Assembly: GCF_030845195.1 (NCBI RefSeq)
Contig: NZ_CP132543.1
Coordinates: 823,501-887,500, forward strand
Origin: Sanyastnella coralliicola
GTDB lineage: Bacteria > Bacteroidota > Bacteroidia > Flavobacteriales_D > Sanyastnellaceae
DNA: 64,000 nt
Direction: 5' to 3'
This document shows, in pieces, positions 1-64,000 of this stretch (positions are counted from its first letter, which is position 1; every line of letters begins with the position of its first letter). The position numbers were made by a program, and so were the translations under genes. The notes beneath the pieces were generated by a model, which saw only the letters and a program-made list of their open reading frames with translations, made no database searches and was not told the origin of the DNA.

Positions 1-1
1 C

Positions 2-727
2 GCTGAAGTCAGCGACGATTATTACCAAACAACGAGCTTTCTAGCTACAGATACAGCAGATCGTACACGCATGTACGCTGGTATTTACGACTTGATGTAC
101 GAGCGTTCGACCTTGAATCGCAAGCAATTCGCTAACAGTGGAACTTTCCTCAAATTTCAATTGAAGTACACGAATGGGGAAGAACAAACCATTCCTGGTT
201 CGACCAGTGCGAATCGCGACACGATCAAGACACGGAGAGAGTGGTTCATGTTTAAAGCCAAGTACACCAATTACTTCACTCACGTTGGGCCGGTAAAGAT
301 TGGGATGACCTTGGAGGGAGTGGCAAGCTCTCAACCTTTATTCCAGAACACGACGGCTTCACAAATTGCGGCACAGCGCTTCCAGCCGATACCTGAAAGC
401 ACGGCTTTCTTTATGCCCCAGTTCCGTGCCCACAACTATGCAGCTGGAGGCTTGATGTTCGTGACTCAATTCACGCCATCACTAGACCTGCGTTTGGAAG
501 GATATAGCTTCGTGGCATCCGGTAGAATTATGTCAGATGTCGATGGTACACCGATGTACAATCGAGAGGTTCAGCCATTCTATATCGGATCCGCAAGTTT
601 TGTATACCATAGTCCGGTTGGACCACTCAGTCTATCAGCGAATTACTATGATCAGAAAGAGGTTCCATGGAGCTTTGTCTTCAACTTCGGATACCTGATC
701 TTCAATCGCTCGGTAAGACATAACTAA
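2..727 (+). CDS. C-terminal part of a patatin-like phospholipase/outer-membrane barrel protein (5' truncated by window)
   Basis: The reading frame is open from the window edge to the TAA at 725-727, so only the last 241 residues are visible. They alternate polar and aromatic/hydrophobic residues like outer-membrane beta strands and close with GPLSLSANYY and a final FNFGYLIFNRS segment. This resembles the D15-like barrel that follows the patatin lipase domain in many Bacteroidota proteins. The lipase domain itself, with its GxSxG serine and Asp, lies outside the window, so the family call rests on the barrel end alone. Any other outer-membrane protein with a surface-antigen-like barrel is possible. 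Confidence 0.55.
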   Translation, partial: AEVSDDYYQTTSFLATDTADRTRMYAGIYDLMYERSTLNRKQFANSGTFLKFQLKYTNGEEQTIPGSTSANRDTIKTRREWFMFKAKYTNYFTHVGPVKIGMTLEGVASSQPLFQNTTASQIAAQRFQPIPESTAFFMPQFRAHNYAAGGLMFVTQFTPSLDLRLEGYSFVASGRIMSDVDGTPMYNREVQPFYIGSASFVYHSPVGPLSLSANYYDQKEVPWSFVFNFGYLIFNRSVRHN

Positions 728-744
728 GTGCCAGTCTGAAACCT

Positions 745-752
745 TACCTTTG
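745..752 (+). promoter_or_regulatory. Bacteroidota -7 element TACCTTTG
   Basis: TACCTTTG fits the TAnnTTTG consensus and ends 14 nt before the ATG at 767. No good -33 TTG was found at the usual distance. It would serve the four-gene polysaccharide block and implies a very short leader. Confidence 0.4.
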
Positions 753-766
753 CCCAAATTTCCTCC

Positions 767-1819
767 ATGACTAAAATTCGATTCGGTGTAATTGGTGCCG
801 GCCACATTGGAAAGCGCCACGCAGAAATGGTTCTTCGTCACGACGGTGCAGAGCTCGTTGCTATGTGCGATAGACGAGGTAAAGAAGAGTGCTGTGTATC
901 TTGGGAAGGCCCATTTTACGCAACTCCTCAAGAGATGCTTGATGCACATCCTGAGATCGATGTAGTGAACGTGTGTACACCAAATGGTTTACACGCTGAG
1001 CACGCCATCGTTGCACTTGACAATTCGAAGCACGTAGTCATCGAGAAGCCAATGGCCTTAAGTAAGGCTGATTGTGAGAAGATCATTTACTCAGCACTGA
1101 ATAAGTCTCGCCAGGTTTTCGGAGTCATGCAGAACCGATACTCACCACCTTCAGAGTGGATCAAAGGAGTAGTTGATTCAGGTGTCTTGGGAGAAATTTA
1201 CATGGTTCAGATCAACTGTTTCTGGAACCGTGACGACAATTACTACGGTAAAATTCCTTGGAAAGGAGATCTAGAACTTGACGGTGGAACGCTGTTCACA
1301 CAGTTCTCACACTTCATCGACATCATGTACTGGTTGTTCGGTGATATCGATAACATCCAATCGCGCTTCCGTGATTTCCGCCACCAGCACAACACTGATT
1401 TCGAAGATTCAGGTTTTGTGAGCTTTGATTTCGTGAACGGTGGACTTGGTTCAATCAGCTTCTCAACAGCTGTAGATCGCAAGAACTACGAATCGTCGAT
1501 GACGATTGTTGCAGAGAAAGGAACAGTGAAGATTGGCGGGCAGTACATGAATGAAGTAGAGTACTGCGACATTCGCGATTACGAAATGCCAGAGCTTCCT
1601 GAAGCGAACCCAGCTAATGACTATGGTGCATACAAAGGTTCTGCTGCGAATCACGGTTACGTGATTGAGAACGTAGTTGACACCATCAATGGTCATAAGC
1701 AGATTACCACCAATGCCCTTGAAGGTTTGAAAGTGGTAGAGATTATTGAACGTATTTACGCTAGCGCGGAACGCATTGTGAAAGAGAGAGAAAGCGATTC
1801 TCACTCTACGGTTTCATAA
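767..1819 (+). CDS. Gfo/Idh/MocA family sugar dehydrogenase
   Basis: A 350-residue NAD(P)-dependent oxidoreductase. The N-terminus has the Rossmann glycine motif GVIGAGHIGKRH (about residues 7-18). The conserved EKPMALS motif near residue 110 carries the family's catalytic Lys, and GGTLFTQFSHFID near residue 180 supplies the His/Asp of the C-terminal domain. It resembles WlbA/WbpB-type UDP-sugar 3-dehydrogenases. The flippase starts 4 nt after its stop and a glycosyltransferase follows, which supports a role in making a nucleotide sugar for a surface glycan. The exact substrate cannot be read from sequence. Its C-terminus carries a CGCTAGCGCGGAA motif at 1759-1771. Confidence 0.85.
   Translation: MTKIRFGVIGAGHIGKRHAEMVLRHDGAELVAMCDRRGKEECCVSWEGPFYATPQEMLDAHPEIDVVNVCTPNGLHAEHAIVALDNSKHVVIEKPMALSKADCEKIIYSALNKSRQVFGVMQNRYSPPSEWIKGVVDSGVLGEIYMVQINCFWNRDDNYYGKIPWKGDLELDGGTLFTQFSHFIDIMYWLFGDIDNIQSRFRDFRHQHNTDFEDSGFVSFDFVNGGLGSISFSTAVDRKNYESSMTIVAEKGTVKIGGQYMNEVEYCDIRDYEMPELPEANPANDYGAYKGSAANHGYVIENVVDTINGHKQITTNALEGLKVVEIIERIYASAERIVKERESDSHSTVS
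1759..1771 (+). repeat. Dispersed 13-bp motif, exact copy
   Basis: CGCTAGCGCGGAA near the 3' end of the dehydrogenase gene, read as the codons Ala-Ser-Ala-Glu. Confidence 0.85.
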
Positions 1820-1822
1820 GCT

Positions 1823-3091
1823 TTGTCTCAGCTCAAAACATCCGAATTCGTTAAGAATGTATTGACCTTGCTTACCGGCACTGCGCTCGGTCAGGTCATT
1901 GCGCTCGTCCTTTCGGTGATCGTCACTAGGATCTACGATCCAGAGATGTTCGCTTCATTGGAGCACTTCGCGATGTTCATCGGAATACTTGGTGTCATCG
2001 CCGGTGGTAAATACGAAGCTGCTATCATGCTCCCGAAGACGGAAGAAGAAGCGAAGCACCTGCTCGCCCTCACTATTCGGATTGGTTTGTTCTCAGGCAT
2101 CGGTTTAACGGCTGTTTTCTTCTTTTTCAGGGATGGAATCGGAAACTTGATAGGGAACGATGACATCAAGCCATACTTATGGTTGGTAGGACCTACGGTT
2201 TTCTTCTTTGTCGTGCGCACTGCCATGGGGTATTGGTTCAGTCGTCAGAAGAACTACAAACCAGCATCAGCAGCGAAGGTGTTTTTCTCCGCGGTATCGG
2301 AGCCACTTAAGATTGGAACAGGTGCCGCCGGAATCAGACCAGGTGGATTGATTTATGGAGTCGTTGGTGGTCATCTTGTCGCGGCGACATTCCTTTGGTG
2401 GCGATTTAAACAGCAGGTAGCTGACGGATTTAAAGGGGTGACAAAAGCCCAACGCTTCGAACAGGGAAAGGTATTCTCTGATTACCCACAATACAGCATT
2501 CTAGGGAGTTTATTGAATCGATTAGCTCAGTGGCTGCACATTGCGTTGTTTGGATTGCTCTTCGGTGAAGCTGGTTTGATCGCCGTTGGGTTTATGGGCT
2601 TATCTCGGCGAATTGTACTCGCCCCTATGAATATGTTGGCGACGAGCTTCTCGCAAGTATACTTCCAACGTTTGACTGAAATTCCTGATGGATCCCAATT
2701 ACGATCTTTCTACTTGACGAGCCTCAAACGTTTCTCAGTATTTGCCCTTTTCGTCATAGCCGTGATCTGGGTCCTTCCAGACCAAACTACCACTTGGATC
2801 TTCGGCGAGGAATGGGATGGAGTGATGCGATACCTGCGAATCCTGGTATTTTGGTTTGCCTGCAATTTTGCAGTGGCTTCCTTGGGCTTTATCCTGCACC
2901 GTATCCGAAAGCAGAAGCAAATGCTCGGACTTGACGCCTTCCATTTTTTCATCGTATTAAGTGCGCTTTTGATCGCGTACTATTCTGGTTTGGATGCATT
3001 TGGTGCCTTGACCTACTTTGTAATTGCCAAGGTGATCTATTTCATTGTAAATGTTATCGTAACCTTGCAACTTCTTAAAAAGGAAGCATGA
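1823..3091 (+). CDS. Wzx-type oligosaccharide flippase / polysaccharide biosynthesis protein
   Basis: A 422-residue, strongly hydrophobic protein of the MOP flippase superfamily. It opens with a segment resembling known flippases (TSEFVKNVLTLLTGTALGQ) followed by repeated membrane segments consistent with about 12 helices. Such proteins move lipid-linked sugar units across the inner membrane. The start is TTG, 4 nt after the upstream stop; no better start lies nearby. The stop overlaps the next gene's ATG by 4 bp (ATGA), so translation is probably coupled. A second, less similar flippase is at 53531-55063. Confidence 0.8.
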   Translation: MSQLKTSEFVKNVLTLLTGTALGQVIALVLSVIVTRIYDPEMFASLEHFAMFIGILGVIAGGKYEAAIMLPKTEEEAKHLLALTIRIGLFSGIGLTAVFFFFRDGIGNLIGNDDIKPYLWLVGPTVFFFVVRTAMGYWFSRQKNYKPASAAKVFFSAVSEPLKIGTGAAGIRPGGLIYGVVGGHLVAATFLWWRFKQQVADGFKGVTKAQRFEQGKVFSDYPQYSILGSLLNRLAQWLHIALFGLLFGEAGLIAVGFMGLSRRIVLAPMNMLATSFSQVYFQRLTEIPDGSQLRSFYLTSLKRFSVFALFVIAVIWVLPDQTTTWIFGEEWDGVMRYLRILVFWFACNFAVASLGFILHRIRKQKQMLGLDAFHFFIVLSALLIAYYSGLDAFGALTYFVIAKVIYFIVNVIVTLQLLKKEA

Positions 3092-4227
3092 GTAAACTTC
3101 GTGTAGCGAATATTGTACTGAACAATTTCACCAACGATAATCGGGTGTATAAAACCTCGCGCAGTTTGCGTGATGCAGGCTTTGACGTTCAGATCGTTGG
3201 GCTCAAGAAAGGAGACGTGAAAGAGCGCGATGAAGCGGATGGAATTCCTGTCCATCGCGTTGCAATTTCTACCATGAAACTTCCTGAGGGCTTGATTTGG
3301 GGGGCGATCAAATACCTTGAGATTATTTGGCGTATCGTCTGGGGTTACCGCAAAGCAGATATCTGGCATTGCAACGACTTCGAGATCTTTTTCATGGGAG
3401 TGCTCGCCAAGATGACGCGTCCAAAACTCAAGTTGATTTACGATAGCCACGAGTACCAAAGTGAACGTTACGGAAAGGGAGGCTTCGAAAAGGCCTTTAT
3501 TTCACGAATGGAGAAACTATTCATTCATCGTGCTGAACACTTCATTACCGTATCAGCCGGTATCGCAGAAGAGTACAAGCGTCGGTTCGGAGTGAAGGAC
3601 CCAACGGTAATCTATAACTCTCCTCACTTCACCCCGGTAGATCGTAGCAATGTGCTGAGAGAAGAACTAGGCATTCCAGAAGACGTCAAGATCTTCCTCT
3701 ACCAAGGAGGTTTGGCCGTTAGTCGAGGAATTGAACTCTTGCTCGAGACTTTTGGTGCCATGAACGACCCTAAGATTCACTTGGTATTGATGGGGAGTGG
3801 CACACACCGTGCTATGTGTGAAGAAGCGGCGGCGAAATTTGATTCCATTCACTACCGTGAGCCGGTTCCTTACCATGACTTGATCAGGTATACTGCGAGC
3901 GCAGACGTTGGCGTGATATCGACACAGAATCTTTGCCTGAATAATTGGTTCTGCATGCCAAACAAGTTGTTCGAATACATTCAAGCAGGCGTACCTGTCC
4001 TTTGTAACAACCTTCACGACTGTAAAGACGTGATTGAATCGCGAGGTATCGGAGAGATCATCCCAGAGTACACGAAAGATTCATTGGAAGAAACCGTTAG
4101 AATGATGGCATCGAAAGACCTGTCTACCTATCAAGCTGGTTTGAAGAAGGCCGCTGATGAATTCCAATGGGACAAAGAAGAGATCAAGTTGAAGAAGATT
4201 TACGCTGATCTTGTAGAGCGCATGTAA
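3088..4227 (+). CDS. Family 4 glycosyltransferase
   Basis: A 379-residue GT-B glycosyltransferase. The N-terminus (RVANIVLNNFTNDNRVYK) is typical of GT4 enzymes that start with a loop and a conserved Arg/Lys. The C-terminal half has an FLYQGGL segment and a nucleotide-sugar binding region around MPNKLFEYIQAGVPVLC, including the family Glu. It would transfer a sugar to a growing polysaccharide at the cytoplasmic membrane face. It overlaps the flippase by 4 bp and is followed after 1 nt by an acyltransferase-like gene, so it belongs to the same operon. Donor and acceptor are unknown. Confidence 0.85.
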   Translation: MSKLRVANIVLNNFTNDNRVYKTSRSLRDAGFDVQIVGLKKGDVKERDEADGIPVHRVAISTMKLPEGLIWGAIKYLEIIWRIVWGYRKADIWHCNDFEIFFMGVLAKMTRPKLKLIYDSHEYQSERYGKGGFEKAFISRMEKLFIHRAEHFITVSAGIAEEYKRRFGVKDPTVIYNSPHFTPVDRSNVLREELGIPEDVKIFLYQGGLAVSRGIELLLETFGAMNDPKIHLVLMGSGTHRAMCEEAAAKFDSIHYREPVPYHDLIRYTASADVGVISTQNLCLNNWFCMPNKLFEYIQAGVPVLCNNLHDCKDVIESRGIGEIIPEYTKDSLEETVRMMASKDLSTYQAGLKKAADEFQWDKEEIKLKKIYADLVERM

Positions 4228-4228
4228 G

Positions 4229-5185
4229 ATGGCTGAAATGACCATCCGTCAATATAACCCCGATAGTGATGAATTGGATTTTCTCCAGTCGAATGGGGGT
4301 GTTTTCTTTCAGAAGTCGCTAGCGCGGAATGATGGAAAACTCATGCGATTGGTGCTCCTCGATGAAGATGATCGACTTTTCGGAGGCTTGCTTCTAGAGA
4401 AACTCACATTGAAAGGAATACCGTGTTTGGCCGCTCCAGAGTTACATCCACATTGTTCTTTGTTCACCCTCCCTATGGAAGGAGGGACCTACTCGGTACA
4501 AAGCCGAAGGAAGCGTGTCATGAGAGCTCTAGCTATGTTCTTAAAAGGACGACCAGAGCGTATTCATTCTATTCCATTTCCTTTCTCTTGGATTGATTTA
4601 CAGCCGTTGATTTGGGAGAACTACAAGTGCACGGTTCGCTACACCTTCAGACTTGACCTTTCCGCCGAAGGCGAAGCGAGTAGTCAATTCAATCCTAAGC
4701 TTCGCAACTCAATTAAGAAAGCGAAGAACGACGGGATGACCATGCGCGAAGGGGATATGGAAGATTTGATTTACTGCGCCAGACATACAGCGGAAGCACA
4801 AGGATATGAGCTGCCAGAAGAGCGTATGCGAATGATGGGTAGCGTGCTTCACCCGCTGAATGGAAAAGTACAACTCGCCGTGAAAGATGGTGAACCTGTA
4901 GCCGCAGCCCTTTTTGTATACGACCGTGAAACGGTGTACTACTTGATTGGAGGTACCAGACGAGACCTAAAAGTCCGCGGGGGACTGGATTTCTTGTTGG
5001 GAGAGATGATTGCTGAATCAAAAGCCAATGGAATGAAAACCTTCGATTTCGAAGGCACCATGTTAGAATCCGTTGAACCAGTCTTTAGATCGTTCGGGGG
5101 AGTGATGACCCCATATTATTTGGCTTCGAAAGCACCGAAATTGCTTGTCCCTCTATTTCGCTTACGCGGAAGAAATGAGTTCTAA
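4229..5185 (+). CDS. GNAT/FemAB-like acyltransferase (Acetyltransf_6 type)
   Basis: A 318-residue protein with a FemAB/GNAT arrangement: N-terminal part with FFQKSLAR, then an LRNSIKKAKNDG basic segment near residue 155, and a C-terminal GNAT-like core around GEPVAAALFVY and YYLIGGTR. Such proteins in glycan loci usually acylate an amino sugar or add an amino acid to it. It is the last gene of the block, and its stop overlaps by 4 bp the stop of the convergent minus-strand phosphatase gene. The acceptor cannot be predicted. Confidence 0.65.
   Translation: MAEMTIRQYNPDSDELDFLQSNGGVFFQKSLARNDGKLMRLVLLDEDDRLFGGLLLEKLTLKGIPCLAAPELHPHCSLFTLPMEGGTYSVQSRRKRVMRALAMFLKGRPERIHSIPFPFSWIDLQPLIWENYKCTVRYTFRLDLSAEGEASSQFNPKLRNSIKKAKNDGMTMREGDMEDLIYCARHTAEAQGYELPEERMRMMGSVLHPLNGKVQLAVKDGEPVAAALFVYDRETVYYLIGGTRRDLKVRGGLDFLLGEMIAESKANGMKTFDFEGTMLESVEPVFRSFGGVMTPYYLASKAPKLLVPLFRLRGRNEF
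4317..4329 (+). repeat. Dispersed 13-bp motif, exact copy
   Basis: CGCTAGCGCGGAA in a different reading frame from most copies: it encodes Leu-Ala-Arg-Asn here. Confidence 0.85.
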
Positions 5186-6948
5186 GTTCGGATACCCATT
5201 ACCAGTATATCATCAATTTGCTCCGTAGGTCCTTTCCAGTCTTGGAAGGCACTTTTGATCACCATTTCCTGATCGTACATATTCTCGCTATCGACACTCT
5301 TCAGCAATTCAATGAATCGTCTGCGAGTGAACTTCTTGTCTTTCAATCCTCCAAACTGATCTACAAAACCGTCAGATGACATATAGAAACAATCTCCTTC
5401 TTTGAAAGGCATTGTATGTACGGTGAATGATTTGTCAGCATGCTTAAATGTACCTCCGAGTGAGCGACGGTCTCCTGCATAAGAACGCAGTCCGTTCTCA
5501 TCTTTAGCATAGAGAATCTGGTAGGCTCCAGAGAACGAAAGTTCCATCTTCCTGTAATCGAACTTACATAGGGAGATGTCCATACCAGTGCTGATAATGG
5601 TACTAGCGTCGTGTTGCTTCAACTCTTTGACTACGTACTCATTCAGGTTGCTCAATACCTGGCCAGGATCTGAAATGTCGTTTTCAATCACCGCTTGGTT
5701 CAGCATCTTAGAGCTAATCATACTCATGAAAGCCCCAGGAACACCGTGTCCGGTGCAGTCAACACAAGCCACCCAGCGCACATCACCTTCTTCATGGTAC
5801 CAATAGAAGTCACCACTAACGATGTCTTTTGGTCGCATGTACACAAAGGCATCTGCGAAGCCATTGGCGATTTGACTATGACTCGGGAGTAAGAGCTGTT
5901 GAATTCGTTTCGCAGCGATAATACTTTCGGTCATAGCGATGTAGTTATCGCGCATGACACGAGTAATCTTTTCACGCTCTTCAGCGTCGATTCGAAGCTT
6001 TTCGTTCAGTTGAGAAAGCTCCAACATGCGCTCTGCCACGGTATCTTCTAGACGCTCGGTCATTTTGATGGTACGCTTCTCCGCTTCAACAGTATCTGTC
6101 ATGTCCACAAAACTTACTGTAAAGAAACTCGGACGATGTGGATCGTATACAACCTTCGTCTTCACAAAGCGTTTGTGCCCTTTCCAAGTTCGAACAGGAA
6201 TGAGTTGTTCCACTGCAGTTGAACCGGTGCTAAATCGCTGAATAGCCTGGAATAGAATTCGGATGGCCGAACGTTCAAATAATCGAGGAAACGAATCAAC
6301 GAGTGCGTTGAAGTCAGGAGCGTCGAAGAGTTTAACTGCGGCTTTATTTCCGGCAGTTACAACCAAGGTGTCAAGGAGATTCTTGATAGTATTCTTCATC
6401 ACCTTGTTCTCTAGTTTCCCTTTGAGAAGCGGTTTGATTTCTACTGCGCTCGAGCATTCGATGAGCGCAACACCTGCGTGATCGAAGATGGATTTGAATC
6501 GCTCCTCGCTCGCTTGTAGCTGTTCCGCGATAGCGCGTTTAGCAATCTCAGAAGCTTTACGTTGAATCGCTTTTTGAATCGCGACATCTAGCCGAAGAAG
6601 TGATGATTTAATGATGTAATCATCGATTCCTTCTTTGATACATTCAATCGCGGTTTCTTCAGGGAGATCTCCCGTGACGATGATAAAAGGAATTTCAAGT
6701 CCTAGTTCTTTGACCTGGAGGAAAGCTTCCATCCCGGTAAACTGAGGCATTGAATAATCACTGAGTACGATGTCTGGATGACGATCTTCCAGGTAGTCTA
6801 CGAATGCTTCCTTGGTTTTGACGTGATCTACACGCCAATCTGGATGCGTCTTACGGATGTGGCGTTTGACTAGCTCTGCATCCAGCGCGTAATCTTCAAG
6901 AAGAAGAATACTTAGATCGTCGTTATGTTGAAGTCCCTGTGTGGTCAC
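5182..6948 (-). CDS. Response regulator with PAS-like region and SpoIIE/PP2C-type phosphatase output
   Basis: 588 residues with a GTG start at 6948. Order: receiver domain (residues about 12-130, phospho-acceptor Asp64 in VLSDYSMP), PAS-like region (about 150-290), a coiled coil, then a SpoIIE-type phosphatase domain (about 355-588). The last contains the metal-binding motifs DIVSGDFYW, DCTGHGVPGAFMS and SSDGFVDQ. RsbU-like proteins of this type dephosphorylate anti-sigma antagonists or similar partners; no such partner is visible nearby. It lies upstream-most on the left side of a five-gene signalling block on the minus strand. Confidence 0.85.
   Translation of the reverse strand: MTTQGLQHNDDLSILLLEDYALDAELVKRHIRKTHPDWRVDHVKTKEAFVDYLEDRHPDIVLSDYSMPQFTGMEAFLQVKELGLEIPFIIVTGDLPEETAIECIKEGIDDYIIKSSLLRLDVAIQKAIQRKASEIAKRAIAEQLQASEERFKSIFDHAGVALIECSSAVEIKPLLKGKLENKVMKNTIKNLLDTLVVTAGNKAAVKLFDAPDFNALVDSFPRLFERSAIRILFQAIQRFSTGSTAVEQLIPVRTWKGHKRFVKTKVVYDPHRPSFFTVSFVDMTDTVEAEKRTIKMTERLEDTVAERMLELSQLNEKLRIDAEEREKITRVMRDNYIAMTESIIAAKRIQQLLLPSHSQIANGFADAFVYMRPKDIVSGDFYWYHEEGDVRWVACVDCTGHGVPGAFMSMISSKMLNQAVIENDISDPGQVLSNLNEYVVKELKQHDASTIISTGMDISLCKFDYRKMELSFSGAYQILYAKDENGLRSYAGDRRSLGGTFKHADKSFTVHTMPFKEGDCFYMSSDGFVDQFGGLKDKKFTRRRFIELLKSVDSENMYDQEMVIKSAFQDWKGPTEQIDDILVMGIRT
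6523..6535 (-). repeat. Dispersed 13-bp motif, T variant
   Basis: Reads CGCTATCGCGGAA on the minus strand, in the sense direction of the phosphatase gene, encoding Ala-Ile-Ala-Glu. Confidence 0.8.
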
Positions 6949-6973
6949 TTTCGTTCGGTGTTTTATGGCTTTA

Positions 6974-6981
6974 CAAATCTA
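6974..6981 (-). promoter_or_regulatory. Possible -7 element TAGATTTG for the phosphatase gene
   Basis: TAGATTTG on the minus strand, about 25 nt upstream of the GTG start. It fits TAnnTTTG, but no convincing -33 box was found. Confidence 0.3.
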
Positions 6982-7060
6982 TTGTAGAACCACAGGGAGC
7001 TTTGAAGTCCACAAGCCGACAAGCTTGTAGGAAAGGAGGGAAGTTACCCTCCGCGTAGGA

Positions 7061-7702
7061 TTACGCAGAAGGTAACAGGTTGTGCAATAGGATATACTTG
7101 ATGATATCGGAGTTGTTGTCCATATTCATCTTTGTCAAGATACGTGAGCGGTAGGTTGAGATCGTCTTTGCGCTCAACATCAACTGGCTCGCAATCTGAT
7201 TATTCGCTTTTCCTTCACCAATCGCTAGGAATACCTCGTATTCGCGATCTGAAAGTTGTTTGTGCGGTAGGTCCTGGTTCTTGTTGTTCATCTCGCGGTA
7301 GAGCAACTTCGTAATTGCAGGACTTAGATATTCGCCACCTTCCTGTACCGTACGGATCGCATCGATCAATACTTCTGGAGCGGAGTCTTTGTGAAGGTAA
7401 CCAGACGCACCTGCCTTCAGCATGCGGATGGCAAACTGATCTTCAGGGTACATACTTAGCACAAGCACTTTGATCTCTGGATAGAAGATCTTCACTTGCT
7501 TAAGTACTTCAAGACCACTTCGTCCAGGAAGTGAGACATCTAATACAATTACGTCAGGTTGTTCTTTGCGCAGACGTTGAAGAAGTTCTTCACCGCTAGC
7601 GATATCATCCGAAAGGATCTTGATATCAGGGAAATTTGAAATGATCTTACTTAGACCTTCTCTGACGATCTTGTGATCATCACAAATAACAACATCAATC
7701 AT
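7061..7702 (-). CDS. NarL/FixJ-family response regulator (copy 1)
   Basis: 213 residues from the ATG at 7702 (a start three codons upstream is possible). Receiver domain with acidic pair DD at 8-9, phospho-acceptor Asp55 (VIVLDVSLPG) and conserved Lys in the HKDS segment, followed by a LuxR-type helix-turn-helix (SDREYEVFLAIGEGKANNQI, then TISTYRSRIL). It should activate or repress transcription after phosphorylation. The neighbour at 7843 is a close paralogue sharing long identical stretches, so this is a tandem duplication. The likely cognate kinase is the HisKA_3 protein at 8538-10094. Confidence 0.9.
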   Translation of the reverse strand: MIDVVICDDHKIVREGLSKIISNFPDIKILSDDIASGEELLQRLRKEQPDVIVLDVSLPGRSGLEVLKQVKIFYPEIKVLVLSMYPEDQFAIRMLKAGASGYLHKDSAPEVLIDAIRTVQEGGEYLSPAITKLLYREMNNKNQDLPHKQLSDREYEVFLAIGEGKANNQIASQLMLSAKTISTYRSRILTKMNMDNNSDIIKYILLHNLLPSA

Positions 7703-7731
7703 GGCAAACAATTTTTGGTTGATTTCTTGAC

Positions 7732-7739
7732 CAAATGTA
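7732..7739 (-). promoter_or_regulatory. Possible -7 element TACATTTG
   Basis: TACATTTG on the minus strand, about 29 nt before the ATG of the first NarL-type regulator. Matches TAnnTTTG; the -33 region is not convincing. Confidence 0.35.
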
Positions 7740-7842
7740 TTGGCATCAAACTGTCAGCCGTATAGGATGCAATCTTTACAGCGTGTAGGACGTTTCTGAC
7801 ATTGAAAAATGTTGCAGTATTTCGTCTGACACTGCTGTCAGT

Positions 7843-8478
7843 CTAGCTCTGTGATAAATCGTGTAACATGATGTACTTGACAAGGTCTGAATTGTTGTCA
7901 AGGTGCATCTTTTCCAGAATGCGTGTTCGGTAGGTTGAGATGGTCTTTACACTAAGCGAAAGTTGATTGGCAATCTCTGAGATTGATTTTCCTTCTCCTA
8001 TATATAGAAGTACTTCATACTCACGATCACTCAATGCCTGGTGAGGAAGTTCATTCCCCTCGTTATTCATTTCGCGAAAGAGGAGTTGCGTAATCTTTGG
8101 GCTCAAATATTCCCCACCTCGAGAGATCTTAGTTAGGGCGTCAAGCAAGATCCCTGGTTCTGAATCTTTGTGCAGATAACCTGAAGCTCCGGCCTTCAGC
8201 ATGCGAATGGCAAATTGATCTTCCGGATACATGCTTAGGACAAGAACCTTAATGTCAGGGTTCATGATCTTAAGTTGCTTCAATACTTCCAAACCGCTTC
8301 TTCCTGGAAGAGAGACATCAAGAATGATAATATCAGGAGTGTGGTTACGAAGTACCTGGAAAAGCGCTTCTCCGCTTTCCACATCGGCGACGACTTCGAA
8401 GTCGTTAAATACGGAGATGATCTGCTTTAGTCCTTCACGGACTATTTTATGATCATCGCAGATTGCAACTTTATTCAT
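7843..8478 (-). CDS. NarL/FixJ-family response regulator (copy 2)
   Basis: 211 residues, same architecture as its neighbour at 7061: receiver with Asp54 (IIILDVSLPG) and LuxR helix-turn-helix at the C-terminus (DREYEVLLYIGEGKSISEI). The stretches LDVSLPGRSGLEVLKQ and the 20 residues from YPEDQF to LHKDS are identical or nearly so in both copies. The divergence is concentrated in residues 20-50 and in the HTH recognition region, which suggests changed partner or promoter specificity after duplication (inference). A 140-bp gap separates the two genes, so each may have its own promoter. Confidence 0.9.
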   Translation of the reverse strand: MNKVAICDDHKIVREGLKQIISVFNDFEVVADVESGEALFQVLRNHTPDIIILDVSLPGRSGLEVLKQLKIMNPDIKVLVLSMYPEDQFAIRMLKAGASGYLHKDSEPGILLDALTKISRGGEYLSPKITQLLFREMNNEGNELPHQALSDREYEVLLYIGEGKSISEIANQLSLSVKTISTYRTRILEKMHLDNNSDLVKYIMLHDLSQS

Positions 8479-8537
8479 AGTAGAGAGAGTTGTATTTCAG
8501 ATGTTTCAGCATTACAAATTAGCCAGCAATTCAGAGG

Positions 8538-10094
8538 CTACAAAAAAATTGCTCCAGAATTCGACAGATGTTCCATATCGAACTGTAAACGTATCGTAGT
8601 GCCCTTTCCTTTTTCAGATTCAAGATCGAATTGCCCATTCCAGGCCTTAATTCGTTCTCTCATTCCGAAGAGTCCAAGACTTTTTGATTTCAAGGCTTTG
8701 TCGATTTCCAGACCTTTACCATTGTCACGAATCTCCAACACAAGCTCATCGCCAGCGATGAGGAAGTCAACCCAAGACTGTGAAGCTTCTGAATGTCGGT
8801 TGATATTCGTGAGTCCTTCTTGCATGATCCTATATATAGCAGTCGAGAACTCTTTCTCGAACGTTGCATCGTTAACGTCGATATGAAGACGGCATTGGAT
8901 TGAATGGTGTTTGTTGTAATTGTCAACGTGCCACTCCATCGCCGCTACCAGTCCCATGTTGTCTAGTACCACAGGACGAAGCTCATGCGCAATTCGGCGC
9001 ACTGTTTGAATGGTAGTGGTTGTCAAGTCAACGAGGTAGTCAACTTTCTCAATTGCCGCGGTCTTGTCTTCTGCTTGTAATTCTTCTTTTTCAAGTATTT
9101 GCTTGATCCAGAAAAGTCCGAGTTTATTCCCTGTTAGTTCCTGTCCGAGCTGATCGTGAATCTCCATGGCAATCTTCTCCTTCTCTTCATCACGGATATT
9201 CTCCAAGTGTTGAGTCAAGGCTTGAAGCTTCTCATTCAACTCCTTCATCTCGCGCTCGGCCTGGACACGAGCAGTGATGTTGGATGGGATGAATACCGCA
9301 GAATCTATTTGGCCGTCAGCTACTACGGGGGCCAGACGACATAAATACCACTGTGATTCAGGGTCATTCGGATTCCCTTCGATATCGATAGCAGCGATTT
9401 GGCCGTCATCAAAAACGTCTTTCATGGCATCTTCGAGACGTTTCTTATTCGGTTCGCTCATGAAGTCATAGATCGACTTCCCGATAACTTGGTCACGTTC
9501 TACCCCGTCAACAGATCGACTCACGTAGTGAATGGTTCCATTGCGATCAAGCTTATAAATATTATCAGGCGCATTTTCCGCTAGCGCGCGGAAGTTGGCT
9601 TCGCTGCTTTCCAGGTTGGAAATAGCACGCTCCTTCTCGACGAGGTTCGTCTTAGCTTGGATAGCGTTTTCAACGGCACTGCTCAAACGTCCCATGGAAT
9701 CTTTCAAGACATAGTCATCTGCACCTGCCTTGATACATGCTACAGCTGTCTCTTCGTTTACCGAACCGGTACAAATAATGAAAGGGATGTATGGATTGCG
9801 TTCACGTACGAAGAGCAGGGCTTCCATTCCAGTGAATTGCGGAAGGGCATAATCAGAGAGGATCATTTGCGGCTTGTACTCGTCAAAGGCCTTGATAAAG
9901 TCTTCTTTGTTGGTGACGTGCAGAATCTCTTTTTCCTGGTTCACTTTGCGCAGCTGTAGTTGAAGCAATTGCGCATCGGTCTCCAAGTCTTCTAGAATGA
10001 GAATTCTGATTTTGGTGTCTTCGCTTCCCGCATATATAAAGTCTTGATCCACCTGATCAAGCTTGAGGATCGTAGTTTCCATAGTTACCGACAT
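8538..10094 (-). CDS. REC-PAS-HisKA_3 hybrid sensor histidine kinase
   Basis: 518 residues, no membrane segments. Receiver domain first (residues about 29-145, Asp81 in MILSDYALP), PAS domain (about 165-280, PDNIYKLDRNG), then a HisKA_3 dimerisation domain with phospho-acceptor His313 in MEIHDQLGQEL, and an HATPase_c domain with LTNINRHSEAS and DNGKGL motifs. HisKA_3 kinases normally pair with NarL-type regulators, two of which lie directly downstream. A receiver in front of the kinase suggests that phosphorylation by another kinase tunes its activity. Its first codons overlap the upstream receiver gene by 10 bp. Confidence 0.9.
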   Translation of the reverse strand: MSVTMETTILKLDQVDQDFIYAGSEDTKIRILILEDLETDAQLLQLQLRKVNQEKEILHVTNKEDFIKAFDEYKPQMILSDYALPQFTGMEALLFVRERNPYIPFIICTGSVNEETAVACIKAGADDYVLKDSMGRLSSAVENAIQAKTNLVEKERAISNLESSEANFRALAENAPDNIYKLDRNGTIHYVSRSVDGVERDQVIGKSIYDFMSEPNKKRLEDAMKDVFDDGQIAAIDIEGNPNDPESQWYLCRLAPVVADGQIDSAVFIPSNITARVQAEREMKELNEKLQALTQHLENIRDEEKEKIAMEIHDQLGQELTGNKLGLFWIKQILEKEELQAEDKTAAIEKVDYLVDLTTTTIQTVRRIAHELRPVVLDNMGLVAAMEWHVDNYNKHHSIQCRLHIDVNDATFEKEFSTAIYRIMQEGLTNINRHSEASQSWVDFLIAGDELVLEIRDNGKGLEIDKALKSKSLGLFGMRERIKAWNGQFDLESEKGKGTTIRLQFDMEHLSNSGAIFL

Positions 10095-10522
10095 GAGCGA
10101 TTGATTGTAGTCCAGTATTTCGTGGCTTCAGAAATATCCTTGCCGTGTTGAGCGTAATCAATAGGCTTCACCATGTAGCTATTCGCTCCAAGTTTGTACG
10201 CCTGTTCTACATCGGATTCAATTCCAGATGAGGTCAAAATAACCACAGGAATCCCGATGAATTCTCCGCTAGTTTTGATCCGTTCGAGCACCTCAAATCC
10301 ACTTCGTTTAGGAAGCTTGAGGTCGAGGTAAATCAATTTAAGTGCTGAGAATTCATCGTCGCGAGTATGTCCGGATTCGAGCAAATACTCGATGGCCTCG
10401 GCTCCATCACGCATGACTTTGACCCCGAGGTCAAGTCCTGCTTTCTTTAGAGCCATCAAGGTCAATTCGGCGTCGTTGGCGTTATCTTCAACCAAGACGA
10501 TGTTTACTGGACTTTCATTCAT
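10085..10522 (-). CDS. Single-domain response regulator, Rcp1-like
   Basis: 145 residues from the ATG at 10522; a start 10 codons upstream exists but would add a tail not expected of the family. A lone receiver: acidic residues VEDN at 11-14, phospho-acceptor Asp67 (LIYLDLKLPKRSG), conserved Thr/Ser (ILTSSG) and Lys (MVKPIDY). The long loop with RDDEF before the Asp is typical of Rcp1-type regulators of phytochrome-like kinases. It is the first gene of the signalling block and probably relays phosphate to or from the REC-bearing kinase it overlaps. Confidence 0.85.
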   Translation of the reverse strand: MNESPVNIVLVEDNANDAELTLMALKKAGLDLGVKVMRDGAEAIEYLLESGHTRDDEFSALKLIYLDLKLPKRSGFEVLERIKTSGEFIGIPVVILTSSGIESDVEQAYKLGANSYMVKPIDYAQHGKDISEATKYWTTINRSCR

Positions 10523-10566
10523 AGCTAACCGTTGTAATCTAAAATTAGACAATGGAAAGCATGAAA

Positions 10567-10587
10567 AAAGGGGGACATGCCCCCTTT
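10567..10587 (-). terminator. Intrinsic terminator of the TPR-like gene
   Basis: Perfect 8-bp stem AAAGGGGG/CCCCCTTT with a 5-nt loop. On the minus strand it is followed by a run of T, and it lies 26 nt beyond the stop of the gene at 10613-11338. It also isolates that gene from the signalling block downstream. Confidence 0.8.
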
Positions 10588-10612
10588 ATTAACTAAATAT
10601 GTTGGATAGCGT

Positions 10613-11338
10613 TTACCCTACGATTGTGCGGTAAACCACGCTAAATTCTTTGTCGTCGGCAAAGTACTCCTGTGTCATTTCGAGCCATTCTTTTGCTTGT
10701 CCGCGTTCACCGAGTTCGTCAAGCATCTCCGCATTGCGAATCACAGTTTGCTTCAACAACTCGAGCTGCTCTTCAGCTAAGTGATCGACACCTTGCTCAT
10801 TCAGAATCTTCTTTGCTTCGTCCCAAGCAAGCCCAGCATCCTTACGTGACTTCATCATGTAGAATGAATGTGCAAGTGCCATCCAAGCTCCAGGATCATT
10901 TTCGTCAATTTGAGTGAGGTATTTGTAGAGTCCTTTAGAACGTGTAAACTTCTCTTGTTCCACTTCGCGCTCAGCCTCAATCATAGTTTCTAGGCGAACC
11001 TCGCTAATGAATTCTTGGTGCTCAGCAAAGAACTCATTTTGCTTGTCCTTTTTGCGGTGCTTCACCAAGTACTTCAAAGAGTTCTTGAAAGCCTTTGGAA
11101 AACGCTCTTCAAGCTTCGGATCATCTGATTGGTGAATTCTATAGTATGACATACTCGCGTAGAGGTATGGCATCGGATCTTTCTTAGTGTCTTCTCCATC
11201 GATGTATTTGAAACACTTTTGGAGGCAACGCTCATATTTTTCATCCACTACTAATTCAAGTAGATCATCGTAGTTACGCTGTGCAGTTAGTTGAGCGGTA
11301 GAAAGTACTAGCAATACTAAGGGTAGTAAATACTTCAT
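10613..11338 (-). CDS. Secreted TPR-like protein of unknown function
   Basis: 241 residues. A signal peptide (MKYLLPLVLLVLSTAQLTAQ) with cleavage after the TAQ is clear. The mature part is highly charged and alpha-helical with repeated W-x-x-A and aromatic spacing (AWMALAHSFYMM, EWLEMTQEYF) typical of tetratricopeptide-like repeats. It is a single-gene unit with its own terminator. I do not recognise a specific family, and no enzyme motif is seen. Confidence 0.7.
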   Translation of the reverse strand: MKYLLPLVLLVLSTAQLTAQRNYDDLLELVVDEKYERCLQKCFKYIDGEDTKKDPMPYLYASMSYYRIHQSDDPKLEERFPKAFKNSLKYLVKHRKKDKQNEFFAEHQEFISEVRLETMIEAEREVEQEKFTRSKGLYKYLTQIDENDPGAWMALAHSFYMMKSRKDAGLAWDEAKKILNEQGVDHLAEEQLELLKQTVIRNAEMLDELGERGQAKEWLEMTQEYFADDKEFSVVYRTIVG

Positions 11339-11468
11339 AAGGTCTTTTTCAAATTCACTTTGCTGTTATACAAAGTTGATGCCTAAAATTACTTTGATTC
11401 TTTTTTTCAGCAAAAGAATCGCCCAAACTTATTGCCTGTAGAGTTGTTGATTCTCTTAATTTTAGTTC

Positions 11469-13898
11469 GTGAATGAGGTGGTCGCTAGCGCGGAAAAATG
11501 GTTCGATTCTAGAGGTTGGAAAGCTTTTCCTTTTCAGAAAGAAGCTTGGGAAGCTTACGTAGACGGGAAAGACGGCATCGTAAATGCCCCTACAGGAAGC
11601 GGAAAGACCTACTCACTCCTTGTACCGATTGTAGCGCAAGGAATGCGAGACACGAAGAAGAAAGGACTTCGCGCCATCTGGATTACCCCGATTCGGGCAC
11701 TTTCAAAAGAAATAGAGATTTCGGCAAATCGTCTGATTGAAGGACTAAACGCTGATTGGTCAGTGGGCATTCGTACCGGTGACACCCCTACAAACGTCAG
11801 GCAGAAGCAGATGAGGAGAATGCCTGAAATCCTCATTACCACACCGGAAAGCCTGCACCTCTTATTGGCTTCGAAAGATCATCCTAGAATATTTAAACAC
11901 CTAGAGGCTGTTGTGGTCGATGAATGGCATGACCTCATCGGTTCGAAACGAGGTGTGCAAGTGGAGTTGGGATTGTCGCGACTGAAAGCTTTCGTACCAA
12001 ACGTCCGCATTTGGGGAATCTCCGCGACGATTGGAAACATGGATGAAGCCAAAGAAGTTCTACTCGGAACGGATCGAACGGAAACAGGTGTGTTCATTCG
12101 CTCAGGAATTAAGAAAGACTTGCGCATGACCAGTCTCATGCCAGAAGAAGTGGAGAAGATGCCTTGGGCAGGACATATCGGCTTGAAGCTGTTGGATAAG
12201 GTGGCGAAGATTATCGAAGAGAACGGTTCAACACTCATTTTTACCAACACCAGAGGTCAATGTGAGATTTGGTATCAGGCCATCTTGGATCAGAAACCGG
12301 AACTCGCTGGAATCATCGCGATGCACCACAGCGCCATTTCTAAAGAGCTGAGGTACTGGGTTGAAGACGCTCTTTATGACGGAAGACTGAAAGCCGTAGT
12401 ATGTACGTCAACACTAGACCTTGGAGTTGACTTTCGACCAGTGGACGCCATCGTTCAGATTGGTGGACCAAAAGGTGTTGCACGCTTCATGCAGCGTGCG
12501 GGTAGATCAGGACACCAACCAGGAGCTACAAGTAAGATCTATTTCTTGCCAACGCATTCACTCGAACTCATTGAAGCAGCAGCTCTCAGAGAAGCCATCA
12601 ACCTAGAGTTTCTGGAAAATCGTTCACCTCATTACCGATCTTTTGATGTGCTTATCCAATACCTCACCACGCTTGCGGTGGGAGGTGGGTTTACTCCAGA
12701 CGAGATAGAGCAAGAAGTACTCAAGACATTTTGCTTCAATTCCATGAGCAAAGAAGAGTGGCAATGGTGTTTGAGCTTCATTACCACCGGCGGTCATTCG
12801 CTTCAAGCCTATCCAGAGTACCGAAAGATTGTCATTGAGGAGGGTACCTTTAAAGTGGCCAATCAGCGTGTAGCTCGACGTCACCGTATGTCGATTGGGA
12901 CGATCGTGGGTGACACCATGATGAAAGTAAAGTACTCTAGAGGTGGTCTAATAGGACATGTAGAAGAATACTTCGCTGCAAGTATGCGTCCAGGGGATGC
13001 TTTTTGGTTCGCTGGAAGAAGTCTCGAAGTGGTAAAGATTCGAGAACTCGTGCTTGAGGTCGTCAATTCAAAGAAGAAATCCGGACGCATCGCCAGTTGG
13101 CAAGGAGGGAGGCTACCTCTAACTTCCAAAATGTCTGAGATGCTTCGTCAGAAAATTGATGATTACGCCTCGGGTAAACTGAAAGATCCAGAGATGATCA
13201 AGGTGAAGCCCTTGCTTGATCTGCAGTCAAGACGATCGCATACACCTCGTTCTAATGAGTTGCTCATCGAACAGATCAAGACTCGGGAAGGGTACCATGT
13301 TTTCATATATCCGTTTGAGGGAAGACTAGTTCATGAAGGCTTGGCTTCCCTTGTGGCTTACCGCATTTCTCTCCTAAAACCGATGTCGTTCTCTTTAGCC
13401 TTCAATGACTATGGCTTCGAAATGCTGAGTGATCAACCGATTCCATTGGATGAAGCATTCGACAACGAAATCTTCTCAACTGATCACTTGATGGATGATC
13501 TCGAGGCTTCCATCAATTCGGCTGAAATGGCTCGAAAGAAGTTCAATGATATCGCCATTATTTCAGGTTTAGTTTTCCAAGGTTATCCAGGAGAAGGGGT
13601 GAAGGAAAGGCACCTCAAAGCTTCTTCATCATTGGTCTTCGATGTATTCTCCGATTACGATTCGAGCAACTTGTTACTCCGTCAAGCATTTAACGAAATG
13701 ATTGATCATCAGCTTGAAATAGAGCGCTTTCGGATGATGCTCAAGCGCATCAATTCGCAGAAACTTGTGATCACTCATCCAAGTAAACCGACACCCTTGT
13801 CGTTCCCAATTATGGTAGACCGACTACGTGAGAAATTGACCTCGGAGAAGATCAGTGACCGCATCCAAAAGATGAAACGAGCGTACGACGAAGACTAA
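11469..13898 (+). CDS. Ligase-associated DExH-box DNA helicase (Lhr-like)
   Basis: 809 residues, GTG start. Superfamily 2 motifs in order: Walker A APTGSGKT (about residues 38-45), motif Ia region TPIRALSKE, DEWH Walker B, ISATIG (motif III), HHSAISKELR, CTSTLDLGVDF (motif V) and QRAGRSGH (motif VI). The length and C-terminal part match the ligase-associated helicases that normally sit beside an ATP-dependent DNA ligase and a metallo-beta-lactamase nuclease. Neither partner is adjacent here: upstream is a TPR-like gene and downstream a TonB receptor. A CGCTAGCGCGGAA motif lies at codons 6-9. Confidence 0.9.
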   Translation: MNEVVASAEKWFDSRGWKAFPFQKEAWEAYVDGKDGIVNAPTGSGKTYSLLVPIVAQGMRDTKKKGLRAIWITPIRALSKEIEISANRLIEGLNADWSVGIRTGDTPTNVRQKQMRRMPEILITTPESLHLLLASKDHPRIFKHLEAVVVDEWHDLIGSKRGVQVELGLSRLKAFVPNVRIWGISATIGNMDEAKEVLLGTDRTETGVFIRSGIKKDLRMTSLMPEEVEKMPWAGHIGLKLLDKVAKIIEENGSTLIFTNTRGQCEIWYQAILDQKPELAGIIAMHHSAISKELRYWVEDALYDGRLKAVVCTSTLDLGVDFRPVDAIVQIGGPKGVARFMQRAGRSGHQPGATSKIYFLPTHSLELIEAAALREAINLEFLENRSPHYRSFDVLIQYLTTLAVGGGFTPDEIEQEVLKTFCFNSMSKEEWQWCLSFITTGGHSLQAYPEYRKIVIEEGTFKVANQRVARRHRMSIGTIVGDTMMKVKYSRGGLIGHVEEYFAASMRPGDAFWFAGRSLEVVKIRELVLEVVNSKKKSGRIASWQGGRLPLTSKMSEMLRQKIDDYASGKLKDPEMIKVKPLLDLQSRRSHTPRSNELLIEQIKTREGYHVFIYPFEGRLVHEGLASLVAYRISLLKPMSFSLAFNDYGFEMLSDQPIPLDEAFDNEIFSTDHLMDDLEASINSAEMARKKFNDIAIISGLVFQGYPGEGVKERHLKASSSLVFDVFSDYDSSNLLLRQAFNEMIDHQLEIERFRMMLKRINSQKLVITHPSKPTPLSFPIMVDRLREKLTSEKISDRIQKMKRAYDED
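11483..11495 (+). repeat. Dispersed 13-bp motif, exact copy
   Basis: CGCTAGCGCGGAA right after the start of the helicase gene, encoding Ala-Ser-Ala-Glu (VVASAEKW). Confidence 0.85.
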
Positions 13899-13908
13899 TT
13901 GTCTTCGT
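13888..13908 (+). other. Hairpin spanning the helicase stop codon
   Basis: 8-bp perfect inverted repeat ACGAAGAC/GTCTTCGT around the loop TAATT, which contains the stop codon TAA. No T-run follows, so intrinsic termination is doubtful; it may stabilise the mRNA 3' end. Confidence 0.35.
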
Positions 13909-13970
13909 AGAAATGTGATCAAAGGTCATTATTGGTTGCCAAGGGACGATCGTTAGAGAAATGAAAATGG

Positions 13971-13978
13971 TACTTTTG
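13971..13978 (+). promoter_or_regulatory. -7 element TACTTTTG of the TonB receptor gene
   Basis: TACTTTTG fits TAnnTTTG and ends 22 nt before the GTG at 14001. The -33 box is not obvious. Confidence 0.4.
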
Positions 13979-14000
13979 GGCTTCTGTAAACCAAGCATAC

Positions 14001-16316
14001 GTGGAACGATTTCTAAAAGGACTGCTCTTTGTACTCTGCATGACCATCGCAGGAAGTGCATTTTCTCAGGGTATTATTAAAGGGTTTGTGAAAGACGGAA
14101 GTACAGGTGAGCCTGCACTTTTCGTAACAGTTGTGTTGGAAGGCACAAGCTTCGGAGTGACTACCGATGTGACGGGTTACTACTCTCTCACGAAGATCCC
14201 AGCAGGTACCTACACCATCTTGATTAACTCGATCGAATACGAGGAAATCCGAAAAGAAATCGTCATCGAAGACGGAAAGGTTTACAGCCGAAACTTCCAG
14301 TTGGAGCCAAAGGTGATCCAGCTAGGCGGTGCTGAGATCTCAGCTGATTCCGAAGAACAGAAGAACCAAGTGCGTATGTCAGTCGAGACGATTCGTCCGA
14401 ACGACATCAAACGTGTACCTACCTTCGGTGGACAAGCAGACATCGTTCAAGTATTGACAACCCTCCCTGGATTCGTTTCTACGGGTGACCAAGGGGGACA
14501 GATTTACATTCGTGGTGGATCACCTGTACAGAACAAAGTAATGCTCGATGGTATGATCGTATACAACGCATTCCACTCGATTGGTTTGTTCTCTGTATTC
14601 GATACAGACATCATCTCAAACGCAGACATCTACACTGGTGGTTTCTCAGGTGAGTTCGGTGGACGTGTATCGTCAATCATGGATATCACTACTCGCGATG
14701 GAAACAAGAAGCATGTTTCAGGTAAAATCGGCGCGAGCCCATTCGGAGCGAAAATCCTTGTAGAAGGACCACTCAAGAAGCTAGGAGAGAACGGTTCTGG
14801 AATCAGCTACGTATTCTCAGCAAAACGCTCATATCTCGAGGAGAGCTCGAAACTTTTCTACTCATACATCGATGAGGATGGACTTCCGTTCAACTTCACA
14901 GACATCTACGGAAAACTATCATTCGGTGGAGCAAATGGATCGAAGTTCAACATCTTCGGATTCAGCTTCAACGATGACGTTCGTTACCAAGCTCTTTCGG
15001 ACCTGAACTGGTCAAACAATGGAGGTGGAGGTAACTTCGTGGTTGTACCCCCAGGATCAGCGGTACTGATCAAGGGTAACTTCGCTTACTCTGAGTACAA
15101 CATCAACCTTCGTGAAGAAGGCCTTCCAGATCGTAGTAGTACCATTGGTGGTTTCAACTTTGGACTTGACTTTAAATATGTCTTGAATGACGACGACGTA
15201 CGTTGGGGTATTCAAGTAGTGGGTGTGAACACTGACTACGAAACCTTCAACTCACTCGGAGTTCAAGTGGAGCAACAAGAAAGCACGAACGAATTGGCAG
15301 GATATGTAGACATCAAGAAGTCGGCAGGTAAATTCCTATTCCAGCCAAGTCTTCGTCTACAGTACTACAGTTCGCTGTCACAGCTTTCACCTGAACCTCG
15401 TCTTGGTATCAAGTACAAGGTGAATGAAGTGTTCCGTCTGAAGGCAGCTGCTGGAATCTATACACAGAACTTGATTCAGGCGAATAGTGACCGTGACGTA
15501 GTAAATCTCTTCTATGGTTTCATTACCGCGCCAACAGATATTCAAGACGAACTGGTACTACCTGATGGAGAAGTTCGCGACATCAATGATGATCCATTGC
15601 AGCGTGCTCGTCACTTGATTGCTGGATTCGAGTACGATATCACAGAGCGTTGGAACTTGAATGTTGAAGGGTACATTAAAGACTTCAACCAAGTAACAAA
15701 TGTGAATCGTAACAAGCTATTCCCGACGAATACTGCTGATGTTCCTGACGTTCTTCGCTTGGATTACATCATTGAGACAGGGATCGCACGAGGTGTAGAC
15801 GTTGTATTGAAGTACGAAGACAAACGTCGTTCAGTATGGTTCGTGTACTCATTGGCCGATGTAGATCGCTGGGATGGATTCACATGGTACGATCCAGTGT
15901 TTGACCGTCGTCACAACATCAACTTCGTAGCATCGCACGCGTTCGGGGAAGATGATTCATGGAACGCAAGTCTTCGTTGGAACCTAGGTACTGGACTTCC
16001 TTTCACTCAAACACAAGGGTACTACCAAGCGCCGAATATTACGGATGGTATTGGTAGCGATCCGGTGGTGTTGAACTCTGATGAGCTTGGAATCTTCTAC
16101 GCTGAATTGAATGGCGGACGTCTTTCAGATTACCACCGTCTAGACCTTTCTGTGAGCAAGTCATGGAAGTTCGGAGATCGCATCGGTTTGGATATGAATG
16201 CAAGTGTGACGAACATCTACAGCCGCGAGAACGTATTTTACGTGAACCGTGTGACTGGGGAGACGGTTTACCAGCTTCCATTCCTTCCAAGTATCGGATT
16301 CGACTTGACATTCTAA
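14001..16316 (+). CDS. TonB-dependent outer-membrane receptor with CarboxypepD_reg-like domain
   Basis: 771 residues, GTG start. Signal peptide (FLKGLLFVLCMTIAGSAFSQ), then a carboxypeptidase-regulatory-like domain (about residues 24-105; GIIKGFVKDGSTGEP), a plug domain (about 115-230, with IYIRGGSPVQNKVMLDG) and a beta-barrel ending in an aromatic residue (IGFDLTF). This is the SusC-like layout common in Bacteroidota. No SusD-type lipoprotein gene accompanies it, so its substrate is open: oligosaccharide, peptide or a metal chelate are all possible. The gene is flanked by its own TACTTTTG promoter candidate and by a hairpin downstream. Confidence 0.85.
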   Translation: MERFLKGLLFVLCMTIAGSAFSQGIIKGFVKDGSTGEPALFVTVVLEGTSFGVTTDVTGYYSLTKIPAGTYTILINSIEYEEIRKEIVIEDGKVYSRNFQLEPKVIQLGGAEISADSEEQKNQVRMSVETIRPNDIKRVPTFGGQADIVQVLTTLPGFVSTGDQGGQIYIRGGSPVQNKVMLDGMIVYNAFHSIGLFSVFDTDIISNADIYTGGFSGEFGGRVSSIMDITTRDGNKKHVSGKIGASPFGAKILVEGPLKKLGENGSGISYVFSAKRSYLEESSKLFYSYIDEDGLPFNFTDIYGKLSFGGANGSKFNIFGFSFNDDVRYQALSDLNWSNNGGGGNFVVVPPGSAVLIKGNFAYSEYNINLREEGLPDRSSTIGGFNFGLDFKYVLNDDDVRWGIQVVGVNTDYETFNSLGVQVEQQESTNELAGYVDIKKSAGKFLFQPSLRLQYYSSLSQLSPEPRLGIKYKVNEVFRLKAAAGIYTQNLIQANSDRDVVNLFYGFITAPTDIQDELVLPDGEVRDINDDPLQRARHLIAGFEYDITERWNLNVEGYIKDFNQVTNVNRNKLFPTNTADVPDVLRLDYIIETGIARGVDVVLKYEDKRRSVWFVYSLADVDRWDGFTWYDPVFDRRHNINFVASHAFGEDDSWNASLRWNLGTGLPFTQTQGYYQAPNITDGIGSDPVVLNSDELGIFYAELNGGRLSDYHRLDLSVSKSWKFGDRIGLDMNASVTNIYSRENVFYVNRVTGETVYQLPFLPSIGFDLTF

Positions 16317-16350
16317 TTACCCTCGTTGGATTCAACGATTTGTAGGTAAT
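16316..16350 (+). other. Nested hairpin after the TonB receptor gene
   Basis: Inner 6-bp stem TCGTTG/CAACGA with a GATT loop at 16323-16338, enclosed by ATTACC/GGTAAT at 16316-16321 and 16345-16350. There is no T-run, so it is only a possible terminator or 3'-end stabiliser. Confidence 0.35.
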
Positions 16351-16388
16351 GTGCTCGAACCTCACGCAGTTATTTGTGTTAAAGCAGC

Positions 16389-18656
16389 ATGCGTCAGGTA
16401 CTCTCTCTTATTGTATTAATCTGCTTCTTACAAGTTGCAGCCTTTAGTCAGGAAGACCGTTTCTGGTATTTCGGCCAAAATGGAGTTGGTATCGATTGGG
16501 CTGGATGTGAACCCACACTAGTTCAAGGTGATATCCAAGGGTTTGAAGGTGCTGTCACCGTTTCAGATCCTGACGGGAATCTATTGTTCTACAGTAATTC
16601 CGATTTCGTTTGGAACGCCAATGACCAACTCATGGAAGGAGGCGAAATTAGCGGCGCGTTCTTCGACGATATCTTCGGATTCGGATTTCTCTTCACGCTC
16701 TCTCAAATTGGCGTAGCACAACATCCCACGCAACCCAACTTGTATTACCTGTTCACAGGCGATGTGCAGTTCGGAGGATTCAATGCATTCAAATGCGTAG
16801 TCATTGATATGAACGAAGACGGTGGGCTGGGAGCTGTGATTGACCAGTTCGATCTTCCGGTTGATAATCCCACGGAACGTGTGTGTACCGTGAAGAAAGA
16901 TGATGGCTCGGGATTCTGGGTGATAACACACGAATACCTCAATAATCGATTCCATGCTTTTGAGGTAGATGAGAATGGGGTGAATACGAATTCAGTGATT
17001 TCTGATGTAGGAAGCGTTCACGACATTCAACCCAACAACATCAATACTCGAGGAGAGGTGAAGATGAACCTCCAAGGGAATCGTTTGGCCATTGTACAAG
17101 ATGAAATGAACGGTGAAGTTGAAGTCTTCGATTTCGACCAAGAGACCGGAGTGATCTCCAATCCTATTTTGATTGATCAGATCGATCATGGCTTTGGACT
17201 GGCGTTCTCGCCAAACTCAGACCTGTTATATGTTTCAACGTGGGTGAATTTTGATCCAGTGGACAACTTCCTGTATCAATACGATATTTCAAGTGGCGAT
17301 CCTGCTATCATTCCGAACACGCAAGTAGAGCTATTTGATGAATCGATTTTCAATCCTTGGGGTTCCATTAAGCTAGCGCCGAATGGGAAGATGTACGTCG
17401 CACGTACAGGGCAATTCCTGGGAGAAATAGCGAATCCGAATGTCTACGGAATCGGATGTGACTACACACACAACGGACTTGATCTTGGTGACTTCAACGC
17501 CATCTACGGCTTAAATAACATTTGGGAAATTACTCCTGCTCCGGCGGATGAGTTGACCTATGATTTGGGAGAAGATGTTCAATCCTGCGAGGCAGTCTCC
17601 ATTGGTGTTGAATTACCTGATGAAGCGGACGTAGTTTGGTCAACAGGGGAGACGACTGATTTAATTAGCGTCAATGAAAGTGGCACCTATTCAGTAGATG
17701 TGAGTTTCAACGGCTGTCAATTCAGTGATGAGATAGAAGTAGAAGTGGGAGTCTTCCAAGTGGATTTAGGAGAGGATATTCAAGCCTGTGAGGGTGATTT
17801 GATTGTCTTATCTATGGATCCAGAGGTGAACTTAGATTGGAATACAGGAGAAGAGGCAACATCAATTCAAGTCAGTTCAGACGGCGAGTACATCGCCAGT
17901 ATTTCAGAGGGAGAATGTAGCTCAGCAGATACGGTAATGGTGACATTCATTCAGCTTCCGGAGCTGGCGTTAGGAACAGATACCGTCATTTGTGCTGGGG
18001 AAGAGTTATCCATTGGAGTAGAAGGACTTGAACTGGACTGGTCTACGGGTGAAGCGGCTTCATTCATTTCCGTCAGTGAACCTGGAACATACACAGCTAC
18101 CTTGACCGAAGGAAGTTGTGAAACCTCAGATAGCATAGAGATAAGTCAAGACGCCGCTCCGGTAACTACCATAGCCTCTCCGCTTGTTATATGTGATGAC
18201 GAAGTGCTGGTCACAGTGGATGAGTCATGGGAGGAGTTCAGTATCGATGGTCAAGTAATCGAGGGGAATCAAGTGGTGTTGAACGCTGGAAATTACAGCG
18301 TTGATTTATCGCATCCTTGTCGCACAGTAAATGAGCCATTGTTGATTGAGCAAGAGCTATGTGATTGCATTGTCTATGCGCCGAATGCTTTCACCCCAGA
18401 TCAAAATGGTACGAATGAGCAGTTCTTTCCTGTCCTTTCTTGTGAAACGGAGTATTCACTGATGATTTTTAGCCGGTGGGGGGAGAAAATCTTTGACTCT
18501 TCAGAACAGGGCACCGACTTCTGGACTGGGAATGTCAATGGCGGAAGTTATTACGCTTCTCCTGGAATCTACACCTACGTTGTGACCTACGACAAGATCG
18601 ATGAGGATGTTGTTACCCAAGAGAAAGTATTCGGAAGTGTATTGCTTATCCGCTAA
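16389..18656 (+). CDS. Secreted T9SS type-B protein with SprB-like/STG repeats
   Basis: 755 residues with signal peptide (MRQVLSLIVLICFLQVAAFSQ). Residues about 25-380 look like a beta-propeller-type region (FWYFGQNGVGIDW, then repeated surface-strand motifs). Three Ig-like repeats of about 65 residues follow, each with a WSTGE/WNTGE core and a pair of spaced Cys. The end is the gliding-motility-associated C-terminal domain (APNAFTPDQNGTNEQFFP, FSRWGEKIF, GIYTYVVTY), which directs type IX secretion and cell-surface attachment. Its stop region overlaps the convergent recN by 11 bp. Function beyond being a surface protein, perhaps an adhesin, is unknown. Confidence 0.8.
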   Translation: MRQVLSLIVLICFLQVAAFSQEDRFWYFGQNGVGIDWAGCEPTLVQGDIQGFEGAVTVSDPDGNLLFYSNSDFVWNANDQLMEGGEISGAFFDDIFGFGFLFTLSQIGVAQHPTQPNLYYLFTGDVQFGGFNAFKCVVIDMNEDGGLGAVIDQFDLPVDNPTERVCTVKKDDGSGFWVITHEYLNNRFHAFEVDENGVNTNSVISDVGSVHDIQPNNINTRGEVKMNLQGNRLAIVQDEMNGEVEVFDFDQETGVISNPILIDQIDHGFGLAFSPNSDLLYVSTWVNFDPVDNFLYQYDISSGDPAIIPNTQVELFDESIFNPWGSIKLAPNGKMYVARTGQFLGEIANPNVYGIGCDYTHNGLDLGDFNAIYGLNNIWEITPAPADELTYDLGEDVQSCEAVSIGVELPDEADVVWSTGETTDLISVNESGTYSVDVSFNGCQFSDEIEVEVGVFQVDLGEDIQACEGDLIVLSMDPEVNLDWNTGEEATSIQVSSDGEYIASISEGECSSADTVMVTFIQLPELALGTDTVICAGEELSIGVEGLELDWSTGEAASFISVSEPGTYTATLTEGSCETSDSIEISQDAAPVTTIASPLVICDDEVLVTVDESWEEFSIDGQVIEGNQVVLNAGNYSVDLSHPCRTVNEPLLIEQELCDCIVYAPNAFTPDQNGTNEQFFPVLSCETEYSLMIFSRWGEKIFDSSEQGTDFWTGNVNGGSYYASPGIYTYVVTYDKIDEDVVTQEKVFGSVLLIR

Positions 18657-20310
18657 TGAAATGAGCGCGCAGCTTGCGGGCTTGCTCTCTTGCTGCTTCT
18701 GTTACCTCTGTACCTGAAAGCATTGAGGCCAGCTCGTCTTCTCTTTCTGCTTCATTGAGCATCTTGATCTCGGAGAATGTTTCTTCTCCTTGTACCACCT
18801 TGAAGACTTTAAAGTGTTGATTCGCTGCGGCCGTTACCTGCGGTAGGTGACTAATATTGATGACTTGCATGTGCGAAGCCATCTTGCTCATCTCCTGAGC
18901 CATCTTTGCAGCTACTTCACCTGAAACCCCAGTGTCAATCTCGTCCAAGACAAGCGTAGGTAACGACAGCGAATCGGAAACTGAAGATTTGATCGCGAGC
19001 ATCACACGCGAAAGCTCTCCACCACTTGCCACCTTCTCTAGGTCCTGGAATTGACCGCCCTTGTTAGCTTTAAATAACAATGAGAGTTTCGTGGTTCCAA
19101 AGGCATTGAGCTCACCGGTTTCTTGAAGTTCAAAGCGCAGCTCGGCATGCTCCATTTTCAATTCGCTGAGAATTCCTTTGACTCGATCAACAAGCAAAAC
19201 CGCAGCTTTCTCTCTTTTCGTATTCAACTTGTGGGCCTCAGCAATTAGCTTTTGACGCGCCGATTCAATATCGTTCCAAAGGTCTTCAATGCGAGATTCT
19301 AAACTGCTGGCATTTTGAATCTTCTCATCCAATTCATCGCGCAATACGCGCAGCGACTCAAGGTCTGATACACGGTGTTTATTTTGCAAGGCATACAAGC
19401 CGTCAAGTTGGTCTTGCAATTCTTGCAACACTTGCGGATCCATCGCGATATCTTCGCTTTTCGATTCAGCTTCCGATGAGATATCATTGATTTCTATCAA
19501 TGTGCTTTGCAAACGCTCCAACAGTTGCTCAGCAGGGGAGTACACTCCGCTGATACGTTCGATAGCTGAAATTGCATTGCGCAGTTGATCGGTAACACCG
19601 CCTTCGGAACCATCCAATATGCCATGAACTTCACTCATCGAGCGAATGATATCCTCTGCATTGCGCTGAGCATTCACCTCATTCTCCAATTGCTCCTGAT
19701 CAATATTGTCAAGATCTAATGCCGTCAGCTCATTGAACTGGAACTGCATGTAATCAAGGTCTCTCGCCGCTTGTGCTTCAGCCTCTTTGAGTTCTAGGAG
19801 CTCTTGTTCCTTTTTTCGAAAGCTTAGAAGTTGCTCTTTCCATGCTTTGAAAGAATCTAGTTGTCCGGCAGTGGCATCAAGCAACTGGTAGCGAAAAGAA
19901 GGCTCTTTGAGTCGTGAAGTCTCCATTTGTGAATGGACATCAATCAAACGCTGACCGATGGCTTTAAGCGACTTGAGATGCACAGGTGTGTCGTTCACAA
20001 ATGCGCGTGACTTACCACTAGGTGTGATTTCACGTCGAAAGATGCTTTCCGATTCAAAGTCGAGGTCTGCTTCTTGAAATAGAGACTTCAGTCGTTCGTC
20101 AAGACGGAAGATAGCCTCCACAATGCACTTACTCTCCGGTGAACGGAGTGCTTGCATGTCAGCTCGCTCACCGAGCACTAAACCAAGTGCGCCAAGTAAG
20201 ATAGATTTACCACTACCGGTTTCTCCAGTGATGGCTGTCATGCCTTGCTCGAAATTCAGGTCAACCTGATCGATCAATGCATAATTACGAACGTGAAGTT
20301 TAAGAAGCAT
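18646..20310 (-). CDS. recN: DNA repair protein RecN
   Basis: 554 residues, the usual RecN length. An SMC-like ATPase: Walker A TGETGSGKS near residue 35, a long coiled-coil middle (about 150-370), the ABC signature VASGGELSRVMLA and Walker B LVLDEIDTGVSG near the C-terminus, followed by the INISHLPQVTA switch region. RecN tethers broken DNA ends during recombinational repair. It is the last gene of the bamD-rpoZ-coaBC-DUF4835-recN run, starting 2 nt after the DUF4835 gene. Confidence 0.95.
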   Translation of the reverse strand: MLLKLHVRNYALIDQVDLNFEQGMTAITGETGSGKSILLGALGLVLGERADMQALRSPESKCIVEAIFRLDERLKSLFQEADLDFESESIFRREITPSGKSRAFVNDTPVHLKSLKAIGQRLIDVHSQMETSRLKEPSFRYQLLDATAGQLDSFKAWKEQLLSFRKKEQELLELKEAEAQAARDLDYMQFQFNELTALDLDNIDQEQLENEVNAQRNAEDIIRSMSEVHGILDGSEGGVTDQLRNAISAIERISGVYSPAEQLLERLQSTLIEINDISSEAESKSEDIAMDPQVLQELQDQLDGLYALQNKHRVSDLESLRVLRDELDEKIQNASSLESRIEDLWNDIESARQKLIAEAHKLNTKREKAAVLLVDRVKGILSELKMEHAELRFELQETGELNAFGTTKLSLLFKANKGGQFQDLEKVASGGELSRVMLAIKSSVSDSLSLPTLVLDEIDTGVSGEVAAKMAQEMSKMASHMQVINISHLPQVTAAANQHFKVFKVVQGEETFSEIKMLNEAEREDELASMLSGTEVTEAAREQARKLRAHFISG

Positions 20311-20312
20311 GG

Positions 20313-21209
20313 TTATCCAAGGGCCTGCTCGTAACGTGAAATGTTACCTGGGTCAAGCTCTTTCAGTACAGGAAGTATGCGCTGAATTTCCGGATCTGGA
20401 GCTACCTCAAAAAGCTTCACGAGCTCAACGTTCTTTGCTGCGAAGAACAGCTGAACGTTATAGCTACTTGGCTTGATGCGGTGGATGTTACGCATATCAA
20501 TGATCGCATCAGAAATCGCTTTACGTCCTCCGTCAGGATCGCTGTAAAGCTTGTCAAATCCATCGCGGTGGTACTTGTAAAGACAAGCACGCAACGGACG
20601 GAAAGTCTGCGATAGGATGTTCTCTACCAACCAGTAACGGTTACGCTGACCTTCACTGGCTTTCCATCCAGCGTCACCAGCGTTTTGTGCATTAGCCACG
20701 ATAGTCTGTGCCTTTAGGAAGTGCTCTGTACCCCCCTCAGGAGAGAAGGTATCGTAGTCCATTCCAATGATCATGTACGCGTAGTAGGCCAGGGTAGACG
20801 ACAGGTTGTCGCGGTGCTGGTCAATACTGAACTGGATCAATGCATTGTCAAGGAAAGTGAAAGCGAAGTCACCGTCATTCACAGTGAAGACCGGTGCTTT
20901 GTAATCAGAGTTGTATACAGGACGACTGCTCTGAATTTGAATGGAACCACTGAAGCTATTCTGGTTCGCCGCGCTATTGATCGTAATGAGAATATTGCAC
21001 TCAATACGCTCCTCGAGTTCGAAGTAGTCATTGGTCCATTTACGTGAGTTCATGAAATCACGAACAGACTCTTCCAAAGTCTGGAAACGACTTGGGTCTA
21101 CGTTGTTTACCTGTGGTGCTTGTACTTGGACTTGACAGTTCAACTCCTGTGCTTGAACTCCACCAATAAATGCTGCCAACAGCAGGCTAAGCGCGACTAA
21201 TCTTTTCAT
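20313..21209 (-). CDS. DUF4835 family secreted protein
   Basis: 298 residues with a signal peptide (MKRLVALSLLLAAFIGGVQAQ). The mature part begins ELNCQVQVQAPQV and contains FQTLEESVRDFMNSRKWT and a YYAYMIIGMDYDTFSPEGG segment, which match the Bacteroidota-specific DUF4835 family. The protein is probably periplasmic. Its position between coaBC and recN, with a 4-bp overlap to coaBC, is a conserved arrangement in the phylum (family knowledge), but its role is unknown. Confidence 0.8.
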   Translation of the reverse strand: MKRLVALSLLLAAFIGGVQAQELNCQVQVQAPQVNNVDPSRFQTLEESVRDFMNSRKWTNDYFELEERIECNILITINSAANQNSFSGSIQIQSSRPVYNSDYKAPVFTVNDGDFAFTFLDNALIQFSIDQHRDNLSSTLAYYAYMIIGMDYDTFSPEGGTEHFLKAQTIVANAQNAGDAGWKASEGQRNRYWLVENILSQTFRPLRACLYKYHRDGFDKLYSDPDGGRKAISDAIIDMRNIHRIKPSSYNVQLFFAAKNVELVKLFEVAPDPEIQRILPVLKELDPGNISRYEQALG

Positions 21210-22426
21210 CCAATTAATTCAGTAATCCGGGCTACGATGTCTTTGGCAACATCTGCCTTCGATTTCAACTCAAAGCTAGCTATTTTATTGCGTTTGTCGA
21301 TCAGCGTGACCTTGTTCGTATCATGTCCGAATCCTGCTCCGGGATCCTTCAATGAGTTCAATACTATAAGGTCGAGATTCTTTCGCTCTAGCTTGCCTTG
21401 GGCATTTTCTAGTTCGTTATCTGTTTCCAAGGCGAAACCAACCAATAACTGTTCGGGTCTCTTTTGGCTACCCAATGTTTTCAAGACATCCGTCGTTGGT
21501 TCGAGTTCGATCTTGAGCTCGTTTTCCGACTTCTTCATTTTGTGATTCACCACTGTTTTAGGTCGGTAATCAGCTACAGCAGCTGACATGACAGTGATAT
21601 CAGAAGAAGCGAAGCGTTCCGCGCTAGCGGCTAAAAGATCATCAGCAGACACAATGCGGACAACTTCCACGGCAGGATTGTCATATGGGACATTCGTCGG
21701 CCCCAAAATCAAGGTAACGTCAGCGCCTTTAGCAGCTAGTTCGTTAGCAACGGCCATTCCCATTTTACCTGAGCTGTGATTTCCGATGAAGCGTACTGCA
21801 TCAATGGATTCGTAGGTTGGTCCGGCGGTTACCATGGCTTTCCTACCCGCGAGTGGGGCACGATCGCCAAAGAACTTTTCGAGTGCCGTAACAATAGCTT
21901 CAGGCTCTTCCATTCTTCCTTTGCCTTCGAGGCCGCTCGCTAACTCACCAGTACCCGGTTCAATCACGGTCACCTCTCGCTCGCGAAGCATCTTCAAGTT
22001 GTGCTGGGTAGCCTCGTGCGTGAACATGTCAAGGTCCATGGCTGGGGCAACCATTACTGGACAACGCGCGCTTAAGAGCACAGCCATGAGCAGATTGTCA
22101 CATTCACCACTGACCATTTTTGCCAATGTATTCGCAGTAGCAGGAGCAATGAGCATCACATCAGCCCACAAACCGAGTTCAACGTGATTCGTCCACTCCC
22201 CAGTGTGCTTGTCTTCTGTGAAGTCAGAATGCACGGGGTTTTTGGCCAAGGTGGCCAAGGTGAGTGGAGTAATGAACTCTTCAGAACCTGGCGACATCAC
22301 CACTTTCACTTCTGCTCCAGCCTTGCGTAAAAGTCGAACCAAGAAGGCCGCCTTGTAAGCCGCAATGCTACCGGTAATGCCGAGCAGTATATTTTTGCCT
22401 CTGAGAATATGTGGAATCGAAGACAT
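21206..22426 (-). CDS. coaBC: Bifunctional phosphopantothenoylcysteine decarboxylase / phosphopantothenate-cysteine ligase
   Basis: 406 residues. The CoaC half (about 1-190) has the FMN-binding GITGSIAAYKAA start, the ATANTLAKMVSGECDNLL loop and a PAMDLDMF motif. The family's usual PAMN Asn is Asp here. The CoaB half (about 195-406) has VTAGPTYESIDAVRFIGNHS, SSGKMG and an AAVADYRP motif. Together they make 4'-phosphopantetheine in the coenzyme A pathway. The gene is separated from rpoZ by a terminator, so it likely has its own promoter in 22427-22499, then runs into DUF4835 and recN. Confidence 0.93.
   Translation of the reverse strand: MSSIPHILRGKNILLGITGSIAAYKAAFLVRLLRKAGAEVKVVMSPGSEEFITPLTLATLAKNPVHSDFTEDKHTGEWTNHVELGLWADVMLIAPATANTLAKMVSGECDNLLMAVLLSARCPVMVAPAMDLDMFTHEATQHNLKMLREREVTVIEPGTGELASGLEGKGRMEEPEAIVTALEKFFGDRAPLAGRKAMVTAGPTYESIDAVRFIGNHSSGKMGMAVANELAAKGADVTLILGPTNVPYDNPAVEVVRIVSADDLLAASAERFASSDITVMSAAVADYRPKTVVNHKMKKSENELKIELEPTTDVLKTLGSQKRPEQLLVGFALETDNELENAQGKLERKNLDLIVLNSLKDPGAGFGHDTNKVTLIDKRNKIASFELKSKADVAKDIVARITELIG
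21617..21629 (-). repeat. Dispersed 13-bp motif, exact copy
   Basis: CGCTAGCGCGGAA on the minus strand, in sense orientation in coaBC, encoding Ala-Ser-Ala-Glu (LLAASAERFA). Confidence 0.85.
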
Positions 22427-22499
22427 GAAGTAAAGGTCAGGCTTTCTGATCGAACCCCCTAATTTGGAGCTGGGAATAAACGTTTATTGAGAGCAGCAA

Positions 22500-22523
22500 A
22501 AAGCCCCGCAATTGCGAGGCTTT
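22500..22523 (-). terminator. Intrinsic terminator after rpoZ
   Basis: 10-bp stem with one mismatch and an AATT loop; on the minus strand it is followed by a T-run. It sits 25 nt past the rpoZ stop. Confidence 0.8.
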
Positions 22524-22547
22524 AATATTGTAATCGTCAGGTGAAGC

Positions 22548-22877
22548 TTATGCTCCAAGCTCTGGACGACGGAAGTACACTTTGTCTTCGAGCAATTCAT
22601 CAATCGCTACGCTGTGCGGCTTAGGTAGACGCTCGTAGAACTTCGAGATCTCGATCTGCTCACGGTTTTCAAATACCTCTTCCAAGTTATCTTGAGTAGT
22701 GGCAAATTCTTCCAGCTTCGCAGTCAACTCTTCTTTGATGTCTTTCTGGATCTGGTTTGCACGCTTCGAGATCACTACCAATGCTTCGAATAGGTTTCCT
22801 TCTACCTTGGCATCAATGGCATTTGTGTTGCGCGTTACTGTTGTGCGCTCTGCTTTTGAGTTCTTAATGCTACTCAT
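22548..22877 (-). CDS. rpoZ: DNA-directed RNA polymerase omega subunit (Bacteroidota type)
   Basis: 109 residues. The sequence matches the Bacteroidota omega-like protein: an N-terminal TVTRNTNAIDAKVEGNLFEA segment, VISKRANQI as the omega core helix, and a C-terminal HSVAIDELLEDKVYFR tail. It helps assemble RNA polymerase. Its ATG overlaps the bamD stop by 4 bp, the order seen widely in the phylum, and a strong terminator follows. Confidence 0.85.
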   Translation of the reverse strand: MSSIKNSKAERTTVTRNTNAIDAKVEGNLFEALVVISKRANQIQKDIKEELTAKLEEFATTQDNLEEVFENREQIEISKFYERLPKPHSVAIDELLEDKVYFRRPELGA

Positions 22878-23683
22878 GGATTCGATACTTTTTTCAAACG
22901 CTCTATTTCCTTTTGGCTATCGTCAAAGTAGTTTTCTGCTTCGCGCAGGTACCCACTTTCCGGGAAATAGGCTACAAAGTTAAGATAATGATCGACGCAG
23001 TCAGCGAAACGATCCATTTTCTTCTCTTCGATACTTTGGTCTGCTAGCAAATAGCTTGATTTCACTAGCATGTACATCATTTCTTCGCGGTACTTCGTGT
23101 TCGGGTAGTCACGTAGTGCGTAGTCTAGTACGAGCACGGCACTCTTAAAGTTCTCCGTCTTTACGTAAAGCTTCGCCACCTCGAAATTCTTGCGCTCCAG
23201 TTTCGCGTTCAGCTGATCAATCATCGTAGTACAGCTGTCGCGCAAAGTTGAACCAGGATACTTGTCTAGGAAGAGCTGCATCTCATTGATAGCGAGCTTC
23301 GTATCCGTTTGGTCGAGGCTAAATTCTGGAGAGAGATTGTAGCTACACATCGCTGCTAAGAACTGACATTCTTCAGCGCGTTCTGAATAGCTAAAGGTCT
23401 TGGTGAAATTACTGAGGTAGTAGTTAGCGAGGTAGTAATCTTCCACGCAGTAGTGTGCTCTGGCGTGGTAGTAATAAACATCCTCAGCCTTTTGCGTACC
23501 TCGTGTCAAGCCGATTAACTCTTCGAAAATCGGAATAGACTGGTAGCAACGACCATCATCAAAATACTCAATGGCCTTCTCAAGTTTGTAGTCTACATCG
23601 GTGCTTTTGAGCACTTTGTTATACTCTCCACAAGAAGAAAGGACCAGAGCCAATACAGAAAATGCAAGCAGAATTCTCTTCAT
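22874..23683 (-). CDS. bamD: Outer-membrane assembly lipoprotein BamD
   Basis: 269 residues. Lipoprotein signal peptide with the lipobox LVLSSC (Cys at residue 18), then TPR-like helices: YKLEKAIEYFDDGRCYQSIPIFEELI, the repeat with YYHARAHYCVEDYYLANYYLSNF, and the FLDKYPGS motif typical of BamD. It is a component of the BAM complex that inserts outer-membrane proteins. First gene of the operon, with a TATCTTTG element 8 nt before its ATG. Confidence 0.88.
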   Translation of the reverse strand: MKRILLAFSVLALVLSSCGEYNKVLKSTDVDYKLEKAIEYFDDGRCYQSIPIFEELIGLTRGTQKAEDVYYYHARAHYCVEDYYLANYYLSNFTKTFSYSERAEECQFLAAMCSYNLSPEFSLDQTDTKLAINEMQLFLDKYPGSTLRDSCTTMIDQLNAKLERKNFEVAKLYVKTENFKSAVLVLDYALRDYPNTKYREEMMYMLVKSSYLLADQSIEEKKMDRFADCVDHYLNFVAYFPESGYLREAENYFDDSQKEIERLKKVSNP

Positions 23684-23691
23684 CAGGGGCG

Positions 23692-23699
23692 CAAAGATA
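23692..23699 (-). promoter_or_regulatory. -7 element TATCTTTG of bamD
   Basis: TATCTTTG followed by GCGCCCC on the minus strand, ending 8 nt before the ATG. The mRNA would start almost at the start codon. Confidence 0.45.
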
Positions 23700-23751
23700 T
23701 CATATTGAACGGATCAGCATTGCTAGTAGTACGTTTGAGAAGCGCTTTTAA

Positions 23752-24231
23752 CTACAATTTGGTTCTTAACGAAGTCAGATCAAGTGGACCTGGAGATTTG
23801 ATCTCTTTCATAATGAAGAAGCTCTGCACGTTTCCAATGTTACCTAAGCCGGCTAATTTCGAGGCAATGAAATCGTGGTAGGCTTCCATATTCCGACAAC
23901 GTACTTCAATCATGTAGTCGAACATCCCGGCGGTGTGATACGCTGCAACCACTTGAGGGAATTCTTTGATTTCATCTTCGAAGTTGCGCAAGAAGTCATG
24001 GGCGTGTTCCTTCAAACTCACATTACAAAAAGCGTGTAGCTGCAATCCACTGGTTTGAGGATCAATACGTGCGTTGTAGCTTTTGATGACACCATTGGCC
24101 TCTAGCTTCTTCATGCGCTCGTATACAGGGGTGCGTGACAAGCCACAGGCCTCGGCCAATTCTGAGACGGTCAACTTGGCGTTTTCCTGTAAGAGTTCGA
24201 TCAATTTCAGATCGTAGTTGTCGAGTTTCAT
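23752..24231 (-). CDS. Lrp/AsnC family transcriptional regulator
   Basis: 159 residues from the ATG at 24231; a start 16 codons upstream would add a tail absent from the family. N-terminal winged helix-turn-helix (LIELLQENAKLTVSELAEACGLSRTPVYERMKKL) and a C-terminal RAM domain (about 70-150) that binds amino acids and drives octamer assembly. Such regulators usually control an adjacent amino-acid gene. The divergent neighbour is a Cys/Met-metabolism PLP enzyme with 138 bp between the starts, so it is the likely target (inference). Confidence 0.9.
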   Translation of the reverse strand: MKLDNYDLKLIELLQENAKLTVSELAEACGLSRTPVYERMKKLEANGVIKSYNARIDPQTSGLQLHAFCNVSLKEHAHDFLRNFEDEIKEFPQVVAAYHTAGMFDYMIEVRCRNMEAYHDFIASKLAGLGNIGNVQSFFIMKEIKSPGPLDLTSLRTKL

Positions 24232-24252
24232 AGAATAGGTGTTCTGTTTTTT

Positions 24253-24265
24253 CGCTAGCGCGGAA
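24253..24265 (+). repeat. Dispersed 13-bp motif, exact copy, intergenic
   Basis: CGCTAGCGCGGAA upstream of the Lrp gene. It is the only copy of the set outside a coding region. Confidence 0.85.
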
Positions 24266-24291
24266 TGTCGAATAGTCAAATATACTACTTA

Positions 24292-24330
24292 GTTGTTGGT
24301 TGTTAGTTATTGGTTCTTAGTTATCGATTA
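24292..24330. repeat. Intergenic TTAGTTATTGGTT low-complexity repeat
   Basis: A GTTGTTGGTTGTTAGTTATT-type stretch related to those at 52721-52762 and, inverted, at 45874-45896. Here it lies in the control region between the Lrp gene and its divergent target. Confidence 0.5.
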
Positions 24331-24356
24331 GAAGCAGAATGGAGTGGTTGGTTCGT

Positions 24357-24364
24357 TAACTTTG
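24357..24364 (+). promoter_or_regulatory. -7 element TAACTTTG of the Cys/Met enzyme gene
   Basis: TAACTTTG fits TAnnTTTG and ends 5 nt before the ATG at 24370, so the transcript may be leaderless. No clear -33 box. Confidence 0.4.
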
Positions 24365-24369
24365 TAAGT

Positions 24370-25629
24370 ATGAAAGAACGAGATATCCGCAACATGCGTC
24401 CGGAGTCATTAATGATGTCTCACGGGTACAATCCAGAATGGTCTGAAGGGGCGATCAAGTGTCCGATTTTCCAAACTTCGACCTTTGTGTTTAAGACGGC
24501 AGAAGAAGGAAAGCGCTTCTTTGAAGTAGCCTACGGGTTACGAGACAAAGAACCAGAAGAGGAGATGGGTTTGATCTACAGTCGTCTGAATAATCCTGAC
24601 CTCGAGATTCTCGAAAATCGTTTGTGTTTGTGGGATGGTGCAGAGGAAGCCTTGGTGTTCGAAAGCGGAATGTCTGCCATTTCTACGATGCTCTTAGCGC
24701 ACTTGAATCCAGGAGATATTGTGCTTCACAGCGACCCGCTTTACGGAGGTACAGATCACTTCATGAATAACGTATTGACGCGATTCGGAATAAACTCTTT
24801 CGGTGTGGCTAGTTGGGATGATATGGATGCCGTTCGTGCAAAAATTGAAGAACACGGCGCAGACAAGCTCAAGATGATCTACATCGAGACTCCGGCGAAC
24901 CCAACGAATCATCTATTTGACATTGAGGCCTACGCGGAACTCGCTAAAGAATATTCGACAACTGATAGAAAGGTGCTTGTCGCGGTAGACAACACTTACA
25001 TGGGACCAATTTGGCAGCATCCATTAAAAGCTGGAGCTGACTTGGTGCTCTATTCAGCAACGAAATACATTGGCGGACACTCAGACTTGATTGCCGGAGC
25101 GTGTCTTGGCTCAACAGAGGTCATGACACCAATCCGCGGTATGCGCACCTTTATGGGAAGTATGGCTGGACCTTGGACAGGCTGGTTGCTCATGAGAAGT
25201 CTAGAAACTTTGAAGGTACGTATGGATCAACAAGCTCGTAATGCGGAGAAGGTCGCTGACTACCTTAGAGATCATCCAAAAGTAGACAAGGTGCACTACC
25301 TAGGTCACCTAACAGAGGCAGATGGGGAGCAGTACAAGATCTACAAGAAGCAATATACTTCTGGAGGAGCAATGCTCGCTTTCACAGTAAAGGGAGGAGA
25401 GCCTGAGGCATTCCGTTTCTTGAATGCGTTGAATTTAGTGCACCTAGCGGTGAGCCTTGGATCTACGGAAAGCTTGGCAGAGCACCCAGCAACTATGACT
25501 CACGCCGACGTTGATCCTGTACTCAAGGAGCGCATGGGCATCAATGGAAGCCTAGTGCGTTTATCTGTTGGAGTGGAGTATCATGAAGACCTTATCGCTG
25601 ACCTTGCTCAAGCCCTAGAGAAAGTGTAA
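24370..25629 (+). CDS. Cystathionine gamma-synthase/methionine gamma-lyase family PLP enzyme
   Basis: 419 residues from the ATG at 24370; an upstream in-frame ATG would place the start before the promoter. PLP fold type I: tyrosine/phosphate loop ESGMSAISTML, DNTYMGP, and the Schiff-base Lys232 in YSATKYIGGHSDL. It differs from classical methionine gamma-lyases in lacking the Cys after LYG (YGGTDH instead of YGCT) and has an insertion with KEPEEEMG near residue 61. Specificity among cystathionine synthesis, Met/Cys/homocysteine cleavage, or sulfhydrylation cannot be decided. The divergent Lrp gene is the likely regulator. Confidence 0.8.
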   Translation: MKERDIRNMRPESLMMSHGYNPEWSEGAIKCPIFQTSTFVFKTAEEGKRFFEVAYGLRDKEPEEEMGLIYSRLNNPDLEILENRLCLWDGAEEALVFESGMSAISTMLLAHLNPGDIVLHSDPLYGGTDHFMNNVLTRFGINSFGVASWDDMDAVRAKIEEHGADKLKMIYIETPANPTNHLFDIEAYAELAKEYSTTDRKVLVAVDNTYMGPIWQHPLKAGADLVLYSATKYIGGHSDLIAGACLGSTEVMTPIRGMRTFMGSMAGPWTGWLLMRSLETLKVRMDQQARNAEKVADYLRDHPKVDKVHYLGHLTEADGEQYKIYKKQYTSGGAMLAFTVKGGEPEAFRFLNALNLVHLAVSLGSTESLAEHPATMTHADVDPVLKERMGINGSLVRLSVGVEYHEDLIADLAQALEKV

Positions 25630-25731
25630 ATTGTACACTTATTAGATAAGTCAAGCGCTAAATGTTGATATAAATCGCCCCCACAAAGCTGGGAAACAAG
25701 CGATTCAGATTAACTTCGCACCGTGGAGCTG

Positions 25732-25762
25732 TTGGTGGTTCTAGATAATACCACTAATTTTG
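25732..25762 (+). promoter_or_regulatory. Promoter: -33 TTG and -7 TAATTTTG before the alpha-oxoamine synthase gene
   Basis: TTG at 25732-25734 and TAATTTTG at 25755-25762 are 20 nt apart, as in Bacteroidota sigma-ABfr promoters, and GCGCCC follows. The leader of about 50 nt contains the inverted repeat CGGTA/TACCG at about 25781-25793. Confidence 0.55.
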
Positions 25763-25816
25763 CGCCCGTTTTAACCGGGTACGGTATGTTACCGCACCTC
25801 AAAAAAATACTACGAT

Positions 25817-27061
25817 TTGGACATTTTTGAACGAATCAAAAACAACCGCGGGCCGCTAGGGCAGCACGCGAAAGAGTCTCATGGTTACTTCACTTTCCCT
25901 AAGTTGGAAGGGCCTATTTCTAACCGCATGCAGTTCCGTGGGAAGGATGTACTCGTATGGAGTATCAACAACTACCTCGGACTTGCAAACCACCCTGAAG
26001 TGCGTAAGGCAGATGCCGATGCAGCTGCTGAGTGGGGTATGGCGTACCCAATGGGTGCCCGTATGATGTCAGGTCAGACGAAGTACCACGAGCAACTAGA
26101 ATCTCAGATCGCTGAGTTCATGCAAAAAGATGATGCATTCTTGTTGAACTACGGTTACCAAGGGTGTATGAGTGCTATCGAAGCGCTTGTAGATCGTCAC
26201 GATGTTATCGTTTACGATTCAGAATCTCACGCATGTATGGTGGATGGAGTTCGCCTTCACCAAGGAAAGCGCTTTGTTTTCCAGCACAACGACATGGAGA
26301 GCTTTGTAAAGCAGCTTGATCGCGCTAAGAATCTAACTGAGCAAACTGGAGGTGGAATCCTCGTTGTTACTGAAGGTGTCTTCGGTATGGCAGGTGACCA
26401 AGGAAAGTTGGCTGAAATCGTTGCATTCAAACAAGAGTACGGATTCCGTCTCTTCGTTGATGATGCACACGGGTTCGGTACGATCGGTGAGAACGGACGC
26501 GGGGCAGGAGATGCTCAAGGTGTTCAGGATGAAATCGATGTGTACTTCGGAACATTTGCAAAGTCGATGGCAACAGTAGGTGCCTTCGTAGCAGGTGACG
26601 AGCATGTGATTGATTACCTACGCTACAACATGCGTTCTCAAACATTCGCGAAGTCATTGCCAATGCCAATCGTTATTGGTGCGATGAAGCGTTTGGAGAT
26701 GATCACAACGCAGTCTCAATTCAAAGACAACCTTTGGAAAATCGCAAACGCGCTTCAAGGTGGTCTGAAAGAAGCAGGATTCAACATTGGTGAAACTAAC
26801 TCTGCGGTGACTCCAGTATTCCTTTCAGGAGGACTAGGAGAAGCAACAAATTTGACACTAGACCTTCGTGAGAATCACGGAATCTTCTGTTCTATCGTTG
26901 TTTACCCAGTGGTACCAAAAGACACAATCATGCTTCGCTTGATCCCAACAGCAGTTCACACACTTGAAGACGTGGAATACACGATCGAGACTTTCAAGAA
27001 GGTTCAGACCAAATTGAAGGCAGGTGAGTACGTGAGCGAAGGGATCGCTAGCTGGACATAA
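25817..27061 (+). CDS. Alpha-oxoamine synthase (serine palmitoyltransferase / cysteate acyltransferase type)
   Basis: 414 residues, TTG start. PLP fold type I of the AONS family: His138 (stacking on PLP), VDDAHGFG (Asp215-216) and Schiff-base Lys249 in YFGTFAKSMATVGAF. These enzymes condense an amino acid with an acyl-CoA, releasing CO2. In Bacteroidota members make 3-ketosphinganine from serine (sphingolipids) or 3-ketocapnine from cysteate (sulfonolipids); biotin or glycine enzymes are other family options. No biotin genes are near, so lipid synthesis is favoured (inference). The preceding Cys/Met enzyme could be functionally related, but a 187-bp gap with its own promoter separates them. 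Confidence 0.75.
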   Translation: MDIFERIKNNRGPLGQHAKESHGYFTFPKLEGPISNRMQFRGKDVLVWSINNYLGLANHPEVRKADADAAAEWGMAYPMGARMMSGQTKYHEQLESQIAEFMQKDDAFLLNYGYQGCMSAIEALVDRHDVIVYDSESHACMVDGVRLHQGKRFVFQHNDMESFVKQLDRAKNLTEQTGGGILVVTEGVFGMAGDQGKLAEIVAFKQEYGFRLFVDDAHGFGTIGENGRGAGDAQGVQDEIDVYFGTFAKSMATVGAFVAGDEHVIDYLRYNMRSQTFAKSLPMPIVIGAMKRLEMITTQSQFKDNLWKIANALQGGLKEAGFNIGETNSAVTPVFLSGGLGEATNLTLDLRENHGIFCSIVVYPVVPKDTIMLRLIPTAVHTLEDVEYTIETFKKVQTKLKAGEYVSEGIASWT

Positions 27062-27094
27062 AAAACTGACCTGCGAAAGCTATAACTTGCAGGC

Positions 27095-27829
27095 ATGCGC
27101 TATTTCCTTAGACTCGCTTACCGCGGAACCAACTATGTTGGTTGGCAGATCCAACCCAACGGAGAAACCGTTCAAGGAACCATTGAGAAGGCGCTACAGA
27201 CATACTTAAGAATGGAGGTAAAAACCATGGGCTGTGGCCGCACCGATACCGGTGTCCACGCTAGTGAGTTTTACCTCCATTTTGATTTTGAGCCCTTGGA
27301 AGACCCGGCACAGTTGGTTTACAAGCTCAATCATCTCCTCCCTGAAGACATCGCGATCTTCGATTGTATCCCAGTCGGTGACGATGACCATGCCCGATTC
27401 GGCGCTAGCCAACGAACCTACCATTACTTTTTACACCGTAGAAAAGACCCCTTCTTAAAAGGACAGTCTACCTATATCATATATGACCTTGATCTAGACC
27501 TCATGAATCAGGAGGCAGAGTGGTTAAAAAGTGTGAAGGATTTTGGTGCTTTTTGCAAGGCAGGAGGGAGTCAACACACCACGATTTGCGACCTCAAAGA
27601 ATGCGTTTGGAAGCAAGAAAATCACCGCTATATTTTCACCGTTAGCGCCGATAGGTTCCTGAGAAACATGGTGCGTAGCATGGTAGGTACCTTCATCGAT
27701 CTCGGACGTGGAAAGATCACTTCTGAAGAGTTCAGGGCGATCGTGAATTCCGGTGAAAGAAAGAATGCAGGAACATCTGTCTCACCTGATGGTTTATTTC
27801 TTGCACGGGTCAAGTACCCGTTTTTGTAA
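27095..27829 (+). CDS. truA: tRNA pseudouridine synthase A
   Basis: 244 residues. Modifies U38-40 in the anticodon stem of tRNAs. The catalytic Asp is in the GCGRTDTGVHA motif (about residues 45-55). Also seen are YRGTNYVGWQ at the N-terminus, the KLNHLLPEDI stretch and the C-terminal MVRSMVGT with LFLARVKYP. Standard length. The ABC transporter gene begins 24 nt downstream. Confidence 0.95.
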   Translation: MRYFLRLAYRGTNYVGWQIQPNGETVQGTIEKALQTYLRMEVKTMGCGRTDTGVHASEFYLHFDFEPLEDPAQLVYKLNHLLPEDIAIFDCIPVGDDDHARFGASQRTYHYFLHRRKDPFLKGQSTYIIYDLDLDLMNQEAEWLKSVKDFGAFCKAGGSQHTTICDLKECVWKQENHRYIFTVSADRFLRNMVRSMVGTFIDLGRGKITSEEFRAIVNSGERKNAGTSVSPDGLFLARVKYPFL

Positions 27830-27853
27830 TTTCGCCATTCGATAGCGAGCATT

Positions 27854-29674
27854 TTGAGTCAATCCTCTGCCCAAGGCAACATTTTCGACGCAGGCATTCT
27901 TCGTAGAATCCTGAAACAAGTAGGACCTTACCGCTTCTGGTTCCGCCTTACTGCATCGCTCGTAATTCTGCTCGCAGCCCTGGTTTGGATTCGTCCGGCC
28001 TTGATCGGATTTGCCATAGACGCCTTTGTGGCAAGCGTACCTGCAGAAGAATTGCAAGGCTTGAAGAGTTGGTTATACCATACTACCGACGGTTGGTTTA
28101 GTTCTAACGGTGAGGGATTGCTGTATACATTCCTGGTTGTCGTCGGACTGCTCATCCTTGAAGCGATTCTTCAATTCTATCAAACGTATTTGGCGAATTG
28201 GGTAGCGCAAAGTGTGACTCTTGATATGCGTTCGCGCCTCTACAAGCACATCCTTGGCTTCCGTTTGAAATACTTCGATAAGAATCCTGTTGGAACCTTC
28301 GTTACGCGTTTGGTCTCTGATATCGATGGGGTAGCGAATGTATTCTCTAACGGGATCTTGAGCGTGATCGGCGATTTGCTGAAGCTCTTTGTGGTGATTG
28401 CTTACATGCTCTACACCAACTGGTTGTTAACGCTCATTGTATTGGTGCCCATCCCGATTCTTTTGGTGGCAACCCGCATCTTCCAAAAGGCCATCAAGAA
28501 GGCCTTTATCAAGGTGCGTAACCAAGTAAACAAGATCAACGTCTTCGTGCAAGAGCACGTGACCGGGATGAACATCGTTCAAATTTTCCATCGAGAGAAT
28601 AAGGAGAAAGAGCGATTCGAAAAGATCAATCGTGAGCACCGTGATGCGAACATCGCCTCCATTTGGGCCTTCAGTATTTTCTTCCCGATCGTTGAACTGC
28701 TTTCAGCGAGCAGTGTCGCTTTATTGCTGTGGTGGGGAATGCGTCGTGCTGTGGAAGGAACGGTTTCATTAGGTACACTCCTTGAGTTCATTCTTTATGT
28801 CTTCATGCTGTATCGTCCGATTCGCCAGTTGGCAGATCGTTTCAATGTGCTGCAAATGGGAATCGTGAACGCTGAGCGTGTGTTCAACCTTTTTGATTCC
28901 GAAGAGGCTATCGCCGAAACGCCAACGCCTTCTCCGGTAGATACGTTTAAAGGCCACATCAAATTCGAAGATGTGTGGTTCGCGTACAATGACGAAGATT
29001 GGGTGCTCAAAGGGGTTTCATTTGAAGTGAAGCCAGGAGAGACCTTAGCATTCGTAGGAGCAACAGGAGCTGGTAAATCATCTGTGATCAACTTGATTTC
29101 TCGATTCTACGAATTCCAGAAAGGGAAGATCACGATTGACGGAGTTGACATTCGCGAACTTCCATTGGCAACTATTCGCCGTACGGTAGCCGTAGTGCTT
29201 CAAGACGTCTTCTTGTTTAGCGATTCGATACGAAACAACGTCACACTTTACGATGCCCACATTAGTGAATCAGATATCGTAGAATCTGGTAAAGCAGTAG
29301 GAGCGCACGATTTCATTCAGCGCCTCCCTGGTAAATATGACTACGATGTCAAAGAAAGAGGGGGAATGTTGAGCGTTGGTCAACGTCAGTTATTGGCATT
29401 CATGCGAGCTTACGTGTACAAGCCAAGCATTCTCGTTCTTGACGAAGCCACATCGAGTATTGATACCGAAAGCGAAGAGCTTATCCAGAAAGCAACGGAG
29501 AAATTGACTGAAGGACGAACTTCTATCGTGATTGCTCACCGTCTTTCGACCATTCAAAATGCCGATAGAATTCTGGTAATGGAGAAAGGAAATGTGGTGC
29601 AACAAGGTACCCATGCTTCACTCTTGAAAGAGGAGGGGCCATACAAGCGACTCTTTGAAATGCAATTCGCTTAG
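27854..29674 (+). CDS. ABC-type exporter, fused permease and ATPase
   Basis: 606 residues, TTG start. N-terminal ABC membrane domain of about 330 residues with six hydrophobic segments and the coupling-helix region FVTRLVSDIDGV. C-terminal ATPase: Walker A GATGAGKSS, Q-loop VLQDVFLFS, signature LSVGQRQ, Walker B LVLDEATSS and H-loop IAHRLST. This is the MsbA/LmrA-like half-transporter layout, which works as a homodimer. Lipid, peptide or drug export is possible. No accessory genes are near. Confidence 0.9.
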   Translation: MSQSSAQGNIFDAGILRRILKQVGPYRFWFRLTASLVILLAALVWIRPALIGFAIDAFVASVPAEELQGLKSWLYHTTDGWFSSNGEGLLYTFLVVVGLLILEAILQFYQTYLANWVAQSVTLDMRSRLYKHILGFRLKYFDKNPVGTFVTRLVSDIDGVANVFSNGILSVIGDLLKLFVVIAYMLYTNWLLTLIVLVPIPILLVATRIFQKAIKKAFIKVRNQVNKINVFVQEHVTGMNIVQIFHRENKEKERFEKINREHRDANIASIWAFSIFFPIVELLSASSVALLLWWGMRRAVEGTVSLGTLLEFILYVFMLYRPIRQLADRFNVLQMGIVNAERVFNLFDSEEAIAETPTPSPVDTFKGHIKFEDVWFAYNDEDWVLKGVSFEVKPGETLAFVGATGAGKSSVINLISRFYEFQKGKITIDGVDIRELPLATIRRTVAVVLQDVFLFSDSIRNNVTLYDAHISESDIVESGKAVGAHDFIQRLPGKYDYDVKERGGMLSVGQRQLLAFMRAYVYKPSILVLDEATSSIDTESEELIQKATEKLTEGRTSIVIAHRLSTIQNADRILVMEKGNVVQQGTHASLLKEEGPYKRLFEMQFA

Positions 29675-29747
29675 AAAGAACTTCTTTCAACGGTTGCAAC
29701 CATCTGGTATTATTCCGAGTTTTATAGGTGAAACAACTTGCTATCTC

Positions 29748-32700
29748 GTGGTAAACAGACTGATCATCTGTGTATTTCTACTGTTGGCCTTCGCTAGCGC
29801 GGAACGCCTAACGGCTCAAACAGGATGTCCGAGTATTGATGCTTTGACGCTTGATGGGCAAGATGCGCTTACCATCGATTGTGATCAACCCTGTGCCACC
29901 TTAGAGGCAGAGGTATTCGAGACAGGAAGCACTGACGAGTACGTTGTAGAGAGTATTCCTTTTGATCCCCCTTACCCATTCAATGACGGAACGTCACTTT
30001 TCATTGGTATTGATGATACTTGGAGTGGTGCCATTGACCTTCCCTTTGAGTTTTGCTTCTTTGGAATCAACTACGATCAGATTGTCGTAGGGTCAAATGG
30101 TGTCATCACTTTCGATGCAGGTGAGGCGAACGGATATTGCCCCTGGGCTTTCAATGAAACGGCTCCAGATCCTGGATTACCTACCAATGCGATTTTTGGA
30201 GTGTACTACGATATCAACCCGGCAACTTGTGGTGCGGTGCGCTACGAGATCCTGGGAGAAGAGCCGTGTAGAACCTTCGTGGTGAACTACGATGGTGTAT
30301 GTCACTTCTCTTGTTCTTCGCTGCAAACCACAACGCAGATCGTATTCTACGAGACCACCAATACCATTGACATCTATATTGATGACAAACCAACCTGTTC
30401 AGGCTGGAATGGTGGAAGCTCATTGCTTGGAATTCAGAATAACACAGGAACCGTGGCCTACGTCCCTCCAGGCAGAAATACTGGGGCATGGACGGCGAAC
30501 TCTGAAGCGTGGCGATTCACACCTTCAGGAGGAGCACCTTCATACACGGTGACTTGGTTCGAAGATGGAAATGAAATTGGGACTGGTGATACCATTGAGG
30601 TATGTCCGAGTGAGACAACAACTTACACCGCCACTGCGGTTTACGACGGTTGTGGAGGAAGCGATATTGAAGTAACTGATGATTTCACAATCACAGTTGA
30701 TTATAACGTTGATGAGCTACCTGATCCAACCATTGCCAATCCGGTAACTGATCTATGTATTAGTGACGTCAATTACCAAGTCGAAGTATTAGAAGAAGGT
30801 GGAACTTTCAGTTCGAATTGCATAGGCTGCCTCGATGCTGATGGTATGTTTGATGTGGTTGGAGCTGGCACAGGAACCTATGACATCATTTACACTCAAG
30901 CGAGTGACTGTGGGGATATCACTGACCAGTTCACGGTGAACGTTATCATGGATGCTGATGCGAGTATTACTTCGGTCGATCCTTTATGTACTTCTGCCGC
31001 CGCTATCAATATGGTTGGGGCTAACCCAGGCGGAACTTGGACGACCGATGATTGCGTTGACTGTTTGACTGCAGACGGAACTTTTGATCCAGCCTTAGCT
31101 AACCCAGGAAACATTGATGTAACCTATACCATTGATGGTGTTTGTCCTGACAACGACCAATTCACAGTTGAAGTGGTTTCTCAGGATGACGCTACGGTCA
31201 TTATGCCGGCATTCATTTGTGAGAATGGGGGAGAAACCTTGATCCCAGCGGTGCAAGCAGGCGGAGACTGGACGGCAGACTGTAATGACTGCATCGATCA
31301 GAATGGAAACTTTGATCCGCTCGTTTCCGGTCCAGGGATCTTTACCATTGAATACGATTTTGACACCTTCTGTCCAGATAACTCTGTGCAGACCTTAGAG
31401 GTGGTAGCCGTAACGGAACCAGACATTGATCCGGTAAATGATTTGTGTACCTCAAGTGATCCGGTTGTTCTTATCGCTAACGCGGAAGGTGGAGATTGGT
31501 CAGCAGATTGTGGGAACTGCATTAACGGACAAGGAAGCTTCGATCCTTCTACAGGGGCAGGAGACTTCACGGTGACGTATATGATCGACGGTTTATGTCC
31601 GGTTTCAACCACCGAATCCGTGACTGTACTCGATCAACAAGATGCGACCATCACAGCGGTAGATACCTTGTGTACAGCTGGGGCCGTAGAGTTTTTAAAT
31701 GCCGTTGATCCCAACGGAACATGGACGGCCGACTGCGTGGGATGTGTTGATCCGGTTAGCGGAGCATTCGATCCTTCGTCTGTATTCCCTGGAGATTACA
31801 CGGTAACCTACACCATCACTGGCCTTTGTGGAGACGCCTCTTCAGAGACCTTCAACGTAGACTTCTCTGATGATGCCACCATCATTCCTCCAACGGATTA
31901 CTGTCTGGGTTGGGGAGATGTTCAAATTGATTCCAACCAAGATGGCGGACATTGGACGGCGACGTGTGGTGATTGTATTGATGCAGCTTCTGGTGTGTTC
32001 AATACAGAGGTAGCAGGCGTTGGAACGCACACCATTATTTACAACTTCAGTGGCCTATGTGGAGCACAAGATCAAACAGAGATCACGGTCACTCCAAACG
32101 ACGATAGCACCATTCAAGAAGAGTTTGGATTTTGTATTGATGCGGGCGGACAGCAACTGGTGGCAGCTACTCCTGGTGGGTTCTGGACAGCAACTTGTGA
32201 TAACTGTGTGACAGCTCAAGGGCTATTCTCTCCATCGATTGCTGGAATTGGAACGCATACAGTGACTTATTCTATTCCTGGTCCTTGTGGAACGGAGAGT
32301 AGTGAAGATATTGAGATTTTCCCGTTGCCTGTGCCGACCTTCTCAGCGCAGGAGACCTCAGGATGTGTTCCTTTTACTGCAGGGTTTGCTCAAGATTCAG
32401 TTCAGAACGTTACCTGTCAGTGGGACTTTGGTGACGGAACTTTTGGAACTGACTGTGGATTTACGGCGCACACTTATGACAATCCGGGTTGTTACGATGT
32501 AGGTCTCACCATGACCAGCTTCGAAGGATGCGTGAATAGTGTTCAATACAATAACATTGTATGTGGACTAGATCTTCCAGAAGCGGCGTATATCTACTCC
32601 CCAACCAATCCAACCACTGATGACCCAATTATTTCCTTAGAGGAAATGGCCATTGGTGAAATAGCCTATGAATGGACCATTGACGGAATGGTGCTGTCCA

Positions 32701-33104
32701 ATGAAGATGACTTCGAGTATAATCTGTTAGACGCAGGGGCGAACATTGTTGATTTATGCTTGACAGCGATTGATGAGAATGGCTGTATCGATGTCTTTTG
32801 TAGGAACATCGAAATGATCGAGAAGCTTCGTGTATACGTACCGAATGCCTTTACACCAGATGGCGATGGCGTGAATGAAGTGTGGCTACCAAGCGTGATC
32901 GGGGCCGTGGAATATCAAGTGATTGTCTTTGACCGTTGGGGAGATATCGTCTTCCAAAGTAATACGGTAGGTGAACCTTGGCTAGGAAACCGTCAACAAG
33001 GAGAATACTTCGTGCCTGATGGCCTGTATCATTACTTCCTAACGGCTGTAGGACAAGACCTAGAGACAGTGGAGTATTCAGGTCATGTGATCATTATGCG
33101 TTGA
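29748..33104 (+). CDS. Large secreted T9SS type-B protein with seven internal CxxC repeats and a PKD domain
   Basis: 1118 residues from the GTG at 29748, which places the signal peptide (NRLIICVFLLLAFASAERLTAQ) at the N-terminus; an ATG at 29655 would overlap the ABC gene and add a non-signal tail. Residues about 45-270 form a jelly-roll-like region (DLPFEFCFFGINYD, VGSNGVITFD). Then come seven repeats of about 75 residues (30723-32330), a PKD domain (CQWDFGDGTFG), and the type-B sorting domain (VPNAFTPDGDGVNEVWLP, FDRWGDIVF). Its 3' end overlaps the convergent kinase gene by 11 bp. Likely a surface adhesin or matrix protein. Confidence 0.8.
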   Translation: MVNRLIICVFLLLAFASAERLTAQTGCPSIDALTLDGQDALTIDCDQPCATLEAEVFETGSTDEYVVESIPFDPPYPFNDGTSLFIGIDDTWSGAIDLPFEFCFFGINYDQIVVGSNGVITFDAGEANGYCPWAFNETAPDPGLPTNAIFGVYYDINPATCGAVRYEILGEEPCRTFVVNYDGVCHFSCSSLQTTTQIVFYETTNTIDIYIDDKPTCSGWNGGSSLLGIQNNTGTVAYVPPGRNTGAWTANSEAWRFTPSGGAPSYTVTWFEDGNEIGTGDTIEVCPSETTTYTATAVYDGCGGSDIEVTDDFTITVDYNVDELPDPTIANPVTDLCISDVNYQVEVLEEGGTFSSNCIGCLDADGMFDVVGAGTGTYDIIYTQASDCGDITDQFTVNVIMDADASITSVDPLCTSAAAINMVGANPGGTWTTDDCVDCLTADGTFDPALANPGNIDVTYTIDGVCPDNDQFTVEVVSQDDATVIMPAFICENGGETLIPAVQAGGDWTADCNDCIDQNGNFDPLVSGPGIFTIEYDFDTFCPDNSVQTLEVVAVTEPDIDPVNDLCTSSDPVVLIANAEGGDWSADCGNCINGQGSFDPSTGAGDFTVTYMIDGLCPVSTTESVTVLDQQDATITAVDTLCTAGAVEFLNAVDPNGTWTADCVGCVDPVSGAFDPSSVFPGDYTVTYTITGLCGDASSETFNVDFSDDATIIPPTDYCLGWGDVQIDSNQDGGHWTATCGDCIDAASGVFNTEVAGVGTHTIIYNFSGLCGAQDQTEITVTPNDDSTIQEEFGFCIDAGGQQLVAATPGGFWTATCDNCVTAQGLFSPSIAGIGTHTVTYSIPGPCGTESSEDIEIFPLPVPTFSAQETSGCVPFTAGFAQDSVQNVTCQWDFGDGTFGTDCGFTAHTYDNPGCYDVGLTMTSFEGCVNSVQYNNIVCGLDLPEAAYIYSPTNPTTDDPIISLEEMAIGEIAYEWTIDGMVLSNEDDFEYNLLDAGANIVDLCLTAIDENGCIDVFCRNIEMIEKLRVYVPNAFTPDGDGVNEVWLPSVIGAVEYQVIVFDRWGDIVFQSNTVGEPWLGNRQQGEYFVPDGLYHYFLTAVGQDLETVEYSGHVIIMR
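29792..29804 (+). repeat. Dispersed 13-bp motif, exact copy
   Basis: CGCTAGCGCGGAA inside the signal peptide region of the repeat protein, encoding Ala-Ser-Ala-Glu. Confidence 0.85.
30723..32330 (+). repeat. Seven tandem in-gene repeats of about 75 codons
   Basis: Each unit starts around D-A-T-I, has an early LC Cys, a GGTWTADC-x-x-C core (two Cys), a GxFDP turn and a TVTYxIxGxC strand ending in a Cys. Units 1 and 6-7 are the most divergent. The spacing suggests disulphide-stabilised Ig-like domains outside the cell. The nucleotide sequences have diverged, so the array looks old rather than recently expanded. Confidence 0.85.
31475..31487 (+). repeat. Dispersed 13-bp motif, A variant
   Basis: CGCTAACGCGGAA in the fourth repeat of the T9SS protein, encoding Ala-Asn-Ala-Glu; sister repeats have other residues at this point. 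Confidence 0.8.
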
Positions 33105-34416
33105 TCTCTTTCAACTTCTCGTAGAGCTGAGGAATGTTGATTGGCTTGGTGAGAAAAGAAGTTACGCCAGCCTTTAATAACGCATCTCTTGTTTCAGTGA
33201 ATACATCTGCGGTTAGTCCTACGATGTGAATGTCTTTCTGCTTCACTTTTCCAGCGCGAATATGTGTAGCCGTCTCAATTCCATCCATTTCAGGCATATG
33301 CATATCTAAAAGCAAGACATCGTATTCGGCGTTAGCCATTTTTTCAAGAACAACCAGACCATTTTCAGCGATATCAGGTACCAGATTCCATTGAGAGAAA
33401 ATCTGTTTCATCAGGTATTGGTTCATTTCAATATCCTCAGCAAGAAGTACCCTTAGGCCGCTAATGTCAGTTCCTGTTTCGATTACCTCACCGGAAGCAT
33501 CAGTAATGGTCGTGCCTTGACCTATTTTGTATCCAAGCTCAAACCCAAAAGTGGAGCCTTTACCATAGGTGCTCTCTACCCAAATCTTTCCATCCTGGAG
33601 CTCAATGAGTTCTTTTGTTATGGCAAGACCAAGTCCAGTTCCTCCGAATTTTCGTTTGGTTGAGGATTCAGCTTGTTCAAATTTCTGGAAGATGGAGTCA
33701 ACACGATCTTCAGGAATTCCCACCCCTGAGTCAGTCACCTCGATTTGAATTCGCACCGTATCCTCTGTTTTCTCGATGAGTTCAGCATCCATGCGAATCT
33801 TACCCACCTCCGTAAACTTCAGTGCATTTCCGATCAGATTGATCAGTACCTGATTGAGTTTGGTGGGATCTCCGATGAGGTGTTGTGGAATTTCGTCGTC
33901 AATGGTGAGCACGAACTTGAGTCCTTTCTCACTCGCTTGGTGGCGGAAAGTCTCCTTCAAACGACGACAGATATAAGGGAAGTCAAAGTTGACTTCTTCA
34001 AAGCTGATTTTTCCAGATTCAATGGCAGAGAAATCAAGGATGTCATTGATCAACGACATCAATGTATCTGCACTATGCTTGACGTTCTGAACGAGTTCAG
34101 CGCCTTTGTCTGGGAGCTCTTGCATGCGCAAGATTTCGGTAAGGCCGACAATCGCATTCAAAGGCGTGCGGATCTCATGACTCATGTTTGAGAGGAATTC
34201 TGATTTCGCTCTCGAAGAAGCTTCGGCAGCTTCCATGGCCTCTTCCAGTTCGTGCGTGCGTTCCTTGATCTTGACTTCTAAGGAGTCGTTCATTTCCTGA
34301 AGCTCTTGGTTCAGGGTAAACAACTCCCGAGATTTTTCTTCGATGATCAGCTCGGCATTCTTACGCGCCTGTCGTTCTCTTCGGATGATATTTTTTAGTG
34401 ACTCGAGGTCGCTCAT
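33094..34416 (-). CDS. Soluble hybrid histidine kinase of an H-NOX pair
   Basis: 440 residues. An N-terminal coiled coil (about 1-70) replaces a sensor domain. HisKA with phospho-acceptor His80 (NMSHEIRTPLN), HATPase_c with the N-box LINLIGNALKF, DSGVGIP and GGTGLGLAI motifs, and a C-terminal receiver with Asp371 (LLLDMHMPEMDG). No membrane segment is present. The ATG overlaps the H-NOX stop by 4 bp, so the two are translationally coupled. In known systems the H-NOX protein controls the kinase directly. There is no output domain here, so phosphate probably moves on to a separate HPt protein or regulator elsewhere. Confidence 0.9.
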   Translation of the reverse strand: MSDLESLKNIIRRERQARKNAELIIEEKSRELFTLNQELQEMNDSLEVKIKERTHELEEAMEAAEASSRAKSEFLSNMSHEIRTPLNAIVGLTEILRMQELPDKGAELVQNVKHSADTLMSLINDILDFSAIESGKISFEEVNFDFPYICRRLKETFRHQASEKGLKFVLTIDDEIPQHLIGDPTKLNQVLINLIGNALKFTEVGKIRMDAELIEKTEDTVRIQIEVTDSGVGIPEDRVDSIFQKFEQAESSTKRKFGGTGLGLAITKELIELQDGKIWVESTYGKGSTFGFELGYKIGQGTTITDASGEVIETGTDISGLRVLLAEDIEMNQYLMKQIFSQWNLVPDIAENGLVVLEKMANAEYDVLLLDMHMPEMDGIETATHIRAGKVKQKDIHIVGLTADVFTETRDALLKAGVTSFLTKPINIPQLYEKLKEINA

Positions 34417-34952
34417 GAACGGTTGATAGTGAATCGAACGACCTTACCGCTCTCCTCGATATTCTCTTTATTAATGTCGTAAGTCTCATTGAAATGCGTT
34501 GCACATCCTTCAATAAGACCTTCGGCAAAGTCTGCCATACGTCGCTCTGAAGTGTAGATCATTTCCAAGGTATTGTCGTCAATACGCTTGGTTTCAAAAC
34601 TAGGGAGCTCAGCATCTGGGTATAGTTTGCGCACCTCTACGTGGATGTAGCCCTCAATTTGTTCAAGGAACACGAAGCCATCGGTCACGCCAGTGAAGAA
34701 TTGCCCATAACCAGCAGCGAAGCGAGTAAATAAGTGATTCCCATATGCATTTAGAAGTTGGGGTATGCTCAAACCGGATTCACCACTCAAGTTGGTAACC
34801 AACTGAACCATTTCACTATGCTCGTAAGTTCCTACGGCAGTGTAGACACCGCCACTTGGGAGGTCTGCATTGGAAATAATTTTGTCTGCAACGTCAAAGC
34901 CGAATTTATCTTCGACCATCTCTAAGAACTCGGTAAAAACTACTCCTTTCAT
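34413..34952 (-). CDS. H-NOX (heme NO-binding) sensor protein
   Basis: 179 residues, the standard H-NOX length. Proximal heme ligand His104 (YIHVEVRKLYPDAELP) and the propionate-binding YxSxR motif as Tyr133-Ser135-Arg137 (YTSERRM). By alignment to the Thermoanaerobacter protein (offset +2), the distal-pocket Tyr that stabilises oxygen is Phe142 here. That points to an NO-selective rather than oxygen-binding sensor (inference from family knowledge). It is cotranscribed with the kinase that it should regulate; such pairs control biofilm or motility in other bacteria. Confidence 0.92.
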   Translation of the reverse strand: MKGVVFTEFLEMVEDKFGFDVADKIISNADLPSGGVYTAVGTYEHSEMVQLVTNLSGESGLSIPQLLNAYGNHLFTRFAAGYGQFFTGVTDGFVFLEQIEGYIHVEVRKLYPDAELPSFETKRIDDNTLEMIYTSERRMADFAEGLIEGCATHFNETYDINKENIEESGKVVRFTINRS

Positions 34953-35057
34953 TTATTTGGTTTTGTTCAAATTTACTATGGCCACAAGGGAATTGAAATC
35001 GGATAACTTCCTCTATTCTGAGTAGGAATCCACTGACATAATTTACACCTTTCCGAT

Positions 35058-36482
35058 ATGTCTACTGAGTCTCCGACATTAAAGCTTTCAGAACTAACGA
35101 ATGCACTGGACGATTTCTTCCAGAAGCGCTTTAGTGGGCGAACCTTTTGGGTTATTGGAGAGGTTAGCGGTCACAAAGCTTACCCTAACCGAAGTTGGCA
35201 TTTCTTTGACTTAATCGAGAAAGAAGAAGGTGCTGATCGCTTGAAAGCGAAAATGCAGGTGGTAGCATGGAGCCCCGGGTTTGCAGCTATCTCAAGATTT
35301 GAGCGAGAAACCGGACAACGCTTCACCAGTGGATTAGAAGTCATGATTAAAGCAGAGGTTTCATTTCATCAGCAGTATGGATTGAAGCTGACAGTGATTG
35401 ACATGAATGCGGCCTTCACTATGGGACAAATGGAGCGAAAGCGACGTGAGACCCTAGAGAAATTGGTGAAGCGCTATCCTGATTTCATTCAGAAAGTTGG
35501 CGATACCTTTCACACCCAGAACCAAGACTTGGCACTTCCACGGATCATCAAGCGGATTGCTGTGATCACTTCACCAGGTGCTGCCGGGTACGAAGACTTC
35601 ATGCACAGCCTTGAAGGGAACCCTTATGGATACACCTTCCATGTTGATTTATTCTTCAGTCGTGTACAAGGACTAGAGGCGGGTATTACTCTGAGCAGGC
35701 GCATGTACGAGATTTCTTCGAACCCTGACCCTTATGACCTTGCGGTTATGATTCGCGGGGGAGGGGCTCAGACTGATCTCTTTGTTTTTGATGATTTCGG
35801 ATTGAATAGAGAAGTGGCGAAAAGCGAGGTTCCCTTGTGGGCCGGAATAGGACATCAGCGAGACCAAACCATTGTTGATTTGTTCTGTCATACCTCTCAC
35901 AAGACACCCACGAAAGTGGCCGAAGCTATTTTACTTCATAACCGACGCTCAGAAGAACACGTGGCCGGATTGCGCGAGGCATTGATGATCAGTGGTAAGG
36001 AAATCATCGATCAGAACAAGTCTGAATTGAGACAGACATCATTGAGTATTTCTGCTTTGGTGCCGCGCATTTTACATCGGCAACAGCGATCGATTGCTGA
36101 GTTTTTTAATGTTATTCAGCGTTATGGGGTCAAGAATATCTCTTCGCGAAAGACTGCATTGAATGTGTTGTTCGCCTCGATTAAACCAACACTTCGCGCT
36201 CGTATTCTTCATGAGAACAGACAAGTGTTCGAGAAACAAAGCAAGTTGATCCAATTGCAAGAGCACCAACTCGACAGAGAACACATGAAGTTGGAGCAGA
36301 TTCAACAGATCATACGCCTGAGCGATCCTAGAAAGCTGTTGAAGAAAGGCTACACTTTACTTTCTGTTGATGGTAAGATTGTAAAAGACGCTTCTGAATT
36401 GAAGGCGGGGGATGCGATTGAAATCGAAACACACGCGGAGAAGATTGCTGCAGAAGTGAAGAAAATCAGTCCTAAAAACTGA
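35058..36482 (+). CDS. xseA: Exodeoxyribonuclease VII large subunit
   Basis: 474 residues, a little longer than the usual 400-450. N-terminal OB-fold domain (LTNALDDFFQKRFSGRTFWVIGEVSG), central catalytic domain with IAVITSPGAAGYEDF, VMIRGGGAQTDLFVFDD and VPLWAGIGHQRDQTIVD, then a long coiled coil. Degrades single-stranded DNA in repair. The small-subunit gene is not adjacent: a decarboxylase gene stands between them (xseB at 37801). Confidence 0.93.
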   Translation: MSTESPTLKLSELTNALDDFFQKRFSGRTFWVIGEVSGHKAYPNRSWHFFDLIEKEEGADRLKAKMQVVAWSPGFAAISRFERETGQRFTSGLEVMIKAEVSFHQQYGLKLTVIDMNAAFTMGQMERKRRETLEKLVKRYPDFIQKVGDTFHTQNQDLALPRIIKRIAVITSPGAAGYEDFMHSLEGNPYGYTFHVDLFFSRVQGLEAGITLSRRMYEISSNPDPYDLAVMIRGGGAQTDLFVFDDFGLNREVAKSEVPLWAGIGHQRDQTIVDLFCHTSHKTPTKVAEAILLHNRRSEEHVAGLREALMISGKEIIDQNKSELRQTSLSISALVPRILHRQQRSIAEFFNVIQRYGVKNISSRKTALNVLFASIKPTLRARILHENRQVFEKQSKLIQLQEHQLDREHMKLEQIQQIIRLSDPRKLLKKGYTLLSVDGKIVKDASELKAGDAIEIETHAEKIAAEVKKISPKN

Positions 36483-36514
36483 CATTTCCCAGACAATCAG
36501 CATTAGGGAAGCAG

Positions 36515-36522
36515 TACTTTTG
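36515..36522 (+). promoter_or_regulatory. -7 element TACTTTTG of the decarboxylase gene
   Basis: TACTTTTG followed by GCGCCC, ending 5 nt before the ATG at 36528, so the mRNA is probably leaderless. Confidence 0.45.
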
Positions 36523-36527
36523 CGCCC

Positions 36528-37787
36528 ATGTCTACACCGAGCAAGAACTATTGGAAGAAGTTGACACATGACCAGATTAAGGAGCGTGTGTTTGAAGCGC
36601 TAGACGCGAATGTGAATTTCTACAACGAAGAAGTGATTGGAGTGCCTGGTTCACACCTTGATCCGAAGGTATTCCGCGGCGATTTGCCATTCCTAAAAGA
36701 TGCCCCTTTCTTGAGTGCACTGGTTCGCAACCCGAATCACATTGGATGCCATACGAGTGGAAATTCTGAATCTTTCTTCCGCGGAACACATAGCATTGAA
36801 GCGGAGTTGATTGAGCTATGTGCAAAGAAGATCTTGAATGGCGACGAAGCGGAAGCGTTTGATGGGTACGTAAGTTCTGGAGGAACAGAAGCCAACGTTC
36901 AAGCTGCGTGGATTTACCGCAATGAATTCATGCAACGATTCGGCGCTAGCCAAAAAGAAATTGCCATTCTATGTTCAAGTGATAGCCACTATTCGCAGTA
37001 CAAAGCCTCGAATTTGCTATCGATTGACATTGCCCAAGTGCAAGTAGACGAGCAAACGCGTCAGGTGAACTTAGAGGAGCTTGAGCGCACGCTGGATGGT
37101 TTTGAAGCGAAGGGCATTAAGTATGTGATTCTCTACGTCAACATGATGACCACGATGTTCGGTTCTGTTGATGACCTTGATACCTATTTGAATGCGTTGA
37201 ACAAACGTTCTTTCGAATTGCGCGTTCATGTAGATGGCGCTTACGGAGGCTTCTTCTATCCGTTCACACAAAGCCAACAACGTCTAGATTTTAGTAGACC
37301 TGAGATTAACTCTGTAACGCTCGACGCCCACAAGATGGTACAAGCACCTTACGGAACTGGGATTTTCTTGATTCGTAAGAATTACATGCACTACACGCAC
37401 ACCAGTGAAGCGAGTTATGTAGAAGGTGAAGACTCAACTTTGATCGGAAGTCGCTCTGGAGCGAATGCCATTGCCATTTGGATGATTTTGATGACCTATG
37501 GAAGGTTCGGATGGGAAGAGAAGGTAAATACCCTAGAACAACGTGCAGCTCGTTTTGCCGCGCAGCTAGAGCAGAAAGGGATCGCATTTTTCCGCCAACC
37601 TTATTCTAATATCGTCACGATTGACGCGAAGGCTGTTGCACCAAAAGTGGCGGAAGAATTCGGACTAGTGCCAGATAATCACCACGATCCGAAGTGGGTG
37701 AAAGTAGTAGTAATGGATCACGTTACTCTTGATCGTTTGGTAGTTCTTCTTGACCGAATTGAATCAAGCAGTATCAGTGCTGAATGA
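36528..37787 (+). CDS. Group II PLP-dependent decarboxylase
   Basis: 419 residues. Fold type I: GYVSSGGTEANVQAAW near residue 110, VHVDGAYGGFFYP and the Schiff-base Lys in VTLDAHKMVQAPYGTGIF. The pattern matches the glutamate/aspartate/histidine/aromatic amino acid decarboxylase group. The substrate cannot be set from sequence. The gene lies between xseA and xseB and has its own -7 element, so it may be an insertion into the exonuclease operon. xseB begins 13 nt after its stop. Confidence 0.85.
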   Translation: MSTPSKNYWKKLTHDQIKERVFEALDANVNFYNEEVIGVPGSHLDPKVFRGDLPFLKDAPFLSALVRNPNHIGCHTSGNSESFFRGTHSIEAELIELCAKKILNGDEAEAFDGYVSSGGTEANVQAAWIYRNEFMQRFGASQKEIAILCSSDSHYSQYKASNLLSIDIAQVQVDEQTRQVNLEELERTLDGFEAKGIKYVILYVNMMTTMFGSVDDLDTYLNALNKRSFELRVHVDGAYGGFFYPFTQSQQRLDFSRPEINSVTLDAHKMVQAPYGTGIFLIRKNYMHYTHTSEASYVEGEDSTLIGSRSGANAIAIWMILMTYGRFGWEEKVNTLEQRAARFAAQLEQKGIAFFRQPYSNIVTIDAKAVAPKVAEEFGLVPDNHHDPKWVKVVVMDHVTLDRLVVLLDRIESSSISAE

Positions 37788-37800
37788 TTACCTTCGGGGT

Positions 37801-38046
37801 ATGGCGAAGAAAGAAAATTTGACCTATGAAACCGCCTTCGAAGAGCTCAATGATATTGTAGCAATGATCGAAGACGAAGAAGTATCTGTGGATCAGTTGG
37901 CAGATAAGATGAAGCGTGCGAGTTTCTTGATCAATTTCTGTAACGAGAAATTGCGTGATACTGAAGATGCGGTCAATCAGATCATTCGCAAAATGGAAGA
38001 TCCAGGATCACCAACACCTGACGAAGCAGACGATGACGCCCTCTGA
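37801..38046 (+). CDS. xseB: Exodeoxyribonuclease VII small subunit
   Basis: 81 residues from the ATG at 37801, chosen because it gives the standard family N-terminus (LTYETAFEELNDIVAMIED) and length. The middle has the conserved SVDQLADKMKRAS helix and ends in an acidic tail. Partner of XseA. Its stop overlaps the next gene's start by 14 bp. Separated from xseA by the decarboxylase gene. Confidence 0.85.
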   Translation: MAKKENLTYETAFEELNDIVAMIEDEEVSVDQLADKMKRASFLINFCNEKLRDTEDAVNQIIRKMEDPGSPTPDEADDDAL

Positions 38047-38440
38047 GATTATTGACAAGATGTACAACAATGATCCATTCTCACAATGGTTGGGAGTGGA
38101 GCGGGTTGAAGAAGGTGCAGGCTTTTGCGTCTTGAAGCTTACAGTTCGCAAAGAGATGTTGAACGGGTTCAGCATCGCTCATGGTGGAATCACCTATGCG
38201 TTGGCTGATAGTGCTCTTGCATTCGCCGCAAATGCGCATGGTCGTAAGTGTGTTTCAGTTGAAACGAGTATCTCACATGTTCAGCCGGTGATGGAGGGTG
38301 ATGTTTTGACCACTAGCGTGGAAGAGGTTTCACTTACGAACCGGATAGGAATCTACCATATTACGGTTTCGAATCAACATGATGTAGATGTGGCCGTATT
38401 CAAAGGCAGTGTCTACCGTCGCTCTGAATCTTGGGAGTGA
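38033..38440 (+). CDS. PaaI-family hotdog thioesterase
   Basis: 135 residues from the ATG at 38033, overlapping xseB by 14 bp. Hotdog fold with the catalytic-loop motif NGFSIAHGGITYALADSALAFAAN and a VETSISHVQPV strand. Such enzymes hydrolyse acyl-CoA thioesters, including hydroxyphenylacetyl-CoA in phenylacetate catabolism. The paaABCD genes are about 12 kb away in the same window, which makes a phenylacetate role plausible but unproven. Its stop abuts the convergent PPOX gene. Confidence 0.8.
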   Translation: MTPSEIIDKMYNNDPFSQWLGVERVEEGAGFCVLKLTVRKEMLNGFSIAHGGITYALADSALAFAANAHGRKCVSVETSISHVQPVMEGDVLTTSVEEVSLTNRIGIYHITVSNQHDVDVAVFKGSVYRRSESWE

Positions 38441-39043
38441 TTAAATGTCGCCCTGGTAGCGTTTTTCCATCTGTTCTTGTGTCTCCACAGGATCGTTGTG
38501 GCCTATTTGATCTTTGATCATTTGTCCCATCGTAGGCAATTCAGTACGCTCAATCTTTGCCTCTTCTTTCCAGAGTTTTGAACGCATGAAGGCTTTGGCG
38601 CAGTGCAAGAATACCGTCTCTACTTGGACATGAATACAGGTCTTTGGAGGATTCTGTTCCTCATCTAATTGAGCGAGGAGCTCAGGATCATTCGAGACGA
38701 TGGCTTTACCGCGAATGCGAAGCGTTTCATCAACGCCGGGGATCATACCGAGCATGGCAAACTTGCCGGTCTCCACGATGTTGCTCAGGCTATCTACGCG
38801 GTTGTTTCCTTTTGAATCTGGGATGATCAGTTCGTTATCGTTCAAAACTTTGATGAATCCAGGTGCTCCACCACGGGGAGAAGCATCGAGGTGATCACCA
38901 CCGTCTGTTGAAATCACAACGAAAGGACACAGTGCTAAGAATCGTTTACTATGCTGTTCAAGGGCAGAAAGCTCTTTTAGAATTGTTCTTTCTTTTGGTT
39001 CTCCGTAGATCTCGCGGAGCTGAGCGCCTTGATCGATATTCAT
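38441..39043 (-). CDS. Pyridoxamine 5'-phosphate oxidase-like FMN flavoprotein
   Basis: 200 residues from the ATG at 39043; upstream in-frame starts lead through non-family sequence. Split beta-barrel with FLALCPFVVISTDG, a GGDHLDASPRGGAPGFI flavin-binding stretch and DETLRIRGKAIV. It resembles the MSMEG_1061-type FMN proteins rather than true PdxH. Last gene of a five-gene minus-strand operon. Substrate unknown. Confidence 0.75.
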   Translation of the reverse strand: MNIDQGAQLREIYGEPKERTILKELSALEQHSKRFLALCPFVVISTDGGDHLDASPRGGAPGFIKVLNDNELIIPDSKGNNRVDSLSNIVETGKFAMLGMIPGVDETLRIRGKAIVSNDPELLAQLDEEQNPPKTCIHVQVETVFLHCAKAFMRSKLWKEEAKIERTELPTMGQMIKDQIGHNDPVETQEQMEKRYQGDI

Positions 39044-39075
39044 ACTACGAAGGTCGTGAAATCCGCCAAGACTCT

Positions 39076-40284
39076 CTACCAAAGAATGCGTTCGCGCTCT
39101 TCGGGAGTAGGCATACGACAGCTCTCTTTTTTGCCAAACCAAGAATAACGGTTCTTAGAAATCCAGCGGTAAATGGCGTTTCTGATGAATGCTGGAATGA
39201 CCAATAGAATGATGGCAAAGCGCCACATGCCACCCATACCTGTAACTGATTTGATGACCGCAGTTGATTCGATGAACACCTTCCCGTCTTTATAGAGTAC
39301 CAACGTGTTCATGGGGCCTCCCGCAATTTCTGGGATCAGTTCTTTGGCGACATCACTTTGCAACGGGGCAAATTGAAGACTCTTTTCTTCATCTGTTTGC
39401 ATGAACCAATCAACGGATGAATTACACAAACCGCACACACCGTCAAAGAACAGCACAGCTTTCTCTTTGGCATAGATGGGTTTGAACCATCGTCCGTCAA
39501 AAGTAAAGACGTGGATCATCAACATACCTATTGTCAAGTCGGCGAAGTCAACGATGCAAAGAATTCCAAGGTGCATTGCGATCATTCCTATCCATGCCCA
39601 TTTCCGCGTTTTAGCGAAAAGAGAAAGGGGACCAAAAAGAATCTCAAGTCCAAGAATTCCCCAAGTCATGCCATGGATCACCGACATTGGTAAGGAGACC
39701 ATGGCTTCTCTTAAACTCGTAGCTCGTGCCAGAGGATTCTCTAGGAGATGAAGGATGGCTGTTCCGTCTCTCCAGCTTGGGCTCATCCATTTATCGATTC
39801 CGCTGATGGTATAACTCACGGCCATAATTACCCATGCTCCGATCCATATCCGGGATGGGATTTTCCATCCTTCCCGTTTCCGCGCTAGCGAAAAAGGCTC
39901 ACCCTTTGGAATAACAGCAGAAGCTAATAGCAGCCACCCGATGAAGGGCAGGCCTGGATTGGCGATAAGGTTGTTGCGATCAAAAAGGCAAATCCAACCA
40001 TACCAGAGGATGAGGCTGATGAGATTGCGTTGAACGCCGAGCATGTAGAGTATGGCGAGCGCTGCCATGACTACTAAAAACGCCGCAATGCCAACCGGCG
40101 AGTCAATGAGGAAAAGGATATTCGGAACAACTCCATGCGTGAAGTTCAAGCTTGGGTCTGCGAAAATTCCACGGTCGCTCCATACTTCAGCGCTGTGACT
40201 GATGAGGTCAACAAAGTGGATGGCCAGATAAGCTCCAAGGATAATCCTGAAGAGCGAAAACTGATATGGACTTTGTCCTTTCAT
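39076..40284 (-). CDS. HTTM-like membrane protein fused to a DCC thiol-disulfide oxidoreductase domain
   Basis: 402 residues from the ATG at 40284, which overlaps the upstream gene by 4 bp. The first 270 residues have about six to eight hydrophobic segments and resemble the HTTM (vitamin-K carboxylase-like) membrane domain. The C-terminal 110 residues form a DUF393 domain with the DGVCGLC motif, two Cys, and a following FAPLQS. Thiol chemistry at the membrane is likely; the substrate is unknown. The gene carries an exact copy of the 13-bp motif in sense orientation. Confidence 0.75.
   Translation of the reverse strand: MKGQSPYQFSLFRIILGAYLAIHFVDLISHSAEVWSDRGIFADPSLNFTHGVVPNILFLIDSPVGIAAFLVVMAALAILYMLGVQRNLISLILWYGWICLFDRNNLIANPGLPFIGWLLLASAVIPKGEPFSLARKREGWKIPSRIWIGAWVIMAVSYTISGIDKWMSPSWRDGTAILHLLENPLARATSLREAMVSLPMSVIHGMTWGILGLEILFGPLSLFAKTRKWAWIGMIAMHLGILCIVDFADLTIGMLMIHVFTFDGRWFKPIYAKEKAVLFFDGVCGLCNSSVDWFMQTDEEKSLQFAPLQSDVAKELIPEIAGGPMNTLVLYKDGKVFIESTAVIKSVTGMGGMWRFAIILLVIPAFIRNAIYRWISKNRYSWFGKKESCRMPTPEERERILW
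39878..39890 (-). repeat. Dispersed 13-bp motif, exact copy
   Basis: CGCTAGCGCGGAA on the minus strand, read as Leu-Ala-Arg-Lys in the HTTM/DCC gene. Confidence 0.85.
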
Positions 40285-40742
40285 GAATCGCAATCAGTAG
40301 TTAGAATCCATTCGTCGTTTCGGTCGACCGTGCGTGATTTAATTCGGATCTGGACATTTTCTGCTTGAGCAGGAATGCCGAGCTCTTCTAATAGCGTGCC
40401 ATTACAGACACCATAATTCAATACGGCAGACCAAATAGAGTTTGGTAGAACGGGGCCATAGGAAATCGCTGCGCCATAGACGTTTCTGCGATTATATGGG
40501 CCTTCGAGTTGTGAGTAAATCTCGGGAGTGATCTTGGTTTGATGTTGTTCACCGAGGTACTCATACTCCATGTAGAAATCATTTGCGAAAGTCTCAACGC
40601 CTCGTACTTCAGTGAACACGATCGGCAGAGGAGATGAGCAATACGCCATCCCCAACTGACGAAGGGGTTGGATCTGCAAACTCCAACCGATGATCTGAAG
40701 TGCTCCGATTAAGAGTACTATGGCGTAGAGAAACTTTCTCAT
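40281..40742 (-). CDS. Small membrane-anchored protein of unknown function
   Basis: 153 residues with one N-terminal hydrophobic segment (FLYAIVLLIGALQIIGW) that may be a signal anchor. The rest is beta-like with a pair of spaced Cys (MAYCSSPLP, NYGVCNG). No known family was recognised. Overlaps by 4 bp at each end with neighbours on the same strand, so it is an operon member. Confidence 0.55.
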   Translation of the reverse strand: MRKFLYAIVLLIGALQIIGWSLQIQPLRQLGMAYCSSPLPIVFTEVRGVETFANDFYMEYEYLGEQHQTKITPEIYSQLEGPYNRRNVYGAAISYGPVLPNSIWSAVLNYGVCNGTLLEELGIPAQAENVQIRIKSRTVDRNDEWILTTDCDS

Positions 40743-41473
40743 TTCTTCGGCGGATAGGGGTTGTTCACATTCTTGAATGTCATCATTTCGAGAAGCTGTG
40801 ACTCGCGTTCATCTTTGAAACCGCACTTTCCGTCCATTGTTTTCGGATTCGAAAAGGTGCCGAACAGCATATCCCAGAAAGGCAGGTCGCTAAAGTTGTT
40901 GTAGTGTTTGCCTTGTTGATGGTGAATTCTATGCATTTCAGGACGCTGAAAGAAGTAACCAAGCCAATGCGGAGTTTTAATGTTCATGTGGTAGATGTAC
41001 TCACCCACACTACTGAATAGAAGGGTATAGGCTGCTGCCTCGAGGTTTAGTCCGAGCAAAAGGAAGTTGATGGATCCAATGATCAACGAATTACAAATGA
41101 TTTCCAGCGGATGCTTGTAGAAGCTAGTAATGGTCTCAATTCTTTGCGGACTATGATGGACTTGGTGGAAAGCCAACCAAAGGAAGTTGACATCGTGGCG
41201 CCAACGATGCCACCAGTAGAATACGAAGGTGACGATGAAGTATGCGATGAATCCACCGGCAGCTGGGTGCATGTGATCACTCAGATGAAACCACGAGACT
41301 TGTTGAAGCCATTTGTCCCAGGTGTGTGCTCCTAGGAATATTACTCCGAGTTGAATCGCATTGACGATGATCACGCGTGTCCACCACCCCTTGACATGGG
41401 GTAATTTCTGATCAGGGATCAGGCGTTCGAGTACAATAAACCCGAGCCCGATCAAGGCAACGATATAAATCAT
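40739..41473 (-). CDS. Fatty acid hydroxylase / sterol desaturase family protein (copy 1)
   Basis: 244 residues, membrane protein with the di-iron histidine motifs of the family: HRWRHD, HQVHH and a C-terminal MHRIHHQQGKHYNN. Hydroxylates or desaturates lipids at the membrane. Overlaps its neighbours by 4 bp on both sides. A second family member, of different sequence, lies at 44980 on the opposite strand, in the sulfite cluster. Confidence 0.85.
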   Translation of the reverse strand: MIYIVALIGLGFIVLERLIPDQKLPHVKGWWTRVIIVNAIQLGVIFLGAHTWDKWLQQVSWFHLSDHMHPAAGGFIAYFIVTFVFYWWHRWRHDVNFLWLAFHQVHHSPQRIETITSFYKHPLEIICNSLIIGSINFLLLGLNLEAAAYTLLFSSVGEYIYHMNIKTPHWLGYFFQRPEMHRIHHQQGKHYNNFSDLPFWDMLFGTFSNPKTMDGKCGFKDERESQLLEMMTFKNVNNPYPPKK

Positions 41474-42126
41474 AGCAGTAGATCAATAATCTCTTTATTA
41501 CTCAGGAATTCATTGGCTTCAGTGCTGCCTACTCCAACTTCGAACATGGCATCTCCTAGCTGATGCGAGGTGATGCTCATGTTGGATCCCATTCGCTTGA
41601 TTAAGGGATACAGCGAGCGTGAAAGTCGGTAGGTGAAATTGGGCTCTACTCTCTTCTCAACGGGGTATATGTATGCTGGTCGGAAGGTGTGAAATGACTT
41701 CAACGACATATTTCCAATGATACGTTCGGCTGCTCCTTTATCACGTGCAAACATCAATCGACTCTTTTCTGTCGGGTCAGCTCCTTGTCCGCTCAAGAAG
41801 CAATAGATGCTTTGAGGAGCCACATTTTCCAAGGCTTCGGCGAAAGCCACGGGAATATCCGTTGTCACTTTTCTAAATGTGGCAGCATCGGCATCTCCGG
41901 TATACAATCCAACACAAGAGAAAGCTGCATGGGTATTGGTGAGGTGATCAGTGTATGCTTCCGATAATTCCAACTGATTTGAGACCACTTGCTTCAGTTT
42001 ATCTGATTGAATGTCAAGCTCTCTTCTTCCGAAACTGACGACTTCGGTGACCTTTTCGTCTTCCAGGCATCGCTTTAGAATTCGCGAGCCGATCATTCCG
42101 GAGGCCCCAATAATTGCTACTTTCAT
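41470..42126 (-). CDS. NAD(P)-binding Rossmann protein, NmrA/TIP30-like
   Basis: 218 residues from the ATG at 42126, which starts exactly at the Rossmann strand (MKVAIIGASGMIGSRIL). Dinucleotide-binding GxxGxxG is intact, and an FRPAYIYP motif with Tyr follows. First gene of the five-gene minus-strand operon, 103 bp from the divergent sulfite dehydrogenase gene. An atypical short-chain dehydrogenase or a redox-sensing protein; specificity unknown. Confidence 0.75.
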   Translation of the reverse strand: MKVAIIGASGMIGSRILKRCLEDEKVTEVVSFGRRELDIQSDKLKQVVSNQLELSEAYTDHLTNTHAAFSCVGLYTGDADAATFRKVTTDIPVAFAEALENVAPQSIYCFLSGQGADPTEKSRLMFARDKGAAERIIGNMSLKSFHTFRPAYIYPVEKRVEPNFTYRLSRSLYPLIKRMGSNMSITSHQLGDAMFEVGVGSTEANEFLSNKEIIDLLL

Positions 42127-42229
42127 TTTACTAAGTTGCTTAAAAGAGTTGACTTCACGAATGAGACTTAGGTTACAGACAGATACATTGCTGTTTTTGT
42201 TACTTGCTGCTTGGTTCGAAACCTGAAAC

Positions 42230-43540
42230 ATGAGAAAACGAAAGATTGGGATCCATCAATTGTATGCTGAAGACCCGCAACAGGCTGATGAGCTGTTATG
42301 GGGCAGACGCACAGATGAAAGCAGACGAGGCTTTTTGAAAAAAGCGGGCTTGGCTGCCATGGCTGCTGCCGTTGGAGGAAAGATCGTTTTTGCGGATCAA
42401 ATGCCCAGTGGAATAATCCCAGCGATATTGGCTCGTCCGGAGCAGGATTTCTCTATTCCAGGTAAACATCCAGACCTCGTTGTTTTGAACGATAAGCCAT
42501 GGAATGTGGAGACACCTCCTTATCTCCTTGACGACGAGATTACCCCAGCCGATCGCTTTTTTATCCGAAACAACGGACTTGTGCCTGAAGATATCGATGT
42601 AGGTGCATGGACATTGACCATTGATGGCGAATCCATTCCAGAACCGATCACCTTATCGATCGATGAACTTAAAAGCAATTTCGAACATCACACGTATCGT
42701 CTGACCCTGGAATGTGGCGGTAACGGAAGATCAGAGTTCAATCCACCTGCCAAAGGAAACCAATGGTCAACGGGTGCAGTCGCCTGTGCAGAATGGACAG
42801 GTGTTCGTTTAAAGGATGTCTTGAATTACGCCAAGGTGAAGTCGGATGCGGTGTACGTTGGCTATTATGGTAAGGACGTCCATCTGAGTCGTAATCCCAA
42901 CAAAGTGACCATTTCAAGAGGAGTTCCAATAGCGAAGGCCATGGAAGATGAGTCGTTGATTGCCTGGGCTATGAATGGTGAAGATATTCCAGTAATGAAC
43001 GGACATCCACTGCGTATGGTGATTGGAGGTTGGCCGGCTTCAGTGAGTGGGAAATGGCTCTCTAGACTGAGTGTGAGGAACAAAGTGCATGATGGTCTGA
43101 AGATGGAAGCACCTTCGTATCGAGTTCCATGCGAGAAAGTAGCCCCTGGTCAAGAGGTGAAGGCAGAAGACATGTGCATTATTGAAAGCATGCCTGTCAA
43201 GTCGTTGATTACCTATCCAAAGACAGGAGCGGTACTCAAAGGCAAAAAGAGTTTGACCCTTAGAGGACATGCATGGGCTGGTGATCTCAGTGTGAACGAA
43301 ATGCACATCTCGATTGACTTTGGATCAACTTGGCAGAAGGCATCCTTGAATCCGGCTGCTAATCGTTTGGCTTGGCAGCGATGGGAGGCATCAGTGAATT
43401 TCCCAGAGAAAGGATATTACGAAGTGTGGGCCAAGGCAACGGATAGTGAAGGAAAGAGCCAGCCCATGGTTGTTCCTGGATGGAACCCGAAAGGATATTT
43501 GAACAATGCGACTCATCGCATAGCGGTGAAAGTAGAATGA
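42230..43540 (+). CDS. sorA: Sulfite dehydrogenase molybdopterin subunit (SorA-like)
   Basis: 436 residues. Tat signal with twin Arg at 32-33 (SRRGFLKKAGLAAMAAAVGG), so the enzyme is exported folded to the periplasm. Molybdenum-cofactor domain with the Mo-ligating Cys162 in LTLECGGNGRSEF, and a C-terminal dimerisation domain. Oxidises sulfite to sulfate, passing electrons to a cytochrome c. The next gene encodes such a cytochrome and overlaps by 4 bp (ATGA), which fits the SorAB pair. Confidence 0.88.
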   Translation: MRKRKIGIHQLYAEDPQQADELLWGRRTDESRRGFLKKAGLAAMAAAVGGKIVFADQMPSGIIPAILARPEQDFSIPGKHPDLVVLNDKPWNVETPPYLLDDEITPADRFFIRNNGLVPEDIDVGAWTLTIDGESIPEPITLSIDELKSNFEHHTYRLTLECGGNGRSEFNPPAKGNQWSTGAVACAEWTGVRLKDVLNYAKVKSDAVYVGYYGKDVHLSRNPNKVTISRGVPIAKAMEDESLIAWAMNGEDIPVMNGHPLRMVIGGWPASVSGKWLSRLSVRNKVHDGLKMEAPSYRVPCEKVAPGQEVKAEDMCIIESMPVKSLITYPKTGAVLKGKKSLTLRGHAWAGDLSVNEMHISIDFGSTWQKASLNPAANRLAWQRWEASVNFPEKGYYEVWAKATDSEGKSQPMVVPGWNPKGYLNNATHRIAVKVE

Positions 43541-44034
43541 GCGAAGAGCAACTTCCCATACAAGATGAGATCCTAGAGAAGGTGGTGAAGCGAACCAATG
43601 TTTTGGTGTACGCTTCGACCTTTATTGTGATTGTTGCCATGTTTAATATCATGGCACCAGACACAGCTGAACGCTTCTTTGGTGAAACTGAGGAAGTGCT
43701 GGAACCCGAGATTATTCCTATGGCGGAAGACATTCCGGATGATCTGATCGAGAATGGCATCCACATGCGTACTGGGTTGATCGTTGATGATGGTTTCGAA
43801 CAAGTGAAAGTGACCTGTTTGGCTTGTCATTCGGCGAAATTGGTAACGCAAAACCGTGCAGATCGTGATGGTTGGAAGAAAATGATTCGATGGATGCAAG
43901 AGACCCAAAACCTTTGGGATCTGGGTCCAAACGAAGATATCATCCTGGATTATTTAGCGAAGAACTATGCTCCAGAGCAGGAGGGAAGAAGAGCAAATCT
44001 CAAAGACATCGAATGGTACGTTTTGGAGGATTAG
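43537..44034 (+). CDS. sorB: Membrane-anchored monoheme cytochrome c (SorB-like)
   Basis: 165 residues from the ATG at 43537. One membrane segment (about residues 22-40), then an acidic stretch and the heme motif CLACH (Cys94-His98). Met or another axial ligand is in the later helix-rich part (KKMIRWMQ). Likely takes electrons from the sulfite dehydrogenase it follows. Overlaps the next gene by 22 bp. Confidence 0.82.
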   Translation: MSEEQLPIQDEILEKVVKRTNVLVYASTFIVIVAMFNIMAPDTAERFFGETEEVLEPEIIPMAEDIPDDLIENGIHMRTGLIVDDGFEQVKVTCLACHSAKLVTQNRADRDGWKKMIRWMQETQNLWDLGPNEDIILDYLAKNYAPEQEGRRANLKDIEWYVLED

Positions 44035-44978
44035 TCGTACTCGGAATGCTGCTGTTCAGTTGCGGTGAACCTTCGGATTCTGCAGTGATAGAAGAGACTG
44101 TTGAGCATCCCGCTGACAGCGTTGCGGTTGATGTGACTCCATCGTCCTTGCTTTCCCTACAGGAGTATTCAGACTTGATCCATTCTGAACAACGCCTGTT
44201 GTTGATTGACATGCGCAGGCTGGATGAATTCAAAGAGGGGCACATACCAGGTGCGCATCGCATTTGGCGTAATCACATTCAAAGTGCTGATTACGAATAT
44301 GGCGGGATGGCGGCTGATCGTGAACGTATGGAGTCCTTGCTTGATTCTTTAGGCGCTACCGCGGAAACGATGGTGGTTGTTTACGACGCCAAAGGAGGAT
44401 GTGATGCTGCTCGATTTTGGTGGCTCTTGAAAATGTACGGACACCCAGATGTGGCCCTCCTTGATGGAGGGTGGCAAGCTTGGAGGCAATCGGGTAAGTT
44501 CGCTGAAACAGGAATTCCGAAGGCTCCAATTCGTGAAGGCTTTAGCTTTAGGAATGAAGTAGATCGATCGTCATATGTCGGATTGAACGGTCTCATTCGC
44601 GCTAGCGGAGATTCAACGGTTCTTCTAGTTGACACCCGCACGATCAATGAATTCACGGGGGCCTTTATGAAGAAGGGGGCAGTTAGAGCTGGACATATCC
44701 CAGGAGCTATTCATTACGACTGGGGGAATGCCGTTGAAATGGGACAAAGTTGGATGTTGAAGCCGCTAGAAGATATCCAGCATGACCTCACAGAATTAGG
44801 AATTACGCCCGAGAAGAAGATCATTACCTACTGTCACACTGGAGTGCGTTCTGCGCACACCACCTTTGTGCTCAGTGAACTTCTCGGTTACGAAAATGTC
44901 AAAAACTACGACGGTTCATGGACAGAGTGGAGCCATATGGATCACTTACCCTTAGCCATGGACGTCAAACAAGAATAA
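44013..44978 (+). CDS. Tandem-rhodanese sulfurtransferase lipoprotein
   Basis: 321 residues from the ATG at 44013. Lipobox GMLLFSC (Cys17). Two rhodanese domains; the first (LLIDMRRLDEFKEGHIPGA) has GGCDAARFW in the active-site area and the second carries the catalytic Cys in ITYCHTGVRSAHT. It resembles thiosulfate or mercaptopyruvate sulfurtransferases but is anchored in the periplasm, so it could release sulfite from thiosulfate for the dehydrogenase. The pairing is inference from the operon. Confidence 0.85.
   Translation: MVRFGGLVVLGMLLFSCGEPSDSAVIEETVEHPADSVAVDVTPSSLLSLQEYSDLIHSEQRLLLIDMRRLDEFKEGHIPGAHRIWRNHIQSADYEYGGMAADRERMESLLDSLGATAETMVVVYDAKGGCDAARFWWLLKMYGHPDVALLDGGWQAWRQSGKFAETGIPKAPIREGFSFRNEVDRSSYVGLNGLIRASGDSTVLLVDTRTINEFTGAFMKKGAVRAGHIPGAIHYDWGNAVEMGQSWMLKPLEDIQHDLTELGITPEKKIITYCHTGVRSAHTTFVLSELLGYENVKNYDGSWTEWSHMDHLPLAMDVKQE
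44354..44366 (+). repeat. Dispersed 13-bp motif, C variant
   Basis: CGCTACCGCGGAA in the rhodanese gene, encoding Ala-Thr-Ala-Glu. Confidence 0.8.
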
Positions 44979-44979
44979 T

Positions 44980-45861
44980 ATGAGTTCAGCAATTCAAGTC
45001 ATGAAAGATGCCTTCATGGGCACAGTGGATTGGACATGGAAGTCGATCATCATGGATAGCAGTGTACCATGGTATCAGAACTACTTCTATGGATTGATCG
45101 TGATTTCAGTAGCCGTTTATCTCCTTGAACTCGCTTTTCCTTGGAGAAAGGAACAGAAAGCCATCCGTAAGGACTTCTGGTTGGATGGGTTTTACATGTT
45201 CTTCAACTTCTTCATTTTCTCCATTGCCATTGCTGGTGTTTACGCACTTCTGGAACTGGGCTTCCAGTCGGTAGGGATCTCTATGAAGAGCATTGCACTA
45301 GTTGATATGTCGGCTTGGCCAATGGCACTTCAGCTGCTCGTTTTCTTCATTGTGATCGACTTTGTGCAATGGGCTACCCACGTCGCTCTACACCGTTTCG
45401 AATTCCTATGGCGATTCCACCAAGTGCATCATTCAGTGGAAGAGATGGGCTTCGCAGCTCACCTCCGCTATCACTGGATGGAGAACATTTTCTACAAGCC
45501 ACTCAAGACCATCGGGGTCATGGTCCTCGGAGGTTTCGAACCAGAGCAAGCCTACATTGTGCATTTTGTTGCTATTTCTATTGGACACCTTAACCATGCG
45601 AACATTCATATCACTTGGGGACCATTGCGTTATGTCTTCAACAACCCGGTGATGCACCTCTGGCATCATGTATACCACCTACCAGAAGGAAGAACTCACG
45701 GTATCAACTTCGGTATCAGCTTAAGTCTCTGGGATTATCTATTCGGAACAGCATCTATCCCCAAAGACGACGCCCACATCAAACTAGGTTACCCAGGGGT
45801 GGAGGATATGCCGAAAGGTTTTTGGGGGCAATTACTATATGGATTTAGGCGTAAGGCTTGA
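44980..45861 (+). CDS. Fatty acid hydroxylase / sterol desaturase family protein (copy 2)
   Basis: 293 residues, at least four hydrophobic segments. Histidine motifs HVALHR, HQVHH and HLWHHVYHLP match the membrane di-iron hydroxylases. It starts 1 nt after the rhodanese stop, so it is in the sulfite operon. A lipid-modifying enzyme in a sulfite-oxidation operon is unusual (see findings). Confidence 0.85.
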   Translation: MSSAIQVMKDAFMGTVDWTWKSIIMDSSVPWYQNYFYGLIVISVAVYLLELAFPWRKEQKAIRKDFWLDGFYMFFNFFIFSIAIAGVYALLELGFQSVGISMKSIALVDMSAWPMALQLLVFFIVIDFVQWATHVALHRFEFLWRFHQVHHSVEEMGFAAHLRYHWMENIFYKPLKTIGVMVLGGFEPEQAYIVHFVAISIGHLNHANIHITWGPLRYVFNNPVMHLWHHVYHLPEGRTHGINFGISLSLWDYLFGTASIPKDDAHIKLGYPGVEDMPKGFWGQLLYGFRRKA

Positions 45862-45873
45862 TCCAATCTATAA

Positions 45874-45990
45874 TCAATGGTCGATAATCAATAACCACCG
45901 CCACCGCCACCGCCACCAGCGTTCCGCGATCCGCGATCCGCATTCCGCGATCCGCATTCCGCGATCCGCATTCCGCAATCCGCATTCCTT
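45874..45990 (-). repeat. Composite intergenic repeat: TTATTGATT part plus GCGATCCGCATTCC units
   Basis: Starts with a TCAATAACC-type stretch, then CCGCCA x3, then about seven copies of GCGATCCGCATTCC-like units. The same order occurs in reverse orientation at 52645-52762. Confidence 0.75.
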
Positions 45991-45992
45991 TC

Positions 45993-46006
45993 TTGACGAA
46001 CGTCAA
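45993..46006 (+). promoter_or_regulatory. Crp/Fnr-type operator TTGACGAACGTCAA
   Basis: Perfect dyad TTGAC-N4-GTCAA, matching the Fnr/FixK-type half-site TTGA. It lies 53 bp upstream of the oxidoreductase ATG. The regulator at 47049-47633 has the Glu-Ser-x-Ser-Arg recognition pattern expected to read TTGA half-sites, so it is the likely binder (inference). Confidence 0.55.
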
Positions 46007-46059
46007 TGAATTGAGCCCTCTCTTCGTCGGAGCTTTGCTTCATCAATTAAAAACAAGAA

Positions 46060-47052
46060 ATGATGAACGCAACAATGCAAGCTGTGAGGGTTACTGAATA
46101 TGGTGGTCCTGAAGTACTTAAGGTAGAGACTTTCCAAAAGCCAGCACCGAAACCGAATGAAATTCTGATTCGTAATCATGCTGCGGCAGTGACGGCTGCT
46201 GATACATTCTTACGTATGGGAACCCCGAGACTAGGTAGGCTCTTTCTTGGGCTTCGACGTCCGAAGAATCCAATTCCCGGGACTGGTTTTGCTGGGGTTG
46301 TTGAGGCGGTTGGTGCTGAAGTAACTGATTACATGCCTGGAGATCGTGTCTGCGGTGAGTCGCTGTTTGGATTTAGTACTTATGCTGAGTATCTCGTAGT
46401 TGAAGAAGACGCAGTCATCACGCACATGCCTGAATTGATGAGTTACGACGAAGGCGCCGTATTCTGTGACGGAGCGGTGACTTCATGGAACTTTATTCGC
46501 GAAGTAGCCAATATGAAAAGCGGCCAACGATTGATGATTATTGGAGCCTCGGGCGCTCTAGGTACTGCTGCCATTCAAATTGCAAAGGAGATGGATCTTC
46601 ATGTCACGGCGGTGTGTTCTGGCGCTAACGCGGAATTGGTCACTTCACTTGGAGCAGATGCGGTTGTAGACTACAAAACGACGGACTACACCAAGTTGAA
46701 CGAACGTTTCGATGTGATCTACGATACCGTAGGGAAATCGAGCTTCAGAGCTTGCAAGGCAATCCTCAAAGAGCAAGGACAGTATGTTTGTCCGGTGCTG
46801 AAGGGCGAGTTGTTTATAGATATGCTCTTCCGTTCAAAGAAGCACGGGAAGAAGGCGAAGTTCGCCGCTACTGGCACCAGAAAAGTAGTTGAACTTCGAG
46901 CGATGCTACTTCAATTGATGGAGATGTACCGCAACCGTGAAATCAGAATGGTCATGGACCGCACTTACGCCATGGACGAAGTAGTTCAAGCTCATCAATA
47001 CGTAGATTCAGGAAGAAAGCGAGGGAACATCGTGTTGTCGATGGAACTCTAA
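46060..47052 (+). CDS. Quinone oxidoreductase-like zinc-independent MDR dehydrogenase
   Basis: 330 residues, medium-chain dehydrogenase/reductase fold: GPEVLKVETFQKPAPKPNE N-terminus and the Rossmann motif GASGALGTAAIQIAKE. No zinc-binding Cys/His cluster is apparent, so it is probably a NADPH-dependent quinone or enal reductase. Start codon uncertain: ATG at 46060 or the next codon at 46063. The Crp/Fnr gene is convergent with a 4-bp overlap. An operator-like palindrome lies upstream. Confidence 0.8.
   Translation: MMNATMQAVRVTEYGGPEVLKVETFQKPAPKPNEILIRNHAAAVTAADTFLRMGTPRLGRLFLGLRRPKNPIPGTGFAGVVEAVGAEVTDYMPGDRVCGESLFGFSTYAEYLVVEEDAVITHMPELMSYDEGAVFCDGAVTSWNFIREVANMKSGQRLMIIGASGALGTAAIQIAKEMDLHVTAVCSGANAELVTSLGADAVVDYKTTDYTKLNERFDVIYDTVGKSSFRACKAILKEQGQYVCPVLKGELFIDMLFRSKKHGKKAKFAATGTRKVVELRAMLLQLMEMYRNREIRMVMDRTYAMDEVVQAHQYVDSGRKRGNIVLSMEL
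46623..46635 (+). repeat. Dispersed 13-bp motif, A variant
   Basis: CGCTAACGCGGAA in the oxidoreductase gene, encoding Ala-Asn-Ala-Glu. Confidence 0.8.
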
Positions 47053-47633
47053 GACTTTTCCTTCTCCACAAGTCGTTTACGCAATCGACTTAAAGACTCA
47101 GGGGTAATCCCAAGGTAGCTTGCTAGTTGATGTTGAGGAACGCGTTGCAACAAATCCGGACGTTCTTCCATCACACGCAGGTACCTTTCTTCAGGAGTAG
47201 AGGTCATAAAACGAGCAAAGGCTTCTTGTCCTTCAGCAGTCACTTTCTCCACTTCAACTCGAATCACGCTTTCCAACCTTGGAATTCGAGCACACATCTC
47301 GTCTTCAAGCGTCTTCGTACCTACAGTGAGGATGCTGTCTTCGCTACAAACCAAGTAGCTAGGAGAGGGAGTTTCAGTATTGAAGCTCATAAAAGAAGTC
47401 ACCGGCATCCCTTGAGAATAGAAGGCTGTTGACTTCTCTTCTCCATTCACGATTCGGTACTCGCGTACTAGTCCTTTCAGTACAAAGAAACACTCCTGTG
47501 ACATCTGTCCTTCAGATAATAGCACAGATCCTTTTTTGAATGCCTGCACGTTCGAGTTGTCGACGATGAGGTCGACTTCGTGTGGCTCGAGGGCTTCGAA
47601 GGAAGAAATCATGTTTCGGAGGAGTTCTTTCAT
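47049..47633 (-). CDS. Crp/Fnr family transcriptional regulator
   Basis: 194 residues from the ATG at 47633; the frame is open upstream, but that stretch is the repeat region described below. Cyclic-nucleotide-binding-like fold with FKKGSVLLSEGQ and CFFVLKGLVREY, then a winged HTH QLASYLGITPESLSRLRKRL. No Cys cluster for an Fe-S centre was seen, so it is not an oxygen-sensing Fnr. The neighbour quinone reductase has a matching operator, and the two genes are convergent. Confidence 0.85.
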   Translation of the reverse strand: MKELLRNMISSFEALEPHEVDLIVDNSNVQAFKKGSVLLSEGQMSQECFFVLKGLVREYRIVNGEEKSTAFYSQGMPVTSFMSFNTETPSPSYLVCSEDSILTVGTKTLEDEMCARIPRLESVIRVEVEKVTAEGQEAFARFMTSTPEERYLRVMEERPDLLQRVPQHQLASYLGITPESLSRLRKRLVEKEKS

Positions 47634-47666
47634 GTATCTAAGATAGGGTGTTTTTGGGTAGAGTTG

Positions 47667-47812
47667 TTCAGTCTTAGTGGGCCTGTCTGCTGACTGAATC
47701 TGTTCTGTTTCGAAGAAAATCTCAGCCCTCGCGGGCCTGTCCGCGGACTGAATCCGATCTATTTTAGCAGAAATTCTCAGCCCTCGCGGGCCCGCCCGCC
47801 CCCACCGTCCTA
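47667..47812 (-). repeat. Three-unit 55-bp tandem repeat upstream of the Crp/Fnr gene
   Basis: Units start at about 47667, 47721 and 47776, each containing a CTCAGCCCTCGCGGGCC-type core and a GACTGAAT segment; unit 1 is diverged (TTAGTGGGCC). GC-rich and able to form stem-loops. The repeat extends the open frame of the regulator with tandem IQSADRP peptides, which is a by-product. Repeat and surrounding gap fill 47634-48054, a 421-bp stretch with no supported gene. Confidence 0.7.
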
Positions 47813-47845
47813 ACCGGCACGAGCCAAAGTTCAGGCGATTTACAA

Positions 47846-47897
47846 CGCTTGTCAAGAGCTAGTTTACGAGCGTTGCTGAAAAGTTTATATGTGCTTA
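47846..47897 (+). repeat. Diverged direct repeat, left copy
   Basis: A 52-bp stretch starting CGCTTGTCAAGAGCTAGTTT and similar to the stretch at 48007-48057 (about 40 of 52 positions). Confidence 0.5.
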
Positions 47898-48006
47898 AAT
47901 ATTCGGTTTTTGAGTCATTTCAGTATCGGAGCATTTATCAGTTGAGTCCTCCCCGCAAGCAGGATTGGTTTAAAGCGAAGTGACATAAAATTCGCTGTTC
48001 CCCGAA

Positions 48007-48057
48007 TGCTTGTCAATAGGTAGTTTGCAGACGTTGGTGGAAAGTTTATGTGTGTTA
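48007..48057 (+). repeat. Diverged direct repeat, right copy
   Basis: Partner of the copy at 47846-47897; it runs into the stop codon of the hydrolase gene. Confidence 0.5.
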
Positions 48058-48978
48058 CTTTCTTCGATTCAGACTTAAGAACCACTTCACCAACTCCTCC
48101 TGATCCACAATCGACCAACTATGCGGATGACGCATGCCGTCTGGACGATATCCTTTGCCTGTGGTAGTGATCATTTGTACGTCAAAACCTTCTGATCTCA
48201 GAAGAGAAGTCAACCCTTCGAGTTGATAGGCGTTGATGTCCTCATAGTTTGTTCCTCGATTCTCACGATGCCATGCGGTGTCAGGCTCGGTGTAGAATCG
48301 TAGTGAGGTCGACTTAAGATCTTCTAGAAGATGAGCGTTCGAGCTTCTTCTATACAGCGAGAAGTCATTAAAGAATTCATCACGGTTGCCATTGCCTATC
48401 GAGTCATTGATGGTTTGAGTAATCATTAGACTCTCTCCGATCGCCCATGGATGAAAGTTGCGTTCAATGTTCTCCTCCGCATTCAGGTAAAGCTGTTCAA
48501 GGTCAATCGGGTTGTCAACGGTGAACACACCGAGTACTTGATCATCGCCTTGACTTGAAAGTTGGTTAGCGAACTGCAGAGCATGGTTTCCACCACTTGA
48601 AAAACCTCCCAAGAAGAGTTTTTTGGTGCTAAGCTTATGCGATGCTCTGGTTTGTGCAATCGACTCTTGTATCGAATTTAATTCATCCTCATTCAGCCAA
48701 ATCCGGTTCAATTGTTTGACGTAGATCACCGCTATGTTTTGATCTCGAAGCTTTGATTCGATAGGAAAGGCCAATAAGACGTCGCTGGGCTTTTGTCCGT
48801 AGCCGCCAAAAAGAATCAGGATAGATTCTACAGGTCCTTCTGGAAGGGAGATCTGAAAGTTAGTATCGTGAACCTTCTCATTACTTGGGTGTACAGCTGG
48901 TTGTTCGTTGTTGAATGCCAAGGCAGCGAATGCCATTGACATCACAAGACTAAACACCATTATTCGAACCTTTTTCAT
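48055..48978 (-). CDS. Exported alpha/beta hydrolase
   Basis: 307 residues with a signal peptide (MVFSLVMSMAFAALAFNNEQ). Hydrolase nucleophile elbow GGFSSGGN (Ser in the middle), preceded by an oxyanion-hole stretch ILILFGGYGQ, and a late His in RHPHSW. An acidic third residue is not certain. It resembles esterase-D or PHB-depolymerase-type enzymes. Substrate unknown. The next gene is divergent, with only 12 bp between starts. Confidence 0.65.
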   Translation of the reverse strand: MKKVRIMVFSLVMSMAFAALAFNNEQPAVHPSNEKVHDTNFQISLPEGPVESILILFGGYGQKPSDVLLAFPIESKLRDQNIAVIYVKQLNRIWLNEDELNSIQESIAQTRASHKLSTKKLFLGGFSSGGNHALQFANQLSSQGDDQVLGVFTVDNPIDLEQLYLNAEENIERNFHPWAIGESLMITQTINDSIGNGNRDEFFNDFSLYRRSSNAHLLEDLKSTSLRFYTEPDTAWHRENRGTNYEDINAYQLEGLTSLLRSEGFDVQMITTTGKGYRPDGMRHPHSWSIVDQEELVKWFLSLNRRK

Positions 48979-48990
48979 TGCGAAACGACT

Positions 48991-49419
48991 ATGATCAATG
49001 CAGCCAATCTAAGTCTAGCGAATAGACTTTGCCTCATATTTATGATCTTTTCTATGTTCTCGTGCCACCCAGAAGCGGGCATCGAACCTTCCATTGAAGG
49101 TAAATGGGAAGTAAAGGATTTCTCCATCGAGTCTCAATTTCCTGACGAAATTCGTGAGGCCAAAATCAGAAAGCAAAGCATCGGTGTGCGCTATAATTTT
49201 TGGGAGAACGGTATCTATACCTGCCGCCGACTGATAGACGAGGAACTCATCTTTGGGAAATATGAACTCACTGGAGATCAACTCGAAATGAACATCAATC
49301 AGGGCAACCGTCATCTAAATCAGATCTCCACGATCATCCATTCAGGTGATGATTATGTTTCGTTGGTCACAAGGCTAAACGAATTCACAACTTACACCTA
49401 CCTCCTCAAAAAATACTAA
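48991..49419 (+). CDS. Small lipocalin-like lipoprotein
   Basis: 142 residues. A hydrophobic leader (LCLIFMIFSMFSC) with a Cys suggests a lipoprotein. The mature part has GKWEVKDFSIES and a beta-rich end similar to the lipocalin-like families of Bacteroidota. The stop codon is inside the left copy of the 31-bp inverted repeat. Function unknown. Confidence 0.5.
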   Translation: MINAANLSLANRLCLIFMIFSMFSCHPEAGIEPSIEGKWEVKDFSIESQFPDEIREAKIRKQSIGVRYNFWENGIYTCRRLIDEELIFGKYELTGDQLEMNINQGNRHLNQISTIIHSGDDYVSLVTRLNEFTTYTYLLKKY

Positions 49420-49447
49420 CGCCTATAGCCTAACGCCTATGGCCTAG
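49417..49447 (+). repeat. Left inverted repeat around the YdeI-like gene
   Basis: A 31-bp stretch starting TAACGCCTATAGCCTA. Its reverse complement is at 49974-50004 with 28 of 31 positions identical. It contains the stop codon of the upstream lipoprotein gene. Confidence 0.85.
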
Positions 49448-49453
49448 CAAGAC

Positions 49454-49969
49454 CTACAACCCCGATTGATTCGCCTCCTTAATCTCCTGATGCAACAGCT
49501 TGAAGTCTAACTTCCCTTGCTGCATCTTCAGGTGATTCATCGCAACAATCGCCCTGCGAATTCTAATATCCGAGCTCTTGACGTTCCCAACCCAGTGAAT
49601 GATATTCCGCTGTTTACCTGGAGTCAACTTCATGAAGTAAGCACGTCCTTCTTCATCTTGGGCAAGCATCTCTGTTAGCTCTTCACAGACCGCCATCCCA
49701 AACTCTGACGTATCCTCTTCCAAACTCACTTGAACCACCTGCTCCGCAACCAGTCCGAGCTGCTTCCGAATCTCCTTATTGAGCATGATGTAGTAAATCC
49801 CATTCCCCTTAGATAAAAGGCCACAATGTATGGTGACCTTCCCTTCAATCGTCGCCAATACACGCTTAATATTCTGCTCCTTAAAATGCTGATAGACATC
49901 ATCAGGCACTTCAATATGCCAGCTATAAACGTTGTTGTATTCAGAGAAGACGGGGGAGGAGAAAACCAT
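49454..49969 (-). CDS. DUF1905/YdeI-like (OmpD-associated) protein
   Basis: 171 residues. N-terminal DUF1905 domain (HIEVPDDVYQHF, IHCGLLSKGNGIYYIMLNKEIRKQLGL) and C-terminal YdeI/OmdA helix-rich domain (YFMKLTPGKQRNIIHWVGNVKSSDIRIRR). The function of the family is unclear; links to stress or peptide handling are only suggested. The gene is bracketed by a 31-bp inverted repeat. Confidence 0.75.
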   Translation of the reverse strand: MVFSSPVFSEYNNVYSWHIEVPDDVYQHFKEQNIKRVLATIEGKVTIHCGLLSKGNGIYYIMLNKEIRKQLGLVAEQVVQVSLEEDTSEFGMAVCEELTEMLAQDEEGRAYFMKLTPGKQRNIIHWVGNVKSSDIRIRRAIVAMNHLKMQQGKLDFKLLHQEIKEANQSGL

Positions 49970-49973
49970 ATTT

Positions 49974-50052
49974 CTAGGCTTTAGGCGATAGGCTATAGGC
50001 GTTAGGAAGGAGAAGAGTTAAGACTAAAGCCTAAAGCCTGTAGCCTAAAGCC
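49974..50052 (-). repeat. Right inverted repeat around the YdeI-like gene, plus further AAGCCTAA units
   Basis: The mirror copy occupies 49974-50004. From 50020 further units of the same TAGGC/GCCTA family (AAGCCTAAAGCCTGTAGCC) follow up to the paaD stop. Confidence 0.8.
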
Positions 50053-50054
50053 TC

Positions 50055-50543
50055 CTAAATGCACTTAAAATAATCAAACGGCTCCAAACAATCAGAACAC
50101 TTGTAATGTGCTTTGCAGCTGGTGCTACCGAATTCTGAGACGAGGGTGGTGTTTTTAGAGCCACATTTTGGACAAGCGATCACCTTTGGTTCGGCGAAGA
50201 GTTGTGATTTATCGTGGCTTTTGCCTTCGGGTGGGGCGATGCCGTATTCACGTAATTTCTCGCGTGCTTCGTCGGTAATCCAATCGGTAGTCCATGCTGG
50301 GGAGAGTTGGGAAACGACTTCTGCGTCTTCTCCAAAGGCGCGCTTGAGGGTGGCCTTAACGTTCCTTGAAATAACGTCCATAGCTGGACAGCCGCTGTAG
50401 GTTGGGGTGATGGTAACTACGATGCGGTCATCATTGATATCAACCTTTCTGATGACGCCCATATCAACAACGTTGAGAACGGGAATCTCAGGGTCTTTGA
50501 CCGCGGTCAATAATTCAAGGATGTGTGCTTCGTTTCTTTCCAC
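50055..50543 (-). CDS. paaD: Phenylacetyl-CoA epoxidase subunit PaaD
   Basis: 162 residues, GTG start. DUF59/MIP18-type N-terminal domain (PEIPVLNVVDMGVIRKV, TPTYSGCPAMDVI) and a C-terminal Cys-rich tail with two CxxC pairs (CPKCGS, CSDC). Needed for assembly of the Fe cluster of the ring-1,2-phenylacetyl-CoA epoxidase. Follows paaC by 3 nt. Confidence 0.9.
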   Translation of the reverse strand: MERNEAHILELLTAVKDPEIPVLNVVDMGVIRKVDINDDRIVVTITPTYSGCPAMDVISRNVKATLKRAFGEDAEVVSQLSPAWTTDWITDEAREKLREYGIAPPEGKSHDKSQLFAEPKVIACPKCGSKNTTLVSEFGSTSCKAHYKCSDCLEPFDYFKCI

Positions 50544-50546
50544 CGA

Positions 50547-51296
50547 TTACCACTGTGCGTCAGGGTAGGTGCGTGGGATGTGCTGCATTTCTGCGAGCAT
50601 GTATCCAAGGTGTTCTGAATGGATTCCCTTCTTTCCACCTTTCTGCATCCACCCGTCTTCAGGTACGTTAAGCGTAGCTTGACGAAGAACGCCGGCTACA
50701 TTTTGTTTCCAATATTCTGAAAGTTGAACAAGATCAACTCCATATCCATCAGCAAGTGCCTGTTGGTCTAGTTTGTCTGGAGTGTACATTTCTCCAGTAA
50801 AGGCCCATAACTCGTTGATGCTTTCCTGAATTTTTGCGTGACTCTCTTCAGTCCCGTCTCCTAGGCGAATGATCCATTCGCTGCTGTGACGACGGTGGTA
50901 GGTCACTTCTTTGATCGACTTTTCCGCGATAGCGCGAAGGGTGTCATCATTGCTCTTTAATAGCGCATCATAGAACAGCCATGAAAAGTGATCAAACAAA
51001 AACTGACGTGCGATGGTGTCTCCAAAGTGCCCGTTCTTCTGCTCAACCAACAACACGTTTCGGAAGTCGTGGGCATCCCGGAAGAAAGCCATTTTGTCTT
51101 CGTCGCGACCGTTACCTTCGAGCTCCCCAGCGTAGGTGAGGAGTGAACGCGCCTGACCAATCAGGTCTAACGAAATGTTCGTCAAGGCAATATCTTCTTC
51201 CAGTGCTGGGCCGTGTCCGCACCATTCTCCTAGGCGTTGACCTAGAATCAAGGCATTGTCAGCAATGCGTAGGGTATATTCGAGTTTTGCCTCCAT
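50547..51296 (-). CDS. paaC: Phenylacetyl-CoA epoxidase structural subunit PaaC
   Basis: 249 residues. Ferritin-like helical subunit: LRIADNALILGQRLGEWCGHGP at the N-terminus and VTYHRRHSSEWIIRLGDGTEESH, typical of PaaC, which stabilises PaaA without a working di-iron site. The start is 1 nt into the paaB stop. Contains a T-variant of the 13-bp motif. Confidence 0.93.
   Translation of the reverse strand: MEAKLEYTLRIADNALILGQRLGEWCGHGPALEEDIALTNISLDLIGQARSLLTYAGELEGNGRDEDKMAFFRDAHDFRNVLLVEQKNGHFGDTIARQFLFDHFSWLFYDALLKSNDDTLRAIAEKSIKEVTYHRRHSSEWIIRLGDGTEESHAKIQESINELWAFTGEMYTPDKLDQQALADGYGVDLVQLSEYWKQNVAGVLRQATLNVPEDGWMQKGGKKGIHSEHLGYMLAEMQHIPRTYPDAQW
50922..50934 (-). repeat. Dispersed 13-bp motif, T variant
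   Basis: CGCTATCGCGGAA on the minus strand, sense in paaC, encoding Ala-Ile-Ala-Glu. Confidence 0.8.
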
Positions 51297-51583
51297 TACA
51301 TGTGTTTCACCGCGTCAGGTAGATCGTAGAAGGTTGGGTGACGGTACACCTTGTCATCAGATGGTGTGTACAATGCATCTTTCTCGTCTGGAGAAGAAGC
51401 AGTGATTTCGTCAGCAGGAACAACCCAGATACTATCGCCTTCTTGACGACGAGTGTATACGTCGCGTGCGTTAGTGATCGCCATTTGTGCATCAGCTGCA
51501 TGCAAAGAACCAACGTGCTTGTGGCTCAAGCCTTGACGGCTGCGGATGAATACCTCCCAAAGAGGCCAATTCTTTTTACTCAT
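51296..51583 (-). CDS. paaB: Phenylacetyl-CoA epoxidase subunit PaaB
   Basis: 95 residues. Short PaaB sequence with LWEVFIRSRQGLSHKHVGSLHA and DVYTRRQEGDSIWVVPADEI. It is an essential small part of the epoxidase. In the usual order paaA-B-C-D, all on the minus strand and nearly contiguous. Confidence 0.93.
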   Translation of the reverse strand: MSKKNWPLWEVFIRSRQGLSHKHVGSLHAADAQMAITNARDVYTRRQEGDSIWVVPADEITASSPDEKDALYTPSDDKVYRHPTFYDLPDAVKHM

Positions 51584-51604
51584 GTTCGTAAGGTGATGTC
51601 GTTC

Positions 51605-52552
51605 TTAAGCGGCCGCTTCTTTTTTACGTGCCTCGCGTTTCTCAGCATGTGCAATGGCAGCTTCACGCACCCAAGCGCCTTTCTCATAGGCGTTGCGACG
51701 TGTTTCAACTCGCTGCTTATTACACGGACCGTTTCCTTTGATCACATTGTAGAATTCATCCCAATTGATCTCACCGAAATCGTAGTGTCCGCGCTCTTCA
51801 TTCCACTTGAGGTCTGGATCTGGAATAGTTAGACCTAATACTTCTGCTTGAGGAACAGTCATGTCAATGAAACGCTGACGAAGCTCGTCGTTCGAGAATA
51901 ACTTAATCTTCCACTTCATGCTTTTCGCAGAGTTTGGAGAGTTGTCGTCTGTAGGACCAAACATCATCAATGATGGCCACCACCAGCGGTTAAGCGCATC
52001 TTGTGCCATCGCCTTTTGCTCAGGAGTTCCTTTCGCCATGGTCAGCATGATCTGGAATCCTTGACGTTGGTGGAAGCTTTCTTCCTTACACACACGAACC
52101 ATAGCACGTGCGTAAGGTCCGTAAGAACACTTACACAATGGTACTTGATTCATGATGGCAGCTCCATCTACCAACCAACCAATCGCGCCGATATCGGCCC
52201 AGTTAATTGTAGGGTAATTGAAGATGCTTGAGTACTTCGCTTTTCCGCTGTGCAGATCTTCCAAGGTATCATCACGTTCCACCCCGAGTGTTTCACATGC
52301 AGAATACAAGTAGAGGCCGTGTCCAGCTTCATCTTGCACCTTAGCCAAAAGAATGGCCTTTCTTTTCAGTGATGGGGCACGTGTAATCCAATTACCTTCT
52401 GGAAGCATTCCCACGATTTCAGAATGGGCATGCTGACTGATCTGACGGATCAATGTCTTGCGGTAATCATCTGGCATCCAGTCTTTCGGCTCGATCTTTT
52501 TGTTTGCCGCTACATACGCTTCGAAGCGCTCAAGTAAGTTTTTCTCTTCCAT
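51605..52552 (-). CDS. paaA: Phenylacetyl-CoA epoxidase catalytic subunit PaaA
   Basis: 315 residues. Di-iron ligands are in the ferritin-like helices: [15 protein letters not shown] and [13 protein letters not shown]. It forms the epoxide of phenylacetyl-CoA with oxygen. PaaE, the reductase, is not in this window: upstream of paaA is a repeat region and a DUF4476 gene. A TGACGTCA palindrome lies 17 bp before the ATG. Confidence 0.94.
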
Positions 52553-52569
52553 AATCAGGAACGTGTCAT

Positions 52570-52577
52570 TGACGTCA
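52570..52577. promoter_or_regulatory. Palindrome TGACGTCA upstream of paaA
   Basis: 8-bp perfect palindrome, 17 bp upstream of the paaA ATG. It could be an operator half or a full site for an unidentified regulator, but an 8-mer palindrome is weak evidence. Confidence 0.25.
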
Positions 52578-52644
52578 CTACAATTTTACGAAAATGTGTG
52601 CTTTTAGGGGGTAACCTTGATTAATCTCATTGTGTTCAAAGTGG

Positions 52645-52762
52645 ATCGCGGAATGCGGAATGCGGATCGCGGGACTCTGAACGCGGGACTCTGATCGCGG
52701 AACGCGGAATGCGGATCGCGGTTGTTGGTATTTGGCTATTAGTTATTGGTTATAGTTTATGG
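52645..52762 (+). repeat. Composite intergenic repeat, opposite orientation to 45874-45990
   Basis: GGATCGCGGAATGCGG-type units to about 52720, then a GTTGTTGG and TTATTGGTTATAG stretch. It is the reverse-complement order of the copy at 45.9 kb, so the two form inverted repeats about 6.7 kb apart. Confidence 0.75.
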
Positions 52763-52784
52763 ATTCTCGTTTCCACGAACTAGG

Positions 52785-53498
52785 CTATTCAGCTATCCCT
52801 CGGAAGGCTTCCTTTGAGCGTTCCAGATAAAGAAGATCCTCTAAGACCGCGAATTGAGAACGGTCGTAGCAATTGGCGTAAGAGGCGTTTAGAAAGTCTA
52901 GGCGCTTGTTTTCATCGTCGATGTATGCGCAGAGTTGGCGAATTTGAGAGGTGGTGAGACAGACCTCTTGACGTGTCAGGTTCTCTAGGTATTTGAGGCG
53001 CTGACGTTCAAAATCCATTTTTTCGAGTTCTCCGATCCAACGAGAAAGTTGGGCTGGTGTTGCCGGTGGAGCACAAGCCGCACCATCAAGGGCGAAGACC
53101 TGTACATTAATCTCACTGTTACGAGTAGCAACCGGAGCAGTGTAATCTACTGTTGCTTGCTCTTTTGGATTGAGTACTTCAAGGCGGATACCTAATGAGT
53201 CATTACGTAGCTGTAACTCCGGAGTCCAGCTGGTATCTACATTCAGGTCAGTGCGCAGGTGGACGTTCAAGCTGTCTATGACAATGATGTCGAGCAAGCA
53301 CATTCCACAATCAACAGAATCGATGGCCATCATCTCTGTGATCTCCGTTTCAACGGAAGCACCTCCAATAAATAGTCGGAATTCTAGGGAGTCAGGGTTG
53401 TTGATCTTCAAATCACATTGCGCGAAGCTTTGCGTTCCGCCCGATAGGGCGAAAAACATCACCAAAAAAACACCTATGATTCTAAAATTTTCCCTCAT
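52785..53498 (-). CDS. Secreted DUF4476 protein
   Basis: 237 residues with a signal peptide (FLVMFFALSGGTQSFAQ). The C-terminal 85 residues (from about 150) match DUF4476: LKYLENLTRQEVCLTTSQI, LCAYIDDENKRLDFL, NCYDRSQF. The N-terminal part contains two close Cys (VDCGMC). Bacteroidota-specific, function unknown. Confidence 0.7.
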   Translation of the reverse strand: MRENFRIIGVFLVMFFALSGGTQSFAQCDLKINNPDSLEFRLFIGGASVETEITEMMAIDSVDCGMCLLDIIVIDSLNVHLRTDLNVDTSWTPELQLRNDSLGIRLEVLNPKEQATVDYTAPVATRNSEINVQVFALDGAACAPPATPAQLSRWIGELEKMDFERQRLKYLENLTRQEVCLTTSQIRQLCAYIDDENKRLDFLNASYANCYDRSQFAVLEDLLYLERSKEAFRGIAE

Positions 53499-53530
53499 GT
53501 CTCATGCCCTACGAGGAGCGAGGCGCGAAG

Positions 53531-55063
53531 TTACGATTTCCTTCCCCAACGTGCTTTCAATGCTTTTACCGGAATGCGTTCGGCGATGGTTTGAAGCACA
53601 TTATCCTTGCCCTGTTTGAATAACCAAGGCAGATACCATGCCATGATCAGCACAATTCCGCCATTGATGAATAAAGCGATGAACAGTCTCAACAGGCGCA
53701 TATCATCGATGTTCATGTTGATGAGTTTCGCTAGCGCGGAAGCGATGACTACGAATATTCCAAGGATGATGCCTGGAATGACTTTTTTGATCAGTCGTTT
53801 CCAACTCAAGTCAACCAACTTCAAGCTTAAAGTCATCATCATGACGAATTGAATCGCTACTGATCCCACAAGCGCCCAGGCCACGCCTTTCAGTCCAGCT
53901 GGGAGAGCAAAGAAGGTGCCTAGTCCGACCAAAATAAAGAAGATCGCTTTGATGCCACTAGCAGTGTAAACTCGATCAAGTGCGCGAACGACAGAATCAG
54001 CAATCTTAATCAATGAACGGAAGGCCACTGAAATAAACAGAATCTCAACAATTGGAATGGCGTCAAAGTACTGATCTCCGAGGAAGAGAATGGTGATTTC
54101 TTCTGCGAAGAAGACCATGAAAATCGCCCCTGGAATGACCAACAATGCAATATGATAGATGGCGCTCAAGAACGCACGTTGAAGCTTGGGTTTGTCGTCT
54201 TGCAGTTGTGATAAGCCGCTGAACATGACGCTATCACTCAATTTACCCAAGACCGTGATAGGCAAGCTCATCAAGTAAGCCGAACGGTCATAAATACCGG
54301 TTGTTGACCAGCGGTCATAGGCTCTTCCATCCGCTGCATCAGCTCCTGTGGAACCAAACTTACCTACAATTAAGACATCGATCTTCGTTGCAGCGTAGTT
54401 GAACATGTTGAACAAGGTGCTACCACCACCGTAGCGAATCATGTCTTTCGTCGTCTCCCAATTCCAACTCGTCCCTATTTTCACTGGATGAAAAATCCAG
54501 TAAGTAATGGTCATCAAGGTGTTTTGGGCCAACAAAGCGAATACATAAGCCCAAATATCATAACCTGAATAGGCGAGTGTCAAACCCACCCCAAGGTTTC
54601 CAATGGTCATGGCTGTTCCTGAACAGAAGAAGAGCTTCTTAAAGCTCATTTCTTTGATAATCAAGCTTTTTGGAACAATCGCTAACGCGGAAATCAAGAA
54701 ACTCAATCCAATCCAACGCAAGACAGATGTCAAAACTTCATCCTCGTAAAAGGCCGCCACCAAAGGAGCCACGAGGTAAAGAGCGATGGTGAATCCAATA
54801 CCCAAGAGCAAGCTGATGAAGAAAGCTCCGTTGATATGCTCCTTGGTCAACTCTTTCCGCTGAATCAACGCCGGACCAATTCCGATCTGCGAAAAGATCT
54901 CAATAAAGCCAACCACAAAGAGGGCAATGGCCATGACCCCAAAAGCATCTTTGGTAATCAAACGCGCCAAGATGGAGATGAAGATCAACTGCAAGATGAC
55001 CTGGGAAAACACGTTCAGTGCTTGCCATCCAAAAGACGCTATGAATTTTTCGCGGGTACTCAC
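53531..55063 (-). CDS. Second Wzx-type polysaccharide flippase
   Basis: 510 residues from the GTG at 55063, which gives the typical STREKFIASFGWQALN start; a TTG 4 codons upstream is the alternative. About 12-14 hydrophobic segments. Similar to the RfbX/Wzx and colanic-acid exporter (WzxC-like) families. It stands alone, without glycosyltransferase neighbours. It carries two copies of the 13-bp motif in antisense orientation, the only antisense copies. Confidence 0.85.
   Translation of the reverse strand: MSTREKFIASFGWQALNVFSQVILQLIFISILARLITKDAFGVMAIALFVVGFIEIFSQIGIGPALIQRKELTKEHINGAFFISLLLGIGFTIALYLVAPLVAAFYEDEVLTSVLRWIGLSFLISALAIVPKSLIIKEMSFKKLFFCSGTAMTIGNLGVGLTLAYSGYDIWAYVFALLAQNTLMTITYWIFHPVKIGTSWNWETTKDMIRYGGGSTLFNMFNYAATKIDVLIVGKFGSTGADAADGRAYDRWSTTGIYDRSAYLMSLPITVLGKLSDSVMFSGLSQLQDDKPKLQRAFLSAIYHIALLVIPGAIFMVFFAEEITILFLGDQYFDAIPIVEILFISVAFRSLIKIADSVVRALDRVYTASGIKAIFFILVGLGTFFALPAGLKGVAWALVGSVAIQFVMMMTLSLKLVDLSWKRLIKKVIPGIILGIFVVIASALAKLINMNIDDMRLLRLFIALFINGGIVLIMAWYLPWLFKQGKDNVLQTIAERIPVKALKARWGRKS
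53729..53741 (+). repeat. Dispersed 13-bp motif, exact copy, antisense to its gene
   Basis: CGCTAGCGCGGAA on the plus strand inside the minus-strand flippase gene; the sense codons are Ser-Ala-Leu-Ala. Confidence 0.85.
54680..54692 (+). repeat. Dispersed 13-bp motif, A variant, antisense to its gene
   Basis: CGCTAACGCGGAA on the plus strand in the flippase gene; sense codons again Ser-Ala-Leu-Ala. Confidence 0.8.
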
Positions 55064-55149
55064 TATTCCTAACAACGCAAATTACGCTGAAAGCTGCACC
55101 ACATTCTCGGATACGTCAGGAGTTTTGAATTACACGCGGTTGATAGGGG

Positions 55150-55226
55150 GCAACGTAGGCGGTAGGCGGTATGCAGTAAGCCGTACTTTGGTTGCTGCCT
55201 ACCGCCTACAGCATACCACCTGCGGT
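55150..55226. repeat. Palindromic TAGGCGGTATGC element, left copy
   Basis: About 75 bp with left arm GTAGGCGGTAGGCGGTATGC and right arm GCTGCCTACCGCCTACAGC, able to form an imperfect hairpin. Related copies at 55440-55511 and 56019-56046. Confidence 0.7.
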
Positions 55227-55228
55227 TG

Positions 55229-55375
55229 TCAGTTGCACTTAGTTATCATGGCCCAAACCAAGAAAACAATGAAGAACGCGAGGGTTAATCCACCGCTTCT
55301 TAGATAATCCTTGAAATTCTCCTTGAGTTCTGGCATATCTGGATCCTCTTTAGTTCTCCAAAAATCTAGCGACAT
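55229..55375 (-). CDS. Candidate small membrane protein, bracketed by palindromic repeats
   Basis: 48 codons from the only in-frame ATG (55375) to the stop at 55229. It has a charged start (MSLDFWRTKEDPDMPELKE) and a C-terminal membrane segment (LTLAFFIVFLVWAMI). The frame continues upstream with a second hydrophobic stretch (FLVITITLITGILII) preceded by AGGAGG but no standard start codon before the repeat at 55440. The true start may have been displaced or destroyed by the repeat. A real gene is likely but unproven. Confidence 0.4.
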   Translation of the reverse strand: MSLDFWRTKEDPDMPELKENFKDYLRSGGLTLAFFIVFLVWAMITKCN

Positions 55376-55439
55376 ACGAATGATCAGAATGCCAGTGATT
55401 AGGGTAATGGTAATGACTAAGAATTGATACCTCCTGCAA

Positions 55440-55511
55440 GATACTGCAGTGTGCTGTATGCGGAAAGCAGTGCCCAGTTTGCTGCCTACTGCCTACAGCA
55501 TACCGCCTACG
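55440..55511. repeat. Palindromic TAGGCGGTATGC element, right copy
   Basis: Second copy, same orientation as the one at 55150, ending with GCCTACTGCCTACAGC. It adjoins and partly covers the 3' end of the lipoprotein gene. Confidence 0.7.
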
Positions 55512-55896
55512 GTAAGGCCTTAGGCCTTACATTCACGATTCTGAACCCCTCAGCCCACACAGACCCTGCACCATCCCAAACCATCGTATCTCCGCTCAGC
55601 GTCACCTTCCAATGGCTATCATCTTCCGGACCAGCATCACTGTCAAGAAACAAGGTCATGGCTTCAGCGTCAAAAGAATATTTCCCACTATTCTCCCCAA
55701 ACGGACGTCCACCACTCGTGAATGTGCTATCTGCATGCATGATCACATAACGTTCATCATACGGGTCGTGCTCAGAGGTAACGTCTTCTCCTTGTTGGAT
55801 GACCTGGTGCATCGACCATTCACCTGTGATGGATGGGGTCGTTTCAGGTTGAGTACAAGCTAATAGGATGAGAGGGATGAACAGAAAAAATCTCAT
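55507..55896 (-). CDS. Small lipocalin-like lipoprotein
   Basis: 129 residues from the ATG at 55896. Lipobox-like LILLAC (Cys13), then a beta-rich GEWSMHQVIQQ and KYSFDAEAMTLFLD pattern as in lipocalin-like DUFs. The last codons (NVRPKALP) are encoded by the TAAGGCCTTA repeat that fills 55512-55530, so the repeat has become part of the gene. A frame extends 39 codons upstream through another repeat; the start at 55896 has the signal peptide. Confidence 0.6.
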   Translation of the reverse strand: MRFFLFIPLILLACTQPETTPSITGEWSMHQVIQQGEDVTSEHDPYDERYVIMHADSTFTSGGRPFGENSGKYSFDAEAMTLFLDSDAGPEDDSHWKVTLSGDTMVWDGAGSVWAEGFRIVNVRPKALP

Positions 55897-55902
55897 GGTG
55901 AG

Positions 55903-55937
55903 AGGCTTTAGGCTATAGGCTTTAGGCGTTAGTGCCA
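55903..55937 (+). repeat. TAGGC-family repeat upstream of the lipoprotein gene
   Basis: GGCTTTAGGCTATAGGCTTT-type units followed by AGGCGTTAG. The same words occur at 49974-50004, 60131-60163 and 62098-62118. Confidence 0.7.
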
Positions 55938-56018
55938 GAATGGTGAAACTATTGAGAAATGGTCTTTTATGGCTAAAGAAGTTGGTCAATATTTGCTGAA
56001 AATCTCGATTCAAGAAGC

Positions 56019-56046
56019 AGCATACTGCATACAGCCTACCGCCAAC
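56019..56046. repeat. Partial copy of the palindromic TAGGCGGTATGC element
   Basis: GCATACTGCATACAGCCTAC-type stretch, related to the copies at 55150 and 55440. Confidence 0.5.
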
Positions 56047-56049
56047 AAA

Positions 56050-56071
56050 AAAGGGAGCAACCGCTCCCTTT
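56050..56071 (-). terminator. Intrinsic terminator of rny
   Basis: Perfect 9-bp stem AAAGGGAGC/GCTCCCTTT with an AACC loop, followed on the minus strand by a T-run. It lies 46 nt beyond the rny stop. Confidence 0.85.
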
Positions 56072-56081
56072 AATCAAATTC

Positions 56082-56116
56082 CTTAAGCCTTAAGCCTTAA
56101 GCCTTATGCCCTAAGC
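56082..56116. repeat. CTTAAGC/AAGCCTTA repeat after rny
   Basis: Five AAGCCTTA-like units between the rny stop and its terminator, so they are part of the rny mRNA 3' end. Confidence 0.65.
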
Positions 56117-56117
56117 C

Positions 56118-57656
56118 TTATCTAGCGTAATTCACCGAACGCTTCTCACGAATCACCGTGATCTTCACTTGACCTGGGTAGGTCATTTCATTCTGAATCT
56201 TCTGAGAGATATCGAATGATAGCTGATCTGCGCGTTCATCGCTTACCTTCTCGCTTTCTACGATCACACGTAGTTCACGTCCGGCTTGGATGGCGTATGA
56301 CTTGGTTACCCCGTCGTATTCAAGGGCAAGGTTTTCGAGATCTTTCAAACGCTGAATGTAGCTTTCTACTACTTCGCGACGAGCTCCAGGACGTGCACCA
56401 GAGATGGCATCACAAACCTGAATGATAGGAGAGATGAGGGTCGTCATCTCAATCTCATCGTGGTGAGCACCAATGGCGTTGCACACGTCTTTCTTCTCAC
56501 CATATTTCTCAGCGAGTTTCATCCCCAAAATTGCGTGTGGAAGTTCAGATTCTTCGTCTGAAACCTTACCGATATCGTGGAGAAGACCAGCACGTTTCGC
56601 AGCCTTGGCGTCTAGACCAAGCTCTGCGGCCATTACCGCACAAAGGTTTGCTACTTCACGAGAGTGCTTGAGAAGGTTTTGTCCGTAAGAAGAACGGTAC
56701 TTCATACGTCCTACCATGCGAATCAACGCAGAATTCAAGTTGTGGATTCCAAGGTCAATAGCGGCACGTTTACCTACCTCCATGATCTCTTCTTCGATGT
56801 TCTTGCGTGTCTTGTTTACTACCTCTTCAATACGTGCAGGGTGGATACGACCATCGCTCACCAACTGGTGCATCGCCAAGCGAGCAACCTCCCGGCGAAC
56901 AGGGTCAAAACAAGAAAGGATGATCGCTTCTGGAGTATCATCTACAATGATCTCAACTCCAGTAGCTGCCTCAAGCGCGCGAATGTTTCGTCCTTCACGT
57001 CCAATGATGCGTCCTTTGATATCGTCATTCTCAATATTGAAAACCGAAACCGAATTCTCAATCGCATGCTCCGTAGCTACTCGTTGAATCGATTGAATAA
57101 CGATACGCTTCGCGTCTTGATTTGCTTTGAGTTTTGCTTCGTCAAGAATCTCTTGAACTTGCACAGAAGCCATGCTGCGTGCTTCTTCTTTCAGCTCTTC
57201 CATCAAAGCCTTCTTAGCATCATCTGCGCTTAGTCCGCTGATGTCTTCAAGAAGAGCTACTGATTTCTGATGTGATTTTTCGAGATCTGATTGCTTCTTA
57301 GATACAACTTGAAGTTGGTTGTCAAGGTTCTGCTTGATCTTGTCTACTTCTTGTTGTTTACGCTTGTTAGATTCTATCTGCTTAGAAAGTTGAGCCTCTT
57401 TGCTCTTTACCTTGTCTTTTGCAGACTGAAGCTCTCGGTTTTTCTTTTTGATTTCTTTCGAGTGCTCCTCTTTGAGTGCGAGGAACTTCTCTTTGGCTTG
57501 AAGAAGTTTTTGTTGTTTGATCGTTTCACCTTTTTCTTCGGCTTCTTCGACGATCACTTCAGCTCGTTTCTGAAGCAACTTTGTGTAGAGGAGGTAGGCC
57601 AGTCCGGCGCCAATAATGACACCCGCTACTCCAACTACAATAGTCATAATATCCAT
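56118..57656 (-). CDS. rny: Ribonuclease Y
   Basis: 512 residues, standard length. N-terminal membrane anchor ([18 protein letters not shown]), long coiled coil (about 30-200), KH domain with [15 protein letters not shown], and HD domain with the metal ligands in HSREVANLC and [12 protein letters not shown]. An endoribonuclease that starts mRNA decay. It is downstream of zapA and ends in a strong terminator. Confidence 0.96.
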
Positions 57657-57686
57657 TGTTCTTTTCTATGTGGCGCGAAGACAAGC

Positions 57687-57968
57687 TCAGGAGAGGGCAT
57701 CGGAAAGTAGATCGCTGATCTCCTGTAACGCGGCAGTCTGTGCAGGGTCTTCGGAGTTCTGTTTCGCCTTGACGGCGGAAGTAGCCATCTGCAGTGCCAC
57801 CATGGCAAGCAGGTCAGCTCGGTCTTGCACGGCGTAGTTCTCAGTAAAGAACCGGAACTGCTCGTCAACCATCTTGGCAGCCTTGCGCACCATCTCTTCC
57901 TCCTCACGTGGTATCGTGAGTGGGAACTGGCGGCCGGCGATCTTCACCTTGATTGACAATTCACTCAT
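57687..57968 (-). CDS. zapA: Cell division protein ZapA
   Basis: 93 residues. N-terminal SIKVKIAGRQFPLTIPREEEE and a C-terminal helix with AALQEIS. ZapA bundles FtsZ filaments at the division ring. Followed by rny after 30 bp and preceded by a coiled-coil gene 9 bp upstream, a common order in Bacteroidota. Confidence 0.85.
   Translation of the reverse strand: MSELSIKVKIAGRQFPLTIPREEEEMVRKAAKMVDEQFRFFTENYAVQDRADLLAMVALQMATSAVKAKQNSEDPAQTAALQEISDLLSDALS
57762..57781. repeat. 20-bp motif TTTCGCCTTNACGGCGGAAG, copy 1
   Basis: Within zapA, in antisense. It is 19 of 20 identical to the stretch at 58466-58485. Confidence 0.6.
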
Positions 57969-57977
57969 GCAGGGTGT

Positions 57978-58256
57978 TTATTTATTCAGTAATGCGATAC
58001 ACTTGTCGATCTCTCTCACCAACTCATTGATCTTCTGCTTGGCTTCCGTATTATCTTCGGCGCCGGTCAACGATTTAGCGATTTTAAGGGTGTGGTTAGC
58101 TTTCTCTAACTCATCGATCTGCTGCTGGGTTTGGTCAAGTTGGTGTTGGAGCGCGTTCAACGCTTCATCTTTCTGCTTCATTTCTTCAGCCATTCGAGAA
58201 CGCTCTTCGAGCAGTTGCCCGACCTTTTTCCGAATATCACCAATGACGTTTTCCAT
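57978..58256 (-). CDS. Small coiled-coil protein
   Basis: 92 residues, almost all helical: heptad-like ERSRMAEEMKQKDEALN and HQLDQTQQQIDELEK. It precedes zapA by 9 bp and is probably cotranscribed. It resembles ZapB-like helpers in shape, but I cannot assign a family; a division role is inference from its neighbour. Confidence 0.6.
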   Translation of the reverse strand: MENVIGDIRKKVGQLLEERSRMAEEMKQKDEALNALQHQLDQTQQQIDELEKANHTLKIAKSLTGAEDNTEAKQKINELVREIDKCIALLNK

Positions 58257-58418
58257 AGTTATCGATCAGTAGGATCTGCCCCTACCTCCCCAAACAAAAG
58301 TAAGAATGTTAACGGAAGTCTAAGGCTTAAACACGTGAATGTTCTCTTCAACGTCTTGCTAACAACTTGTAGTATGCTGCCCCGTTAGATCTTAAAGGCT
58401 TTGCGAACTTCGTATTCC

Positions 58419-60134
58419 ATGTTCCAGTACCGTACATTTCTATCTGTGATTTTCTGTGTGTTGTTTTTCGCCTTAACGGCGGAAGCCCAGCACGGTACGC
58501 GCTCTGGATTCCGTTCCCCACTTGACATTCCATTGAATCTTTCAGGGAACTTTGGTGAGTTCCGTTCGAATCACTTTCACACTGGCCTTGACATCAAAAC
58601 ACAAGGTCGTACGGGTTTGCCTGTTTACGCTATCGCGGAAGGGCATATCAGCCGAATTAAGATATCTTCCTATGGGTACGGAACGGTGATCTATGTCGAT
58701 CACCCCAACGGCTACACTTCGGTTTATGCCCACCTCAGTAAGCTGAACGATAAGATTGAAGACTTCCTCCGTGACGCACAGTATGAGCTGGAATCGTGGG
58801 AGGTAGATCTGTACCCTGGTGTTGGACTGATCCCCATCGACTCTTCTGAGGTCATCGCATGGACTGGCAACAGCGGCTCTTCTGGTGGACCTCACCTTCA
58901 TTTCGAGATTCGTGAGACCGAGTCAGAGTTTCCAGTCAATCCCTTGCTCTGGGATTTTCCAGTAGCTGATTCGAGAGCACCGGCCTTGAGAGGTATCCAG
59001 GTGGTTCCGCTTGAGGACTCAAGTCAGGTTATGGGAACGCATCGTTCGCAATTGATTGCTACCAATGGCACTTCTGGTAAGGTCTCGCTAACGCGGAAAG
59101 GCCCCATTCCTGTCTATGGACCAGTCGGAGTCGGGGTGCACACCATTGATCAACTTGATAACAACAGCAACATCTGCGGAATCTTCCGACTCGAAGTCTT
59201 CCTTGACAATGAATTGCTCTTCGAAGAAAAGCTCGAGCAACTCGATTTTGCCACCAACCGCTTCATGAATGCACACATGGATTTCGCCACCATGAAGCAA
59301 GAGAAGAAGAGTATCCACCGAACCTTCCGTTTGCCCTACAACCGTCTGCCTATCTACCGTACGGTGAAGAACAACGGACGAATAGAACTACCGGATAATC
59401 AAATTCACTCAGTTCTAGTGAAGGTCTATGATGTTCACGGTAATACGAGCGAAGTAAGTTTCGATCTTCAACAAGTTGATGAGCCTAACGCTAGCGCGGA
59501 ATCAGGTAGCTTGAAACCATCAGGTGCGCGTAGGTGTGCATTCGATAAGGTCAATACCATTCGCACAGAAGGTTGCAATCTCTTCATCCCAGAAGGCAGA
59601 CTCTATGACGACGCCTACGTGTGGATCAATGAAGTTCGCGGAGGTCCGCTCTCTGTCAAGTCACCTTACTTCGAAGTAGGGAACCGTTTTGAGCCGGTCC
59701 ACGACGAAATGATTCTCAAAATCAACGCTGAAGACGTACCCGATTCCCTTGTGGACAAACTAATGATCCTTCAATACAACCCAGGGAAGAAACGCTACTA
59801 CAACCGCGGCGGCAGCTATAAAATCGGTTGGGTCAACGCTCGCGTAAAAGCCTTCGGCACCTACGTTGTTGGAATGGACACTGTTCCTCCAGTCATCAAA
59901 ACACGCAAAGCCACGCGCAAAGACCTCTCTTTCACCATCACAGATGATCTCTCCGGCATCGACCACTGGGAAGCCCGCGTAGACGGCAAATGGATCCGTA
60001 TGCACTTCGACCACAAAAAAGCCAGACTCTGGTACAAATCAGAAGACGGAATAATTGATGAAGAGTCGAAATACCTCCTGTTGCGTGTGTGGGATGAGAG
60101 GGGGAATGTGGCTGAGACTGAAGTTTCTTTTTAG
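58419..60134 (+). CDS. M23 family metallopeptidase (secreted)
   Basis: 571 residues from the ATG at 58419, which begins the signal peptide (FLSVIFCVLFFALTAEAQ). Peptidase M23 domain (about 40-190): Zn ligands in NHFHTGLDIK and the late HLHFE motif, with GNSGSSGG in between. Then a long beta-rich region (about 200-571) of Ig-like folds. LytM-type enzymes cut peptidoglycan cross-bridges or act as activators. It contains three copies of the 13-bp motif plus the second copy of a 20-bp motif. Confidence 0.85.
   Translation: MFQYRTFLSVIFCVLFFALTAEAQHGTRSGFRSPLDIPLNLSGNFGEFRSNHFHTGLDIKTQGRTGLPVYAIAEGHISRIKISSYGYGTVIYVDHPNGYTSVYAHLSKLNDKIEDFLRDAQYELESWEVDLYPGVGLIPIDSSEVIAWTGNSGSSGGPHLHFEIRETESEFPVNPLLWDFPVADSRAPALRGIQVVPLEDSSQVMGTHRSQLIATNGTSGKVSLTRKGPIPVYGPVGVGVHTIDQLDNNSNICGIFRLEVFLDNELLFEEKLEQLDFATNRFMNAHMDFATMKQEKKSIHRTFRLPYNRLPIYRTVKNNGRIELPDNQIHSVLVKVYDVHGNTSEVSFDLQQVDEPNASAESGSLKPSGARRCAFDKVNTIRTEGCNLFIPEGRLYDDAYVWINEVRGGPLSVKSPYFEVGNRFEPVHDEMILKINAEDVPDSLVDKLMILQYNPGKKRYYNRGGSYKIGWVNARVKAFGTYVVGMDTVPPVIKTRKATRKDLSFTITDDLSGIDHWEARVDGKWIRMHFDHKKARLWYKSEDGIIDEESKYLLLRVWDERGNVAETEVSF
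58466..58485. repeat. 20-bp motif TTTCGCCTTNACGGCGGAAG, copy 2
   Basis: In the signal peptide region of the M23 gene; contains a CGCC/GGCG inverted repeat. Confidence 0.6.
58628..58640 (+). repeat. Dispersed 13-bp motif, T variant
   Basis: CGCTATCGCGGAA in the M23 domain, encoding Ala-Ile-Ala-Glu. Confidence 0.8.
59086..59098 (+). repeat. Dispersed 13-bp motif, A variant
   Basis: CGCTAACGCGGAA, read in the less common frame as Leu-Thr-Arg-Lys in the M23 gene. Confidence 0.8.
59489..59501 (+). repeat. Dispersed 13-bp motif, exact copy
   Basis: CGCTAGCGCGGAA in the beta-rich tail of the M23 protein, encoding Ala-Ser-Ala-Glu. Confidence 0.85.
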
Positions 60135-60232
60135 GCTATAGGCGTTGGGCTTTAGGCGTTAGTCTTTTATTGGCGAAATGGCGAAATGGCGAAAAGGCGA
60201 AAAGGCGAAATGGCAAAATGGCGAAAGGTAAC
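60131..60232 (+). repeat. TAGGC units plus GCGAAATGGCGAAAAGG tandem units
   Basis: TAGGCTATAGGCGTTGGGC-type units to about 60163, then about seven copies of a GCGAAA(A/T)GG 8-10 bp unit, running into the long repeat that starts at 60201. Confidence 0.75.
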
Positions 60233-60417
60233 AAGTCCGTAATTACCGTTGCGAAATGAACGGACGCCGGATGCCGGACGCCGGAGATAGCATGATTAGT
60301 CCGCCTTCGGCGGTTAGCATGTTCAGGTCTGTCCACGGTCCACGGTCTACGATACTGAGTCTTGACCTCGTTAAACAAATTCCCCGTAATTTCCACGAAC
60401 CACGAACCACGAACCAC
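60201..60417 (+). repeat. 217-bp long direct repeat, copy A
   Basis: Nearly identical to 60933-61156, apart from one 7-bp insertion and about six substitutions. Contains in order the GGACGCCGGATGCCGG tandem words, a hairpin CCGCC-TTC-GGCGG, the GTCCACGGTCCACGG words and a CCACGAACCACGAACC tail. It starts 66 nt after the M23 stop and ends just before the small gene at 60429. Confidence 0.9.
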
Positions 60418-60428
60418 GAACCAAAACA

Positions 60429-60920
60429 ATGAAGTTCGACAGGCAAGTCATATTCCGTATTCCTGGTTCCTGCGAAGAAGTTATGTCTACTCTCAGGAAC
60501 AAAATGACCTTTGTGGATAATCTTCCTGAGTTAATGGGAGGGGATTACATTGATCATGACCTGAAAGCTTCGCAGATTGGTGATGGAAGGATTAAATGCA
60601 TGCTCATTCGAGAACTCAATAGTGTCGATGTCATCAAGCCTTTCGGATTTTTGTACTTAGCGGAGCATGAAGGAAATACTCTAATAGCCGCTCGTATTCG
60701 AACTCATTGGGTCTTCAAATTGGTGATTAGTTGCGCAATAGCTTTCTGGAGCTTTTTGATGATATGTTTCCTCGCTGACCTCAAGATCTTAGCCGAATCC
60801 AATTCGATGATCGTTGCTGTGACACTTATCATCCTTCTTTTATTAGGCAAACACTATTACGAGATTAACCTACTCAGACTATCGATAATTAAGACGATAG
60901 GCGAAGATCAGGTAGCTTAG
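60429..60920 (+). CDS. Small two-helix membrane protein, bracketed by long repeats
   Basis: 163 residues. The first 90 residues have a SRPBCC-like beta pattern (FRIPGSCEEVMSTLRNKM, FGFLYLAEHEGNTLIAARI), followed by two hydrophobic segments (LVISCAIAFWSFLMICFLA, MIVAVTLIILLLLG). Family not identified. The gene has no close neighbour in an operon and lies exactly between the two long repeats, so it may have arrived with them. Confidence 0.6.
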   Translation: MKFDRQVIFRIPGSCEEVMSTLRNKMTFVDNLPELMGGDYIDHDLKASQIGDGRIKCMLIRELNSVDVIKPFGFLYLAEHEGNTLIAARIRTHWVFKLVISCAIAFWSFLMICFLADLKILAESNSMIVAVTLIILLLLGKHYYEINLLRLSIIKTIGEDQVA

Positions 60921-60932
60921 TTTCGAGGGCGG

Positions 60933-61156
60933 AAAGGCGAAATGGCAAAATGGCGAAAGGTAACAAGTCCGTAATTACCGTTGTGAAATGAACGGACGCC
61001 GGATGCCGGACGCCGGAGATAGCATGATTAGTCCGCCTTCGGCGGTTAGCATGTTCAGGTCCGTCCACAGTCCACAGTCCACGGTCTACGATACTGAGTC
61101 TTGACCTCGTTAAACGAATTCCCCGTAATTTCCACGAACCACGAACCACGAACCAC
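60933..61156 (+). repeat. 224-bp long direct repeat, copy B
   Basis: Second copy, same orientation. Starts 12 nt after the stop of the small gene and ends 36 nt before the LRR gene's ATG. Confidence 0.9.
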
Positions 61157-61191
61157 ATACCATTTGGTACAACCTTTGCGTTCTCCTTCGC

Positions 61192-62109
61192 ATGGTCATT
61201 CGAAAGCTGCTCTTTTCGCTTCTCTTTTTGTCGAGCACGGTGATGTTCGGACAACGTGATTCAGTGTACACTTCATTGGAGGATGCATTGAAGAACCCGT
61301 TGGAGGTGTATCAACTCGATTTGTCTTATTTCTATGGACTGGATGGGGCGTATAACCCAAGCATTGTTCCTTTGAAACGTTTGAGTGGTGAGATTGGAAA
61401 ACTTGAGAATCTTGAAATTCTGCGTCTTTCGAATAATCGACTGACAGAGCTACCAAAGCAGATCTGCAACTTATCATCGTTAAAAATTTTGGAGCTTGAT
61501 GGCAATCAGTTGAAGCGATTGCCGACTCGTATTGGAGATTTGAAAGCCTTGAAGCGTCTGGATCTGTATTACTGTGGTTTGACAGAATTACCATCGTCGT
61601 TTAATCAGTTGGCTTCGCTTGAAGAACTCGTGCTAACCTACAATCCGGTTCAACTTACCAATGAACTCGAAGGATTAACATCTCTTCACCGACTGGTCAT
61701 GGCGCATTGTCAATTGGAGGAAATTCCTGCGTCATTCAATACCCTCACAGGGTTAAAGGAATGGTCATTGAATGACAACAAACTTATGACCTTACCAAAG
61801 CTGGACAAGCTGACACAACTGGAAGTAATTCATCTTGGAAGCAATCAATTCTCCGCATTTCCAGAAAGTTTGTTGGAGCTTAAGGCATTGGAATACCTGA
61901 ATCTCTCTCGAAATAGGCTAACAGAAATACCTGAGTCGATCAAGGCTTTGCAGCAATTACAAAGCGTCGCCTTCAATCACAATTACGGACTAACAACGGT
62001 CATCGAATCCATCACTTGGTTGCCAAATCTGACCAGTTTTGAAGCATACCATACAGCGATTGTGGAGGAGGAGTTGAGGGCTATTTACGCTTATGTAGGA
62101 AGGCGTTAG
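61192..62109 (+). CDS. Secreted leucine-rich repeat protein
   Basis: 305 residues with signal peptide (LLFSLLFLSSTVMFGQ). From residue 70 about nine LRR units of 23 residues, with the core LxxLxLSxNxLTELP (for example LEILRLSNNRLTELPKQI). A typical short bacterial LRR protein for protein binding at the surface or in the periplasm. Lies between long-repeat copy B and the diverged third copy. Confidence 0.85.
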   Translation: MVIRKLLFSLLFLSSTVMFGQRDSVYTSLEDALKNPLEVYQLDLSYFYGLDGAYNPSIVPLKRLSGEIGKLENLEILRLSNNRLTELPKQICNLSSLKILELDGNQLKRLPTRIGDLKALKRLDLYYCGLTELPSSFNQLASLEELVLTYNPVQLTNELEGLTSLHRLVMAHCQLEEIPASFNTLTGLKEWSLNDNKLMTLPKLDKLTQLEVIHLGSNQFSAFPESLLELKALEYLNLSRNRLTEIPESIKALQQLQSVAFNHNYGLTTVIESITWLPNLTSFEAYHTAIVEEELRAIYAYVGRR

Positions 62110-62330
62110 GCGTTAGTCCTTACAAGGCGAAATGGCGAAAAGGCAAAATGGCTAAATGTACTTAGCCAATGCGTAGCGAGGTGGTTCTAACGGACGCCGG
62201 ACGCCGGATGCCGGACGTCGGAAAAGCATGGTCAGTCTGTCCACAGTCCACGGTCCACGGTCTACGATTCTGAGTACTGCACTCCGTAAACCGAATTCCC
62301 GTGCTTTCCCACGAACCAAGCTCCGTGCTA
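62098..62330 (+). repeat. Diverged third copy of the long repeat, preceded by TAGGC units
   Basis: AGGCGTTAGGCGTTAG at 62098-62118, GCGAAATGGCGAAAAGG from 62127, GGACGCCGG words at about 62192-62222, GTCCACGGTCCACGG at about 62237-62275, and CCACGAACC near 62310. Same order and orientation as copies A and B but with diverged sequence and no CCGCCTTCGGCGG hairpin. Confidence 0.75.
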
Positions 62331-63578
62331 GACTTCAAATTCAAACACTTCATCTCGTATCACCCCAAAATCACCAATCGGGAGGTTGCAGAAGCCCCAC
62401 GCTCCTGAATTGTCATTTGGATCAAAGTAGAGGAAGGAGAAGACTCCGATAGAACCGCCGTTGTGGAGGATCATTCCAGTGGATGAAACCGACCAGAAGA
62501 GGCCCACGTTGTATTCGTCGTTGAGCGGGTGAGGGTCGCGTTCTTCAGGGAAATGACTAGCGTTGAGTTGGGGAGTGAACAGGAGTTGATATCCCGACTT
62601 GCTTAAAAGTGTTCCATTGCCACGGGCACCTTTGAGCATTTCTTCGAGGTATAAGCCAAGGTCATGGGCCGAGGTTTTGATTCCTCCACTAGCGTAGGCT
62701 GTGTATTCGTATCGAGGATGGCGAATCGATTCTTGAGGGTCGTCCCAATCATCTGGCATGTAGATGTGGGTGACCAATGAATCGGGGAGTTCGCGGTTGA
62801 ACCATGCTGTATTGGTCATTCCTAGTGGAGTGAAGAGAATCTCCTCAGTGTATTCATGGAAAGGTTTTCCTGCTACGATTTCAACGATGACCGCTGCCAG
62901 CTCAGATCCGATATTCGAGTAACTGTATTGGGTGCCTGGCTCAAAAGCCTCGTAGTTTTCTTCGCTGTACCACTTGCCTTTCACATCAAGGTAGCGTTGC
63001 AAGGTTTCTTCTTGGGATAACGGAATCCCCATGCGATAGTAAGCTAACTCTTCATTCATGAAGACTTGAATACTATCGTCTTCGTAGGTGATTTCTTCTA
63101 TGAGATTGATATCTGCTTCGCCTACTTCTTCTGGGTCGAAGGAGTCTGTGAGACCAGCGGTATGTGTTACTAGGTGGCGTAGAGTAATAGCTGTCTCTGG
63201 ATACATGGGGTGAATCACCTCAAACGGTAGTATGTCGTTAACCGGCATATCAAGGGAGAGTTTTCCTTCATCGACCAGCTTCGCCACAGAAAAACCAATC
63301 ACCGTTTTCGAAATAGATGCCACACAATTCACCGTTTGATCGGTGAAAGGAATACTGTCTTCCAAATTCTGAAAGCCGAATCCTTCGGTGTAAACCACCC
63401 TTCCATAATCAACCATTCCAACAGAAAAACCTGGAATCAGAGAATGTGTGGCAATGGAGTCCATGACCTCGGTAAGCGGAGCGTAAAGGTCAACTTCAGG
63501 TTCTTCAACTACAACGGGTGTAGTGCATTGTACGAATAGAAAGGCTAGGAGTGAAAGGAAAAGGCAGTTCTTGGTCAT
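62328..63578 (-). CDS. Serine hydrolase lipoprotein, class C beta-lactamase fold
   Basis: 416 residues. Lipobox LFVQC (Cys18). SxxK motif as Ser88-Ile-Ser-Lys91 (VASISKTVIGF), YxN motif as YSN in TQYSYSNIGS, and a final HNGG motif (LHNGGSIGV). These are the catalytic triplet of the penicillin-binding/esterase family. It may be a peptidase, esterase or D-aminopeptidase rather than an antibiotic resistance enzyme. Its 3' end touches the third repeat copy. Confidence 0.85.
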   Translation of the reverse strand: MTKNCLFLSLLAFLFVQCTTPVVVEEPEVDLYAPLTEVMDSIATHSLIPGFSVGMVDYGRVVYTEGFGFQNLEDSIPFTDQTVNCVASISKTVIGFSVAKLVDEGKLSLDMPVNDILPFEVIHPMYPETAITLRHLVTHTAGLTDSFDPEEVGEADINLIEEITYEDDSIQVFMNEELAYYRMGIPLSQEETLQRYLDVKGKWYSEENYEAFEPGTQYSYSNIGSELAAVIVEIVAGKPFHEYTEEILFTPLGMTNTAWFNRELPDSLVTHIYMPDDWDDPQESIRHPRYEYTAYASGGIKTSAHDLGLYLEEMLKGARGNGTLLSKSGYQLLFTPQLNASHFPEERDPHPLNDEYNVGLFWSVSSTGMILHNGGSIGVFSFLYFDPNDNSGAWGFCNLPIGDFGVIRDEVFEFEV

Positions 63579-63747
63579 GCCGGCAAGATAACTAGTTTGT
63601 AGGCAGGGAGATGTGAAATTGATTTAAACCGAATGGTAGACCGTTACTGGGTAAATACAATTTTGGCAATACAATGATTGATTTAAGAAGTGAATCGAAC
63701 CAAGCAGAATGTGCTCTAATTTCTTCGTTGAATTAAATGCAATAGCT

Positions 63748-64000
63748 ATGAATCTACTTTCCGCAAGTTTAGGATTATTACTAAGCGTTTCGCTAGGTCT
63801 CAATTGTTCTGCTCAAGTCTTCACCAATGCTGACTTTGAGGATTTTACAGATTGTCCTGAGTTCTTAGGTGAAGTGGGCAAGGCCGAAGGTTGGATTACT
63901 GTTATTACCAATGCAGACTATTATAATTGTGGGTTCACGGCCGAGGTCTTTCCATCTCCAACCGAAGCTTCTTCAGGTACCGGTTACATGGGGATGGGAA
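63748..64000 (+). CDS. N-terminus of a secreted protein (3' truncated by window)
   Basis: 84 codons visible from the ATG at 63748. Signal peptide (LLSASLGLLLSVSLGLNCSAQ), then NADFEDFTDCPEFLGEVGKA and a GWITVITNADYYNCG stretch, a pattern found at the mature N-terminus of Bacteroidota surface proteins, often with OmpA or T9SS C-terminal domains. The remaining part is outside. The 169 bp between it and the hydrolase gene hold nothing recognisable. Confidence 0.6.
   Translation, partial: MNLLSASLGLLLSVSLGLNCSAQVFTNADFEDFTDCPEFLGEVGKAEGWITVITNADYYNCGFTAEVFPSPTEASSGTGYMGMG

Follow-up and report, generated by a model that had tools for sequence, protein, structure and literature searches.

Inverted repeats around a ydeI-like gene probably belong to a genus-specific population of heptanucleotide arrays found mainly behind stop codons

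Heptamer repeats located behind stop codons have been described in Xanthomonas and Nostoc, where the units are GGGAATC and GGGGA(C/T)T (PMC4692102). These repeats are the closest known case to the arrays reported here, which represent a variant of that kind. A second group, the TAACTGA heptamer repeats, occurs in Beggiatoaceae, Cyanobacteria and a few Bacteroidetes, and a role in gene rearrangement has been suggested for some of them (PMC4679880). The main suggestion so far for the function of bacterial heptamer repeats has been the formation of G-quadruplexes.

We have examined a locus in which a ydeI-like gene is bracketed by inverted repeats (Table 1). It is located in a stretch of 64,000 nt, referred to here as the window, of a 4.10-Mb source genome (G000). 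As a preliminary description of the locus had stated, positions 49417-49447 and 49974-50004 are reverse-complementary at 28 of 31 positions, the gaps between arms and gene are 6 nt on the side of the ydeI stop and 4 nt on the side of its start, and the left arm includes the TAA of the lipoprotein gene. NCBIfam returned no name for ydeI or its left neighbours and Rfam gave zero matches within the window. When up to three mismatches were allowed, the 16-nt core of the arms was found at 14 sites of the window, compared to 0.07 expected from shuffled sequences, a number well beyond chance. Both arms are period-7 tandem arrays of the form (NNGCCTA)n, that is, a five-base core plus two variable bases. 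As a consequence, any two arrays of one heptad family will resemble a long repeat. We consider it probable that the two arms belong to a genus-specific set of degenerate heptanucleotide arrays, most of which closely follow a stop codon and are G-rich on the coding strand. A 55-bp repeat is also present in the window, in two imperfect copies (47679-47799) that lie in the 5′ portion of a long ORF whose true start is probably further downstream.

Table 1. Genes, arrays and predicted hairpin at the ydeI locus (window coordinates).
Feature	Position	Strand	Remarks
Small lipoprotein-like gene	48991..49419	+	Convergent with ydeI; retained in G001
Left arm, period-7 array	49417..49447	-	Follows the ydeI stop at a distance of 6 nt; coding strand of ydeI G-rich here
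ydeI-like gene, 171 aa, DUF1905 and OmdA domains	49454..49969	-	Single copy
Right arm, period-7 array	49974..50006	-	Minus strand C-rich; forms the 3′ half of the hairpin behind paaD
Predicted hairpin	49976..50053	-	-37.2 kcal/mol versus -19.7 ± 3.1 for shuffles, z -5.7
paaD post-stop array, 5′ half of hairpin	50020..50053	-	G-rich on the paaD coding strand; directly after the paaD stop
paaD (FeS_assembly_P and PaaD zinc ribbon)	50055..50543	-	Upstream neighbour of ydeI, same strand

A third array, missed by the preliminary description, lies at 50020-50053, ~15 nt beyond the right arm and in the opposite orientation. This immediate neighbour is the best pairing partner of the right arm. The right arm is thus primarily one half of a local hairpin, and its pairing across 588 bp is secondary. 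In the most probable reading, the left arm represents the array that ydeI carries behind its own stop, and the right arm supplies the distal half of the hairpin. An intrinsic terminator at the paaD hairpin was considered and rejected, as the strong stem lacks a T-run and the terminator scan gave no match here. The hairpin was also ruled out as a general architecture of the arrays, since inverted array pairs inside one intergenic region were not clearly commoner than expected (11% versus 9% by chance, in 824 kb).

Comparison with other genomes placed the third array with paaD. In G001, the closest relative (~90–94% DNA identity at this locus), both neighbours are present and ydeI is absent, with 162 unrelated bases in place of the 611 found in G000, so that the empty site suspected earlier does exist; the gene was not found anywhere else in the G001 genome. 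Despite the absence of ydeI, G001 keeps the array CTAACGCCTAAAGCCCAACGCC at the paaD stop. G002, a second species, likewise has a period-7 stretch, rich in G, at this position behind the paaD stop, and ydeI is absent there. The array, kept in both genomes without ydeI, thus belongs to paaD. The gene behind paaD in G002 (stretch L070) reads, from its motifs, as a C5 DNA cytosine methyltransferase, and thus the content of this junction differs in all three genomes. Judging by these genomes, ydeI is a lineage-variable gene that was either gained in G000 or lost in G001. Genes of this type were found in 15 of 30 relatives, at 16 loci and with 25–47% identity. No array accompanied 15 of these loci, and the 16th, in the array-rich G002, had an array of another heptad ~60 nt away.

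G000, G001 and G002 belong to one genus and are all rich in arrays. Database matches to PaaA place the source genome among Flavobacteriales-like Bacteroidota. Outside this genus, samples of 12–40 kb per genome from 11 other genera of the family and four of the same order contained one array in all. Heptads vary among the species of the genus, as indicated by the pattern GCCTANNGCCTANNGCCTA, which was counted 110 times in G000, 21 times in G001 and 0 times in G002, and which is present in one other of 61 genomes. The arrays sampled in G002 consisted mostly of other heptads, and the same intergenic site can bear different heptads in G000 and G001.

We then analysed the array population of G000 in ~1.2 Mb out of its 4.1 Mb, taken as stretches of which some had been chosen for holding arrays, with genes called by a simple ORF scorer. 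In 464 kb, 145 arrays were detected at lag 7 compared to 0 in Markov-shuffled controls; lag 7 dominated and only its double, 14, came near. Although ~89% of the DNA in a 624-kb set was coding, 156 of its 162 arrays were intergenic. Of the arrays no more than 25 nt away from a gene end, 63 were located at stops and 9 at starts (824 kb), and convergent junctions were the richest in arrays, also within length classes (824 kb). The arrays fall into about 59 heptad families. The commonest array contains four units, in a size distribution that may be influenced by the threshold for detection. Four GGG runs on a strand, as a G-quadruplex would demand, are present in only 3 of 228 arrays. At such a density of arrays, one would expect a gene to fall between two inverted ones now and then. 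A threshold-passing array was present within 60 nt on both sides of 5 of 659 genes (824 kb); in one of these five cases the two arrays were similar in inverted and in another in direct orientation. Within 1 kb, members of the GCCTA family formed 5 inverted and 12 direct pairs (1.2 Mb).

Several other arrangements were observed. At G000 ~3187870-3188570 (stretch L065, 7872-8560), a local inverted GCCTA pair is followed ~630 bp on, across a gene, by a third array, a second case of a layout similar to that of the ydeI locus. In stretch L060 (4790-5050 and 14180-14660), TCCGGC and GCCTA arrays form tandem repeats of ~112–119 bp with no genes between. Finally, a composite intergenic module occurs three times at window positions 60131-62300, with single genes between the copies, where a 7.2-kb stretch that is missing from G001 begins. 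The module comprises an array of the 8-mer TGGCGAAA, a CGGACGC array and a GTCCACG array; in the first two copies a CCACGAA array and a core hairpin, AGCATGATTAGTCCGCCTTCGGCGG, are present as well.

The arrays located after stops follow a strand rule. In 824 kb, G-rich and C-rich arrays on the coding strand were found in a ratio of 46:15 (P = 9e-5). The rule was replicated in 375 kb of new G000 DNA (16:0) and again in G001 (14:1), where the sites are partly orthologous and hence not fully independent. Selection need not be the source of such a bias, as mutation or transcription could also produce it.

How could the bracket around ydeI have been formed? Two consecutive genes on the same strand, each with its own post-stop array, would suffice, ydeI having come to lie between the two arrays through gain here or loss in G001. 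The arrays themselves may grow by 7-nt replication slippage, and copies may spread among intergenic sites by recombination. Behind stops they would persist either because they are harmless there or because they help to mark where the transcript has its 3′ end. A role of the latter type, in which the G-rich RNA or the hairpin would pause RNA polymerase or protect the RNA end, is our leading but tentative inference. This role is now directly testable by RNA end mapping in this genus.

About equally likely, and to be held just as tentatively, is the explanation that the arrays are a neutral or selfish satellite without function, originating from 7-nt slippage and dispersed by recombination, which survives only where it does no harm, behind stops. 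The ~59 heptad families, the different heptads that G000 and G001 can show at one site, the prevalence of other heptads in G002 and the confinement of the population to one genus are all consistent with this explanation. However, simple tolerance leaves unexplained the G-richness of the coding strand after stops, which amounts to 76 G-rich versus 16 C-rich arrays when the three sets are summed.

It is rather improbable that the arrays are sites of gene exchange, at which array homology drives the insertion or replacement of genes, with ydeI as one cargo. In the first three syntenic G000/G001 regions, the gene-sized indels had 20 empty alleles, of which 9 contained an array, compared to 17 of 281 unchanged junctions (P = 6e-6), but these regions had been picked near arrays, which makes selection bias likely, and two further regions fetched as a test gave 1 of 11 versus 18 of 261 (P = 0.56), with a pooled length-matched P of 0.017. 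We therefore do not claim an association between indels and arrays. Two junctions are nonetheless suggestive. In one of them, the interval enclosed by inverted TCCGGC arrays measures 1,352 bp in G000 as against 60 bp in G001. In the other, at window positions 55151-55512 (G000 878651-879012), the ~360 bp that separate two arrays have unrelated sequences in the two genomes, and the insert of the G001 counterpart lies between two identical 28-bp direct arrays.

Very improbable is the reading proposed in the preliminary description, in which ydeI would be carried by a non-autonomous transposable element and the 31-bp arms would be its terminal inverted repeats: inverted arms a few nt from the gene and the empty site in G001 agree with it, but the 588-bp unit exists in one full copy in the 4.10-Mb genome, all other matches being arm arrays alone, at dozens of places without ydeI; the ydeI genes of relatives are not accompanied by arrays; and the right arm pairs best locally, with an array that lies beyond it, so that the inverted repeats are not the outermost ends of the unit. 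Neither a target-site duplication nor a transposase was seen, as had been remarked before; the junctions were inspected against the G001 site, and a short duplication could hide in the repeats. Inverted pairs of heptad arrays can thus mimic terminal inverted repeats. Integron cassettes were also rejected, as no TIGR02249 integrase match exceeded the cut-off and weak matches appeared in 14 of 14 control genomes as well. A test for REP/RAYT elements gave one Y1_Tnp gene, 0.6 Mb away and with a score just over the cut-off.

Among the described systems, the TAACTGA repeats resemble the G000 arrays in being intergenic direct repeats of period 7 that also occur in Bacteroidetes, and differ in their heptad, in their location mostly just before start codons and in that related heptamers are seldom repeated (PMC4679880). 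In the survey of long simple sequence repeats by Mrazek et al. (2007), as it is described in PMC4679880, heptanucleotides were likewise over-represented and a slippage origin was proposed, whereas that description mentions neither a strand nor a post-stop rule. The Xanthomonas and Nostoc heptamers share much more with G000: intergenic arrays, most commonly of four units, some of them in inverted pairs; a G-rich coding strand 0–50 bp from the stop, which the array sometimes overlaps; and rarity between divergent genes (PMC4692102). In contrast, their repeats belong to one heptad family that forms G-quadruplexes, and gene content at their repeat junctions is stabler than in controls (PMC4692102), a stability not seen in G000, where dozens of heptads, mostly lacking GGG tracts, obey the same rule of position and strand. 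The period and the strand are therefore separable from the sequence. A speculative extension, which we regard as unlikely though worth stating, is that post-stop heptad arrays with a G-rich coding strand may be a selected 3′-end mark with separate origins in Xanthomonas, in Nostoc and in this genus of Bacteroidota. Such a mark would depend on the 7-nt period and the strand, and neither a single sequence nor G-quadruplexes would be needed for it.
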